Assembly (NCBI RefSeq): GCF_026151205.1
Contig: NC_087083.1
Span: 1 to 64,000, forward strand
Direction: 5' to 3'
Source: Bolinopsis microptera
Taxonomy: Eukaryota; Ctenophora; Tentaculata; Lobata; Bolinopsidae
DNA: 64,000 nt
How positions within the stretch are numbered: position 1 is the first letter of the stretch; each line of letters opens with the position of its first letter. Below the pieces are notes generated by a model that was given only the letters and a program-made list of their open reading frames with translations, searched no databases and was not told the DNA's origin. This document shows, in pieces, positions 1-64,000 of this stretch. Made by a program: the position numbers and the translations under genes.

Positions 1-913
1 AATTTCTGCAACAGCTTCTCCAGCCTGAGAAGATGGTTATTAACATCCGGAGGTGGATCGGAGTCCATGTCAGAGCTGATCGTTCCGCGTTTGAGATGAT
101 TCTCGTTTTCAATCCCCGTGATGTTAGGGTTTTCAGTTGTGGCTGAGCTTGGACCACTGGAGGAGAGAAGGTCGGCTCCTTGTTTCAGGATTTCGGTTGA
201 AGCGTTTATAACTGCGTCAAACTCCTGTGAAAATATTATGGTAATTTAAATTAGAATTAGAATCTTCCTTTATTAATCGTGATGATGTTAATATTCAGTG
301 ACAACATCTAATTTGATACCACTCATTTTTGAATTTATCATCGGTTTTTATTATATTATTACCACGACCGTCGTTAAGAATTCGAAGTAAGTTGTCTGTA
401 AAACTATTAGATAGATAAAGTTTATGGAAATGAACTGTTTGTAAGAACGGTCATGGAGGTTATTCACTAGAAAATTAACCCGTCCAATAGAATCCTTTGT
501 TGGTTTTGTCCAGTAGAATCCTTTGGTGGTTGTGTTAGAAAATGAACTGTATTATAATATGGCAATAAACCGTACCAAAACAAACCTGTTCGTAAGTACG
601 AACTAAAGTAACAACCTGTATTATGGAATTGGAAAAAACCGTATCACAAAATGTTAATAGCTTCGTTATGGAAATTAACCTGTCCAGTGTCCGGTTGGGA
701 ATTTCTGGAGGTAGTGTTATAAAATGAAACCTGTTCGTAAGTACGCTTGGAGGGTGAATGTTCAAGGTATCCACTATCTACATCAACCTCTGTTTCCTCC
801 TGCTTGATCACCACTGTAGACGACATCACGGGAGATGTTACTGGTCCTGGTAATAATGTTGAGTTAGATGGTTGTTCACCAGCCACCAGGTGAATGCAGT
901 TCACCTGCACCTC
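1..913 (-). CDS. Two exons of an unrecognised nuclear-type protein (partial gene)
   Basis: Two minus-strand exons can be read: 913..731 (61 codons, acceptor TTTATAG, donor CAG|GTTTCA) and 224..1 (acceptor TTTTCACAG, open to the window edge). Both are phase 0, so they join without a stop. The first encodes a Ser/Thr/Pro-rich stretch with an acidic segment containing IKQEE, which fits a SUMO-acceptor consensus (psi-K-x-E). The second begins EFDAVINASTEIL and ends in a leucine-rich stretch (NNHLLRLEKLLQK) that could start a coiled coil. This low-complexity, acidic composition suggests a transcription or chromatin protein, but no family is recognised. The donor region (cctgttcgtaagtacg on plus) recurs near 585-600, so the exon end has been locally duplicated. 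Upstream exons and the gene end are not in view. Confidence 0.55.
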
Positions 914-1325
914 CTATAAATTGTTCGTTATGAACAGTGTTTAGTTATCACCATCACCTCCTGTTGGCCGGAAAAACATATTGTGTATTTCCTTTCGTGC
1001 GTCCAAATACAACACATTAAAACTCATTACTGAGGCTTCGTGTTGAAGAGGAGATATTTGTACAGGATCAGACCAAACAAACTTACAAAGCACACATTGT
1101 TTGGTTCAACTGTGGAATGTGGATAGAACAGAAAGTTCAGTAGGAGAAGTTATCCTGTTATATAAACAATAAACAATAAACATTATCAGGGTTCAAGTTT
1201 ATACAATTTCAGACAAGGGATTAGAGGCGTTATGTGATATGAAATTAACACAATTAAGTGCTGTACCATTTTATAATGGATTAGAAAATTTCGTTGGCTA
1301 TAACGAATAAACTGGATGACCCCAA
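914..1325. other. Intron or intergenic sequence, nothing recognised
   Basis: This is AT-rich sequence between the exon at 731-913 and the 29-bp minisatellite. It has no convincing exon, RNA gene or mobile element. It is probably an upstream intron of the minus-strand gene. Confidence 0.5.
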
Positions 1326-3510
1326 CTAGCTGGTAGTGACTAGTGACTGGTGGTACTAGCTGGTACTCGTACTGCAGTCTACAACTAGCTGGTACTCGTA
1401 CTGCAGTCTACAACTAGCTGGTACTCGTACTGCAGTCTTTACCAACTAGCTGGTACTCGTACTGCAGCCTTTACCAACTAGCTGGTACTCGTACTGCAGT
1501 CTACAACTAGCTGGTACTCGTACTGCAGTCTACAACTAGCTGGTACTCGTACTGCAGTCTTTAACAACTAGCTGGTACTCGTACTGCAGTCTCACTAGAT
1601 GGACTCGTCTGCAGTCTACAACTACTGTACTCGTACTGCAGTCTACAACTAGCTGGTACTCGTACTGCAGTCTACAACTAGCTGTACTCGTACTGCAGTC
1701 TACAACTACTGGTACTCCGTACTGCAGTTCTACAACTAGCTGGTACTCGTACTGCAGTCTACAACTAGCTGGTACTCGTACAGCAGTATACAACTAGCCC
1801 TGTACTCGTACTGCCCCTTTACCAACTAGCCTGTACTCGAACTGCAGCTACAACTAGCTGGTACTCGTACTGCAGTCTACAACTACTGGTACTCGTATGC
1901 ATCTACAACTAGCTGGTACTACACGTATACTGCAGTCCTTTACCAACTACTGGTACTCGTACTGCAGTCTACAACCAGCTGGTACACATACTGCAGTCTT
2001 TAACCAACTAGCTGTTACACCCCTACTGCTGCAGTTTCCAACTGAGCTGGTAACGCGTACAGCAGTCTACAACTAGCTGGTACTCGTACTGCAGTCTTTA
2101 TACCAACTAGCTGGTACCTCGTACTGCAGTCTTTACAAACTACTGGTACGCGTACTGCATACCTTTACTAACTAGCGGGTACTCGTACTGCCGTTTACAA
2201 CTACTGGTACTCCCGTACTGGCAGTCTTACCAACTACTGGTACTCGTACTGCAGTCTATGCAACTAGCTGGTACTCGTACTGCAGTCTTACCAACTACCT
2301 GGTACTCGTACTGCAGTCTACAACTAGCTGGTACTCGTACTGCAGTCTTTACCAACTACTGGTACTTTACTGTAGTCTTTACAAACTGCTGTACTCGTAC
2401 TGCAGTCTACCAACTAGCGGGTACTCGTACTGCAGTCTTTTACCCAACTAGCTGGTACTCGTTAATCTGCAAGCGCCTTTAACAACTAGCTGGTACTCTA
2501 CTGCAGTCTACAACTAGCTGGTACTCGTACTGCAGTCTACAACTAGCTGGTACTCGTACTGCAGTCCTTACAACTACTGGTACTCGTACTGCAGTCTACA
2601 ACTAGCTGGTACTCTCGTACTGCAGTCAAACCAGCTAGCTGTACACGTACTGGCAGTCTACAACTACTGGTACTTACTCCGTACTGCAGTCTACAACTAG
2701 CTGGTACTCGTAACTGCAGTCTACAACTAGCTGTTACTGTACTGCAGTCCTACAACTATTGGTACTGGTACGGCAGTCTACAAACTAGCGGTACTCAGTA
2801 CTGCAGTCTAAATACAACTAGCTGGTACTCGGTACTGTAGTCTTTTACCCACTACTGGTACTCTAACTGCAGCCATACAACTAGCAGGTACTCGTACTGC
2901 AGTCTACAACACTGTACTCGAACTGCAAGTCTACACTAGCTGACTCGTACTGCAGTCTTACCAACTACTGGTACCGTACTGCAGTCTACAACGAGCTGTA
3001 CTCGTACTGCAGACCTACCACTAGCTGGTATACTCTCGTACTGCAGTCTAACAACTAGTTGTACACGTACTGCATCTACAACTAGCTGTACAACGTACTG
3101 CAGCCAAACAACTAGCCTTACCGTACTGCAGTCTACAACTTAGCCTGGTAACTCCGTGAGACTGCAGTCTCAACTAGCTGGTACTCCGTACTCAGTCTAC
3201 AACAGCTGGTACTCGTACTGCAGTCTACAACTAGCTGGTACACGTACTGCAGTCCCTTTACCAATCTAGCAGGTACTCGTACTGCAGTCCAACAACTACT
3301 GGTACTCGTACTGCAGTCTACAACTAGCTGTACTCGTTCTGCAGTCTACTACAAGCGGTACTCGTACTGTCAGTCTACAACTAGCTGGTAACTCGTACTG
3401 TGCATCTATGTACTCAACTAGACTGTACTCGTACTGGCAGTCTTTACCAACCAACTTGGTACTCGTACTGCCACAGTCCTTTACCAACAGCTGTACTCGT
3501 ACAGTCTTTC
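1326..3510. repeat. Degenerate 29-bp minisatellite (about 2.2 kb)
   Basis: The unit is about 29 bp, reading caactagctggtactcgtac then tgcagtcta, repeated roughly 75 times. The first ten or so copies (1340-1600) are nearly perfect. Later copies carry many 1-3 base insertions and deletions (for example tactccgtactgcagttct and ctggtaactcc). Small open frames on both strands here are by-products of the repeat. The mutation pattern is dominated by indels rather than substitutions, which could be real decay or noisy long-read consensus. No gene is seen in it. Confidence 0.9.
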
Positions 3511-4668
3511 GGTACAGATTCCACAATACACAGACGCGACCCCAGGTCATTAACTACATGAAACCTCCTAAACCCTAAAGTGTATCAAGACTCAAGGGAC
3601 TAAAAATAATTATTAGCACTAAAAATAAAATTCTTGATTCCTGGCATTTGTATTTGTCATGCTGATTGAAAGAAAATAAAACATTTGAAACCAGTCAAAA
3701 AGTTTTAGTTGTATATCTTTTATTTACGGTTTTTTTTGCGGAAAGTCGTGTTGGTGAGTAACGATGCCCCTTGCGGCTTTGAGATCTTGGCCAATCACAG
3801 TAATACGAACGTCGTACGCGCGCGTCAGTGAATAACAGGCCGTGACTTAACTATAATCATAGACACTATTAGACCTGTGATTTTAACCGATTAAAAAAAA
3901 GGCATTACAAAATAATTATGGTGATATTCATATACGAACTGAGCTCATACCCCAAGCACTGAGTACAGCGCTTAACCAAATAACCAGTTTCCCACACAGC
4001 CTGCGCTATAAGCTTTACGTAATAAATCAAGTTTATGACTTACATAATTAGTTATAATAGTTCCGGACAGAGTCATGTGAACTCCATTAATGGTTGGTTG
4101 CAACTTAAGTCCTCAACAAGTGTGTTTATTATGTAGCTGTTTGCAAAAAAAACTTGTCGCACATATACTAACTGCTAATTGTTATATTATCATTTACTAA
4201 ATTATCAAACTATCAAATTAAACCCTCGAAAACCATACAAAATAAAAAACACCAAAACTGACACATTTTTTAAATATTGGGTGCAAATACAAAGTTAATC
4301 TAGATGCTGAAACGCCAGAGTTTATAAAACCGCTAATGATTTAAAAACCATGACATTATAAACTAACGATAAGATTATTTTTTTTTTAGTACCTAACAGT
4401 ACTGAATTAGATCGTTTTCGGCGTAAAAGGTCGTAAAGTGCGCACGAACCTACTAGGCTTTACAAAATATTCGGCGCATTTTACAGCTACACTACAGGCA
4501 GCGACATCAAACGCCACGTTTTAAACCGCTAATTGTTTTAATGCTAATGACATTATAACTATATGCTAATGATCGGCCAATACAGGTCCCGGTTCGTCAA
4601 ACACCATCATCTTGCATTAGTACTTTAATTGGTTTTTACAATAACTCCCGTCCTGGAGTCATTATGTC
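3511..4668. other. AT-rich non-coding sequence
   Basis: No exon, RNA gene or element is convincing here. There are a few short A or T runs near 3890 and 4380. The stretch leads into the small open frame at 4669. Confidence 0.4.
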
Positions 4669-4812
4669 ATGGACAGCGGTGCACACATACCCAAGTACCT
4701 GAACTTGCTTCAGTCAGAAACACAAGAAAAGTTATTCCGGAGGAGAAGTTTTGAGGGATCACAGTCGCTGGTTTCCGTGATCTCTGAGACAGCCATAGAA
4801 CTGGCTAGATAA
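4669..4812 (+). CDS. Possible short or terminal exon, unknown protein
   Basis: This is a 47-codon frame beginning ATG GAC AGC and ending CTG GCT AGA TAA. It encodes MDSGAHIPKYLNLL followed by a charged helix-like stretch (SETQEKLFRRRSFEGSQS) and VSVISETAIELAR. The amino-acid mix looks protein-like compared with the AT-rich surroundings, and the frame stays open a little upstream of the ATG. It could be the last exon of a plus-strand gene or a tiny free ORF. No family is recognised and no partner exon was found. Confidence 0.3.
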   Translation: MDSGAHIPKYLNLLQSETQEKLFRRRSFEGSQSLVSVISETAIELAR

Positions 4813-6359
4813 GTAAGCTGTAATCACAGTAATAAACTGTAAGTTAATATTACTAATACCATGATTATATTAGATACTATATGCTTATAAGTATTTACAG
4901 TAACTTATATTACTGTAAGTAAAAAACTGGCTATTATATAATGAATTTGATTATTTCGGTCATTTCATTGACGGCGATGCTTATCACATTGCGTCCAAGA
5001 TGCTTCTGCTTACTGGTGAATTTTCCGAACCCGTAAAACGAAAGTGAACGGGTCTCATCACACTCAGTTATTTTTCAATTAAAATAAAAGACATTAACGC
5101 GCTTGCGACCAAAATTGGGCGACAAATTTCAGAGTAATGAGTTATTTCACACACAACGGGAGAGTTCAATCAAACGAAATTAGCCCTTTTTTAAGAGTTT
5201 ACCGGATTTAGGGACAAGTTGACCAATCACAATATGCCTTGTGATGTAGAACTATGATAACAACCACTATGCAGTAAGATGACTGATTTCTCCCCCTCGA
5301 TTAGCGAAACTAAAAATGTCTCGGACGTTTACTGTTCCCAGTCTTTAAATTATAAGTCATATACCGAGGTAGAGAAATAGATATTAACGCATGTTCTATT
5401 TTGAGAGGTAGCGAGAGCCGGAAAAAGTAAAAACATTTCGACATTTATCAATAGTTAAATAACAATACAGACACATACAAACATTGATAAAGCTATACAT
5501 ATCAAACCGTAATAATCCACATATAGAAACATAACCAGATGGGTAATATCTATCATTATATATCTGAGGCTGTCTGGAATTTGATGTAATAACGCGGCCA
5601 GTGTTCTCATCTCTCTCTCACTCTCTAGTATCAGCGATATAAATTATAAACTATATAAAAGTAGAACTTTAGCAGGTAACAAGGATAATATATAAAGGTA
5701 TAGTTCATTATCATGATGGTATTTTCAACAAAAACAAGCTAATTAATGCACTGTCTGGCCGGGTCTAACTCTATCTATAAAAAAGCTGCTATAATATTCC
5801 AGGAGGCGTGGGGTTAAGGAGTGATAATTCTTGAAGGTTCTCGTTTGTGAGTGTCGGTTTCAGAGAAATAATTTATAAATAATTGTATAATAAACTGCAT
5901 AACTGTTTAAAAGTGCAAACTACTGTGACGTTTATAAGTTCAACCGTAAAATCTTTATACGATTCTAAAACTGTGTTCGTGTCTCTCATTAAACGCGAAC
6001 CTAAAAAAGAGTAAAAGCTCAAATAAGACATGGGACGAAAATACGAACGGGAAATTTTAGGATCTCTCTCTATCTCTATCTCACCTATATATGTTTTGTT
6101 AGTATTACGGGATTGGGGGACATAGACATATTTCATATTATCATCTTCTAAAATGTATTAGAAGCTATCATTGGGCTAACTCCCAAAAAATGAAAGAAAA
6201 ACCCAAATACTAAGACACAGGAACCGATTACAACGCTGCGAAGCACACAGATTTACATCTCAAAGCTGTAACTTTACCTCAACATTATAGTCAATATTAA
6301 TTGTATAATGGTTATTATAATTTTTAAATGAATAAACCGATAAGATGGAGTTAACAATA
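4813..6359. other. AT-rich non-coding sequence
   Basis: I see no gene or element. Short tct/ctctct runs occur near 5610 and 6065. The sequence changes abruptly in composition at about 6360, where C nearly disappears from the plus strand. Confidence 0.4.
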
Positions 6360-7262
6360 TGATGATTATAATTTAGGTTGAATATTGGGATGATGGTTTG
6401 ATGATAATAGGGTGATGAGGTAGGTTTGGGGTTTTTTGGTAGGGATATTTATATTATATTATTTGGGTGGGGGGTTTGGTTTAGTGGGATTTTGGTAGGG
6501 ATATTTATTATAGTATTTGGGGGTGGGTGTTTATGATATGTGGACGTATAATTATATTATATGGTTATTGTGGTGTGAGGGAGTGGTTTGTGGTTTTTTG
6601 TTTTGGGGGGGAAGGAGTTTGGAATATATTATGGGGTGGATATGTGGGGTTATGGGGGATGAAGGGGTGTGTAATTTAGGTAGTTATTGGGTAAGGTGGT
6701 TAGGGGAGGGGTTATGTGTGTTATTGGGGATAGGGTATTGTTGGTTAGTGGAGGGTATTAGGGTAGGATGGGTATATAGGTGGGGTTAGGGTGTGGTATG
6801 TTAGGGTTATTAGATTGAGGGAGTTTTGTATTAAGTTTAATTGGTTTTTTAGGGATAGGAGAAGAGGATAGTGAGATGTATTAGAGGTAGATCTCATAAT
6901 GTAGTAATAGTATTGAGGGGAAGATAGGTAAATAGGATTAGTGGGGGTTGTTTGTGGGAGGTAAAGTGAGGTTGGTTTAGGGAGGTGGGGGATTTGGGGA
7001 GTGTATGGTATGTGTGTGGATAATGTATGATTAATTGTGAGGTGTATGTGGTATGGGGTAGTGGGTATAGTGAATAATAAGGGGGGTGTGGGGTGGGGAT
7101 GTAGGGGATGAGGGGGGGGTGGATATGTTATGGATTTTGAATGAGTGATGTGTTGGGTTAATTTGTGGGTTGTGTTTGTATTATTGGGTTTAGGTGAGTG
7201 GGTGAGTAAGAGAGAAGAAGAGAGAGAGAGAGAGAAGAGAGAGAAAGAAGAGAAGAGAGAAG

Positions 7263-7300
<38 letters not shown>

Positions 7301-8340
7301 ATAGAGAAGAGAATGAGAGAGAGAGAAGAGAGAAAGAGAAGAGAGAGATAGAATAGAGTAGATAGAGATACTATATATATAAATAGAGTTTTATAATTAA
7401 CGTGGTATTGTAGAGGAAGGTAAGATAAGACCCCGGGGAGTAGATGGTCAAAAATGGTGGAGTGGCTGGGTGTCAGAAGTCATCATAGATGGCGGATGGT
7501 TGAATCATGAGTATAGTGTTCAATGTAAAAATTTTGGTGAGCTGATGTAAAAAGGAAAGAGCAGGCTGGCGATCATGTTGGCTGCAGCAAGATTGAAATG
7601 TGATTAGTTTTTGGCTATTATTGGTCATGGAAGTATTGTGGGTGTTTTTGTTATAGAATGTGTTTTTGGTTGCTATAGAGTGAATGGGTTGGTGAGGGTG
7701 TTAGATGTGTGATCTAAGTATGGTTGGGTGTTGAGTGTGTGATTTGGGGGAAGGGTGGTGTAGGTATTTTGGTAAGACTATGGGGGGTTTAGTGGTTGTG
7801 GGTGTATTGGTGTATTGTGGTTGTGGGAGAAGTTTGTGGTTTTTTTTGTGGAGAGTTTTTTAAGAGGATAGAGGGAAGAAAAAGAGGAGAGATATTGGAT
7901 GGGGAAGAGGGGAGAAGGTGGGGTGATTGAGTAAATGAGGAGAGAAAGAGATGGGGGGGGAAGATGGAGAAAGGAGAGAGAGAATTAGAGGGAGTTGGAG
8001 AAAGAGGATGGGGAGAGAGTGATTGAGAATGAGGGAAAGGGAGGGGAGAGGTGAAAAGAGTTAGTATAGAAAGGGTGATTTAAAAGTGTGAGTAAAAGGG
8101 TGATTGAGGAAATAGGATAGGGGGGGTGTTTGGAGGTATTTGGTGTTATAAGATTTGGTGTTATGGTTAGTATAGGGAGTAAGGGTCTGAGGGTTAGGAA
8201 TAATGATTGTTAGGTAATTTAATGATTTGATTTTAAGTGAAGATGTGATAAAGAAGATGGTAAGTTGTGTTGTAATGGAAAATGGGATAGTAATTAGAAG
8301 TAGGTTTTATATAGGGGTAGTAGTAAAATAGAGTGGGGTC
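6360..8340. other. Strand-asymmetric tract almost devoid of C
   Basis: From about 6360 to 7370 and again 7620 to 8340 the plus strand consists almost only of A, G and T. Many 60-base lines contain no C (for example those starting 6421, 6601, 6661, 6721, 6961 and 7081). A GA/GAA simple repeat fills about 7208-7345. An island with ordinary C content lies at 7380-7620. Open frames within (6517-6789, 7145-7351) exist because the composition removes stops and are not genes. The cause is unknown: a biased simple-sequence region, a one-strand C-to-T process, or a consensus error. Confidence 0.8.
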
Positions 8341-8479
8341 TTTGTGTTAGTTAAAAGGTACTAGGATTTGGATGAGAATTATGTTTGTGCGAAGCGCGAT
8401 GGTGGTATGAGTAGTATGGTCGATAGAGAGTTAGGTTTAAGATGTATGGGAGCCAAAAATATCACCATGGACTGCATGG

Positions 8480-9290
8480 ACTGTGCAGTGAGATAGAACG
8501 TTAGATAGCTGAGACAGGCTAGCTATAGAGTTCAGGCGCTGTGTAAATCGGCGGCAACGAGCGTGGGACTGGGGCTACACAAAATCGAAGGCAAGACCAA
8601 GGTTATGACATTGAATAAGGAGATCGATCTATAAGTGACCTCCAAAGTCGATCTGGGAAAGCAATAGAAAATGTGAATGATTTCATCTACATAGGTTCCT
8701 GAATTGAGAGCACAGATAGGGAGATAAGGGTTAGAATTAGAAAGGGAAAAGCATGGAGTGCCCTACTGCATAGTGATAGACTGAAGGATATCTGGAAATC
8801 CAAACTCTCAAACTCAAAGAGCCTGAAGATTGGATTGTTCATAGTGGCTTGTGAGTCAGTACTGCTCTACGGATCAGAAACCTGGACACTGACAAAGGCT
8901 CAATACAATACAAGAGAAAAGTTTGGACGGGACATACACAAAGATGCTGCACGTATGGTGCTGGGTATCTCATGGAACTGGAAGGACAAGGTCAGCAATA
9001 TAACTTTGTATGGTAGCCTTCCAAGGCTGTCAAACAAGTTACGAAGCAGGAGATTAAAAATGGCATCAGACATCCTGAACTGTTAGCCAGTGATTTAGTT
9101 TTATGGGAACCTATGCATGGTAGAGCACAGCAAGCCCGACCAAGACAAAGCTACTTGTTTATGTTACTGGAGGAAATTGGGAAAAACTCTACAGAGGAAC
9201 TGCGAACCCTGATGCGGGACAGAGATGTATATGGAGGGCGTTATCTGACGTAGATTAGGACTTAGTTCCGCCATAGTAGTAGTATAATAG
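8480..9290 (+). mobile_element. 3' end of a non-LTR retrotransposon (LINE), broken
   Basis: Conceptual translation gives the C-terminal part of a LINE reverse transcriptase. Recognisable pieces are IEGKTKVM near 8585, then an FIY-IGS motif with an in-frame stop, then LLYGSETWTLTKAQY at about 8853-8900 (a very common LINE post-RT motif), then DAARMVLGISW. After a one-base frame change near 9070 it continues ELLASDLVLWEPMHGRA and EELRTLMRDRDVYGGRY. The element ends in a short agtagtagtata-type tail near 9275. Stops and frameshifts make it non-functional. The 5' part, including the catalytic YADD region, is missing or lost in the C-depleted tract upstream. Clade uncertain. Confidence 0.8.
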
Positions 9291-9299
9291 TCGTAGTAT

Positions 9300-10546
9300 G
9301 GTAAAGCTAGTTACCTTAACTTTAAGAACGACAAATTTAGTCTACCACAAATTTAGTCAAACTTTTGACTAAAATTGTTGTAAACCAAATTTCATGCTCA
9401 TTTAGTCTCAAGACTAAATTTTTCGGCGACTAATTTTAGAGCAGACTCGGCCAAATTTTTAAGCAGACTCGGCTATAAATTCTAAATATTTTTGTAGCAT
9501 ATACGGAATCACGATTTTTCACGTTTGCCGCAACAAATCGCAATTTTTTCAGATCCAGTTCTCCGCGACAAATTGCGCATTTCCTTTAAATCTGAAAACC
9601 AAATTCGCCTATTTTCCTTCAAATCTGTGGGCCAAATATTGCGTTTTCTATAAATGATATTGATAAATCTATAAAAATCTGAACATGCTGAACGCCTAAT
9701 TTTTTCAGAGACGGTAGATTATCAAATGTTACATATGATCTCAAAACATGAGGCAAAACGGATTAGAAATGACGAAGTAATCAAGCATTTTCTGTATCTC
9801 GTCAACAAAATTGACTGGGTGATTATGTGACACCGTGACACGACACCTTAATTGGGCAACCTTAACAATTCCCATAATGTTTAACGGGGTGGTCAACGGG
9901 GTCACCTTATCACGTGTGATTAGGTAAACCAATCACCTGATCACACGTAATGAATAAACTCGTCATGCTTCATATCTCGTTCATCTGAGGAGCTACAGCT
10001 GTTCTAATTCTTTCAGGACAAACGTAATTCGAATGGCCAAACACAATTCAATAATATTTAGCTTGATCTGACTATCCAAACTATCAAATAAATGTGAAAA
10101 TGAACCTCCATTTGAAAAAAATGAACGCGAATATTTTTCGAGTTGACAAATTTCTCGAATGGGGGGTGATACTGATGGCCCCCTGCCCCCCGGGATCAGA
10201 TTAGATCGAGGGTATTAGTATATATAGGCTAGAGATTCGAATAGTCAACCAGGGCCCCTAGGGCCGGGAACAGGTTAAAAAATTCACGTGACAGTTGAGT
10301 GTAGAGTGATTAATCATCATATCCAAAGAGACTGGAGACATTCGTTTTTAGAAACATTAAATGTGTACTAGGATCAAGACCTCATAAAAATTTCTAGCGA
10401 GAATGTGATGGTAACACTGCTAATGGATTTATTACTACGTTGTTAATTTTTATATAATCGTCACATGCAAACGGACTAGGACTTAATCTCGTTCATTTTA
10501 GATTATATTTATATTATATTACTCAGTTAGTTATATGTTATACTTA
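9300..10546. other. Non-coding, with short caaattt-rich repeats
   Basis: Between 9320 and 9640 the words caaattt, ttagtc and similar recur (for example acaaatttagtctaccacaa). They resemble the internal repeats of the pogo-like element at 27672, but no opposite terminus was found. The rest has no recognisable gene. Confidence 0.35.
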
Positions 10547-10548
10547 TA

Positions 10549-11232
10549 CAGCAGGGTGTCATAATTATTGGCGCGTAGACAATTTTGCGTAAAATGTTAG
10601 CTTACCCAAGCTTTTAGAAACGATCGTTACTTGACTTCTGAGGGTCAGTTTCCTATGGAGTCTTGATCATTCGAGAGATAATCCTTCATACTACAGACCA
10701 GTTCAGTCTAAAAACAAAGTCCGAAAAAAGTTAAATTTCGTCGATAATCACGACGAAAGAGAAAAATTGGGATTATTGGACTTGAAGCCTTCGGCTGCTT
10801 CCCCTGAATTCCGGGATGAGTCCGCCTGACTATATTTTATTGCGTCATTTAGAGGAGAAAAAGAGCTTTTATAAAATCTATAGTTTTCTATATGTTTCGC
10901 TATCGCCTGAAGAGCTGTGCACTTTAGTCTAAAGAATAATTTCAGAAAATATTCACCGAAAAAAAATTACACATAAATCCCTTACTCCTTCGTAAATCTA
11001 ACCAAGTATGGAATCGACCCTTTAAATAACGGCCTAAATTATGGGTTTTGAGGTACATCAACACAAAATTCTGGATTAAAGAAAAAGTTCAGACGATTGT
11101 CTACAGACCAGTTTTTGAATTTTGTAATTTCGATATTCAGAAGTAAAACGTTATGACCCGTTGAAAAATATTGATTTCATTATAAAATACACATAAAATT
11201 TCAAACACGCCAATAATTCTGACACCCTGCTG
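10549..11232. mobile_element. TA-flanked MITE (Tc1/mariner type)
   Basis: The termini are inverted copies: CAGCAGGGTGTCATAATTAT at the left end and, read from the right end inward, CAGCAGGGTGTCAGAATTAT, both continuing TGGCG. Each end is bordered by TA (10547-10548 and 11233-11234), the target duplication of the Tc1/mariner superfamily. The 684-bp body has no transposase frame, so this is a non-autonomous derivative. Confidence 0.85.
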
Positions 11233-12787
11233 TATAATTATAAATAATAAACGGTTCTGCACTTTGGCGTAGGCTTCAGCGTATTAAATTTTTACCATGA
11301 TTGTAAAGGCTTCACCGTCTTTAATTCATCGCAACCCGTTTTTAAATTTGCTGCCTGGAAGAAGTAAGGTCAGATTGTGGGGTGAGCTTTAAATAATATT
11401 TATTTTTATAGACCTGTTTTCAGTTTTGTGTTTTGGCCTTTTTAATTTTCCACTTTTGAAGCCTTGTCGTCTTTACTGTTTACGTTATTTTCATTTGAAG
11501 GCGCATGCTTTGTCTTTATATGAAGCGTGTCTTTATAAAAATTACCGAGTGTATTTACATTTTACATGGCTGTTTTAAGTTTTTGCAGTGCATCAAATGC
11601 TTAAATTTTACGCGTCGATCCACGCAACAAAATTTGCGGGGCAAATTTCGACGCAACTACAAACTAGCAACTAGACTCTAATACCTGGAGACCCAGACTT
11701 AGAGTTCACAAACGGGCGGTCAGCCTGTCCCGGCCTCAGCTATTAGCAATTGTTTGGTCCAATACTACATTATTCAATAAATTTCTGCTTGCAGTACCCA
11801 CGTCACATTTACAAGCCTTGTTTTGGAAATTTTCTTGGTAATTCCTGATTTTGTGATACATCATTTGGCACAGTCGGACAATTAAATCACTTTTATCATG
11901 TATTTGTGTTAAATCCGCCTATAAGTATTGATATATTAGAGCCCACCATGCATGATTTGAATCGGTATCATATACACACGTACTGACGCGCGCCTGTTAT
12001 GCGCGCAGCATCCAAGACAACGACTCATGTGGACTTTTCAAATATTATCGTATACAGCGCGTTACATCCACCTCAGAAAGTAGACCCTTTCAAGCAAGTG
12101 AACTTGATCTTCAGGATTTGTTACCAGTCCCCAAACAGTTCTAATAGAAAGTCTGTACTGCTAATAAACCTATCATCAATACAAGTATCTTAACATCATC
12201 GGTTAACAAAACACTTCCAAAAACACTTCCGTCACCGGTGGAAAGCAGATAATAGGAAAGTCGAGAGAAATAATTTTGTAATTAAATTATTATACCAACA
12301 ACCAAGTCGTAAATATACTGCTTACAAGATAAAGAGTAAAAATTGAAATACTAACCATAAAATATGCATAAAATATGCATAAAATGCTCTGAAAATATTT
12401 CAACAGTTTAATTTTTTGACTGTGTTGATTCCGGTACTGTTTCAAAAATATGTAATTTGAATTAAGCTAGTTGTGACTGTAACATAGGTTATTTTAATAG
12501 GCCGAAAGGCTCGACAATATAAATGAACGTTTCAAACAGAGATCTGTTCATAATTCAACATTTCACTAATCTCAACGTAAACAAAACAAAACTGAACATG
12601 TATTTGTTTTATTTGCTTCATCATGGTAGACCTTTCACTGCACAATGCACAAACTTTTGCATTCCTGAGCATCTTTAATGAATTATTTCACAAAAATCCA
12701 ATTTATTTAGCACCACAATATTTGTGATGTACTGGGTTCTGAGCTCTGTATTGCTATTTCACGAATTAGGATCGCTATGACAGGAAT
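11233..12787. other. Non-coding sequence downstream of the zinc-finger gene
   Basis: No gene is convincing. The small frame at 11999-12193 lacks family features. A 17-bp direct repeat (aaaatatgcat) occurs at about 12358-12385. The 3' UTR of the zinc-finger gene should lie in the right-hand end, below 12788. Confidence 0.4.
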
Positions 12788-15660
12788 TTAGGAACCATCC
12801 CCTAGATCAGTGACAACATCAGAGTCTGGGATATTCTCTGAATTTTCACACAAGTTCTCTTTCTGCGATTGTGCCTCGTTAGCACACGTGATCTTAAGGC
12901 CATCCTCAGATTGATTAAGCTCAACCTCTGTGTTCTCAGTTTCAATCTCTTTTTCTGTTTCCCTTTCAGAAGTTTCCTCCGTTTCTTCCCCTCCGACTTT
13001 TTCTGACGATTCCGGTGTAGAGACAGGATTTATACCCTCAGCAGACTCCTCCCCTCTTATCTGCTCTGTTATCTGCTTTGTTATCTGCTTTGTTATCTGC
13101 TTTGTTATCAGCTCCTCCTTTACTTTCAGCTCTGGCAGCTCACTTGGTTCAGTGCTCTGTTCTGTTTCTTCAGAATGCTCGGTTTCAGCACTATCTTCTG
13201 TTTCTCCCGCCCCCTCTTGTTCATCTTCTTCTTCCTCCTCATCATACTCGAACTCGTCTTCGTGGTACGCTAACTCGTGCGAATACCTGAGGATAAATAG
13301 TTCAAATACCTGTTGATTATTTACCAAAATCGAGTAAACTAATTAAATACTTAATTAGATTAAGTGAATAACCAATTTAATTACCATTTAAACCAATAGT
13401 CTATGTTAAGAATATGATTGTAATTTCAAATAAATAAATAATTAAATAAAGTCCAATTTTATACAGCAATTTATCGATACATATTAGTGTCAGTTATTTA
13501 ACAACAATAGCAACAACTAAGGTGAACTATGATCAATAAGTCGTCAATGTATCTATTTACATAATATGTATTGAATAAATTAGCAGTTATTTGAATAAAT
13601 TCAATTTACATAAAATATCGATATTACATGATCTAGATTTAGACTACTTAAAAAAAGAAGTTAGCGACACATCTCGTATGCGAAATGAAAAATTATCTGT
13701 TATTTCCTATGCAATTAGTAATACTTGAGCTCAAGTTTGATTGTGTCCCGTGGATATACATGTGTACAATTTAGAATGTCATTAAAATGTTTAAACATGA
13801 CTTAGTCCAACATCAAATTGTACCAGAAATTAATCAGTACGATTGACTTCAAAAGGTGAGATTGTTGTATTAACAACATGTTAATCATATAATTAATTAA
13901 TTAATTAATAGCATACCTTTTTTCAATGGTCCAGAAGTGTTGCCCGCAAAACTGGCATCTGTATTCCTTACAGTTTGGTGTGTGTTGCCACAACTCTGAT
14001 TCTGTAGCAAATACCTAACGGAATATTTGAGTTATTTCAATGTTGAAATGTTGAAATGCAAGATATTTAGTGGTGAAATGGTGGTTAAAATTTCAAAAAC
14101 AGCCCAAAATTCAGATTGAAAACATCTTTGATATTTTAACATTTTAAACAACCGAAAAAGTAATATACCTATTAGTCTAATATACCTACTACCTAGTCTT
14201 AAACCAAAATTTCTGATAATTCTAAAATAACTCAGTCTGAGAAAACCAGTTTATTACTGAACCCCCCCCCCCCCCCCCCCCCTTACTACAGATAATAAGA
14301 ACCTACCATAGGACAGGTACTACAGAGGATAAGAACCTACCATAGGACAGGTACTACAGATAATAAGAACCTACCATAGGACAGGTACTACAGATAATAA
14401 GAACCTACCATAGGACAGGTACTACAGATAATAAGAACCTACCATAGGACAGGTACTACAGATAATAAGAACCTACCATAGGACAGGTACTACAGATAAT
14501 AAGAACCTACCATAGGACAGGTACTACAGATAATAAGAACCTACCATAGGACAGGTACTACAGATAATAAGAACCTACCATAGGACAGGTACTACAGATA
14601 ATAAGAACCTACCATAGGACAGGTACTACAGATAATAAGAACCTACCATAGGACAGGTACTACAGATAATAAGAACCTACCATAGGACAGGTACTACAGA
14701 TAATAAGAACCTACCATAGGACAGGTACTACAGATAATAAGAACCTACCATAGGACAGGTACTACAGATAATAAGAACCTACCATAGGACAGGTACTACA
14801 GATAATAAGAACCTACCATAGGACAGGTACTACAGATAATAAGAACCTACCATAGGACAGGTACTACAGATAATAAGAACCTACCATAGGACAGGTACTA
14901 CAGATAATAAGAACCTACCATAGGACAGGTACTACAGAGGATAAGAACCTACCATAGGACAGGTACTACAGATAATAAGAACCTACCATAGGACAGGTAC
15001 TACAGAGGATAGTGGGTCTCAAGAACTTCCTGTTTCTGTACTTCTTACTGATAAGGGCTTGGTCTGATTTGAGGTGAACACGTGATATGTGGTGCTTCAT
15101 TAGCGGTCTGTCGTCAGTTCGGAACATGCACTGTCCGTAGGAGCATCTGGGAGGGGGTTAGATTAATTAATAAGTTAATTTAATATTAAAGTAATAGCTT
15201 AAATAAGTTTTTAAATAGATAAATAAATAAAGTACTACCTGAAGCAAATAAGTAAATAAATAAAGTCAAAGTTTATATACAACTCTATATATCCGACGAG
15301 GTTTTTTAAAAAAAATGTACAAGAAGCTTTCTTGGGTGCAACGTATAATAATACACATTACAATGTTGTACATATTATAGTCGACTATAATTGGGGTATA
15401 TCCAGTACAGTAGTGTAGAATTACACGCTCCTAAAATAATTAAATTCCATTCACTCACTTGTAAATGGGGTTGAATCTGTAATCTGAATCATGGTGTATC
15501 AAATGATCAGACAGCTGAGCCGGACTATCAAAGTGGTACCCACAAATATTACATTTCACTATCTCTATCCCGCAGCTGACGCGCCGTTTCTTCGCGGGGT
15601 ACCGCTCGTCGTCGTAGTCCTGGGAGGGATCCTCGCGCGGTCCTACTCCTGTGGTGTATC
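12788..15660 (-). CDS. C2H2 zinc-finger protein, four 3' exons (partial gene)
   Basis: Four exons agree in phase: 15660..15459, 15146..14987, 14014..13917 and 13286..12788 (stop TAA at 12790-12788). The first encodes a basic, NLS-like YPAKKRRV and a finger KCNICGYHFDSPAQLSDHLI-HH. The second has CSYGQC...HHISRVH and ends TILCSTCPM. The third begins VFATESELWQHTPNC, completing a C-x2-C-x12-H-x4-C finger, then YRCQFCGQHFW. The fourth supplies YSHELAYH, completing the last finger across the intron, followed by a long acidic Glu/Ser/Thr-rich tail (DEFEYDEEEEEDEQEG and onward) with an ITKQ repeat. The protein is probably a nuclear DNA-binding factor with an acidic regulatory tail. Two introns or flanks are occupied by minisatellites that copy its splice sites. 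Upstream exons are not identified. Confidence 0.85.
14263..14282. repeat. Poly-C homopolymer
   Basis: About 20 consecutive C residues lie immediately before the first minisatellite unit, inside the intron between zinc-finger exons 14987-15146 and 13917-14014. Confidence 0.9.
14283..15007. repeat. 34-bp minisatellite containing a splice donor
   Basis: About 21 nearly identical 34-bp units (ctaccataggacaggtacta then cagataataagaac) run through the intron. On the minus strand each unit reads TGTAGTACCTGTCCTATG followed by GTAGGTTC. That is the last 18 bases of zinc-finger exon 15146..14987 plus its GT donor. The exon used for coding ends in the right-most unit. Every other unit carries the same exon end and donor. 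Copy identity is very high (only gat/gag changes), so expansion is recent or homogenised. Confidence 0.9.
15147..15458 (-). other. Intron of the zinc-finger gene
   Basis: This AT-rich intron separates exons 15660..15459 (donor AA|GTGAGT) and 15146..14987 (acceptor CCCTCCCAG). Nothing else is recognised in it. Confidence 0.6.
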
Positions 15661-17760
15661 CTGTTATATTCCTAACCCTTCATCATATATCTGATGAGCG
15701 CTTAATTAACGATTCTTCTCAAAAAATGAGCTACTCATTATCCTGTTATATTTCATATCTTTAGAAGATAAGCGCTTAATTAACGATTCTGCTCAAAAAA
15801 TGAGCTACTCATTATCCTGTTATATTTCATATCTTTAGAAGATAAGCGCTTAATTAACAATTCTTCTCAAAAAATGAGCTACTCATTATCCTGTTATATT
15901 TCATATCTTTAGAAAATAAGCGCTTAATTAACGATTCTGCTTAAAAAATGAGCTACTCATTATCCTGTTATATTTCATATCTTTAGAAGATAAGCGCTTA
16001 ATTAACGATTCTGCTCAAAAAATGAGCTACTCATTATCCTGTTATATTTCATATCTTTAGAAAATGAGCGCTTAATTAACGATTCTGCTCAAAAAATGAG
16101 CTACTCATTATCCTGTTATATTTCATATCTTTAGAAGATAAGCGCTTAATTAACGATTCTGCTAAAAAAATGAGCTACTCATTATCCTGTTATATTTCAT
16201 ATCTTTAGAAGATAAGCGCTTAATTAACGATTCTTCTCAAAAAATGAGCTACTCATTATCCTGTTATATTTCATATCTTTAGAAGATAAGCGCTTAATTA
16301 ACGATTCTGCTTAAAAAATGAGCTACTCATTATCCTGTTATATTTCATATCTTTAGAAGATAAGCGCTTAATTAACGATTCTTCTCAAAAAATGAGCTAC
16401 TCATTATCCTGTTATATTTCATATCTTTAGAAGATAAGCGCTTAATTAACAATTCTTCTCAAAAAATGAGCTACTCATTATCCTGTTATATTTCATATCT
16501 TTAGAAGATAAGCGCTTAATTAACAATTCTTCTCAAAAAATGAGCTACTCATTATCCTGTTATATTTCATATCTTTAGAAGATAAGCGCTTAATTAACGA
16601 TTCTCTCAAAAAATGAGCTACTCATTATCCTGTTATATTTCATATCTTTAGAAGATAAGCGCTTAATTAACAATTCTGCTCAAAAAATGAGCTACTCATT
16701 ATCCTGTTATATTTCATATCTTTAGAAGATAAGCGCTTAATTAACAATTCTGCTCAAAAAATGAGCTACTCATTATCCTGTTATATTTCATATCTTTAGA
16801 AGATAAGCGCTTAATTAACGATTCTGCTCAAAAAATGAGCTACTCATTATCCTGTTATATTTCATATCTTTAGAAAATAAGCGCTTAATTAACGATTCTG
16901 CTAAAAAATGAGCTACTCATTATCCTGTTATATTTCATATCTTTAGAAAATAAGCGCTTAATTAACGATTCTGCTCAAAAAATGAGCTACTCATTATCCT
17001 GTTATATTTCATACTTAGAAATAAGCGCTTAATTAACGATTCTGCTTAAAAAATGAGCTACTCCTTATCCCTTGTTATATTTCATATCTTTAGAAGATAA
17101 GCGCTTAATTAACAATTCTGCTCTAAAAATGAGCTACTCATTATCCTGTTATATTTCATATCTTTAGAAGATAAGCGCTTAATTAACGATTCTGCTCAAA
17201 AAATGAGCTACTCATTATCCTGTTATATTTCATATCTTTAGAAATAAGCGCTTAATTAACGATTCTGCTTAAAAAATGAGCTACTCATTATCACTGTTAT
17301 ATTTGCATATCTTTAGAAAATACGCGCTTAATTAACGATTCTGCTCAAAAAATGAGCTACTCATTATCCTGTTATATTTCATATCTTTAGAAAATAAGCG
17401 CTTAATGAAACGATTCTGCTTAAAAAATGAGCTACGCATTTCCTGTTATATTTCATTCTTTATGAAAATAATGTCGCTTAATAACGATTCGCGCAAAACT
17501 GAGCTTCTCTCCTCTCTCTCTCTCTCATTAGATTTTCATATCTTTAGAAGATATGCGCTTAATTATAAGATTCTGCGCAAAAATTGAGCTACTCATTAGC
17601 TTGTTATAGGGTCATATCTTTAGATGATAAGCGATTAATTTAAGATATGATAAAGAAAATGTGAGAGTAAGCGATTTCCTGGTTATAGGCAATATCTTTA
17701 GAAAGAATAAGCGCGTAATTATAAGGATTATGCGAAAAATAGGACGTTAGCAATTTAGAA
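15657..17760. repeat. 74-bp minisatellite containing a splice acceptor
   Basis: About 27 units of 74 bp (tgagctactcattatcctgt, tatatttcatatctttagaa, gataagcgcttaattaacga, ttctgctcaaaaaa) begin exactly at the 5' end of zinc-finger exon 15660..15459. On the minus strand each unit ends GAAATATAACAG|GATA, which is the acceptor and first bases of that exon. Units are clean from 15700 to about 16900, then become progressively indel-ridden, and at about 17760 they dissolve into C-depleted sequence. The array lies in the upstream intron of the zinc-finger gene. Confidence 0.9.
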
Positions 17761-19320
17761 GTTGAAATTTAATATTTTTGATAATGAACGAGTAATTATA
17801 GTTTAGCTTAATTTGAAGATCGATTGGGGAGCGCAGTGAATAGAGAGAGTAGCGAGAGAGAGAGTTTTTTGTTGAAGATTTCTCTCTAGTTTATGAGAAT
17901 AATGTAATAAGATTTGTAGAAGGTTATAGTGGAGTGATTGAGAAATGTAGAGAGTATGGTTAGGTTGTAGGATATTATGATGGGATGCTTTATGGAGGTT
18001 TGATATTAGGTGTGTAATTAGTAAGTGTAATTTTTTGGTGTGAGAGTAGTTAAGGGTGGTGAATAGAGTGGATGGTTGTATATAGTTGATGTGGGTAGGT
18101 TGGATTAGGTGATATTTGGGTGAATTAATAAGGAATGTTGTCTGGACATAATACGGGTGCATCTATATCGCGCGATCGAGTAGAGAGCTAGAGCGCAGAT
18201 CTGCGCTAGATGAGTTCTATATCTCATCTCATATACATGAGTATTATAATGGGGTATTATTATGGGCTGTTGTGTGGTGTCTTGGCTGTTTTCTGATTTT
18301 GATAATTTATAGGGAAATTTATATACAAGTCACAGGTTTAGTTAATTGTGTGGTGGATTTGTGTGGATGATAAAATTTTACATGTTATACTCATCTATAC
18401 TCTATATCTACTATCTACAGGGGTTTTGATTATGTAGGATAGGGGTTTTATAGGGTATTCTGATTATGTAAGATATTTGGGGGGTTTGTTTTTTGTTTTC
18501 ATATAGGATAAGTTTTGTGAGTTATGGGTTTTTGTGGTGTGTTATTAAAGTTTGTGGAGTGTTAGGTGGGGTGTGTATAATTGTGGTTTGTGTGAGTGTT
18601 TTTTTAGTGTAGAATTATTTGTTATTATATGTATGTTTATTTATGTTGGTTTTTTAGTGGTTTTAAGGTGTTTTAATTATATTTATTAAGGGGATAAATG
18701 ATTTTAAGAATTAAAGAGAGTAGAGAGAGAGAGAGCAGTTTTTTATGTTGTTGGTGGTGGGGGGATAGTTGTAGTTAGGGTTGTGAGGGTAGATTGGGGT
18801 TGGGGAATGTTGTTGAGGAATGGAGGTGGGGGGGGTCATGGGGTGTGGGTATGATTGGGTGCGGTTGGTGTGTATTAGGATAATGTGTGGTGTGGGAAAT
18901 AAATGTTTAGGGATGGGGTAGTTGGGTTTGAGGGGTTTTTTGTTTGATGGTGGTAATTTATGATAGTAGGTTGGGGTATAAGTTTAGGATGTGGGTTTGG
19001 TAGTTATTATGGGTTTTATGGGTGTAGGGGGTAATAGGGTGTATTAGTGGGAAAGTTGGATGGGGGGTTTAAATTTAATTTATGTTAGAATTATTTAATG
19101 GGTTTTTTTGTTGTGATATTAAAGTATTTGTGGGGTTAAGGGGCTTGGATAAGTGTGATATACTGTTTATTATGTAGAATGATAATGATTTAGGTTAAGG
19201 TGAGAGGTCTCAATTAGAATGGTGTTTGGTGATCGTATAGGGTTTATATGTATGAGATTTATTGTTTATTAATATAATAGGGCATAGTTAGTATGATAAT
19301 GAATCTGAATGATTTTTTGA
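17760..19320. other. Second C-depleted tract
   Basis: Plus-strand C is rare from about 17760 and nearly absent at 18460-19130, with G and T rich words like those at 6360-8340. GA-repeat runs occur at 17836-17866 and 18715-18738. A short normal island lies at about 18140-18240. The 119-codon minus frame at 17803-18162 has a peculiar composition (His, Tyr, Leu, Asn rich) that follows from the base bias, so it is not called as a gene. Confidence 0.7.
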
Positions 19321-19929
19321 AACCGGAATTTCAAGATAATATTAAATGAAGAACATTTTTATAATTGTATTTAGAGATAATGATAGTTTTTAATGAAGGT
19401 GTTTAATTACGGACAGTATAATTACTTAATTGAGCAGTTTAGGTGTAGGACGGAATATCGTATGTTAAAGTTGGTAAGATCTCTAAATGTAAATAAACTT
19501 CATGAAGAGATGGCACTTGCAATTAGCACTTAACTGCTTCACGCTAGCCATCAGCCAGCGGGCAAAAAGCGACTCCTCCGCAATTAATATCAAATTGAAT
19601 TTGATAACTAGCAGCCATATTATAATCTCACGGACTTAAGACTATACTTCAAGTGTGCCATATTATAAGCTCACGACTTAATACTATGCTTCTAAGTCAA
19701 TAGGATTTCTTATCGAGACTTTTAAGTGGTTCCTTATTCATATCATCCAGCCATACCTACCCTACCCACAATAATCCAGACATACCAGACATACCGGCCG
19801 CTTCCACAAAATATGTCAATCCTTAACCAATCCAGCACGATAATACCACGTGATTGACAACCTATTTATACCTGGACAATGGACATATGGCACATGTGAT
19901 ATGAGAAAGGGAGAGATTCTACTCTGAGG
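19321..19929. repeat. Non-coding with a tandem duplication of about 60 bp
   Basis: A segment near 19613-19655 (gccatattataatctcacgg) is repeated at about 19657-19700 (gccatattataagctcacga), both followed by a related acttaa..ctatgctt sequence. Nothing else is recognised. Confidence 0.5.
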
Positions 19930-19964
19930 CCACTGCGTTGTAGCCACATGTCCCGTCTGACAAA

Positions 19965-20250
19965 CAACATCAACAACTGCATCGATAACTGCAGGGGCTG
20001 TTTCGACAACTGCGTCGACAACTGCAGGAGCTGTTCGACAACTGCATCGACAACTGCAGGGCAGCATCAACAACTGCATCGATAACTGGTTTCGGCTGCA
20101 TCAACAATTGCATGGACTGCATCGACAACGGCAGAGCTGCTTCGACAACTGCATCAACAACTGCAGGGGCTGCTTCAAACAACTGCATCGACAACTGCAG
20201 GGCAGCATCGACAACTGCATCGATAACTGGTTCGCTGCATCGACAACGGC
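19965..20250. repeat. 33-bp minisatellite with Ala/Val-rich minus-strand translation
   Basis: Units of about 33 bp built from gcatcgacaactgcag fill this stretch. On the minus strand they encode an 11-residue unit close to PAVVDAVVEAA, with frame breaks between units. It may be the remnant of a repeat-protein gene together with 20660-21000, or a plain satellite whose length is a multiple of three. Confidence 0.6.
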
Positions 20251-20659
20251 ATCTGAAAAGTTGGTTTGTGTATCTGATTACATTGCTTCATTCTTAAATA
20301 GCCATCTCCTGAAGCTGAGATGCTCATGATTTAGTTTAAGGAAACGCAAATTATAAGGACAAAATCTTAATACAAAACCAATCAAAAGGCTTGAATAAAC
20401 TGAGCAAATGAAATAATGATCTACAGTTCCTGCTTGGGCATGCACATCTACAACAATCTTTAGATTTGACCTGAAAACTGTCGCTCAGAATTAATAGAAT
20501 AAGAATCAAATTTGCACAGCAATAAACACAAAGACATCATCCAATATTTTCGAAAAGAAGAACAAGAAAACTATAGTCAATCACAACAAATAAATAAAAG
20601 CAATTTCAGGATTTATCACTCAGGATATCACTCAGAACAAGTGACAATAGGTTGCTTTA
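20251..20659. other. Non-coding sequence between two repeat-coding stretches
   Basis: Nothing is recognised here. If the Ala/Val-rich frames on either side belong to one minus-strand gene, this would be an intron, but no clear splice pair was found. Confidence 0.3.
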
Positions 20660-21000
20660 TTCACTTAGAGTTGTCAGAGTAGAATTCATCTCCACAGCTA
20701 CAGCAGGAACGTCAGCGATGACCAAGGTGTCAGTAGCCTTCACATGTGCATCAGCGATCGCCCAAGCTACTGCAGTCATCGGGGAAGCTTCAACAGGGAT
20801 CACAGATGCTGCATCAACTGTTGGAACTTCAGCGATGGCAGGCGCTTTGATAGTGAGTAAATGTGCATCAGCAATCTTCCATGCTTCTGCAGTGTTCGAT
20901 GGCGCTTCAGTGATGGCAGCGCATCAAGAGGGAGCAAAAGCTCTTCAGCAATCTTTAAAGCTTCTGCAGTGTTCGGTGGCGCTTCTGAAACTGTTCTAAC
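20660..21000 (-). pseudogene. Possible Ala-rich repeat protein fragment
   Basis: On the minus strand a frame ending in a stop near 20663 reads through units that resemble one another. One is EAPSNTAEAWKIADAHLL followed by TIKAPAIAEVPTVDAASVI. The next is EASPMTAVAWAIADAHVKAT followed by DTLVIADVPAVAVE. A further unit upstream (EAPPNTAEALKIAEELLL) is in another frame because of a one-base shift near 20920. The protein-level similarity (EAP..TA.A..IADAH) between units of about 38 residues suggests a once-coding amphipathic repeat. The opposite-strand frame at 20652-20999 is its shadow. No family is recognised. Confidence 0.4.
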
Positions 21001-21780
21001 TCAATACATTGCTTCAGTTTTCAAAGTTAAATTCTTGATACACCGAGGAAATTTTGCAATAAAAAATATTCCAACAAAAAATTTAGCAATTATCGATGCA
21101 ACGGATGCAATTCTAAATTTTCGCAAAGTTAATAAATTGTTATTTTAAATTGGTACAAAAAACCCATGCATATGAGTGGGTAATTTATAAATTCAATCAT
21201 CTTTATCTAAAAGCAAAAACATGCAAGATGTACATCAAAAGAGGTATCTTTAAAGTGGAAAACAAGAATGCTGAAAAAGTGCATCAAGAGCAAATTACAC
21301 AACAATGGCAATGCAATCACGACATGGTACATGTTAACAAGTTATTACAATAATGATCGATATCACGGATGTAAACAGACACAATACAGTTTACAACATG
21401 TAGTTAACAGCAAGAACTTCTGTGTAGAAATACGTAAAGTTAAACTATTCAAGGTAATTCTTCTCATTAAAAATACTACAACTAACATACAATCCGAATG
21501 TTATAATATAATGTAGATCTGTACAATCCAAAGCGTGAGCGGACTAGCAGACATTATATATTGCATTATTATACGTTCAATTAGTACATTTTATACGTCA
21601 AAACAAGTATATGTACAAAGAACCAAGTTTTTGCTTTTTGAAATGATACAATTTAAGTGCGAATCTGCAATCCCATTTTTGTCCGTAAGTGTTGGACATT
21701 AAACTTAACCAATTCACATTTAAACAAAAAAACCCTGACATACCCTAGGCCTGGATCAACGAATAGGGCACTGATGCTGA
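21001..21780. other. AT-rich non-coding sequence
   Basis: Short overlapping frames at 21150-21516 have Lys/Asn-rich composition typical of AT-rich DNA and no motif. No element is recognised. Confidence 0.4.
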
Positions 21781-21782
21781 GC

Positions 21783-21955
21783 GCACGTGCAGGGGCTAGC
21801 CGCACACGTGCTGTGCGCGGCTCTGTTCATGGAGAGTTTTCAGAGCTGGGGCACAGCACGTGCAATTAAATACCAGCACGAGCAGAGCCGCGCACAGCAC
21901 GTGCAGCACATGCCGGGCGCAGCACAGCATCTTTGTGCACGTGCATACCTTGACA
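21783..21955. repeat. E-box-rich inverted repeat (foldback)
   Basis: Two perfect 21-bp inverted arms lie at 21805-21825 and 21883-21903 (CACGTGCTGTGCGCGGCTCT plus G, and its complement), separated by 57 bp. CACGTG or GCACGTGC occurs about six times between 21783 and 21945. The stretch is GC-rich in AT-rich surroundings. It could be a MITE end-to-end structure or a palindromic regulatory cluster. Frames on both strands (21787-21969, 21796-22119) follow from the inverted repeat. Confidence 0.7.
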
Positions 21956-22515
21956 AGGTTACAAGTTGAATGTTCGTTGTTCACAAACGATTTTGGAGGA
22001 GAATCTGAAAATTCAATCACTGAATAATCAGTTTTAAACGATAATACGAAGTTCCATTTAGTGCCAAAATGATCGACATAAAAAATAATAGTGCAGGGGC
22101 GTTTATGTGAAGCTCTCACGAAGATTTGCGTTATGATTTAAGGGCACTGGTGTAGGGAACAAAGGTTCATGCAATATGCTCGGACACTGTCTACCTGAAG
22201 AAAGAGTGAATTTTGCCAGATAATTAAAGGTAAGCTAGATATTATGTTGTGATATCACCTGTTTAAACATACGATCGTAATTTTAAATGGGAATTTTATG
22301 TAATAAAATTACATGTTATAAAAAAAATTACATAAATTATGAACATAGATAGCTAGCTAAGATGATAAAAAGTAGCAGAGTTTTAAACATTTAAAAAGTA
22401 TCACTTAACCAAAATCACAACATTGAATATAAATCAATTAACTTGTGAACTTTACGATCAGTTTCAGGTGCCGGATCTTTTGAGTTAAAACACTAGTTTT
22501 AAGTTAAACGTCACA

Positions 22516-22645
22516 TCTGAACGGACACGTGATGCATCACGTGATATATCACGTGATGAAAACTAACATGTGATGTAAACTAACACGTGATACAAACTAA
22601 CACGTGATGTAGTGATGTAAACTAACACGTGATGTAAACTAACCG
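22516..22645. repeat. Tandem TCACGTGA-type repeat
   Basis: A short unit close to taaactaacacgtgatg is repeated about seven times. It follows two back-to-back palindromes (atcacgtgat). CACGTG E-boxes are thus spaced about 17 bp apart. No gene start is recognised next to it. Confidence 0.7.
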
Positions 22646-23159
22646 ACGAAGGCAGCAGCAGGTGTAGGAGGAGTGTGCCATGACTGGTCGGCTGCTTTAC
22701 GTGCGAACATCAGGTTACTACCTCTTTTAATGTTACCAGAGTTCCACAGAGCTGTGCAGAAGGTTTATTTTTAAATATTATTTTATTTAAAATATTATTT
22801 TATTTGAAAAATAACAATAAAACATAATTTGAGCGTTCATTATTGTATATTAGTAGAAGCTTGTTCTTTTAAGTCGATACATTTTTTGTCAAAAAAAATT
22901 GAATAGGGTACAGTGTGATAAATAAAAATTATTTCTTTTTGTTTGAGATATGAAGTTGACGTACCCTTGATACAAGCGAACCATCCCTCTGAGTACCCTG
23001 TACAGCAGGGAGATCAGATACAGCTACCCGCATTTGTTAACCGTCATTATCGTTGTAGTCAACTGAAATAACAGCATTTAAAAACTGAACGTATTGCTGC
23101 TAACACTGACTTATTTCAAAAAACGTAATGTGAAATTAGGTGCTAAACAACAGAAATAC
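22646..23159. other. Non-coding, possibly the 5' region of the CR1-like LINE
   Basis: AT-rich sequence with nothing recognised, directly upstream of the LINE endonuclease remnant that starts near 23160. Confidence 0.35.
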
Positions 23160-26110
23160 AGCTTTCTATTGGTTGTTTCAACGCAAGGTCTCTTTGCAAC
23201 AAAACTAGTGGCAGATAACTAGAAATGCTTAAGGATAACTCGATCTCTATCTGTTGTATCACGGAAACTTGGCTTAAATCTATGATCGGGCAAGTTTGCC
23301 GAAATTCGTGATTTTGGGTTTGTTATTATCAGTGCCCCTCGAAGAGGTAGGGGAGGTGGTGTTGGTTTTTCTCTTCAACCCCAAAGTGATTTCGCCTGTA
23401 CGCAATGATGTTACTAAATATTCATCTTTTGAAGTACTTGAATGTGTCAATAAAAACAGCTGGTGAGGGTTATCAGGCTATGCGTAGTTTATCGCCGCAC
23501 TCAGGCCAAAACAAAATATGATGAAACAAAAATATCTAAGTTTATGGATGACTTGATGGATACCTGGACAAACTTCGCTTAAAACTGGATCTCCAATTAT
23601 TTGTGGTGACTTTAATTTCCATGTTGAAAGACCTAAACAATAATGTTGCCCAGAACTTTAATTGCTCTTTGTGAGAGCAAAGGCTTCCTTCAGCATGTCG
23701 ACTCTCCTACTCACATCTCTGGTGGGACATTGGACTTGTTATTTACTCTAGGCTGTGTAAGTGACTCATTGTCTGTAACAGATATATGATGGTAGAGACA
23801 AGCACTGGAACCAGCTCTGATCACTATCTAGTAAGTTATCGATCCCAGTCTCATTCGATTTTCATAAGCTCGTACATATGAAGAAAAAGATGTCAGAGAG
23901 CTATGCAAAATTGGACATCGATATGTTCCGGCAGAGCTGTTTTTGTTCAGAGCTTAAAACCCTTGCTAATATCAAGCCTTAGATGAGGCTGTGAAACCTT
24001 TATAAAAAGGTCCTGAACATGCTGGACACACATGCCCCACTTATTACGAAACGATTTACCTGCTGAAAAGTCATGATTTTTGAGGGATGAAAATTCAAAT
24101 GCTGTCAGAGAGAGGAGAAAAGCAAAACGAAAAGCCAAAAAAGTATCCAGAGAATGATGAGTTTAAATAACTACAACACTTTGAAAAGTGCGTGACGCAG
24201 AAATCATCCATCAATCGAGCTAGAGATAGCACTAAGATAAACCAGCCAGTTCTTGCAAAGGAGAACTCGAAAGGACCGACAAGTCACAAATAACTTTTAG
24301 ATAAAGAATATGGCTCCAACAAACTGCCAATGGTGAAGATATCGAAGTGTGAAAAACTCAAGACTTTCTTTGACAAAAAAGTAAAAACCATTTACTCTAA
24401 TAGTGAGAAGGGAATTCAAACGCAGACTTCCCTTAACGGTTCAAGGTACCAAAAACTCTCTTTGAAAGAAAACAAAGTGTAGACTTATCCCAGTTTAAGG
24501 AAGTCTCATATCAGAACTTGAAACTTAATTAAGAGTCTTCCCAATAAATCAAGTTACCTTCTCGATGCCAATGTGGCGCTGGCTCTTCAAGACTGCTTTA
24601 CCCGAGCTTCTCCCATACATCTATTACAACGTGATGAATCAATAAGAGTCGGAAATTTTCCATACTGCCCTAAAAGAAGCATCTATTAGGCCTGACTCAA
24701 AACCTACCTTAGATGTTGATGAGCTGAAAAACTAGCGACCGATTAGCATCTACCCATCTGTCCCAAATACTAGAAAAAGTAGTTCATTGCAAATTTAAAT
24801 GAATAGGCTGGATGTCAACAACCTATTTTCCCCATTATTCCAATCAGCTAGAGAAAATTCCATTAGTTGTGAAACTGCAGTTACAAAGATACATAATGAA
24901 ATCTAAATGATGAGTGATAGCAATCGAATGTTGTGCTTCTACCTCTTAGATCTATCACAGCCGTTTTCGACACCAAAACCATAATCTAAAACTACTGGGA
25001 AACCTCAGAGGAATGCGTTAGATGGAAAGTTGAAAAGAGTGCGACACTCAGCTGGTTACAGTGTTACCTTAATAATCGCACATTCAGGTTACATTAAAAA
25101 GCCACATCTCTGAATGCGATCTGGAGATTGTGTACCTCAAGGATCCTGTTATAAGGGGACCACTACTGTTCAATTGTATACCAGAGATCTTGAGGAAATT
25201 GGTTCACAAAATTATGATTCTTTCTTCTCGTTACATTTGGATGGTTGGCAAGGGGAATCACTGGTGTACTTTCCGTGAAATGTTCACGATGTTCTAATCC
25301 GATGTTAACAGCGGGAGGAATGCTATTCCTGGATATAAAGCAATGATGACAGTTAACTTCCTAAAACTGAATGATGAAAAAACAGCGTTTCTTTGATATA
25401 GACAATATTCACAAATCCTCTACTCTCCTATGATGGAGGAACTCTCAATCTGTTCCTGTTAGTCAAGGCCAAGAACCTGGGAGTCCTTTTTCGATCCCAA
25501 TGATCTGGACGCCAATAAATGCTGTGTCCAAAGTAATGTTATTTGCGAACAAAGGGACTTATCAGAATTCGGTTCAAAAGCTTTCCATGAACTAAAAGTT
25601 CAGATTAGTTCACTCCCAATATTCCTGTTTCATAGACTACTGCAACTTCAGTCTATTAAAGGTATAACACAAGAATCTCCATAGCTTTCAAAAGATACTA
25701 GAACTATTGCTGCTAGATTTATTTTTTGGTCTTTACCGGAAAAAATATACGTAACCTATCATGCATTACCTCAAAAAGCTCCACTTTTTACCTCACTCAC
25801 TCAATCTCCCTCAGATCAAGTTCAAATATCACTTCTGGTCTTCAAGGGCTTAATAAAAAAGCCCCCCTCATACTTACAAGGAAACATCAATCTTATGTAG
25901 TACGAAGACAAAAGGTCCAGACTTAGATGATGACTTTAAATGTAGAAAGTTTCCTCCTGCTCCTCATTTCAGACTACGGATGCTGCATTTATGTTTTGTG
26001 ACCAAAAAATTTGACTGACTACCCTACTCAGTAGAGATCATTATCATCCTGAAGAATGTTTTGAAAAATGCTCTTAAGACGTTGTTATTCCTCCTAGCTT
26101 TTGATAATAT
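23160..26110 (+). mobile_element. Decayed CR1-like LINE, nearly full-length ORF2
   Basis: Broken plus-strand translation follows the order of a CR1-type LINE. An endonuclease start is visible (FNARSLCNKT near 23178, ICCITETWL near 23245), then SKGFLQHVDSPTHISGGTLD at about 23680-23735. RT-domain pieces follow (the region around 24730 matching YRPIS.., MLCFYLLDLS near 24935, then a VPQGS-like segment near 25130 and GPLLFN near 25160). The C-terminal end lies near 26075 (CFEKCS..DVVIPP). Stops and frameshifts occur every few dozen codons, so it is long dead. Its age contrasts with the young minisatellites. Confidence 0.8.
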
Positions 26111-26846
26111 ATAAAATATGGTCCATAAAGTCTGAAACTGAATGAAGTGCATAATTTTGGAACTTCGCAAATAATTTGTTTCGAAAATCTTCTCTCAATC
26201 TCTCCTCAGTACCAGAATATCATATCATTCATCACTAAGTCTCGATTGAAGGAAGTTAAATGTACTCTATTGTTGGTATAGGTTTGATTGTCGTAGCGGG
26301 TAATAAATGTTAGAATTTCATTGTATTTGTTATGTTGATGTAATTTTGTACATGGATGGGGTAGGTTCATAATTATTTTTGTAGTGGTTGACAGAAGTTA
26401 TAGTTTGAAGGGTTATAATGTAGCGAATATTAACAGTTAAGGTGTTGTGATTAGCCTGCTATATTGTACTATTAGAGATGAGCCGCGAGCGCAGAGAGCG
26501 CGAGAGAAAATCATTGTAAAAAGCATGCTACCATATTCTATAGAAGTTCACTACTACGAGAACTGTAGGGGATGATGGAAGTGTGTAACTTCAACTGACA
26601 TGTAAGTGGTTGAGTGTGTCTCTAGGAATAGCAGTATACAGGGAGGTATTTACTTCCTGCCGGGCAGTGGAAGTCCTAACTTCTTGTTTATCTGAACATT
26701 TATTTATTATTATCGTTATAAAATCCTCAAATAAGGTTTAGGGGTCTAGCTTTTTGTCAGGAAAATAAAACAAATATGTAATGAAGAAACATCCAAGTTT
26801 CTCTTAGCTTAAAAATGTCAAGAAATTACCAACCCGTTGCATCAAC
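26111..26846. other. Non-coding sequence
   Basis: No gene or element is recognised. It probably contains the LINE 3' end and the 3' UTR of the minus-strand gene ending at 26847. Confidence 0.35.
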
Positions 26847-29518
26847 CTAAAACCATCCATTTTCTCGACTATCCTCTTGAATGAGAACCTCATTAGCTTT
26901 ACCAGATACCTCACCCAATAAATGTGGATTAATAACCCGCGTAGAACCTAACAACTTCCTCACTGAGATATTATGAATAATATTAAATAACTTTATAAAC
27001 GTGAATTATCCAATTAATATTGATTTGAAAACTGTTTCACGATAATAATGCAAACGGTGCCGGTGATGTCCCTTTGATAGCAGAGAAACCTTACAATCTT
27101 AACTAATCCCCTGCCAAGCAAAGTAATTTGCTCCAAATTTTAAAATACTCAACTCAACAACCAAGTTGAGGTAAAACCGGTTTATAACTAAATAATTAAT
27201 TAATTAAATAACAAATTAACTGCATTCCTCAACGCACCGTGAAGATAGTAGCAATAGCACCAGGGACAGTACTGTACTTATCTCCTCTCCCCATTAAGTG
27301 AAACTATCATCCGTTTAGTAACAACTAGCAGAGGATGCGAGGTTATCACTGCTAAGCTTGTGCTGCGCACTGCCTCCTAACTAGTTTAGGTTTAACTGTT
27401 AAAAAACCATTTTTGTAGATACCATGACAGTAGAGTATCTGCTGTCCTACATTGTCAAAGTTTGTTATAGTTTTTACTGGTTACTAATCTGACCCGATAA
27501 ATATTTATTGGGATAAAGTGCTGTATCAACTTACTTTTTTTCTTATTGTATTTATTTATCTGAACAAAGCTGTCCACGCTTCAGCTTGCAGAGGGGATGT
27601 TATAATGACGTGCTTCTTTCATTTCTTAAATGATAGATAGAAAAAATCATAATTAATCGCAATCTAGTAAGAGCACCTTAGTTCCCAAAAATTTGTGTGC
27701 CATTATATTGAGCACAATTATTTGAGCCCGAAAAATTTGGGCAGAAAATTTGAACTCATTTGGGCGACCGAAAATTTGGGCACAAATTCTTCGAAAAATG
27801 ACCGATTTCCACTAAAATTTCAGTTAGATATTTGCCTTATTCATTTATTGCCAGTCATTTGCTTTCAATTTTAAGCATGTTAGTGTAGTCCTGAGTTGTG
27901 TTTCACATTAATGAAATTTACGATCTCCCATAACTACTCAAAATACAGGTGATATGGCACAGTACTAAATGATAGATATACAATAGTGATATTTAGTCTC
28001 TCAATCAAATAGTTTAGTCTATTTACACTCAGCATATCTTATCATACCCCTTTCACATACAATTATCATTATGACGCCTCACCCAGATGGTCGAGAAGGT
28101 TTGAAAAGAAAATTAGAAGGTTTACATCATTATCTATCAAACTAAGCGGCACATACGCTTAGCTTTGGGGGAAAGCAAAGGTGTACATATTGTGTGTAGC
28201 GAACTACTTTAAAAGTGTAACCGGACCAAAGGTCAAGTCTAATTTTAATTAACCAGCTAATATGACCCATCATCTACAGCCCCTGGACTTATCTATCAAT
28301 GGACTGGCTAAGAATTCCATGCGCAATAAGTAAGAAGATTGGTACGCGAAAAACATAGTGTGTCAGCTCAATGGAGGGAGTTTTCATCAGACAGTGTGAA
28401 AATTGATACCCCGCTTGACAGTGATCCGTGAAGTACACGCTCGTTGGATCAACGAACTTTTTTGTTATTTAAAAGGGAGGCCAGATGAGCATAAGGAAGG
28501 CGTTGGAGAAGTCGGGTATAACTGATGCTTGTAGATCAGACTTTACGGTGGATGATAATCCATTTGCAGATCTTGTTTAAATCTCTAGCTATCCGTACCT
28601 TCGCTCTAGCCATTGTTTTATTAGTAGCTGTTACTGTTCCAGTTATTTCTATTCATTTAAAAATATAAGCCTTTTTCTTGGTGAAGCCATGAAGGACAGA
28701 TTAGAAAACTAAAATTTCAAATATTATTTCACTTGGATATGAAGAAAAAGCCATCCTTTCTATAGATTTCAGGTCCACAGGCCAAATGCCAAAAGTTTGG
28801 TTATAGCAAAAAATTTAGCAGACGGAAAAGATGTAGCAATTAATTTGGTCTGCAAAAAATTTGGGCGAGAGGCCCGCTCAAATTTTTTGTCGCCCAAATT
28901 TTTGGAAATTAAGGTACTATAAGAACTGATCAATTAAACAATTAACTAATGAACTTTAAATGAGTTAATGAGTTTAACCTCAGAAGCAATCTGTTCAGGA
29001 GGACACTTGCTAGTAGAAACTGGAAGTGCCGCTAACACCTCACTCCTGACAGAGTTTGTAATGAAGACCCCTCCTAGTCGGGTGTCAGACCTCGGTAGAG
29101 GACTAGCGGGATCCTTCTTTGTCTGCCTGGAGATTAGCTAATTAGTTAAAGAGTTAGTTTTTAATTAGTTAATTAGAGGGGATTACACTATTTACTAGTG
29201 GCAGAAAGATATAACGTTATCTCATATATTAAATTTCTTCCCATTCAAATGTCTCCCTTTAAAAATTGTTTGCAAAAAAGGTCGGGTTTTCTAAAATTGT
29301 CCTCATTGGTACCAAATTTCCTCGCAGTTGCCGTGTTTTCTGGATGTAGAAAGGTTATTTAATATGATTAATTTATAATTGCAAACGTGGAAAATTGTTT
29401 ATAAATAATAAACTCACCAATATTTCATGTATTTGAAGATTGTTAGGATAGTAATAACCCCAGAGAAGAAGAACATGCTCGGTTGCCTGAACGTCGGAGG
29501 AAGTGGCTCGTAACCAAC
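26847..29518 (-). CDS. Unrecognised small membrane protein, 3' exons (partial gene)
   Basis: Exons 29518..29418 (acceptor ATTCCAG, donor TG|GTGAGT) and 29126..28979 (acceptor TCTCCAG) join in phase. They encode VGYEPLPPTFRQPS, a hydrophobic segment MFFFSGVITILTIF followed by KYMKYWQTKKDPAS (one membrane span with a basic cytosolic flank), then DTRLGGVFITNSV and KCPPEQIASE. A terminal exon 26962..26847 (acceptor ATATCTCAG) encodes RKLLGSTRVINPHLLGEVSG and ends SRENGWF-stop. A 34-base exon, 27271..27238 (donor G|GTGCGT, YCPWCYCYYLH), would connect them in phase, but it is the weakest piece and another exon could replace it. A pogo-like transposon occupies the intron at 27672-28915. First exons are not identified. 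I do not recognise the family. Confidence 0.55.
27272..27671. other. Intronic sequence
   Basis: AT-rich intron of the minus-strand membrane-protein gene. Nothing else is recognised. Confidence 0.4.
27672..28915 (+). mobile_element. Pogo-like DNA transposon, degenerate
   Basis: The ends are imperfect inverted copies. The left is gcaccttagttcccaaaaat. The right, read inward, is gtaccttaatttccaaaaat. They are bordered by taaga-like sequence that may hide a TA duplication. Plus-strand translation at 28265-28580 resembles the C-terminal part of a pogo/Tigger-type DDE transposase: LQPLDLSINGLAKNSMRNK, then QLNGGSFHQT, LTVIREVHARWINELFCYLK and FTVDDNPFADLV. Stops and frameshifts are present and the N-terminal DNA-binding and first catalytic parts are not seen. 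Subterminal aaatttgggc repeats lie near both ends. Confidence 0.65.
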
Positions 29519-30693
29519 CTGGAATATTTTACTTTGTTATTAATCAATTAAGTAATTAATTAATTAATTAAGTTATAGTGATAAGAACACGAATAATCAG
29601 TTTGATGAAAATTCGTTAACTGTGATCGACCGGTATTATATAAAGAACACTAACCACTGCTTGATTACCGGTTAATTATCGGTTAATTACAGATTAATTG
29701 CTAATTACAGGTTAATTACTGCTAATTACCGGTTAATTACTGTTAATTACTGCTAATAACCGGTAAGAATGTATAACCGACTTTATGATGCTTCTACTAA
29801 ACACTACATTACTTAAACATAGTAAACTGATACATTACAAATTCAAACTACCTTTAATTGCAAGCTTCGTTTAACGCTGATTTAAAAGTTTGATTACCTC
29901 TATCTCGAAAAACTCCTTATTTACTTATTTGAGCAAGTACATTTATATACCCTTATTCAATAAGTGTAATATTCCATTATCTCCTAATATCATAGGGACA
30001 TGATATTACAAGTGCACATACAGTACAAATTGATAGCATATTTCAAATGCTTCACATAACAAGCAACTAGCTGTGACCTGTTAACAATACATATAGCTAA
30101 CTATACATAACTATACATATAACTTAATATAGCTGAATAACGGTGACAAATGTTCTTATAGCCGGAGTACTCCGGCTCATAATGTAGCCAGATCGGGAAA
30201 CAAAAAGTTAATGACTTCCCCGATTCCTCCCAGAAAGTTAAATGAGGTTTTAAATACTTCTAAAGTTCTAAATGACTATCAGCACCAAGGTATTTTAGTA
30301 TGTCACCGCAATCATACTAATCATATACCTCACATGATATTGCTAGTGTTTTGCAGGATTCTTCATATTTGGGGAACCTAACTTATGACATTCGGTAAGC
30401 TTTTTAACGACGAAACGAAACGAAACACAGTATTTACTACCCCGCTACTATGCGACAAAGATATTGTATAAAAGATAAAGAAATAATTTACACACTACGG
30501 TGCCCATGTCTGAGCGGCTCTCCTCAAAAAAACTTTCTTTCCTCATCGGACAGAAAGTTTTAATTAAATTATGAAAATTTTGCTTTATTAGTAAAAAAAC
30601 TTTTCTTGTACAACAAAATATTTTCTGTTTTATTACTTAGCTACCTGAAGCAGAATGGAGATAGTATGGAAAGGCTTGCAAATCAAAACTTGT
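29519..30693. other. Intron or intergenic, with a small AT-rich tandem repeat
   Basis: At 29654-29765 a gctaattaccggttaattac type unit recurs about eight times. The remainder has no recognisable exon or element, although 5' exons of the membrane-protein gene are expected somewhere on this side. Confidence 0.4.
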
Positions 30694-30782
30694 GCTAAAC
30701 TGCGGCCATTCTGACGGTAGGGTTCTTGCCAGCTTCCGAGCGTAACATTCGCACTATGTCACCGTCTACATTAACCATGGCT
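30694..30782 (-). CDS. Possible short exon, unknown
   Basis: After an acceptor-like TTTATAG, the minus strand reads MVNVDGDIVRML then RSEAGKNPTVRMAAV and a stop. The residue mix looks protein-like, but no partner exon, donor or family was found. It may be transposon debris or a terminal exon. Confidence 0.25.
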
Positions 30783-31700
30783 ATAAACGGGCTGCTTTAG
30801 ATGCGGACCATTTGGGTGTTAGGTGCAAATTATGCGGCAAATTATGGGGGGAGGTTTTGATTTTTATTGTAAAGTTTTAAATTATACAAAACAATAGAGG
30901 AAATGTTGTGTGTGGAAATTGAAGCTGAGTCGGTTGGTTAGTCACGAATTATTGTGGTAAACTAAAGTGAGGCTTTGTGGATATCTGTACTCTTGTGACC
31001 TTCAAATCCACAGACAATACTAATAGGATTTATTGAATAGGTATTTTGCATAATTATTTTAATTCATTCTGTGAATTACCATAAAAGAGCAATATATCAT
31101 TAAATATCATTTGAAAGCGTATTGTATCACATAAAAAGCGTTGTTTCTTAAAAACAAAGAATTAGATCAAATAGTGCTCTGAAAAGTATAGAGCATACTC
31201 AGGAGAGTGACCTCTTCACTAGAAGCGCACTTAACTTGCACTAAATGTGCAGTAAATGTGCACTTAACTTGCACTAAATGTGCATTAAATGTGCACTAAA
31301 TGTGCACTTAACTTGCACTAAATGTGCACTAAATGTGCACTCTACATTAACTCTATACTAACTTGAATAAGTATTTTGACGACATTGACGGGCTGTAGAA
31401 GTGCAGTGTACACACAGTTCACAGTAAGGTCACCCACCGAGGGTAAACCCCCAAAAATCCTGTCCATTGTCCTTCGCTAACACGGGGGAGGTGGTTAGTT
31501 TTCATAGTGTGCAGATATTTGCTGGATTAAACAAGAGTATGGACTTTCGACGAGAGACGAAGACGAGAGACGAAGAAATGTGTTTTATGTTGAAAATATT
31601 TTTTTCTGAAGAGATGGAAAATGGAAATGGGGTCCTTACCGTACGTTACGAAAAATAATCATTATATAATTATTATAATTTTCTACGGTTATTATACCTA
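30783..31700. repeat. Non-coding with a 21-bp-type tandem repeat
   Basis: At about 31225-31345 the words cttgcactaaatgtgca and ctaaatgtgcac recur about eight times. The frame at 31467-31658 has no family features. Nothing else is recognised. Confidence 0.5.
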
Positions 31701-32825
31701 GGGTAAAGCACATAATTTTGTCATTTTTTGGCAATTTTCCGACTGCCTGATATAAACCATGGGTTTTAACCTCGTCTGAAATTCCGATTTAGATGAAACC
31801 TCCACCATGTTATAGTAGACAGTCTAGGCAAGTTCTAACACAAAAATGATCGAAATTGCTGGGGTTGAAGATGTTGAAAAAAATTATTTTGAAAAAATGA
31901 CAAAATTAGGTGACTTTACTTAATTTTGTCACCCCGAACCTAATTTTGTCACTTGAAGATTGTGCAAAAAGTAACCGTTTCTCGGTATTTTAGACTACCT
32001 GGATGCATCATTCGAGCGCTTTTTTACCAACATTGACCTCAAAAATCCCAAAGATATGATGTTTTCATAGTTTTGTAGCTTGATGAAAAGATGACACTTT
32101 TTGGGTATCTAATCTTAGAAAATAGCCCCCAAATGCCCCTGAAACCACTGGCATCTTGAAAACTTTCTATGAAGCATGAATCAATATTGGTTACTGATTC
32201 ACGAAACTATATTTACCAATAGCTCTTTAAAACCCAGAATTACAGTATATTTCTCGGCGAAAATATGCTATTATAAGTGTTTAAATGCTATTATAAGTGC
32301 CTTATACATATCCTATGGGCAAAAAAACTTCAGAATAGTTGTATAAGGCCATTTTCAACACAATCTGTGATTTACAAGAAATTTGAGAAAGGTCAATGTT
32401 TTTGACAAAATTAGGTACTTTTTGCAAAATCGAACCTAATTTTGTCACCCTCTGTAACTTGAACAATAATTGCGCTAGAGACTTGAAAATTTGTACGTAT
32501 ACTTCTGCTGTAGAAGACATTTGAAATATGCAATGGCATGAAGCTAGCTCAATTACTTTTGAAATAGCAATAAATCAAAATTTTGAAAATTCCTTAAGAA
32601 AACTTTAAGGATCTTATTTATTTTTCGGGTTAACAGTTTCGCCTTCATTTTTGACACAGATGCAAAAGAGCTAGAAACTTAAACTTTGTAGGAGCAGTTT
32701 CAGCAAAGTCTAAGCTTTCTTTTTATACACAAACCTTTTCTTTCAAGCTGAAATTCCGAGCCGAGGCAGTTTTTCATAGCAAAATGACAAAATTAGGTAC
32801 CCTGACAAAATTACGTGCCTTACCC
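31701..32825. mobile_element. TA-flanked non-autonomous DNA element with internal repeats
   Basis: The left end GGGTAAAGCACATAATTTTG and the right end, read inward, GGGTAAGGCACGTAATTTTG form inverted repeats, both followed by TCA. TA flanks both ends (31699-31700 and 32826-32827). The 1125-bp body repeats the word acctaattttgtcac and its complement (near 31920, 32435 and 32785). It has no transposase frame. Assigned to the Tc1/mariner group from the TA duplication. Confidence 0.8.
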
Positions 32826-32827
32826 TA

Positions 32828-33470
32828 GATAATTGCAATTTATGACAGTTTAACACTGATCGAAATGACATAATGAAACAAAGTATTCAGATGGTTTTTC
32901 AGTACAAAACTATGACCACTGCATGATAGAAACAAAACATAAACAGTAAACATTGATATAACTTTAGGAGCTATCACTGAACTGATTTCATGATCAGGAA
33001 ATTTAAATTTATAACATTGCTACTGAGGTTCTGCATTTTCGAAAAGGAACGTTTTAGCCACTAGATGATATTATAAACTTATTAAACTGTATACGTAACC
33101 TATTTTTAATGATAACGAACGATGTGGAATATCCATTTCAATTGTTTGGTATGTCTTTGAACTAGCAAAGACTTGGTGAGATAATGTTGACCATGTTGGC
33201 ACAAAATCAATACATTTCAAACAAAGAACGTTCTCAATCAAAGAAATAAATAAATTACTGTTTCAAAAACTGATCAAGAAAAGGAAAATTGAAAGCAGGC
33301 AGTATCAATCCAACGTTAGGAATAATACAATTAAAACTGGCAACTTTTAATAGTATTTACTTTAAATATTATATACAAGATGGTCTTTAGTGTTATAACA
33401 ATTATACCACAATAAGCCTAACGACTCCTAATTTGAAATGCATCTATAATTCGAATGAAGAATTTTGAGA
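32828..33470. other. Non-coding sequence
   Basis: AT-rich stretch with no recognised gene or element. The right-hand end should carry the 3' UTR of the mitochondrial-protein gene. Confidence 0.4.
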
Positions 33471-34228
33471 TTATTCGTCGTCTTCATCCTCTTCATCCTC
33501 TTCTTCATCATCTCCATCTTCAGGTTCCGCTGCTTCATCTACTAGAGCATTACGCTCAGCTCTAATCTTGTCTAAAATAGAGAGTTCAGTAAATACTAGC
33601 TTGAGATGAAAAATATAATTCTTAAAGCAGATGTACCTATGAAAGTTAATCTACTTTGTAATTTCATTTTAATAACAAAATCATTCATTGAATCAATGAG
33701 ACAGTTTTTAAAAACTGTAGTATCTAAAATATAATTTGCAGTTAAAATGAACTCACCCCAATCGATTTCACCAAACTTGGGCTTAAATAGATCAGACGCG
33801 TATGCCTGAAAAGGATGGCAATTTAAGAATGCTGAAGAAACCGGTCCACTTTTTAAATTAAATTTTGTAGAACTCAAGGAATTTCGGGGAACACTGAGTA
33901 GCTTCAACAGCAGATTTAAAATAGGTTACCATAGCAAGCATTAAAGAGCAGACACCAAATCCAGATGCAAAGAACAGTTTCTGTTGAACATATGGCCAGG
34001 GATTCTCACCATCAGGATTTCGAGGAGGTCCATTGTGAAACCTGTGAAATAATAGAGAAAATGATTTATGAGGGAGTAATTAATAAAATATCCCCAGAAA
34101 ATGGTACAGTACAAACAACTTGATAGTAATCAATAGGGTGTAATTTGAAGGTTTTACCTTCTCATGAAAGATCTTTGAGCACCTCTAACGCTGGACATTA
34201 ATCGTGATGCAAGCACCCTTGAAGCCAT
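33471..34228 (-). CDS. Small mitochondrial inner-membrane protein (COX7C-like?)
   Basis: Four exons join in phase to give a complete 110-codon protein: 34228..34158 (ATG), 34041..33930, 33805..33757 and 33571..33471 (TAA). All have clear GT..AG borders (donors AG|GTAAAA, ATG|GTAACC, G|GTGAGT). The N-terminus MASRVLASRLMSSVRGAQRS is Arg/Ser-rich without acids, a typical mitochondrial targeting sequence. It is followed by RRFHNGPPRNPDGENPWP, one membrane span (KLFFASGFGVCSLMLAM), then DLFKPKFGEIDWDKIRAERN and an acidic tail ending in about 15 Asp/Glu residues. The presequence, GP..N.P motif and GFG-containing span recall cytochrome c oxidase subunit 7C, but the protein is longer and the acidic tail is unusual. 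A respiratory-complex accessory subunit is the safest call. Confidence 0.75.
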
Positions 34229-34381
34229 GACTGTCAAATAACAATTGGGGTAAAATTTTACAACTTTTGACAATGTTGTCTGAAACATAAACATAATCAT
34301 CAAAAACTTGGAGCAAATAAACAAAAATCACTAGTAAACAGTACTGTACACCATGTGAAAATTCCCCGTTTTAGTAAGTAT
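34229..34381. promoter_or_regulatory. Likely promoter region of the mitochondrial-protein gene
   Basis: These 150 bases separate the ATG at 34228 from the LTR at 34382. They should hold the 5' UTR and promoter, although a 5' non-coding exon could lie further away. No TATA box or initiator could be assigned with confidence. Confidence 0.3.
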
Positions 34382-34923
34382 TGTTGGAACCCTGTTCTTG
34401 GGTTAATTAAATAACAAATAATACTCAATTATTATAAATACAAATTAGATGAATAAAGAGGTTATACAAATAAATGGTGTTTCAAATGTAACCTTTTTAC
34501 TCTATGTACTCACCCTCAAATAGTGAATGAGTGATTGAAAGGTGATTGGTGTGACTCAGTTACTCACACTGCTCTAACTAATACACAATTCAATACTAAA
34601 CTAAATAATGTCTTTTTACTATTAGATTAAACAACTATTAAATTAAAACTAATACTCTGATGATGATGTTCTTCTTACTATATGAGGGACTTCTGAATGA
34701 TGAGGACTTCAACTAAACTGGAACTGATAACTATAAAACAAAACCCTGGGGGAAAACTACCGTGAGTAAAGTGAAAGGTAATCCACGTGAAACTATAAAT
34801 GAAAGTGAAAGAGGAAGCGGGAACTCCTAGACTAAACTACTAAACTATAACTATAAACTACTTACCACTCTTTCCACGTCACAGAACACAGATGTAAGAG
34901 CCTGTAAACACGTACTTCCAACA
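34382..34923 (+). repeat. 5' long terminal repeat of a Copia-type element
   Basis: A 542-bp segment begins TGTTGGAA and ends TTCCAACA, the short inverted TG..CA termini of an LTR. It lies immediately upstream of the gag-like frame. No matching 3' LTR was found in the window, so the element is 3'-truncated or rearranged. Confidence 0.65.
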
Positions 34924-36600
34924 GTACGACGTCAACAAATCTGAACACTTTGATGAATTGTCATACCCATCAGCCTCAGAGCCTGAGTTCGAGGTAGAGT
35001 ATGAAGGGGATGACCAGAGCAACCAGGAAGAAGATCCCCAGGAAGTCTTTTATCAACAAAGAAATCAACAGCACAGGGATTTTTACTCATCTAAAAGACC
35101 TTTTAGACCAAGAACCTTTGGACAAAGACCCTACAGTCAAAGACCTTTTGACAAAGATCCTTCGGACAAAGAACCTTTGGACAAAGACCTGCATTTCAAG
35201 GACAGAGTTCAGGAACGTGTATCAACAAGCTCCCATTAGACCCAGACAAGAGCACAAGAACAACGATCAGGACCCTTACGTTGTCATATTTGTAAGGAAA
35301 ACAGACAAATAATGAGAGACTGTACGCTACAAACATTTGGAGGAAGAAGCTTGCAATCTTAGAGTCTGATTTCCAACCTAGAAGACGAAGACGAGTGCCT
35401 CACGTATCTCCACCCCCACCCCCCCCCATGGGAGACTCGACAAATAGAGCACTTTTAGATACGGTAGCTAGTTCCGCAGTTAGTGGAAGAAATGGCTGAC
35501 AGTCTTCGAGGAATCTCTCACATCAGCTGAACAAGAAGAGGTCAAGGTGACCCTTGTGAGAAGAATTTTACTTTTCGGGAAGGAGATGCCAGTTACAGCT
35601 AAGATACAGAAAGAACTCCCAGTAACAATATGTGGTCAGAAAGTTACTTTAAGCGTGTTTGTTGTGGATAATGATATTCCTTTGTTACTGTCCAGAGAGT
35701 CTATGAAAAAGATGAAGATGAAGATCGATAATGAAACTGACAAAGTGTATGCCCTTGGAGGAGAGGAGAATCTAGTGATCAGCAAGTCAGGACACATGAT
35801 GATACCCATAGGACGATGTGAAAGTTCTATCAGCCAAACAGATTTGTTGGACACTACAGAGCAGCACCTCACATTCCATGTCAGTACCGACTCAGTGAAG
35901 TGTGCTGAACATCTGCATAATATTTCGCCCATGGTTCTACGTCAAAGATCATTCAGTTTGTAAAGACATGCAGCTTCCGAATGAGAAGGAGATACTGAAT
36001 GCACTCAGAAAAGTGGAAGGTTCGTGTGATTTCTGTAAACAACATAAATCCAAAGAAAAGCCACATCGCAAAGTAGCCCTACCAATGGGACAAAAGTTCA
36101 ATGACGTCATAGCTATTGATTTGAAGATGCTCAACGGTGGACAGTGGATCTTGCACACAATAGATCCTGTTACTCGCTATGCTGCGGCTGCAGCCATAAA
36201 GAGTAAGGAAGCTGATGAAATAATGACTAAGTTATTTGACAAGTGGATTGCTATTTTCGGAAGACCTGGACTCATTTTGTCAGATAATGGTGGTGAGTTC
36301 AATAATGAAAAGTTTCTGGAAATGTGTGCTGTATTGAATATCAAGGTTAGAACTACCCCAGCGGAGTCTCCTTTCTGCAATGGTACGGTAGAAAGACACA
36401 ACGGTTGTTGTCAGAAATGATAGAGGCAGTTCTCAATGACACTAACTGTAACATAGACATCGCTATCTCGTGGGCGATTAATGCTAAGAACTCACTAGCT
36501 AATGTTTATGGTTTTAGTCCACATCAACTAGTGTTTGGTCGCAATCCTGAAATACCGGAGTTTACAGAACACAGATCATCTTCCCGCACTTAATGACGAA
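34924..36600 (+). mobile_element. Copia-type LTR retrotransposon: gag, protease and integrase remnants
   Basis: A gag-like acidic then Arg/Phe/Gln-rich region starts near 34958 (YPSASEPEFEVEYEGDD, then RPFRPRTFGQRPYSQRPFDK). Protease remnants follow: a degraded active-site motif (ALLDTVASSAVSG near 35445) and DNDIPLLLSRESMKK near 35668. The integrase at 35990-36590 has a zinc-binding remnant (CDFCKQHKS). Its core shows the three catalytic acids: D in IAIDLK, D in LSDNGGEF and E in VERHN, with 35 residues between the second and third (DD35E). The gag-protease-integrase order fits Ty1/Copia. Frame changes occur at about 35240, 35530, 35950 and 36410. RT and RNase H are absent, so the copy is defective. 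Confidence 0.8.
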
Positions 36601-37439
36601 ACATAGACTAGGTTCCTAAAAATGTGTATTCACACTAACTTTCATCAAACATTCACAACTTACTACATTCTCAGTAAAAATATGAACTAAGAAAAAAATT
36701 GTCAAAAAATCATCCAAAACTTCCTGTTCGAGAAACTTCTCTAAACATAAAAACTCAAAATTAATATACGTGTAAAAGAGTTACAAATGTTTAAAAGATT
36801 GTTAAAAGATATGTTAATACAAACACCACGAGCATGATAAAAGTTCCTGAAAGTTTAAAAATGTAAAAAATGACTCGGTTACTAGTTGGTAATTCTAACA
36901 ATACTAAAATATACACACATTTAAAGTTAAAAGTTTATTAACAAAAGACGTTAAAAATTATTGTTTAACCAAATTGTACATTTCAACAACAAATAATTTG
37001 AGCAACAATAATCAATCTCTTTCTACAACATAAAGACCAAAACAGTATAATACTCTCTCTCTGACATAATTCACAAGTATCCTTGAACTATGACTTAAGC
37101 GAGCTTGAGAAAACTGCACCCTCTCGTGAGACATCCCCCTGAACAATCTTTAACCTCTGCACTTGTTACAGAGTTATCCACTCACTGATACGGTTCACCG
37201 TTTGACTCTTCCAGTCGTACATTGTAAGAGATTTTTGTTCTTCCCTGTAGGTTTCCCGGCTCAACCTATCACCAAGGCATTATTCCAATCATCACTCTCC
37301 GAGGATCTGAACCTGATAATGTCATTCTTCTTACACCCACGCCTGTTTCGGTTTGACACACACTTCCCAATCCGACAGATTCACTACAGACTGACAATCC
37401 ACACTCCCTGAAAATGAACTTACAGTTCCATGTCATCAG
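36601..37439. other. Spacer between the two inverted retroelement copies
   Basis: AT-rich sequence without an LTR-like start or end. The frames at 37163-37411 and 37269-37499 have no family features. It may derive from the lost 3' part of either copy. Confidence 0.35.
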
Positions 37440-38553
37440 GCTCAATTTCTGTCTCAATATCATGCTCATCTTTCTGGAGCTCACTTCTTGATCCCACATT
37501 ACCTAAACTGAGCTCACAACTCAAGGTCCCTCTAGCTCACTAACCTGGCTCAATTTCTGGCTCATTGTCTTGCACACTCTCATTGTCAGCTGCCACAGAA
37601 TGTTTCTAACTCCTCCTCTTGATCACTTTCATCGTCACTTAGTGACCATGGGGAAGTAAATCTTCTCCCTCTAAAACAGACGGACCTTAATTTACTGTTG
37701 CATGATTAGTTTTCTTCAGAATCTGTTTTTGCTGATAGAACTTTCACATCGTCCTATGGGTATCATCATGTTCCTGACTTAGTGATCCACTAGATTCTCT
37801 TCTCCTCCGATAGCCATAAACTTTGTCAGTTTCAGTATCGAACTTCATCTTCATCTTTTTCATGGAACTCTGCTAGACATTGAACTGAGAATATCATTTT
37901 CACAATAAACCCTTTTAAAGTTTACTTTCTGACCACATATTGTTACTGGGAGTTGCTTTTTGTAGCTGGCAGTAACTGCACTCTCCATCCCCGAAACAAA
38001 AATTCTTCTCACAAGGAGTCACGTGACCACTTTCTGTTCAGCTGATGTCAGAGATTCCTCGAAGGCTGTCAGCCATTTTCTTCCACACACTGTGGAAACT
38101 AGCACCCTGATCTAAAAGTGCCTATTTGTCGATTCTCCCATCATACACATGTCTTCGTCCTTTTAGTTTAAAGTCCGACTCAAAAGAATGTAAGCTTCTT
38201 CTCTCCAAATGTGTTTGTACTTACAGTCTCTCATCAAAATGGTCTGTTTCCTTACAAATATGACAACGGTTAAGGGTCCTGATTGTTGGGCTTGTGCTCC
38301 TTGTCTGGATCTAAATGAGCTTGTTGATACACGTTTCCTGAACTCTGTCCTTGAAACCGCCCAAAAAAAAAGGTCTTTGTCCTAATGGTCTTTGTCCGAA
38401 CGGTCCACTTAGAAGAATAAAAAACCCTGTGTAGGTGGTGTCCTATGATGAAAAAAGAACTATCAAGGGTCTCCACCAGGTTGTTCAGGTCATCACCAAA
38501 ATGTACTTGAATTGTTGATGTCGTACTTTTGAAATAAGTATTAACAGGCTCTT
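37440..38553 (-). mobile_element. Second Copia copy, inverted and truncated
   Basis: Read on minus, this region matches 34897-35840 of the first copy. The gag-like part lies at about 38270-38530 (VYQQA..PD.EHK..NQDP on minus) and the protease part at about 37730-38070, with the same gagaagaattt-type sequence. Divergence and indels are considerable. Homology to the first copy's LTR stops only about 25 bases into the LTR end, at about 38550, where telomeric repeats begin. The two copies thus form a large imperfect palindrome around 36600-37440. Confidence 0.75.
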
Positions 38554-38559
38554 CATTTA

Positions 38560-38784
38560 ACCTAACCCAAACCCAACCCTAAAAACCCCTTTAACCTAAC
38601 CTAACCCTAACCCTAACCCTAACCCTAACCCTAACCCTAACCCTAACCCTAACCCTAACCCTAACCCTAACCCTAACCCTAACCCTAACCCTAACCCTAA
38701 CCCTAACCCTAACCCTAACCCTAACCCTAACCCTAACCCTAACCCTAACCCTAACCCTAACCCTAACCCTAACCCTAACAACCC
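38560..38784. repeat. Interstitial telomeric repeat (CCCTAA)n
   Basis: About 30 perfect ccctaa hexamers (38604-38780) are preceded by variants (cctaacccaaacccaaccct, aacctaacct). The vertebrate/cnidarian-type telomere repeat TTAGGG is thus on the minus strand, the orientation of a left chromosome end for the DNA to its right. It directly abuts the truncated retroelement copy. The Leu-Gly repeat frame on minus is a by-product. Confidence 0.95.
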
Positions 38785-38907
38785 AGGCAAGGTACTTAGC
38801 ATCTCATCAGGTTAACTATTGCCTTAAGGATAAAATAGCACAACCTGCTGAAACAACACCTGCCAATACAGTATCTGTACCAGCTACAAGCTAGCTCAAC
38901 TCCACAA

Positions 38908-39379
38908 ATGAAGTCGCCGCTCACACTGGAAAAAACCAGTCGACCTCTGCCTCGCAAACCCAATATATTTAAAATGAGACTGGGCAAATCAAACTCTGCT
39001 CCACAGTCACCAGACACGAGTGATAATGAAGAAGATCAAGTTGGGAACGAAAATGCAGTGCCACAGAGAGTAAATAGAAAACATGGCGTATCTGGGAGAT
39101 TAAACTGCTCTAATTGTAATTATTCTACAACACAGGAACGTTATCTAGAGAGACACAACAAGACTAAAGACATGTGCTGGTTCCACCTCAAAGTTGCTGT
39201 CTTGTAAGATCTGCTCTTATGATGCCCAAAATCCGTGGACTCTAACGGTCCATATGCAGTCTCACCGTATATCCAATACAACTCCAGATAAGTTATTGGA
39301 TGTGAATACAGAGCCTGAACAAGGCAACAATCTTTCAACTGAAGCCCCTGGCATAGGTGCAGATTTCGTTTTGAGGTGA
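38908..39379 (+). pseudogene. C2H2 zinc-finger fragment, frameshifted
   Basis: The first frame (38908-39207) encodes MKSPLTLEKTSRPLPRKPNI, an acidic segment (TSDNEEDQVGNENAVPQ), then a finger-like LNCSNCNYSTTQERYLERHN. After a one-base frame change near 39175 a second finger follows, SCKICSYDAQNPWTLTVHMQ-SH (C-x2-C-x12-H-x3-H), then a stop at 39379. No introns interrupt the two fingers, so it may be an exon of a real gene, a retrocopy or a transposon-borne finger. The frameshift argues for a pseudogene unless it is a sequence error. Confidence 0.5.
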
Positions 39380-39567
39380 ACTTTTATGTTCCCGAGAAAT
39401 CTTCTTAAGTTTGCTTTTTTTTCTCCTCGGGCACATTCGTAACCTACGGGCCAGGTAAACCTAAACTACATATTGACCGTTATGTACGTCGGTATCTGTT
39501 GAGGAGCCGAATCATCTGAAAAGCCCAAAACCTATATTTTGCTCAGGCACGTAGTCAGGATTTTTCT

Positions 39568-39598
<31 letters not shown>

Positions 39599-39973
39599 GC
39601 TGTCGGTGAGCGAAGCTGCAAGCTGTGGCAGGGGTCTGGGGGCGCAGCCCCCGGAAAAATTTTGCAAAATAGGGTCTTTTAGGCTAAATTGAAAGTTTAA
39701 TGAATTTACAAAAATGTATGGTTTGGCATAATCATTGCCTACAATCCTGACCTGAGTAATTTCCCCCTTTGAGACTTTTTTTTGGGTTGAAAATTGAGTT
39801 TATCGAGAGGAAGTGAAAAATCTCTGGTTCAAATTTGGATTTGAAGCCATGTTTAATTTTTTCTGTGGAGGTCACTTTTTTGCGCAGAAAGCGCTCGATT
39901 TTAGGGGAAAAAATTTATGTTTGCTTTTAATTTTTATGGTCCTGTCCGCACCTGAAATCGACGAAATCTACAG
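39380..39973. repeat. Dispersed repeat with a 29-base poly-G tract
   Basis: A (G)29 run lies at about 39571-39599. It is followed by gtctgggggcgcagcccccg and aaaattttgcaaaatagggt. The same words occur in the tandem array at 52900-53690, so this is a member of a dispersed repeat family. No gene is seen. Confidence 0.6.
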
Positions 39974-40456
39974 GGGTGGTGGGCACTGGATCATAGCAAA
40001 TATGACACAAACTACTTTTTATCCACCTCAAACAATGCAACAATTCAATTAAACAAATAATCAATTTATTGGTCCCAGCCTGGGACCATAGAAATACCAA
40101 ACATCCAGTAGATATGAACACAAGTCATGCTAAAACAGTGAGCAGTGCTATTTTTGATCCTATCAGGGGTAAAAGAATTGTGTCAGTTGGCTATGACGAT
40201 AAAGTGTGCATACTAGACTTTAGCAATAAGGCTAAATTATCAGAAGTTAAGAAATTCTCTCATTGTAATAACACAGGTTGCTGGCTCACCAAGTTCCAAG
40301 CGAGATGGCATCCATCAAGTGATGAACTGTTTGTTATTGGCTCCGTGGCTCAGCCGCGTCGTGTTGAAATCTATAATATGCAAGGAAAAATGGAGTGCAC
40401 TCTCTCCAGTGAGAATATTGGCTCAATTCAGTCGCTTGTACAGTTTCATCATTAAC
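39974..40456 (+). pseudogene. Truncated 3' duplicate of WDR76
   Basis: From gtgggcactggatcatagca onward this is nearly identical to 44387-44896 of the intact WDR76 gene, beginning in mid-ORF. Differences are a 30-base insertion near 40047, two 6-base deletions (near 40278 and 40473), and a TCA-to-TAA change that ends the frame at 40455. It lacks the N-terminal half and the first WD repeats. The homology continues into the 3' flank and past the Tc1/mariner insertion to about 43214, so it is part of a segmental duplication rather than a retrocopy. Confidence 0.9.
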
Positions 40457-40838
40457 AGAACGCTCTTGTTTGTGGTAATGGGAGCGGATATTGTTATATT
40501 TTTCATAACGATTGATATTCTCATTTTTTGGAGGGCATTTCCTAAAAGTCATTTGCTACGATTTTATAAGTCGCATTGACATTACAGAGCACACAAAATA
40601 AACCAGAGCTCGTGTTATAACTTATTATAACTTGATAACAAACTAATTAATTTCTTCAATTTTAACGGTTTTTGTTTGTTTTGTTCAATGACCCTGCTAA
40701 TGTGAAGGTTTTTAACTCTCTTTTTAAACTTTAAATTCATCTTTTGATCAAATAAAAGATCGAAGGTATTTTATTAACTTATAAATTTTTACCAGATTCT
40801 ATCATGTTTTTCAATTCCTGACCCTTTTATGTAATATA

Positions 40839-42375
40839 CAGGGTGGCCCATAAGTGACTACCCACACGCAACCTCTTAATAACTCACGTAATTTGTCTCC
40901 AAATTGCACCAAAATTTCAGAGATTATAGATATGGGTCAAACTTAGATTTCCTGAAAGTTTCGTAAGCCACGCCCAATTACAGTGGGCGTGGCGTGACAC
41001 TCCCTCTTTTTCACTATTGTCTTCATAAAATGAGAACGCTTTAAGCTAAGAACTCAAACTTTTTTGCACACATTTGGCTTGATAATTGAAAACTTTTCCC
41101 AAAGTTTCAAGTTCATTGGTTAAAATATGGCTAAGTTATGACCATTTCAAAACTCATCGGATACGTGATCCGAGCACTCAGTCAGTGATCTCGTCACTTG
41201 GTTAATGGCCTGTTTGGCTCACATGCACCGCTTGATTGGTTGCAGCCTGCTTATGGGCCGGGCTATACACTTATACAGCTGACAGCACCTAAAACGCTAT
41301 CACACGAATTTATGGTGGTGTCACCATTTCAGGGCTTGTTAGCCCTGCTAGTCACAGGTTCCTTACAATCAATAAAAAGGAATGAACCATCCATTGAATC
41401 ATCGAAAATGGTTCACTATCCTCCCTTTACTGCAGAAAAAACGATTGTTCGTCTACCTGAAGAAAGAAAATGGGGTGTTCTACCCTCAGATTAAACGACA
41501 ATTTCAGATGAAATTCAACCGATCACCCCCTTGCCGGAAAAGCTGCTTTGACATTCATCACAAGATCAAGTTTACGTTTTCTGCACACGATCGGCGAAGA
41601 GTCGGCAGAAGACGAACTTCGAGGACTGTAGAAAACATCACGATGGTTGTTGGTGACGTGATGGACACACCTAAGATTGGCACCCGGAAACGAGCTCCTG
41701 CCTTAGACATCAGCAGAACAACCCTTCAGCGAATCCTAAAGCAAGACCTTTCTAACCGGGCCTACCGAATCACAAAGAAACACAAACTTTTGGACCGTGA
41801 TTTCCAATCGAGGATAGATTTCGCCAACACATTCCTGTCGAAGCAGAATGTGGATCCCTACTTTGAGGTTGATTTCATTTATTGATTTATCCTAAAAATT
41901 TGTGTTTTCCTTTCTAGCAAAGTCATCATCGGTATCCAATCAAAGCCTAATGAACCTCATTAATACACGCTAACGCCTTACTCTTGATCAGATTGGGTGA
42001 CGAGATCACTAATTGAGTGTAAATATCACTGACTGAGTGCTCGGATCACATATCCGATGGATTTTAAAATGGTCATAACTCAGCCATATTTTAACCAATG
42101 AACTTGAAACTTTTGGAAAAGTTTTCAATTATCAAGCCAAATGTGTGCAAAAAATGTTGAGTTCTTAGCTTAAAGCGTTCTCATTTTATGAAGACAATAG
42201 TGAAAAAGAGGGAGTGTCACGCCACGCCCACTGTAATTGGGCGTGGCTTACGAAACTTTCAGGAAATCTAAGTTTGACCCATATCTATAATCTCTGAAAT
42301 TTTGGTGCAATTTGGAGACGAATTACGTGAGTTATTAAGAGGTTGCGTGTGGGTAGTCACTTATGGGCCACCCTG
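40839..42375 (+). mobile_element. Tc1/mariner-type transposon with about 350-bp inverted repeats
   Basis: The left and right ends start CAGGGTGGCCCATAAGTGAC and remain almost identical inverted copies for about 350 bp (40839 to about 41190, and 42025 to 42375). TA is duplicated at both borders. The matching flank at 45131-45145 lacks the insert and shows a single TA, giving a precise empty site. Inside, plus-strand frames encode a transposase N-terminus (ERKWGVLPSD, then VGRRRTSRTVENITMVVGDV, RTTLQRILKQDL and QSRIDFANTFL), that is, helix-turn-helix-type DNA-binding parts. The frame ends at 41885 before any DDE catalytic core, so the element is internally deleted. Confidence 0.9.
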
Positions 42376-42565
42376 TATATTCTATCATATTTTGTAATCT
42401 GTATGTTAGTTAAATTAACTACATGACAAATTTGTAATTTATTTCAATTGTAACCTTTTCGATACTCAATGCCAGTTGCAGAGTTTTAATACAATTTTGA
42501 TAATTGATTTTAGTAGCAGCAGGACTATTTATTCCCCTAACACCAAGAGGTCGTTCACATATTAC

Positions 42566-42725
42566 CAGTGATCGACCGAGTCCTCGGCCTCGGTTTTATC
42601 GAGGAATGACGATTTTTCCTCGGCCTCGGTCAGAAGAATGATTCCTCGGTTTGCCTCGGCTTCTGTTAAATTACAATATGCCTTCCTCGGTCTCGGTCGC
42701 AAATCCTGCCCTCGGTCGATCACTG
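42566..42725. mobile_element. 160-bp hAT-type MITE
   Basis: Ends CAGTGATCGACCGAG and CTCGGTCGATCACTG are perfect inverted repeats. They are flanked by an 8-bp direct duplication CATATTAC (42558-42565, 42726-42733), the hallmark of hAT elements. The body is a chain of cctcgg words. Confidence 0.85.
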
Positions 42726-42917
42726 CATATTACGCTATCTGCCGAGAGGGGTTTTCAAATGATGACAGATGGGCTGTTGATTGTGTGATCAACATTTTAA
42801 TCTTAATCCTCTAGAACAATATCAATTCGGCAATTTTGATATTCAATCTCCACTCAATTTCACTCTGATAGTGATACAATTTATAAACCGATCGGATATC
42901 CGGCTTAATTCGGTTCT

Positions 42918-42942
42918 GGGAGGGGGGGGGGGGGGGGGGGGG
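42918..42942. repeat. Poly-G homopolymer
   Basis: About 22 consecutive G residues follow ctgggagg, within sequence present only in this copy of the WDR76 duplication. Confidence 0.9.
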
Positions 42943-43399
42943 TTAAAAAGTGATTAAATAACAAACATGTGAACTACCCCTGGCCCTGATTGAGCATGAA
43001 AAATGGCTGATCTACAGTATAAGTAGAGCTGAGGTATTAACTTATTATCCCAACTATTTATATTGAACCGCAGGTTCATTTAAAATAAATAATGAGAAAT
43101 ATGACGATGAAGAGTTTTAAATAAGAGTGATATTGTAGAAATTCATAGAAAACAGCCACATTTGGTGCCCTTTCAGAGATTCTTCCTCTTGATGATTGGA
43201 AGCTTCCCAGAGCCTAGAATTTAGAATTTGAGTTATTTTTTGTTTTATTGTTTTTGGTTTCGATATCAATAGTAATTATGATCATTGATTATGAGTTTAT
43301 TATCAAAAAAATATAAAAACAGTCGCCAGTCAATAAGATTATGTGAAACTAATATTATTATAAATTATTATAAATTCTAATCCTGGATGCTTCACAGGA

Positions 43400-44896
43400 A
43401 TGGCCACGAAGAAAGATGTTCAGTTCAGAAAAGATCTGGAGGATCTGGGAGTTGACGCCGATATCATGGATGATATTATGGACATACATAACATAAATCC
43501 AAATCTTGTGCCCTATGAATGCAAAAGGCAGTATAACATCAAGAAAAACGAAGAGAAGCTACGATCTCTAAATCTTATGGATATTAAACTTGAAATGAGA
43601 TCCAAAACCTCTCAATCACAGAAACGGAAGACTTGGACACCAAAGCCAAAATCCACAACTCCCCTGGAACCAGCCAGGAAATCTGCAAGAATTGCTGGAA
43701 TTAAGCCAATTCACTATAATACCTCGGAGTACCTGGTACCTCTGCGCGTGCGGTTTCAAAGATCTGAAAGACCGAGGGCCCCATCTAGGCCTAAGCTTGC
43801 ATTTAACGATATTGTTGACATCAAATCAGACTCCGCTGGTCCAATCTTAGATGTGCTAAAGAAAACAGTAGACAAAGATCTCCTCGTAACCCCTCCAAAA
43901 CTCAAATCTGAAGACTCCACTATTTTAGAAGACATCAGAAATCTACACCTCGACCAAAGTCATATGGCAAAATTGTGTAAAGTTCGGCTATCCTCAATGG
44001 CAATTCATCCTGGACATAAACTGATAGTGGCAGGTGGCAGTAAACAAGGTGAGGTAGGTTTGTTTGTGCCTGGAGAAAAGAAGGTTACAATTCGACTAGA
44101 ACCTCACACTAACTTAGTTGGAGGTTGCCAGTTTTCTTGGAACAAGTTATTTACATCCTCGTATGATTCTTCCATTCGGATGTTCGATTTTGAAACACTA
44201 CAGTACGACCAGCTGTATTCAGACCCAGAGTTGTGCTTCAGGTCGTTAAATGTTTATAACGAAAATGAGGTGTTGGTTGCTGGAACAAATGGACAGGTTT
44301 TTAAGGTGGACGTGAGAGAGAACATTAAGGTTTGTGAGTATCCTGCTAAACCGGACTTCAGTAAATATGGGTCATTGTGGGCACTGGATCATAGCAAATA
44401 TGACACAAACTACTTTTTATCCACCTCAAACAATGCAACAATTGCAGCCTGGGACCATAGAAATACCAAACATCCAGTAGATATGAACACAAGTCATGCT
44501 AAAACAGTGAGCAGTGCTATTTTTGATCCTATCAGGGGTAAAAGAATTGTGTCAGTTGGCTATGACGATAAAGTGTGCATACTAGACTTTAGCGATAAGG
44601 CTAAATTATCAGAAGTTAAGAAATTCTCTCATTGTAATAACACAGGTCGCTGGAGCTGGCTCACCAAGTTCCAAGCGAGATGGCATCCATCAAGTGATGA
44701 ACTGTTTGTTATTGGCTCCGTGGCTCAGCCGCGTCGTGTTGAAATCTATAATATGCAAGGAAAAATGGAGTGCACTCTCTCCAGTGAGAATATTGGCTCA
44801 ATTCAGTCGCTTGTACAGTTTCATCATTCACAGAACGCTCTTGTTTGTGGTACTGGTAATGGGAGCGGATATTGTTATATTTTTCATAACGATTGA
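43400..44896 (+). CDS. WDR76: WD repeat-containing protein 76, intact and intronless
   Basis: A 498-codon frame runs from ATG (after a splice-acceptor-like ttcacag|ga) to TGA. The first 75 residues are a conserved basic N-terminal module (FRKDLEDLGVDADIMDDIMD, PNLVPYECKRQYNI). A KSARIAGIKPIHYN-type R-S-x-R-I motif follows at about residues 93-110. From about residue 195 come WD40 blades (SSMAIHPGHKLIVAGGS, WALDHSKYDTNYFLSTSNN, AAWDHRNTKHPV, FDPIRGKRIVSVGYDDKVCI, ARWHPSSDELFVIGS) ending GSGYCYIFHND. The family (yeast CMR1) acts in the nucleus in DNA-damage and chromatin contexts and with CUL4-DDB1. The coding region has no introns, unlike TAF4 nearby, so it may be an old retrogene or have lost its introns. 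Duplicated fragments lie on both sides. Confidence 0.93.
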   Translation: MATKKDVQFRKDLEDLGVDADIMDDIMDIHNINPNLVPYECKRQYNIKKNEEKLRSLNLMDIKLEMRSKTSQSQKRKTWTPKPKSTTPLEPARKSARIAGIKPIHYNTSEYLVPLRVRFQRSERPRAPSRPKLAFNDIVDIKSDSAGPILDVLKKTVDKDLLVTPPKLKSEDSTILEDIRNLHLDQSHMAKLCKVRLSSMAIHPGHKLIVAGGSKQGEVGLFVPGEKKVTIRLEPHTNLVGGCQFSWNKLFTSSYDSSIRMFDFETLQYDQLYSDPELCFRSLNVYNENEVLVAGTNGQVFKVDVRENIKVCEYPAKPDFSKYGSLWALDHSKYDTNYFLSTSNNATIAAWDHRNTKHPVDMNTSHAKTVSSAIFDPIRGKRIVSVGYDDKVCILDFSDKAKLSEVKKFSHCNNTGRWSWLTKFQARWHPSSDELFVIGSVAQPRRVEIYNMQGKMECTLSSENIGSIQSLVQFHHSQNALVCGTGNGSGYCYIFHND

Positions 44897-45338
44897 TATT
44901 CTCAATTTTGGAGGGCATTTCCTGAAAGTCATTTGCTACGATTTTATAAGTCGCATTGACATTACAGAGCACACAAAATAAACCAGAGCTCGTGTTATAA
45001 CTTATTATAACTTGGGGTTTTTAGCTCTCTTTTTTAACTTTAAATTCATCTTTTGATCAAATAAAAGATCGAAGGTATTTTATTAACTTATAAATTTTTA
45101 CCAGATTCTATCATGTTTTTCAATTCCAGACCCTTTTATGTAATATATTCTATCATATTCTGTAATCTGTATGTTAGTTAAATTAACTACATGACAAATT
45201 TTTAATTTATTTCAATTGTAACCGTTTCGATACTCAATGCCAGTTGCAGAGTTTTAATACAATTTTGATAATTGATTTTAGTAGCATCAGGACTATTTAT
45301 TCCCCTAACACCATGCCAAGAGGTCGTTCACATATTAT

Positions 45339-45504
45339 CAGTGATCGACCGAATCCTCGGCCTCGGTTTACCGAGGAATGACGATTTTTCCTCGGCCTCG
45401 ATCAGAAGAATGATTCCTCGGTTTGCCTCGGCTTCGGTTAAATTACAATGTGCCTTCCTCGGTCTCGGTCGCAAATCCTGCCCTCGGTCGATCTGCGATC
45501 ACTG
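45339..45504. mobile_element. hAT-type MITE, second copy
   Basis: The same cctcgg-rich MITE as at 42566-42725, with flanks catattat and catattac. It sits at the equivalent place in the duplicated WDR76 flank, so it inserted before the duplication. Small indels (for example ctgcgatcactg at the right end) separate the copies. Confidence 0.85.
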
Positions 45505-45534
45505 CATATTACGTTATCTGCCGAGAGGGGTTGA

Positions 45535-45905
45535 CTACAGTAGAGGTATTAACTTATTATCCCAACTATTTATATAGAACCGCAGGTTCATTTAAAATAA
45601 ATAATGAGAGATATGACGATGAAGAGTTTTAAATAAGAGTGATATTGTAGAAATTCATAGAAAACAGCCACATTTGGTGCCCCTTCAGAGATTCTTCCTC
45701 TTGATGATTGGAAGCTTCCCAGGAATGGTATAGCCAAGAAGAGAATATCTGGAATCTGGGAGTTGATGCTGATATCATGGTTGATATTATGAAGATACAT
45801 CACAAAAATTCAGATCTTATGCCCTATGAATGCAGAAAATATGATATCAAGGTAAGCCGAAGAGAAGCTATGATCTCTAAATCTTATGGACATTAGACCT
45901 GAAAC
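45535..45905 (+). pseudogene. Truncated 5' duplicate of WDR76
   Basis: 45535-45720 matches 43025-43214, the upstream flank of the intact gene. At 45721 the sequence jumps from gcttcccag to gaatgg, skipping about 185 bases present before the intact gene. It then encodes a decayed N-terminal module: NLGVDADIMVDIMKIHHKNS, then LMPYECRKYDIKV and a stop near 45896. It covers only the first 60 or so residues of WDR76. Confidence 0.8.
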
Positions 45906-46063
45906 TTGTTCTAGGTCAAATCTTAAAAACACAGGCATTCAAGTATTTGCACTAACTAACGCTTTGTTCTTTCAATATGTTTTATTTGATTTTGAGGATT
46001 TTATATATAATGTTACTGCTTATTTCCATTCAATTAATTAATTAATACAAAACGAACAAGGTA

Positions 46064-46600
46064 ATGAGTTCCCCTAAGAAAAGAATAAAAACAGCTACAG
46101 CATTGGAGATGCTCCCTCCTAGGAAATCATCACGAATATCTGTAATGGAGCCGGTTCTTTACAAAGATGAAAAAGTTGATTTGTTGTTGTTTACAGAGCC
46201 CCAGAAAAGACTAACATTAAAAGAAAAGGAAGATAATAAGTTCCGAGAGGAGTTGACCAGTCTGGGTGTAGAGGAGGATCTTCTCAAGGATGTTATGAAG
46301 ATACACAGAAAAACACCTGATCTGGCGCCTTATGAATGCAAGAGACTCTTCAACATCAAGAGAAATGATGGGATACTAAAGAATCTTGACCTTAAAGCAA
46401 TCAAATCAGAGATGAAGGATTCAAAGCCCAAACGCAAATATGCTAAAAAGGATAAAAGTATTCAGAAACCAGAAGAAACACTTCCTGCAAAGAAATCTTC
46501 ACGTATTTCTAAACAGGAGCCCGTTAAGTATAACCCTGATTCAGGATCTGAGCCTGATGATGATGATGCAGATGATATGGTCCCTTATGTTAAACGTTGA
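46064..46600 (+). CDS. WDR76 N-terminal-like paralogue without WD repeats
   Basis: A 178-codon frame (ATG GTA-preceded, stop TGA at 46600) contains the WDR76-type module FREELTSLGVEEDLLKDVMK then IHRKTPDLAPYECKRLFNIK, flanked by two copies of an R-K-S-S-R-I motif (PPRKSSRISVMEPVLY and PAKKSSRISKQEPVKY). It ends in a basic stretch (KPKRKYAKKDKS) and an acidic tail (DSGSEPDDDDADDM). No WD40 blades follow. It may be a free-standing regulator, a first exon with missing 3' exons, or a decaying duplicate. The preserved frame and distinct sequence argue against a recent pseudogene. Confidence 0.65.
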   Translation: MSSPKKRIKTATALEMLPPRKSSRISVMEPVLYKDEKVDLLLFTEPQKRLTLKEKEDNKFREELTSLGVEEDLLKDVMKIHRKTPDLAPYECKRLFNIKRNDGILKNLDLKAIKSEMKDSKPKRKYAKKDKSIQKPEETLPAKKSSRISKQEPVKYNPDSGSEPDDDDADDMVPYVKR

Positions 46601-47070
46601 TCAGCAGAGTTCATTTTTATTTTAATCAAAGTTCAAAAAGAAGAAAACAGCTGACAGTGAATAGTGATCACCGTGTTACCAAGAAATCGCTCAGAGTTTA
46701 TTTTGATCCTGGAATTTAGATGAGAACCAACTATTTTATTATTCATGCAGCAATTTAACTGACTTCCGTTTTTGCATAACTTTCTGAGATCTATATTTGT
46801 TTGTCGAGAAGTTGAACGTTTTAAGAATCTTTAAATTTCTGCTGAAATAAAGCCAAACTCTGTTAGAGAGATTGTAGTAATACGATCGTTAGTAGCTGCA
46901 GGTAACTGATAGTGATAGGTTATATCACCTTGTTTGTTGTTAATTCTTGACTCTATTATCTATTGAATTTTATTTTGAAACATTTGCATACTGAATTAAG
47001 TTTGTTAATTGAATTGCTTATTAAATTTGTTAATTTGTTTGTTGACAGGATTTATTTCTATTAATAGAAG
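46601..47070. other. Non-coding sequence
   Basis: AT-rich 3' flank of the WDR76-like ORF. Nothing is recognised before the CT-rich array. Confidence 0.4.
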
Positions 47071-47074
47071 TTGT

Positions 47075-47600
47075 TACATCCTCCTACTCCTACTGCTCAG
47101 TCCTCATTAGTCCTCCACCTCCTCCTCATCAATCCTCTTTACCAGTCTTCCTTCTTCTCCTCCTTCTCCTTAGTCCTCCTCATCCTTCTCATCCACCTCC
47201 TTTTCCTCATCATTCCTCATCAGTCATCCTCCTCAGTCCTCTTCCGCCTCCCCTCCTCCTCCTCAGTCCCCCTCTTCAGTCCTCCTCCTCGGTCCTCCTC
47301 AGTACTCCTCCTCCTTAGTCCTCCTCAGTTTTACTCCTCCTCCTCCTCCCCCTCCTCCTCAGTTCTCCTTAGTCCTCCTCCTCCTCCTCCTCATCCTCCT
47401 CCTTAGTCCTCCTCCTCCTCCTCCTCAGCCCTCAGGTCCTCAGTCCTTCTCCTCCTGAGTCCTTCTTCTTCTTCTCCTCCTCCTCCTCCTCCTCCTACTC
47501 CTCCTCCTCTTCCTCCTCATCAGTCCTCTTTCTCCCCTCAGCCCCCTCCTCCTCCTCAGTCCCCCCTCCTCAGTCCCCCTCCTCCTCTTCCTCACTTTCA
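47075..47600. repeat. Polypyrimidine (cctcctcagtcctc) array
   Basis: About 500 bases of cct and cctcagt words lie on the plus strand, with almost no G except in cagt. This extreme purine/pyrimidine asymmetry could adopt triplex DNA. The 111-codon frame at 47071-47406 is a by-product. Confidence 0.85.
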
Positions 47601-47925
47601 TCTCTCAATAATTTGTTCAATTTATAATTATTGTTGGTGTTATTGTTTACACAATTTATTGTTATACTAAAATGTTTTTAAACGTATTTGAGTCTGACTC
47701 AAAATGTGCTCAAGAAATTTTTGGCTTAACAGAGTTTCACTCTCCAGTAATAATAATATGGAAAAGTTGTTACATGATATTTTTCATTAAAAAATTCCCT
47801 TTTCATCACTTTTTATGTTATTCTTTGTTCCTAATTGAGGATTAAAAGTTTGAGAACCCATTTCTGCAAATAGCCTGTTACAAATTGTGGAGAAAATTTA
47901 AATCAAAAGTTACAATTTTTGTCCG

Positions 47926-48002
47926 TTTTTGTCCGTTTTTGTCCGTTCGGTACCCTATTTTCTGAAAACGGACAAAATTGAACGGACAAAAACGGACAAA
48001 AA
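47926..48002. repeat. Perfect 23-bp inverted repeat (gtccgttttt)
   Basis: Arms 47926-47948 and 47980-48002 are perfect complements built from ttttt/gtccg blocks, with a 31-base loop. A poly-C run follows at about 48014. It may be a tiny foldback element. Confidence 0.7.
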
Positions 48003-48790
48003 ATAACATGAGCCCCCCCCCCCCTTCGTTTTTTACTGAACTTTTTTTTGCTGTATTTGTCTTTCAGATTTTTTGTGCTGTTGAGTCAACTTATTTTATG
48101 ATTTCGAGAGAATTGTATACGGTAGTTTAATTTAATTTATAGCCCAATCACATTAACCATTTTATGTTAACTATCAGATTGGTTGGATTTTCTTAATGTT
48201 TCGATAATAATTTTTTTGATTGAATTGAAATCTTTCAAGTCGATCAATTACATACAAATTTACACAATGAATGAACAAGATACTTGGACTCCAAACAATT
48301 TTAAATTGCAGTAATCAAATCTAATTGCAGCGGCACACACTTACTATTACTATCATGATTGTACTATAGACAGAAAATCTTTCAATTCGATTTTGGGCGC
48401 TTTTTAACCATTTGTTGTACTAAATATCTAAATTTATAAAATTTTTTATCGGAATGAATTAATTGATATTTAATAATTTATTCGGTAGGTTTATCTGGTA
48501 TTGATATTGATTATATTGATATTGTTATTATTGAACGAAGCTAACTCTAGACATAGTTAATACTACTTCTTTTAAGAAAGGGACTTGGAGTATAAACGAC
48601 CAAGTTTGCATAAATTTCTATCCACCCAAGAACTCAGGAGGCAAAGGTGGGTGCGTAAACTTTTGGTCTGCACTCTCCGATCCTGTATCACCCTGGATTC
48701 TTCTCGACGTATCTTTGTAAAAAGGTATATACCTTCTAGTCAATCTCTTGCTACTCCAAGTCCCCTAAGATATCTGATCTAAAGTTCGTG
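48003..48790. other. Non-coding sequence
   Basis: No gene is recognised. The frame at 48585-48782 lacks family features. The stretch lies between the 47926 hairpin and the LINE fragment at 48791. Confidence 0.35.
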
Positions 48791-49075
48791 CTAGTTATAT
48801 ACATATATATGAAATATATTTTTGTCTGCTTTAATTGATACTAAATAAAATTGTTGTTTTCTTGAAATTGTTGTTTTCTTGCTTTTGAACTCAGAAATAG
48901 TCTCTATCTCACGTATAGCTAGAGGAATATGATTCCATTTGGAATGGGTCCTAAAGTAAAAGTTCTTAGCAAAAGCGTTAGAGCTTGCTCGTGGTAAGAT
49001 TGAGCTTACGAAACATAAGGGGTCCATGTGGCTATTTCTTAACCTTGAGTGGCCTTGAAATGGTTGCAAATATGA
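48791..49075 (-). mobile_element. LINE 3'-end fragment
   Basis: Minus-strand translation reads CFVSSILPRASSNAFAKNF, then YFRTHSKWNHIPLAIREIET and ISEFKSK. This is the typical C-terminal end of LINE ORF2 proteins (R.H.KWN.LP..IR....EFK..L). Only the extreme C-terminus remains. Confidence 0.7.
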
Positions 49076-49373
49076 GGGTAATAATAATAACTAAATTTAA
49101 TAACTAAATTAAAATTAAGTCAGCCTATTTAAATTCACGATCGTCTTTCTGTTATTCAAAGCATTATTAATCGATATTCAAGTACAGTAAAAATTTAAAA
49201 TATTATTGATTGCTGATTAAACATGTTAAAAGTTGAACTCTTGAACGAATGTTGGAAATTTAAAATGTTTGAAATTTAAAATGTTGAAATGCTGCAATGT
49301 TGAAATGTTGAATGTTGCTATGGTAACTATGCTGGTAACTTTACTATCTATTTAGCCATGTTCTCCTACTCAG

Positions 49374-52300
49374 GGTCCGACATGATGAGTAGTCTGAACC
49401 AAAACAACCCCCAACAGTACGCCTCCGTAACTAACTCAGGTATAACATCAAGTGCAACTAATCACGTAATTAATTAATTTATCAGCGAAGAAAGATTTTA
49501 ATTTACCGGGAAATTATTTATCACCTGTCAGATGTTGGGGCTTTATTTAACGTCAATTTAAAGTGAAGCCACAATTATCACAATTATTCCAAAAAAACAA
49601 AACGTCTTGAAACGATTTCTAAATTTAAACCGACAAATTTAAAATGTTTTGCAGGTGGACTGAATGGTAGTTCAGGTCTAAACGGCCACTCAGCAGCCCA
49701 CGGTGGCGGTATGACGTCACATGCTACCGGTATGACGTCACATGCTCCCGGAATGACGTCACAGGCTACTGCTGCTGGTTATGGAGCTAGTAACTATCCT
49801 AGCAGCATGGCCAGTCTTGCTGCTGCGAATCCTAGTGTTAGTTTTTGGAGAGTTTAGAACAATTATGAGTTTGTACTTTTGGCTCAGGGGACAATCTATA
49901 TTATATGTTCATGTTGGTTATTTACTATTTTTCCCCCAGCGTAGGTGATATTCCTTTACACTAACATTAAACTTCTGAAATACTAACAGAATAAATTTCA
50001 GTTCATGACGTCAGCTGCGAGCTACATGAGTGCTATCCAGTCTGGTCGACAACCGGGCTACCCTGCTCAAGCTCAACAACCACAGCAACCGCAACAAGGT
50101 AACTCCCTCACTTACCATTAAAAATACTCAGTACTCACCACCACCACATTAATAAAGCCCCTTATTCTTGAGGCGCAAACAAAACACCCAGAATCTAACC
50201 ACCCTTCTCTCCAGCAAACAAAACACCCAGAATCTAACCACCCTTCTCTCCAGCAAACAAAACACCCAGAATCTAACCACCCCTCTCTCCAGCAAACAAA
50301 ACACCCAGAATCTAACCACCCCTCTCCAGCAAACAAATCACCCAGAATCTAACCACCCCTCTCTCCATCAAACAAAACATCCAGAATTTAACCACTCCTC
50401 TCCAGCAAACAAAACACCCAGAATCTAACCACCCCTCTCTCCAGCGAACAAAACACCCAGAATCTAACCACCCCTCTCTCCAGCAAACAAATCACCCAGA
50501 ATCTAACCACCCCTCTCTCCAGTATTCTCCTACATGTGGGATAAAATTCTGCCGGAGGACTTTGATTATGATCTAGATTATTCCCTTGAGACAGAGATGT
50601 GAGGCAGTTTACCTAAAAGCTAACATTATGTTCATAAGAGCTTAAATCCCTGCTGTCTGTATTTCTCATTTCTCATTTTTGTGCATATCATCACATCATG
50701 GATTTCACTTTATTATATGATTTGATTGCTTTTGATATTTTTGTGTGATTATATTTGAAATTCTTTTTAAAATTCAAGATTTTCGTGGGCCCATACTTGT
50801 GCAGGAGGTGCTTTTTGCTCTCAACATCTGTGTTTTGGTGACCCTCAGGTCCTTTGATTACATACATTTTGTCCTAGAAAATCTGATTTTATCGGAGTCT
50901 TATACTTTTGAGAATATTGGAACTACTGACGAGGTTCAAGTCATCGAGGATACAAGATGGATCGTCATGAACTTTATCAGAGAATGTGGCTTGCGAGCAA
51001 AATTCACAGTTACGCAGATCATCTACATTAAGCAGCTGGGTAGGCTCAAATCTTACATTCATTCTTTAAACTTCATACCCTGAACATATATTGAATTATT
51101 GGTTATTTTGTATTTGATAATTGAATTGGTCAATCATTAAATTATTAAATCTTATCCAGTGGATCTTATGAGTTAAATCAATCTAGCGCAATTTCAAGAA
51201 TATTTAGAACCACAAGTTATAGATATTAGATAATGAGGAGAATGTCTTGTAGAAAACGTGGAAATGTATTACATATTAACTTATAGAAGATTCTAAATTA
51301 TCGGCATGAATGGATGGTTACTCCGTCCTCCTGCAACCAAGACTGAAAGAACACACAATTGATTTCAAAATTACTTGAGAATGACTGATTGAAAATAAAC
51401 AAAGTTCAAAATCAGTATGCCTTACTTAGCAGTGGTGATAATTTCAGTTTTACTTAAAAAATAATAAACAGGTAACTGTTACAGGTAATAAACAGGTAAC
51501 TGTTCCAAGTAATAAATAGGTAACTGTTAAAGGTAATAAACAGGTAACTGTTACAGGTAATAAACAGGTAACTGTTCCAGGTAATAAATAGGTAACTGTT
51601 AAAGGTAATAAACAGGTAACTGTTACAGGTAATAAATAAATAACTTTCCCAGGTAATAAACAGGTAACTGTTACAGGTAATAAACAGGTAACTGTTCCAG
51701 GTAATAAATAGGTAACTGTTAAAGGTAATAAACAGGTAAATGTTCCAGGTAATAAATAGGTAACTGTTATAGCTTTATAGGTAATAAATAAATAACTGTT
51801 ACAGGTAATAAACAGGTAACTATTACAGGTAATAAATAAATAACTGTTACAGGTAATAAACAGGTAACTATTACAGGTAATAAATAAATAACTGTTCCAG
51901 GTAATAAACAGGTAACTGTTACAGGTAATAAACAGGTAACTGTTCCAGGTAATAAATAGGTAACTGTTAAAGGTAATAAACAGGTAACTGTTCCAGGTAA
52001 TAAATAGGTAACTGTTAAAGGTAATAAACAGGTAACTGTTCCAGGTAATAAACAGGTAACTGTTACAGGTAATAAACAGGTAACTGTTCCAGGTAATAAA
52101 TAGGTAACTGTTAAAGGTAATAAACAGGTAACTGTTCCAGGTAATAAACAGGTAACTGTTCCAGGTAATAAATAGGTAACTGTTACAGGTAATAAATAAT
52201 TAATAAACAGGTAACTGTTACAGGTAATAGCGGTAAGCTCCTCAGTAATGGTACCATGACTGGAGGACCCTTTGCAGTGTACACCGCTGCCTCTTCTCAA

Positions 52301-55300
52301 TCTCCACAAACTATCATGGTCTCCGCTACACCTCACTCCTCCGTCCCCCAGGTAAGAAAATATTTTCCAAATGTCATGAAGATTTAATGTTAATTGGAAG
52401 TTTAACACTCATTCGTTCTCTGATTGCGGGAAACATTGATTCTAGACGTTCCTTATAAATCTTCATCGATGACGACTAGAAAGACAATAGTGCTTTTTAG
52501 ACTTAGATGATATGCACCATGTAGCATTTATCTTCTTCTGCAAACTGTACTGAAAATATTATAATTTCAGCTTGTAGCTGGAGTACTGCCGAGTATGATA
52601 ACCCAACCTATAAGATCTATCCAGAGTAAACCTATGGTGGTTCCTATTCAGCCTCTTGTTAAGGTTTTTTTTTTACAAATGTGTCAGACCCATAGCTAGA
52701 TCTGTGAATTTTAGGCAGACCCACTCGACAGCGGCCAAATTTTGCGCATTATGAGCCCCAAGCCCAATACCCACTTTGCCTCCCAATTATATTATCATCT
52801 CGTAACTTCATAATGAAGGTTCCGTTATTCATTTAAAGATTAAGTTTTTTCGATTCTGGGCACGTAGCCCGACACGACACGTAGCCGGGGCGAAGCTCCT
52901 TTGGTTGGTTAGGGAGGTGGGAAGGCGCAGCCCCCAGAAAATTTTTGAGAAATTATGTGTTTTAGACGACATTTGGCATTAAAGAAATTTGTAGGACAGT
53001 AATAATCAGACATCACAATAATACAAAGTTGGGGGGCTAGGGGGGCGCAGCCCTGGCCTTCGGAAAATTTTTGAGAAATAGGGTGTTCCAGACGACATTT
53101 GTAGGACAGCAATAATCAGACATTACAATAATACAAGGTTGGTGGGCTAGGGGGGCGCACCCCCCGGAAAATTTTTGAGAAATAGGGTGATTCAGACGAC
53201 ATTAGGCATTAAAGAAATTAGTAGGGCAGTAATAATCCTGAGACATCACAATAATATAAAGTTGGTTGGCTAGGGAGGGGGGGGGGGGGGGCGCAGCCAA
53301 TCAGAAAATTTTTGAGAAATTATGTGTTTTAGACGACATTTGGCATTAAAGAAATTTGTAGGACAGTAATTATAATCAGACATCACAATAATACAAAGTT
53401 GGAGGGCTAGGCAGGCGCAGCCCTGGCCTTCGGAAACTTTTTGAGAAATAGGGTGTTCCAGACGACATTTGTGGGACAGCAATAATCAGACATTACAATA
53501 TAAATAATACAAGGTTGGTGGGCTGGGGGGGCGCAGTAATAATCAGACATCACAATAATATAAAGTTGGGGGACTGGGGGGGGGCGCAGCCCCCAAGAAA
53601 ATTTTTAGAAATTATTTGTTTTAGACGACATTAGGCATTAAAGAAATTTGTAGGACGGCGATAATACAAAGTTGGGGGCTAGGGGGGAACTCAGTACTTG
53701 TCACATTGAATGGAATAAGTACATATTGTATAGTGGGATTTGGGAATAATTTACGAAATGCTAAAGTCGATTGCCTGTCGTGTCGTTTAATCAAACAGTC
53801 ATAAACACAGCCCACTTACCAGGCGACCATGGGGACTAGGGGGTTTATTTTTTTGGGGTTCAATTTTTTTCCGGGGGTCTTCCCCTTGGCTTACGTGTCT
53901 GCATTCTAGTTGCCAGACCCACTCTATTAGAGTGCAGACTCAACATTTTGGTTGCCAGACCCACTATTCTAGAGTCCAGACCCACAATTCTGGTTGTCAT
54001 ATCTCCTATATTCTAATTCATAGACCCCCAATTCTGGTTGACAGAGTGAAGAATTACCATTCTGGTTGCTAGATTCACTCTTCTAGAGAGGAGACCCACT
54101 CTTCTAGTAGGTATAGAGTCAAGACCCACTATTCTAAAATGCAGACCCACCATTCTGGTTGCCAGACCCACTCTTCTAAGGCGAAGACCTACCATTCTGG
54201 TTGCCAGCCCCACTCTTCTAGAGTGTAGACGCACCATTCCGATTGCCAGACCCACTATTCTTGAGTGAAGACCCACCTTTCAGGTTGCCGGACCCACTAT
54301 TCTAGACTCTAGACTCCAGACGCACAATTCTGGTTGCCATATATCCTATATTCTAGTTTAGACCCCCCATTCTGGTTGACACTTGACAGAGTGTAGACTT
54401 ACCATTCTGGTTGCCAGACCGACTCTTCTAGAGTGAAGACCCACTATTCTAGAATTCTTACCCACCATTCTTGTTGCCAGACCCACTCTTAGCTGGAGTG
54501 AAGACCCACTATTCAAGAATTCTGACCCACCATTCTTGTTTCCAGACCCACTACCCTAAGGTGCAGACCCACCATTCTGATTGCCAGACTCACTCATCTT
54601 GATTCCCTTGATTGCAGACCCACTATTCTGGTTTCCAGACCTACTCTTATAGATTGCAGACACACCAATCTAGTTGCCAGACCCACTCTTCTAAAGTGTA
54701 GACCCACCAGACCTATTATTCTAGAGTGAAGACCCACCATTCGGGTTGTCCAAACCCACAATTCTGGTAGCCATATCTCCTATATTCTAGTTTATAGACC
54801 CCCAAATCTGGTTGATAGAGTGTAGACTTACCATTCTGGTTGCCAGGCCCACTCTTCTAGAGTGAAGATCCACTATTCTAGAATGCAGACCCGCAATTCT
54901 GGTTGCCAGACCCACTATTCCAGATTGTAGACCCACCTTTCTGGTTTCCAGACTCACCCTTCTAGGGCGAAAATCCACCATTCTGGTTGCCAGACCCACT
55001 CTTCTAGAGTGTAGACGTACCATTCTGATTGCCAGACCCACTCTTCAAGGGTGCAGACCCACATTCATGTTGCAAGACCCACTTCTAGATTTCAGACCCA
55101 CTATTCTAGCTGCGAGACTCACTTATAGATTGCAGACCCACCATTCCAGCTGACAGACCCACTCTTCTCAAGTGCAGATCCACCATTCTGGCTGCAAGAC
55201 CCACTTTTAGATCGCAGACCTACCATTCTAGCCGCCAGACCAACTCTTCTCAAGTGTAGACCCACCACTCGGGTTGTCAGACCCACTCTTCAAGGGTGTA

Positions 55301-58300
55301 CGTACACCCACCATTCTGGTTGCCAGACCAACTTCTAGATTGCAGACCCACCATTCCAGCTGCCAGACCCACTCTTCTCAAGTCCAGACCCACCACTCGG
55401 GTTGTCAGACCCACTCTTCAAGGGTGTACGTACACCCACCATTCTGGTTGCCAGACCAACTTCTAGATTGCAGACCCACCATTCCAGCTGCCAGACCAAC
55501 ACTTCTCAAGTGCAGATCTACCACTCTGGTTGTCAGACCCACTCTTTAAGCCTGAAGGGTGTAGACCCACAATTCTGGTTAACAGACCCACTTCTAGATT
55601 GCATACCCACCATTCTAGCTGCCAGACCCACTATTCTCAAGTGCACACCCACCACTCTGCTCTGGTTGTCAGACCACTCTTTAAGGGTACAGACCCATCA
55701 TTCTGGTTGCCAGACCCACTTCTAGATTGCAGACCCACCATTCTGGTTGCCAGACCCACTTCTAGATTGCAGACCCACCATTCTAGCGGCCAGACCCACT
55801 CTTCTCAAGTGCAGACCCACCACTCTAGGCAACAGGGGTGAATAATATCAACAAATAAAGATTGTTTAATTTTTGCAAAAAATTTCTCGTCATGTGACAA
55901 CCCTTCCCAACCCCCCTCAACCCCCTACCCCTCCCCCCCTAAAAAACTCATCGGATTTTTGCTTCCCGCGAACATGATTTTTTCTGAAAATTTTAGTCAA
56001 GCCAGATCTGTAAATCTATCAAATATGTAAAAAAAAACCTTACCTCTTGTTCAGGTACATTATTAAAATTTGACGATAAACATCTTGGCGTTATCATTTG
56101 TAATGTACGCTAGCTGAACCTCTATCAACAAATGTCGAAACTACAAATGTGCCCTATGGTTCTTTGCTGATTATGATTTAACCTTTACGATCCGTCGTCA
56201 GATTTCATCAGAAATATTTTAAATTTTCATTAATTTTCTCTCCTTTTCTCCCAGGTGAAAAGTCAGCCGATATCACTTCAGAATCAACCTATTCCAATAC
56301 AGCCAGCAATCAGGCGCCAACAACAGCAGCCTCAACAACCTAAATCAGAACAGAAGACAGCAGCCATCCTCTCCAGTATGAGTACCCAGGAGAGTGTGCA
56401 GAAGCTCAAGGCTTTCCTTACCAACCTCCTTAACATTTCCAACAAACAGGTAAATGTTGTTGCAGATTTATAAATTTATTTACAATCAATGAAGAACCTT
56501 TTTAAAAAAGTGAACCTGTCTTAAAGAACTATGGACCTTTGTTAAGCAAATAGCTAATGAATTTTTAACCCTGTTAAATGAGTGAACTAGATCTACTAGT
56601 GTCAACTTGTCAACCAACCATAGAATATGTTCCATCTCCAGGACGCCTCTACTGGACAAACCGTTAAGGATCTGATAGGAAAAGTGATGACAGCGAATAT
56701 AGACGAGGAAACGTTTCTGAATGAACTCCAAGTTGCCCTCAAGTCACCTCCTCAGCCTCACCTTTTAGTGTTTCTCAAACAGAGTGTTCCTGTCTTGAGA
56801 AACGAGATGCAGGTTAATTTTATGAAAGTGTATCTGATATTATTATAACCTCGGATTTCAGTTGATAGTTTTAGAAACTAATGGTTCCCTCGCTCGAGAA
56901 GTGAAGCCAAGTAAAGCCTCCTCAACAAGTACAACACTTGAAATTAGCTTCAAATTGTAACAACTTTGTTGTCCCCCCTATGTTTAAGAAGCTCAAACGA
57001 TAATCAGTGCTCTGGGGACCATGAGTGGACCATGAGTGAGCGATGAGCATTAACAAAATTTAGATCTATTGTGATCGCTATTGTTTCTGCTTGCCTTTGG
57101 TGAATAATTGGACATCAGAGAATGCGAGAAGATTTGGGAGAGATATAAGTCATTTATATTTACACAAAATATAAATGACTTATGTATGTGCTAAGTGCTT
57201 GCAGTCTTCAGTCGAAACGTACTTCATTTCAGCTAATGGACAAACAAAGATCTGACCAAGAATTTTGCCGCGGTTACACCACGCACGGTCAAATTTCCCT
57301 ACAATGTAATTGTTTTACTTGTATTGCATCCCGGGACCCAAAGTGGTGTTTGGTGCACGTGATAATCGTTCATATTTTATTTATAGGGAAAAATATTCCT
57401 GAGATGGCAACATTTGCCAATTTAATTTTCCAATTCCAAGAAATCAACGCGTATTCAGAACTTCAGAACACGTTACGCTTTTGATACCTTATAGTTACTA
57501 GTTAGGAGTTAAGATCAGAGACTGCTTCACGTATAACGCTACGTGAATGTGATGCGGTCTGAGGTGCTAGCTAATCGGTATCTAACGCAACATGTTCAGC
57601 TAGGGTCGCTACGCGGGTGAGTTGGAAGAATCGAGAAGTTCTCTCTCTCTCTGTTTTGGTCAACGGTTTCTGGCCTCCTAGTGAAGAGGGAGGCCTTCTC
57701 GCCGTGCCCACAGAGTGTGACTCCTGCTAGCCACACTCCAGGACTCCCTAAGTATATACAAAAACATAGAATAATAGATATCAACGCAACAGACCTCTGG
57801 AGTCTCGAAGCTGTTACTACCTTGCTCAGAGCAAACCCACTTCAGATGTTCTTCTTTAGCGGGCAGGCGAGGGACTTCCGAGCATGGTCCACACCTGAAT
57901 ATGTATCACTATCTGAGATAGTCCTGTGTGGGTCTAGTGTATGATTGTTTATGAACCTTGTTGTATGTCCTAGATGCTTATCCAAATAGATCGTCTCTGT
58001 CAAACCTTGTTGACTGTTCCACGAATTTGATAATGTGGTCGAGTTCACTATTGATGGGTTCCTCAATTGTTAGGATGGGTTTACCAAATATCCTCATTCT
58101 AGTTGTCATCAGCTGGATGCATTCACATAGGAAGTGTTGTGATGTTTCTGCTTCCCCTGGGCAGTGTTCACAGTCTTGTGTTTCGAAATTGGAGTTGTTT
58201 GCTACCGTCTGGAAGTATGCTAGTGGGCTGTGTCCTGATAGTAGCCATGTTAGCCATCTGATGTGAGTGCCTGTGATGTTAATTTTCTTGTACCTGTTTT

Positions 58301-61203
58301 TGTTGAGGAAAAATGTTAGTGGGGGTTTTCCTTTATCACTGAGTGCCACCTGTTTATACTTCTTGATAAGGAGATTGAAGAGATAATCTTTTATTTGGGT
58401 GTTCATTATAGTTCTTTACCGTATACTCCTTCATGTCCTGGAACAAAGTTCTACTCGATGAGAAAACCTAGCGAGTTGAGTTGGTCTGAGATGTTCAGAA
58501 CGAACCTGGAGTTAAAATTGGTGCTGTTAAGTGTTAAGGGCTTTAGATGCAGCCTGGGAATCTGAGAGGAATTTATGATTGATTGAGATCCTAAGTTATA
58601 TCATTAGTCCAGATACTTGCCATGTATAACGCAAATAGCGGGTACGATTTCCTCAATGAACCTGAAGAAGGAATATCTGTCCTGAATTGATAACATGTAA
58701 CGTCGAGCTTAAAAATGAATCAAAAGTTCGAGTAAATCGTTAAACGTTGTATGTCCTATTTGCATCCCCTAAGCATTGCATTGATGTTTATTCCTGGTCC
58801 GGTTAGCTTTGCGTCTCAGAACTAAAGAGGTCCACTATGCTTTAATGAGCTAAGCTGTCCACCAGGGTACTGTAGATCTAAGGGTTCCCCGTGTAATGGG
58901 GCAGGCTGTGATAAAGCATCTCTGTAGGATGTCCAAGATGAACTGATTCGAGTGTTGAGAACTTCCGCTGTAGAAACTGAATAGAACCAGAAAGGATGTC
59001 AGTCAAACTCTGCTGCTACTAGATGATTGTAGAGCGTCCAGTCACACTTCAATAAAGAGTGTGGCAAAGCTAACCCGGTCCCCTGAAAAGTGGTTACTGG
59101 AGGAAGAAGTGCCAGGAATTCTCGTTATCAGTGTGTCCTCGTAGTCAGAGTTGAAATCCCTAATTCTGTCTTATCACGAGCCTGTGTCTAGCGTGTGTCA
59201 GCCCTTACGCATTAGCTGTCTGAACTGAAAAGACCTGAAAAGTGGTTACTGGAGAGAGAAGTGTCAAGACTACTCATTATCAGTGTGTCCTTGTAGTCAG
59301 GATGAGCGAATTGGAATCCCTAGCTCTGTGGTGGGTGACTTCGATGGGACCTGAAAGCTGAAAGAGAATTTCCTGGTGATTTAATAGCTCTTAGAGCTAG
59401 GTATCTGTGTCTAACGTATCGTCATTTGTGTGTGTACTATCTTGTAACCTGATAACTGAAAGAGAAATTTCCTGGTGCTTGGTAGCTGTTATTGTTGACT
59501 TCCTGGTTCCCATGGGAACTTTGAGTTGGCAAGTCCCAACCTTAGTACTCAACAAGAGAGCACACCACCCGTTAGTGCCAACCAGGCCACACCACGTGGA
59601 GGTTCGGAGAGGATTTCGTGACCCGAATCGAGAAGTTAATAGTAGATATCCCGGACGGGGGATTTCGGATGAACTTCCTAATCCGGAGTGTTCAGACATT
59701 ACGACAAAATATAGAATTTCTTACCGTTTAATTTCATGTTAATTAATAAATGGTCCTAAAATTAAATCTATAATAGTAACTGAAAATTCAATTTGATTGG
59801 GGTTTATCTGGCGTGGTTCTAAAATTCACTTTCAGTCCCGGCAGAGAAGTATGCAGAGTATGCAGGGAAAACAGCCGCCTCCCCAAACCGTGTCTTCCCA
59901 CACTCCATTTCCGGGTCTTGCTCCGGTCCAAACCTCTAAACTTATACCACTCTCTGCTCCCCTGCCTGTCAACTCTATTGGACATCAGTGTGAGTTAACG
60001 GCTACCGGACAACTGAACCCAATTTGGACTTTTCCTAGACAGGGTAGCTTGGGAAAATAATTATAAACCCAATCAGACTACCTAATTAACTTTGAAACGA
60101 CAACTGAACCCAATCATCACTCGAAATCACTAACAGTTTAACCTCATCTGATCCAGAAGTAGTTGATCTCCTCTTTGCCGCTGATGTACTTGCTGAAGAC
60201 AACCATGATTCGATACTGTGACCACCATCTCTCTTCCTTATGTATTGATCCGATCTGTATAACAAGCGTACTAATAGATGACAAGGTCTCAGGTGCCTTT
60301 CGATCGCGAGATCTGATCTAACAAGCTTACGTGTTCACGAAGCGTGCCGAAAAGGATACGATCCACTGCTCCTCAAGCATCGAGATCCGACCCAGGGCTC
60401 GAGATCTGAACCATGGCAGGCCCTCCCAAAGCATCAGGAGTCACGAGATCTGAGTCAAGTAACCTGAGCCAAGTATCCAGCGTGCTAATGGTGAGTTCCA
60501 TCAGCTTTGGAAGACATGAAACAGTGGAACACAGGGCTCCAATGCTCTAAATTACAGTTGTCATGATCTATCCTATAGTGATAATGACCACAGTCCCCTG
60601 CGAAGAAGGAGAACCTGAAAATCCGATCGTTGGGTTCAGTTGTCGTATTTCCTTGGGTTCAGTTGTCGTATTTCCAATTTGGGTGCAGTTGTGATATGAC
60701 CTGGGTTCAGTTGTCGTTTTGGGATTTAAGCTGATTGGTCACCCAATTAAGCTGATTGAGTGCCTGTTAACTGCGTGGGAACTAGGTTCAATTGGGTTCA
60801 GTTGTCTGCCACCCGAGTTAACAGATACAGTAGTAGTATCTTTATAGTTTATATTACTAAGGAACACTTTAACCTTTCCAATTTCCGTTTGGTTACCACC
60901 GGTAATATACCGCCTGGCGTGTAATGCGTATCATGTCTGGCTCCATAATATGAAGGACCTCTTTTAATTCTAAATGAAAAGCTCGAATATATAGATTATA
61001 GAGGCCATATAGATTATAGAGGCCATATTACCGTGGCATAATCTACCCATTTCCCTCAGTCGGTAGTGCAGTAGGAGGAGGATCACACTATCACCCCGCT
61101 CCAACATTCTCCGTTCCACAGCAAACTTTCGCAGACAAGTACAAAAAGAAGTATACTTTATCTAAGGATGATAATGAGATCAACGATGTAGCTTCAATGG
61201 CAG
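49374..61203 (+). CDS. TAF4: TAF4, TFIID subunit (central exons, partial gene)
   Basis: Exons with matching phases are 49374-49439, 49655-49836, 50002-50098, (cassette 50523-50598 and 50849-51039), 52224-52351, 52571-52663, 56255-56449, 56642-56812, 59836-59989 and 61060-61203. The N-terminal part is Gly/Ser/Gln-rich (GMTSHATGMTSHAPGMTSQA, PAQAQQPQQPQQ), as in TAF4 activator-binding regions. The exons 56255-56812 hold the TAFH domain (STQESVQKLKAFLTNLLN; GQTVKDLIGKVM; PPQPHLLVFLKQSVPVLRNE). The last exon reads YKKKYTLSKDDNEINDVASM-AG, the start of the conserved C-terminal region with the histone-fold partner of TAF12. TAF4 scaffolds TFIID in the nucleus and contacts activators. The start and the rest of the C-terminus lie outside or remain unfound. 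Introns carry much repeat DNA. Confidence 0.9.
50165..50522. repeat. About 39-bp intronic minisatellite carrying an acceptor motif
   Basis: The unit aacaaaacacccagaatcta then accacccctctctccagc repeats about nine times. Each unit ends in ctctctccag, a pyrimidine tract plus AG. The last unit supplies the acceptor for the exon at 50523. The 86-codon and 72-codon frames here are by-products. Confidence 0.85.
50523..51039 (+). CDS. Two-exon in-frame cassette within a TAF4 intron
   Basis: Exon 50523-50598 (acceptor ctctctccag, donor AT|GTGAGG) encodes FSYMWDKILPEDFDYDLDYS then LETE. Exon 50849-51039 (acceptor accctcag, donor G|GTAGGC) encodes SFDYIHFVLENLILSESYTF, then ENIGTTDEVQVIEDTRWIVM and FIRECGLRAKFTVTQIIYIK. 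Phases run 1 in, 2 between, 1 out, exactly what the flanking TAF4 exons (both phase 1) need. Inclusion would therefore add 89 residues without a frameshift. The composition (acidic, aromatic, no Gln) differs from the neighbouring TAF4 exons. It may be an alternative TAF4 segment, or exons of a nested gene. The segment is not known to me from other TAF4 proteins. Confidence 0.5.
51470..52223. repeat. 24-bp intronic minisatellite carrying the TAF4 acceptor
   Basis: Units aggtaataaacaggtaactg-ttcc and variants (ttaa, ttac; aataaatagg) repeat about 30 times. Each unit contains (c/a)ag|gtaata, which is the acceptor and first six bases of TAF4 exon 52224-52351 (gttacag|GTAATAGC). Because 24 is a multiple of three, the minus strand has a 213-codon open frame (51767-52408) of LLPGTVTC-type repeats, which is not a gene. 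Confidence 0.9.
52900..53690. repeat. Tandem array of about 120-150-bp GC/AT-mosaic units
   Basis: About six units share gggggcgcagcccc, gaaaatttttgagaaa, gacgacatttggcattaaag and aatcagacatcacaataata. Lengths vary through internal deletions. A poly-G run lies at 53277-53290. A related single copy is at 39600-39680. It lies in the TAF4 intron 52664-56254. Confidence 0.8.
53900..55835. repeat. Degenerate 42-bp minisatellite in a TAF4 intron
   Basis: The unit is about cagacccaccattctggttg then ccagacccactcttctagag-tg, itself two related 21-bp halves. It repeats about 45 times with substitutions and indels. From 55262 to 55500 a higher-order repeat of about 128 bp is duplicated. Several frames on both strands (54013, 54787, 55274, 55402, 55530) are by-products of the 42-bp period. 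Confidence 0.9.
55836..56254 (+). other. Intron of TAF4
   Basis: The 3' part of the 52664-56254 intron, ending in a strong pyrimidine tract (tctctccttttctcccag). A short C-rich run lies at 55905-55945. Nothing else is recognised. Confidence 0.6.
56813..57780 (+). other. Intron of TAF4 with a perfect hairpin
   Basis: This is intronic sequence. At 57145-57161 and 57167-57183 two 17-base arms (ataagtcatttatattt and complement) form a perfect hairpin with a 5-base loop. Other frames here have no family features. Confidence 0.5.
57780..58410 (-). mobile_element. LINE C-terminal fragment inside a TAF4 intron
   Basis: The minus frame 58406-57978 reads THIRWLTWLLSGHSPLAYFQ then CEHCPGEAETSQHFLCEC. 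This matches the region after RNase H in jockey/I/R1-type LINEs (G(H)xPL....; C..C..E.E...H.L..C zinc-binding residues). It ends ELDHIIKFVEQSTRFDRDDL. Opposite orientation to TAF4. The 5' part is missing. Confidence 0.75.
58411..59835 (+). other. Intron of TAF4 with a duplicated segment
   Basis: Segments at about 59081-59165 and 59229-59325 share acctgaaaagtggttactgg and atcagtgtgtcctcgtagtc-type sequence, an imperfect duplication of about 150 bp spacing. The two open frames at 59397-59742 overlap on opposite strands and look non-coding. The intron ends ctttcag at 59835. Confidence 0.5.
59995..60821. mobile_element. TTAA-flanked foldback element at a TAF4 splice donor
   Basis: Left end TTAACGGCTACCGGACAACT and right end, read inward, TTAACTCGGGTGGCAGACAA both continue into ctgaacccaatt and form imperfect inverted repeats. 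TTAA at both borders suggests a piggyBac-type target. The phrase gacaactgaaccca and its complement recur about seven times inside. The left TTAA overlaps the donor (T|GTGAGTTAA) of TAF4 exon 59836-59989. There is no transposase frame. Confidence 0.65.
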
Positions 61204-61783
61204 GTAAATAACGGGTTGGTAGGAATAGTTTGTGGTGTGTTTATTTATTGATTGATTTTAATGGCAGGTAAAGAAGTTTGAAGAAATGGAATAAAGAAAT
61301 AGAAGTTTATTGAAAAATATCCGTGAGCACAGAGTGTTAAATCAGTGAAGAAATGACACACGTTGATAAGTCAGGGAATAAGTCAATAGATATACAAAGA
61401 CCCCACGGCTAACAGCTTAACAGAGATATCTTATATATAACATACTCCTGAAATATAAGGAGTTAACTCACATTCAAATATAGATACAAACATATAAAAT
61501 ATAATAGGAGAATATAAAGTTCACAATCTCACTAAACTTTCTCTCAAATATTAAAAAATGTTTAAATATTAAAAATCCCTAAAAACAAAATACCCAAGTA
61601 TCAAACTGCGCTACCTTTAAAACACAGATTCTGCCATGGGTCAATTCAATCAAAGTAATAGAATTATATCAAACAATTCATTCACATTCGTTCACACTTT
61701 TTATTTTAAAAGTTCAGTTCTAACTTTCATGACACATTACAGTTTAATAGTTCAATTACAACGTTCATTACACATTACATCAA
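61204..61783 (+). other. TAF4 intron, or sequence after its last visible exon
   Basis: AT-rich sequence following the donor G|GTAAAT. No further TAF4 exon is recognised here or up to the window end, so the next exon should lie beyond or the intron exceeds 2.7 kb. Confidence 0.5.
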
Positions 61784-62516
61784 TTACAATTCAGAGTACT
61801 GACTCAATTCACTAGGAAGTTTCCCTTTTTCTAACACCTCACGCAACAAAGACGAAGATGCACCTGCCTTTGTCAAACAGTCTGCAAGCTGGAGATTTGT
61901 TGGAACCCACACATAACGTACTTCATTTCTGTTGAATCTTTGTCTTAGACAAGCCATGGGAATCCTCAACCCTTTGTCTTCAAGGGTGTTTGTTGTTTTC
62001 ACAGCATCAAAGAGGGACTTGCAATCCGTTATACAGACTATTATAGGAACATCTATTTTCACAATTTCATTCCACTGCGCTTTGATCAGCTCTGCAGACT
62101 CCAGGCCTTCAACTAATGTGATCTTACATACTTTCTTTATCTTTCTACTCTGCCAGGTTAGTGGACAGCACTGACCAGATCGGTCAACCATCAATACAAG
62201 ATGCCCACCTTGTGAGGATCCATCAGCCAGGTTACCAAAGGAAGCATCAATATACAATACAATACAACCATTGTTGTGTGTTGAAGGTCAAGTGAAGGAA
62301 ACCTGATTGACAGTGGGTTTTTCTGCATAAACACAATTGTCTTGTTCACCAGTTTCAGATCTTTGATCGTACCCGAAGCATAGGAGTTGGATGCAATGCA
62401 TGTGCCATACGCAATATCTGGTCGTGACTGTGTTGCTGCCCAGAACAGCTGTCCTGCTGCTGATCTCAACTGACTTCTCTCTGCCTCATTGATTGGACAT
62501 GCGTTCAGGTTTACTT
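61784..62516 (-). mobile_element. Copia-type RT C-terminus and RNase H fragment
   Basis: Minus translation near 62469-62390 reads SAAGQLFWAATQSRPDIAYG, the conserved end of a Ty1/Copia reverse transcriptase. 62257-61784 reads YIDASFGNLADGSSQGGHLV, then WQSRKIKKV, ITDCKSLFDAV and QLADCLTKAGA, a Copia RNase H (catalytic D in DASF, D in TDCKSL, D in LADCLT). A frame change separates the two near 62260. gag, protease and integrase are absent here, while the element at 34382 has only those parts, so both are defective fragments. Confidence 0.85.
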
Positions 62517-62539
62517 TGTTCTGGTCGATTTTGATTTTT

Positions 62540-62941
62540 TTTTGACCAATTAATTCTCAACGTCTAGGATCTAAATTCTATGTTAAAGAGTCCACCAAAC
62601 CTCTATTCACAAAACACGAACTACTTGCTATAGAGAACCTATACAGATACCGTTGTTTAATGGAATTGTTTAAGATCATTAAATCACGAGTACCAAGGCC
62701 AATTTCGTTATACTACCTATTCGGCTTATCAAATAGGAAAGATAATCTGTTAATCACTCCCTTTCCAACTAATCAATTTATTTACAAATCTGCATGGCTG
62801 TGGAACAAATTTCGTAAAGTTGGGCCGATGAATTTCACCTCCTCTTGCAGCTCTGTCAAGAATTTGCTTAAACAGTCACTTCTAAGAGCTCAAAACAGGT
62901 ATGGAACTGATTTGTGTGACAAAAATTTCACTGAATTATGA
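62540..62941 (+). mobile_element. LINE 3'-end fragment
   Basis: Plus translation reads FTKHELLAIENLYRYRCLME, then LFKIIKSRVPRPISLYYLF and FIYKSAWLWNKFRKV, and stops at 62941. This is the usual C-terminal tail after LINE reverse transcriptase. It is truncated at the 5' side next to the Copia fragment. Confidence 0.65.
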
Positions 62942-63110
62942 GTATAAAGTGATTTGTGCCTGTTATTCCCACTTACTGACTGATAATCTTATCTCTGGAT
63001 ACCATGCCCGTATTAGGTGACAAAAATTTCACTGAATTATGAGTTTAAAGTGATTTGTGCCTGTTATTCCCACTTACTGACTGATAATCTTATCTATGGA
63101 TAGATAAGTT
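62918..63110. repeat. 101-bp tandem duplication of the LINE 3' end
   Basis: Starting at gacaaaaatttcactgaatt (62918), a 101-bp unit is repeated from 63019 with few changes (gagtataaag/gagtttaaag; atctctgg/atctatgg). Confidence 0.85.
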
Positions 63111-64000
63111 GAATTCCTCACCAGTCACGTAGAACGCGATCGCCGAATGATAAAACAATATGGGAAGGCGCACAGCATTCCCATATTGCGCGCTGATACT
63201 CTCAATACTGTGCGCGTTTCGTCCGGAACCTGGGGAGTGGGGAAGTTCCCGCTCTAATATTTCTGACGACAGTCAACAGTGATCACTCATTATGAGAACT
63301 GATCCCGACCACTTTCCCGGTCGAACCGTACCCAAATCAAACTAATTTATGAACCACGCGTATAGCCAACGTCCTGGCGGTGCTGAGCCGATGTAAAACT
63401 CTTCTGTCTCTTGTTAATATTTTAGTTGTACTGTGCATAAAAGTGTGTAGTGGTAATATATATTTATCATGACGACACGATATTTATAATGCAGAATTAA
63501 AAGCTGCTTTCGATATGACTGGTGGTGGGCTCTCTCCGGTGGGACATGATCTAGGGGGTACCCGGGGTACGAGTTAACGAACAGTGTTCGTGTCCTTCCA
63601 CAACCCCCTGTTACCTGTGTTTCTGTCGGGGGAGCCTAATTCATTTGTTAGAATCGCAGAGTTAGCGGAGCTCATGATATCTCGCGACGTATGCTGCATG
63701 AACGGTGCAAGACTTGCGCCGTTTGTTTCAGCATCCAGTTGCGAGTGCTTGCCCATCGAAAACATGATTCGTGATTGTGGATTGATATTACTGATTATCC
63801 ATCATATTCAGTATTAATATTATCCATTATTTATTTATTGACATCCTTCAGTCTCCAAAACAAGGTGTGAAGGTAAATTAACTTTGGGCCTTGTTTTGGC
63901 GACTGCTTAATCGATGGGCAAGTAGGTATTTGTTTTTTAGCAGTGTTGAACATTGAAACAATTATAAAATGTTTATTTGTATCTTATATAACGTACACTA
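63111..64000. repeat. Non-coding with nested inverted repeats
   Basis: Arms near 63849-63865 (cagtctccaaaacaagg) and 63889-63905 (ccttgttttggcgactg) are inverted with one mismatch. Outside them gcttgcccatcga (63748) and tcgatgggcaagt (63912) are also inverted. This nested arrangement resembles a foldback element. The frames at 63574-63817 overlap on opposite strands and are not called. Confidence 0.45.

Follow-up and report, generated by a model that had tools for sequence, protein, structure and literature searches.

The human IFI6 gene (6-16, G1P3) reportedly carries a minisatellite with multiple splice donors, described by Turri, Cuin and Porter (1995). The unit is said to be 12 nt long and in frame, the extra donors are said to lengthen the protein, and the use of more than one donor has reportedly been shown. 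In human segmental duplications, variable internal tandem repeats at exon-intron boundaries were described by De Grassi and Ciccarelli (2009; PMC2812944), who reported 27 intron modifications with transcript support, discussed as novel introns. In exon 1 of ER-alpha, two comparable donors lie 33 nt apart and the intron-proximal one is favoured, by a mechanism that the authors describe as not known; they call these donors a good natural model for intron-proximal preference (PMC6002489).

The locus described here was analysed in a window of 64,000 nt, positions 1-64000 of the 15.2-Mb contig C12 (NC_087083.1) of Bolinopsis microptera, forward strand; the assembly searched has 232 contigs and 264,652,675 bp in all. 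As in an IFI6-type minisatellite, the array found in this window overlaps both the end of an exon, exon 3 of a zinc-finger gene, and the donor of that exon.

Gene structure and the inverted copy

The window contains a five-exon C2H2 zinc-finger gene model of 341 codons on the minus strand, in which exon 1 and the acceptor of exon 2 are predicted.

22644-22710, minus strand: candidate exon 1, 67 nt, with ATG and MFARKAADQSWHTPPTPAAAFV, phase 1, donor GTTAGT
15459-15660, minus strand: exon 2, 202 nt with the predicted acceptor AACAG/GATAC, donor GTGAGT
14987-15146, minus strand: exon 3, 160 nt, ending ...CSTCPM at donor 1, ATG/GTAGGT, first intron base 14986
13917-14014, minus strand: exon 4, 98 nt, completing a C2HC finger, acceptor CGTTAG, donor AAG/GTATGC
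12788-13286, minus strand: exon 5, 499 nt, completing the last finger, with an acidic tail and the stop TAA

Window positions 1-34361 have an inverted counterpart at C12:318747-355902, with a second copy of the gene at C12:336 kb. The five-exon frame is open in both, with 341 codons in the window copy and 345 in the second. The two coding sequences differ at 7 of 1026 nt (five synonymous changes and two that are not) and by one in-frame 12-nt indel, and exons 2 and 3 are identical. Exon 5 includes an in-frame 12-bp repeat (13057-13113, TKQI/TEQI) that differs by one unit between the gene copies. Over the duplicate as a whole, the aligned blocks are 83-98% identical, with large, kb-sized indels between them. 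Above 7 kb, eight blocks of at least 600 columns are 90-98% identical; near the contig start the matches are at 83% (6337-2170), 93% (2018-727) and 91% (1-600). Since the contig start falls within the duplicated block and C12:1-264000 contains no N, two accounts of the second copy are possible: it is a paralogue in inverted orientation, or it is the other haplotype, put at a scaffold end. The published Bolinopsis microptera assembly was made with wtdbg, gap closing and haplotig removal (PMC10232365); if this is the same assembly, a misplaced haplotype and an imprecise unit count are both possible. The same paper names Iso-Seq libraries among the data for its study species.

The sequence-only reading had placed an exon at 15146..14987 and held that the next exon completes a C2HC finger in phase. 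Both were borne out, the first at 160 nt and the second at 14014..13917. Joining exon 3 to exon 4 yields CSTC-x12-H-TPNC (CX2CX12HX4C) with the frame open, joining exon 4 to exon 5 yields a CX2CX12HX4H finger, and the frame continues to the stop codon in both gene copies. Because the C2HC finger is restored, a second finger is restored at the following junction and the frame is open in both copies, the exon 3/4 junction is very likely real. The predicted protein matched Pfam zf-C2H2_4 (E 1.6e-7, 31.8 bits, cut-off 27) and zf-C2H2 (E 4.4e-6, 27.3 bits, cut-off 25.2), while zf-C2H2_3rep reached 27.2 bits, under its cut-off of 30.8; for the two families above cut-off the best stretch is the exon-2 finger, not the finger at the exon 3/4 junction. 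The zinc-finger proteins 7mc1 and 6e93 of the PDB align over the exon 3/4 junction with no gap there (whole-sequence E 4.8e-5 and 4.2e-4), in alignments that span both junctions, but the junction stretch alone gave an i-E of about 0.4 against PDB zinc fingers (0.42 for the match with E 4.8e-5) and is weak by itself. Motif spacing together with the open frame is therefore what chiefly supports the junction.

The candidate exon 1 was first sighted by eye, and the rule for it was written afterwards: it asks for phase 1, a start at ATG, 15 codons or more, a donor from a set of 11 hexamers, and G in position -1. By this rule 22710-22644 is the sole candidate in 15700-23000, and it is identical in the second copy; a further candidate at 26893 is not identical in the other gene copy. 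Exon 2 has an alternative in-frame acceptor 12 nt further inside.

The possibility was considered that the gene model is wrong, either because exon 3 ends elsewhere or because the gene is a decaying duplicate, in which case the donors discussed below would be meaningless. The locus does form part of an inverted duplicate at the end of a contig, a place prone to assembly errors, and exon 1 is a candidate only. However, two successive junctions restore canonical fingers, the 341-codon frame is open in both copies, and synonymous changes between the copies (5) outnumber the others (2). An erroneous model is judged very improbable.

A minisatellite across the end of exon 3

Exon 3 ends inside a tandem array.

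14284-15006, minus strand: 34-bp minisatellite; TRF gives period 34, 21.3 copies and 98% matches
14262-14282, minus strand: run of 21 G in the gene sense (21 C on the plus strand), adjoining the last partial unit of the array

These limits agree with the minisatellite of about 21 units that the sequence-only reading had put at 14283..15007. That reading also took each unit to comprise the exon end and a GTAGGT donor; both are present in every unit, but the exon stretch is 20 bases, not 18. By eye, the unit consists of 25 nt of the exon 3 end (20 identical), the 8 nt of intron start GTAGGTTC and one T. The last 20 bases of exon 3 have the same letters as the unit, and two bases among the 25 exon-derived ones are changed in most array units. 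In a unit-by-unit comparison the consensus was matched exactly by 19 of 21 full units; the remaining two, rows 14318 and 14930, have two base differences, and both bear exon 3's own ATCCTCTG version.

When a 30-base piece of the unit was searched against the 264.65-Mb assembly with up to 2 mismatches, 28 matches were obtained, 21 in this array and 7 in the inverted duplicate. The reversed control pattern gave 0 matches, so that chance is not an issue. A mobile or dispersed repeat was rejected as the identity of the array: among the best candidates scored, the 34-bp unit was found only at the locus and its duplicate. At C8:716852, the third match to the 34-bp unit, CCTATGGTAGGT was not seen by eye, and the repeat there is of the GTACTACAG type.

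The second gene copy has 8 donors, compared with 21 in the window, and the fifth of them is GTAAGT. The array flank of the second copy has no counterpart of the 21-G run. One assembly thus holds two array lengths, whether the second copy is an inverted paralogue or a misplaced haplotype, and in either case the unit number varies between two related copies while the protein frame is kept.

Exon 3 ends CAC/TATCCTCTGTAGTACCTGTCCTATG; in the second copy the last donor continues GTAGGTTC/AGTGATAAGC, and the downstream flank reads GTAGGTTC/AGTG. An origin can be proposed in which tandem duplication first copied a 33-34 bp segment that takes in the last bases of exon 3 together with the donor; expansion and homogenisation as a minisatellite would then have followed, giving 21 units here and 8 in the second copy. 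Since the exon part of the unit encodes the CSTC knuckle of the finger, the simplest direction would be from exon end to repeat, not from repeat to exon. No array-free paralogue that could serve as an outgroup was found among the 8 matches listed (28 candidates scored); six of these were the two copies themselves, and the remaining two were weak (C2, E 0.002; C10, E 0.046).

Reading frames behind the row of donors

Each unit of the array presents a splice donor, and the unit following donor 1 contains a stop codon.

14306-14986, minus strand: 21 identical donors GTAGGTTC, first intron bases 14986, 14952, ... 14306, spacing 34
14966-14968, minus strand: TAG, in frame, within the first unit retained (coordinates counted along the sequence), met by all donors but donor 1

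The junction CCTATG/GTAGGTTC occurs 21 times on the minus strand in exact 34-nt steps from 14986 to 14306. Every unit reads ATG/GTAGGT at this point, and the 21 donors are the same from -20 to +8, so that the "row of equivalent donors" of the sequence-only reading is fair wording at this level. Exons 2 onward were joined with each donor in turn. Donor 1 alone gives the full frame. With donors 2-21 (20/20) the frame ends ...ILCSTCPMVGSYYL and then a stop, the truncated end being ...CSTCPMVGSYYL. The first retained unit reads GTA GGT TCT TAT TAT CTG TAG, that is VGSYYL with TAG as codon 7. As the frame before the extra unit is fixed and the TAG is reached at codon 7, all later donors truncate at one place; this holds even for 3, 6 and further multiples of retained units, which would bring the frame back. 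The frame shift ascribed to the later donors is real in that 34 is not a multiple of 3, but it is secondary, the in-frame TAG coming first for 20/20 later donors. In the second copy the later donors (7/7) also stop after VGSYYL.

The stop lies upstream of the last exon junction by 110-756 nt in the window copy and by 110-314 nt in the second copy. A stop that far upstream of the last exon junction usually marks a transcript for decay. With the stop at least 110 nt upstream, the truncated transcripts would be of the type usually destroyed by nonsense-mediated decay.

The reading that we consider most likely, with about even confidence, is that the array causes a leak of non-productive splicing. 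Donor 1 spliced to the acceptor at 14014 would make the full zinc-finger protein, as the open frame and the restored fingers suggest. Any other donor would, by the computed joins, retain 1-20 units and meet the shared stop after VGSYYL, and the truncated transcripts would probably be destroyed by nonsense-mediated decay. The gene would tolerate such a leak because both exon definition and the co-transcriptional order of events work in favour of the first donor, and some output would be lost, in an amount depending on the unit number.

Donor strength and RNA structure

Duplex energies were computed for pairing with the U1 5' end. The array donor gave -8.8 kcal/mol and the GTAAGT donor of the second copy -9.1, whereas the other donors of the gene gave -6.9 (exon 2), -5.7 (exon 4) and -5.4 kcal/mol (candidate exon 1). 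The array donor thus pairs better than the gene's other donors, and the array sites are not weak. A donor of comparable strength (-8.8 or -9.1 kcal/mol) is present in every unit, 21/21 in the window and 8/8 in the second copy, where the GTAAGT fifth donor should compete with donor 1.

Carried over to this locus, the intron-proximal preference seen in ER-alpha would direct splicing to the last donors of the array and away from the productive donor 1. Because the full frame is obtained only from donor 1, the most distal of the 21, this speaks against any simple preference for that donor. The same study cites protection by U1 of 23 nt upstream, in the exon, and 12 nt downstream, in the intron (PMC6002489).

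A hairpin hiding all donors but the first was considered and rejected, the predicted accessibility being 0.20-0.21 at each of the 20 donors scored, out of 21. Nor is the array unusually structured, since the fold of 190 nt of it is just slightly more stable than that of shuffled sequences (z -1.51; 13/200 shuffles as good).

Two further reiterated splice sites

Two more predicted splice sites of the gene lie at repeats.

15693-17640, minus strand: 74-bp minisatellite, 26.2 copies, ending next to exon 2, with acceptor-like sites
22567-22643, minus strand: 17-bp repeat, 5 copies of GTTAGTTT, the first being the candidate exon-1 donor

On the predicted exon 1 and exon-2 acceptor, from which the stop outcomes at both sites follow, 22/22 of the ATAACAG/G sites in the window other than exon 2's own (23 in all) lead to a stop, 21 of them after codon 23 and one after codon 25. 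The second copy has three such sites including that of exon 2, and 2/3 lead to a stop. The four later GTTAGTTT sites give a stop after codon 23 in both gene copies. The 74-bp unit was rejected as a dispersed repeat, since among the best candidates scored it was found only at the locus and its duplicate.

Tandem arrays with a period of at least 10 and at least 3 copies make up 14% of the window; for C12:1-264000 the share is 15%. With 15% coverage and random placement, one or more of 8 splice sites would fall within an array with probability 0.73, and three or more with probability 0.11, under a model that ignores selection against arrays in exons and counts two predicted sites. An enrichment of arrays at the splice sites of this gene was rejected as not significant (P 0.11 for at least 3/8). 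With arrays over 15% of C12:1-264000, the overlap of an array with a splice site is by itself unremarkable.

These figures bear on a second explanation, which we regard as a real contender, nearly as likely as the leak: splicing would practically always start from donor 1, since definition of the 160-nt exon comes first, and the array would be fast-evolving intron sequence with no effect on output. The genome is rich in minisatellites, with arrays at 14-15% and at least one of eight sites expected within one (P 0.73), and the frame of the gene is intact with 21 units and with 8. However, the donors in the array are strong sites with the same sequence as donor 1, and the published competition between comparable donors favours the intron-proximal site (PMC6002489).

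A regulated extension was also considered, in which splicing goes by default to the later donors, the full-length form depends on a factor switching on donor 1, and the array acts as a poison switch or a copy-number rheostat. A single stop serves all 20 later donors, the 34-nt spacing is near the reported U1 protection (23 nt of exon and 12 nt of intron; PMC6002489), the unit number differs between two intact copies, and two more predicted splice sites lie in arrays whose other sites also give stops. Nevertheless, stops are expected when non-coding sequence is read in one frame, and it would take more than two copies to demonstrate selection on unit number; we therefore think such regulation unlikely. 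In its widest form, which is similarly doubtful, the unit number (21 or 8) would set protein output at three reiterated sites. Identical donors packed at about one U1 footprint would compete, and loss to a later donor would lead to the shared stop and a destroyed transcript. The same would apply to the reiterated acceptor (22 additional copies) and to the exon-1 donor (4), with one productive member per site.

Other features of the window and the duplicate

No Rfam RNA elements at gathering scores and no tRNAs (ARAGORN) were found in the 64,000-nt window. The plus strand is almost without C in 6401-8400 and 17601-19400; C counts are 0 in 6601-6800, 7001-7200 and 7801-8000 and 21 in 7401-7600, and the GC skew for 6001-8000 is 0.775. 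In the second copy, the stretch between the matches flanking the first C-poor block (C12:347603-349905) has ordinary composition save for one CT-rich 200-nt piece, and the counterpart stretch of the second block is shorter. The C-poor blocks may be an odd sequence class, the result of strand-biased mutation or an assembly artefact. Converted second-copy sequence was rejected for 6351-8450, where collapsing C and T gave no long match (one of 20 bases). The same comparison for 17551-19450 gave matches of 68-85% identity and up to 227 columns.

At 38595-38779 there is an interstitial telomere-like TTAGGG repeat, (CCTAAC)31. By eye, 40006-40576 and 43364-44978 encode nearly the same protein piece, the second of which matches WD-repeat families; part of a WD-repeat gene seems to be duplicated here.

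About 60 bp outside the duplicate edge at 318747 lies a dispersed repeat with a second one beyond it, with at least 42 matches including itself (best 40 of 721 candidates scored). The intron between exons 4 and 5 of the second gene copy holds about 3.9 kb found only there (C12:338110-341983). A stretch of 484 columns in this insert is 95.7% identical to C12:105985-106468, which makes at least this portion of it a repeated sequence.

Comparison with known systems

The two gene copies are natural genes with 21 and 8 near-equal donors and a clear read-out, in that, by the computed joins, the most distal donor alone gives the full protein. They could show, in a natural setting, how one splice site is selected from among identical ones, and they indicate that a fast-changing repeat can occupy a splice site that the gene depends on without disrupting the protein frame.

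IFI6 has a 12-nt, in-frame unit, whereas here the unit is 34 nt and the extra units do not keep the reading frame (20/20 later, putative donors lead to a stop).

Like the repeats of PMC2812944, the array has units of about 30 bp, lies at an exon-intron boundary and differs in number between recent gene duplicates, here the two related copies. Unlike in those cases, discussed as novel introns, the acceptor needed by the frame is outside the array. With ER-alpha exon 1 the locus shares equivalent donors at nearly the same spacing (33 and 34 nt). However, ER-alpha has two donors, of which the intron-proximal one is normally used, while there are 21 here and the frame needs the most distal (PMC6002489). 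As in intron 4 of DOK7, whether the product is full-length or truncated depends on which of several neighbouring donors is taken; the DOK7 donors, unlike those of the array, are two, 11 nt apart and of unequal strength, and do not form a tandem array (PMC5585400). CeRep25B of C. elegans is likewise an intronic minisatellite near alternatively spliced exons with a suspected influence on splicing, but it is a dispersed family with regulatory motifs, whereas the units here are copies of one gene's own donor (PMC4039745). Intron gain by tandem duplication of an exon piece also ties duplication to splice signals (PMC4974935). In contrast to that process, the frame here needs no new intron, its acceptor at 14014 lying outside the array.

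No published description of this locus was recognised among the matches listed in the literature searched, which was available in part. Given the precedents of IFI6 and of PMC2812944, the kind is already known, a minisatellite that supplies multiple splice donors, and the locus described here would be a further member of it with a frame-breaking unit.
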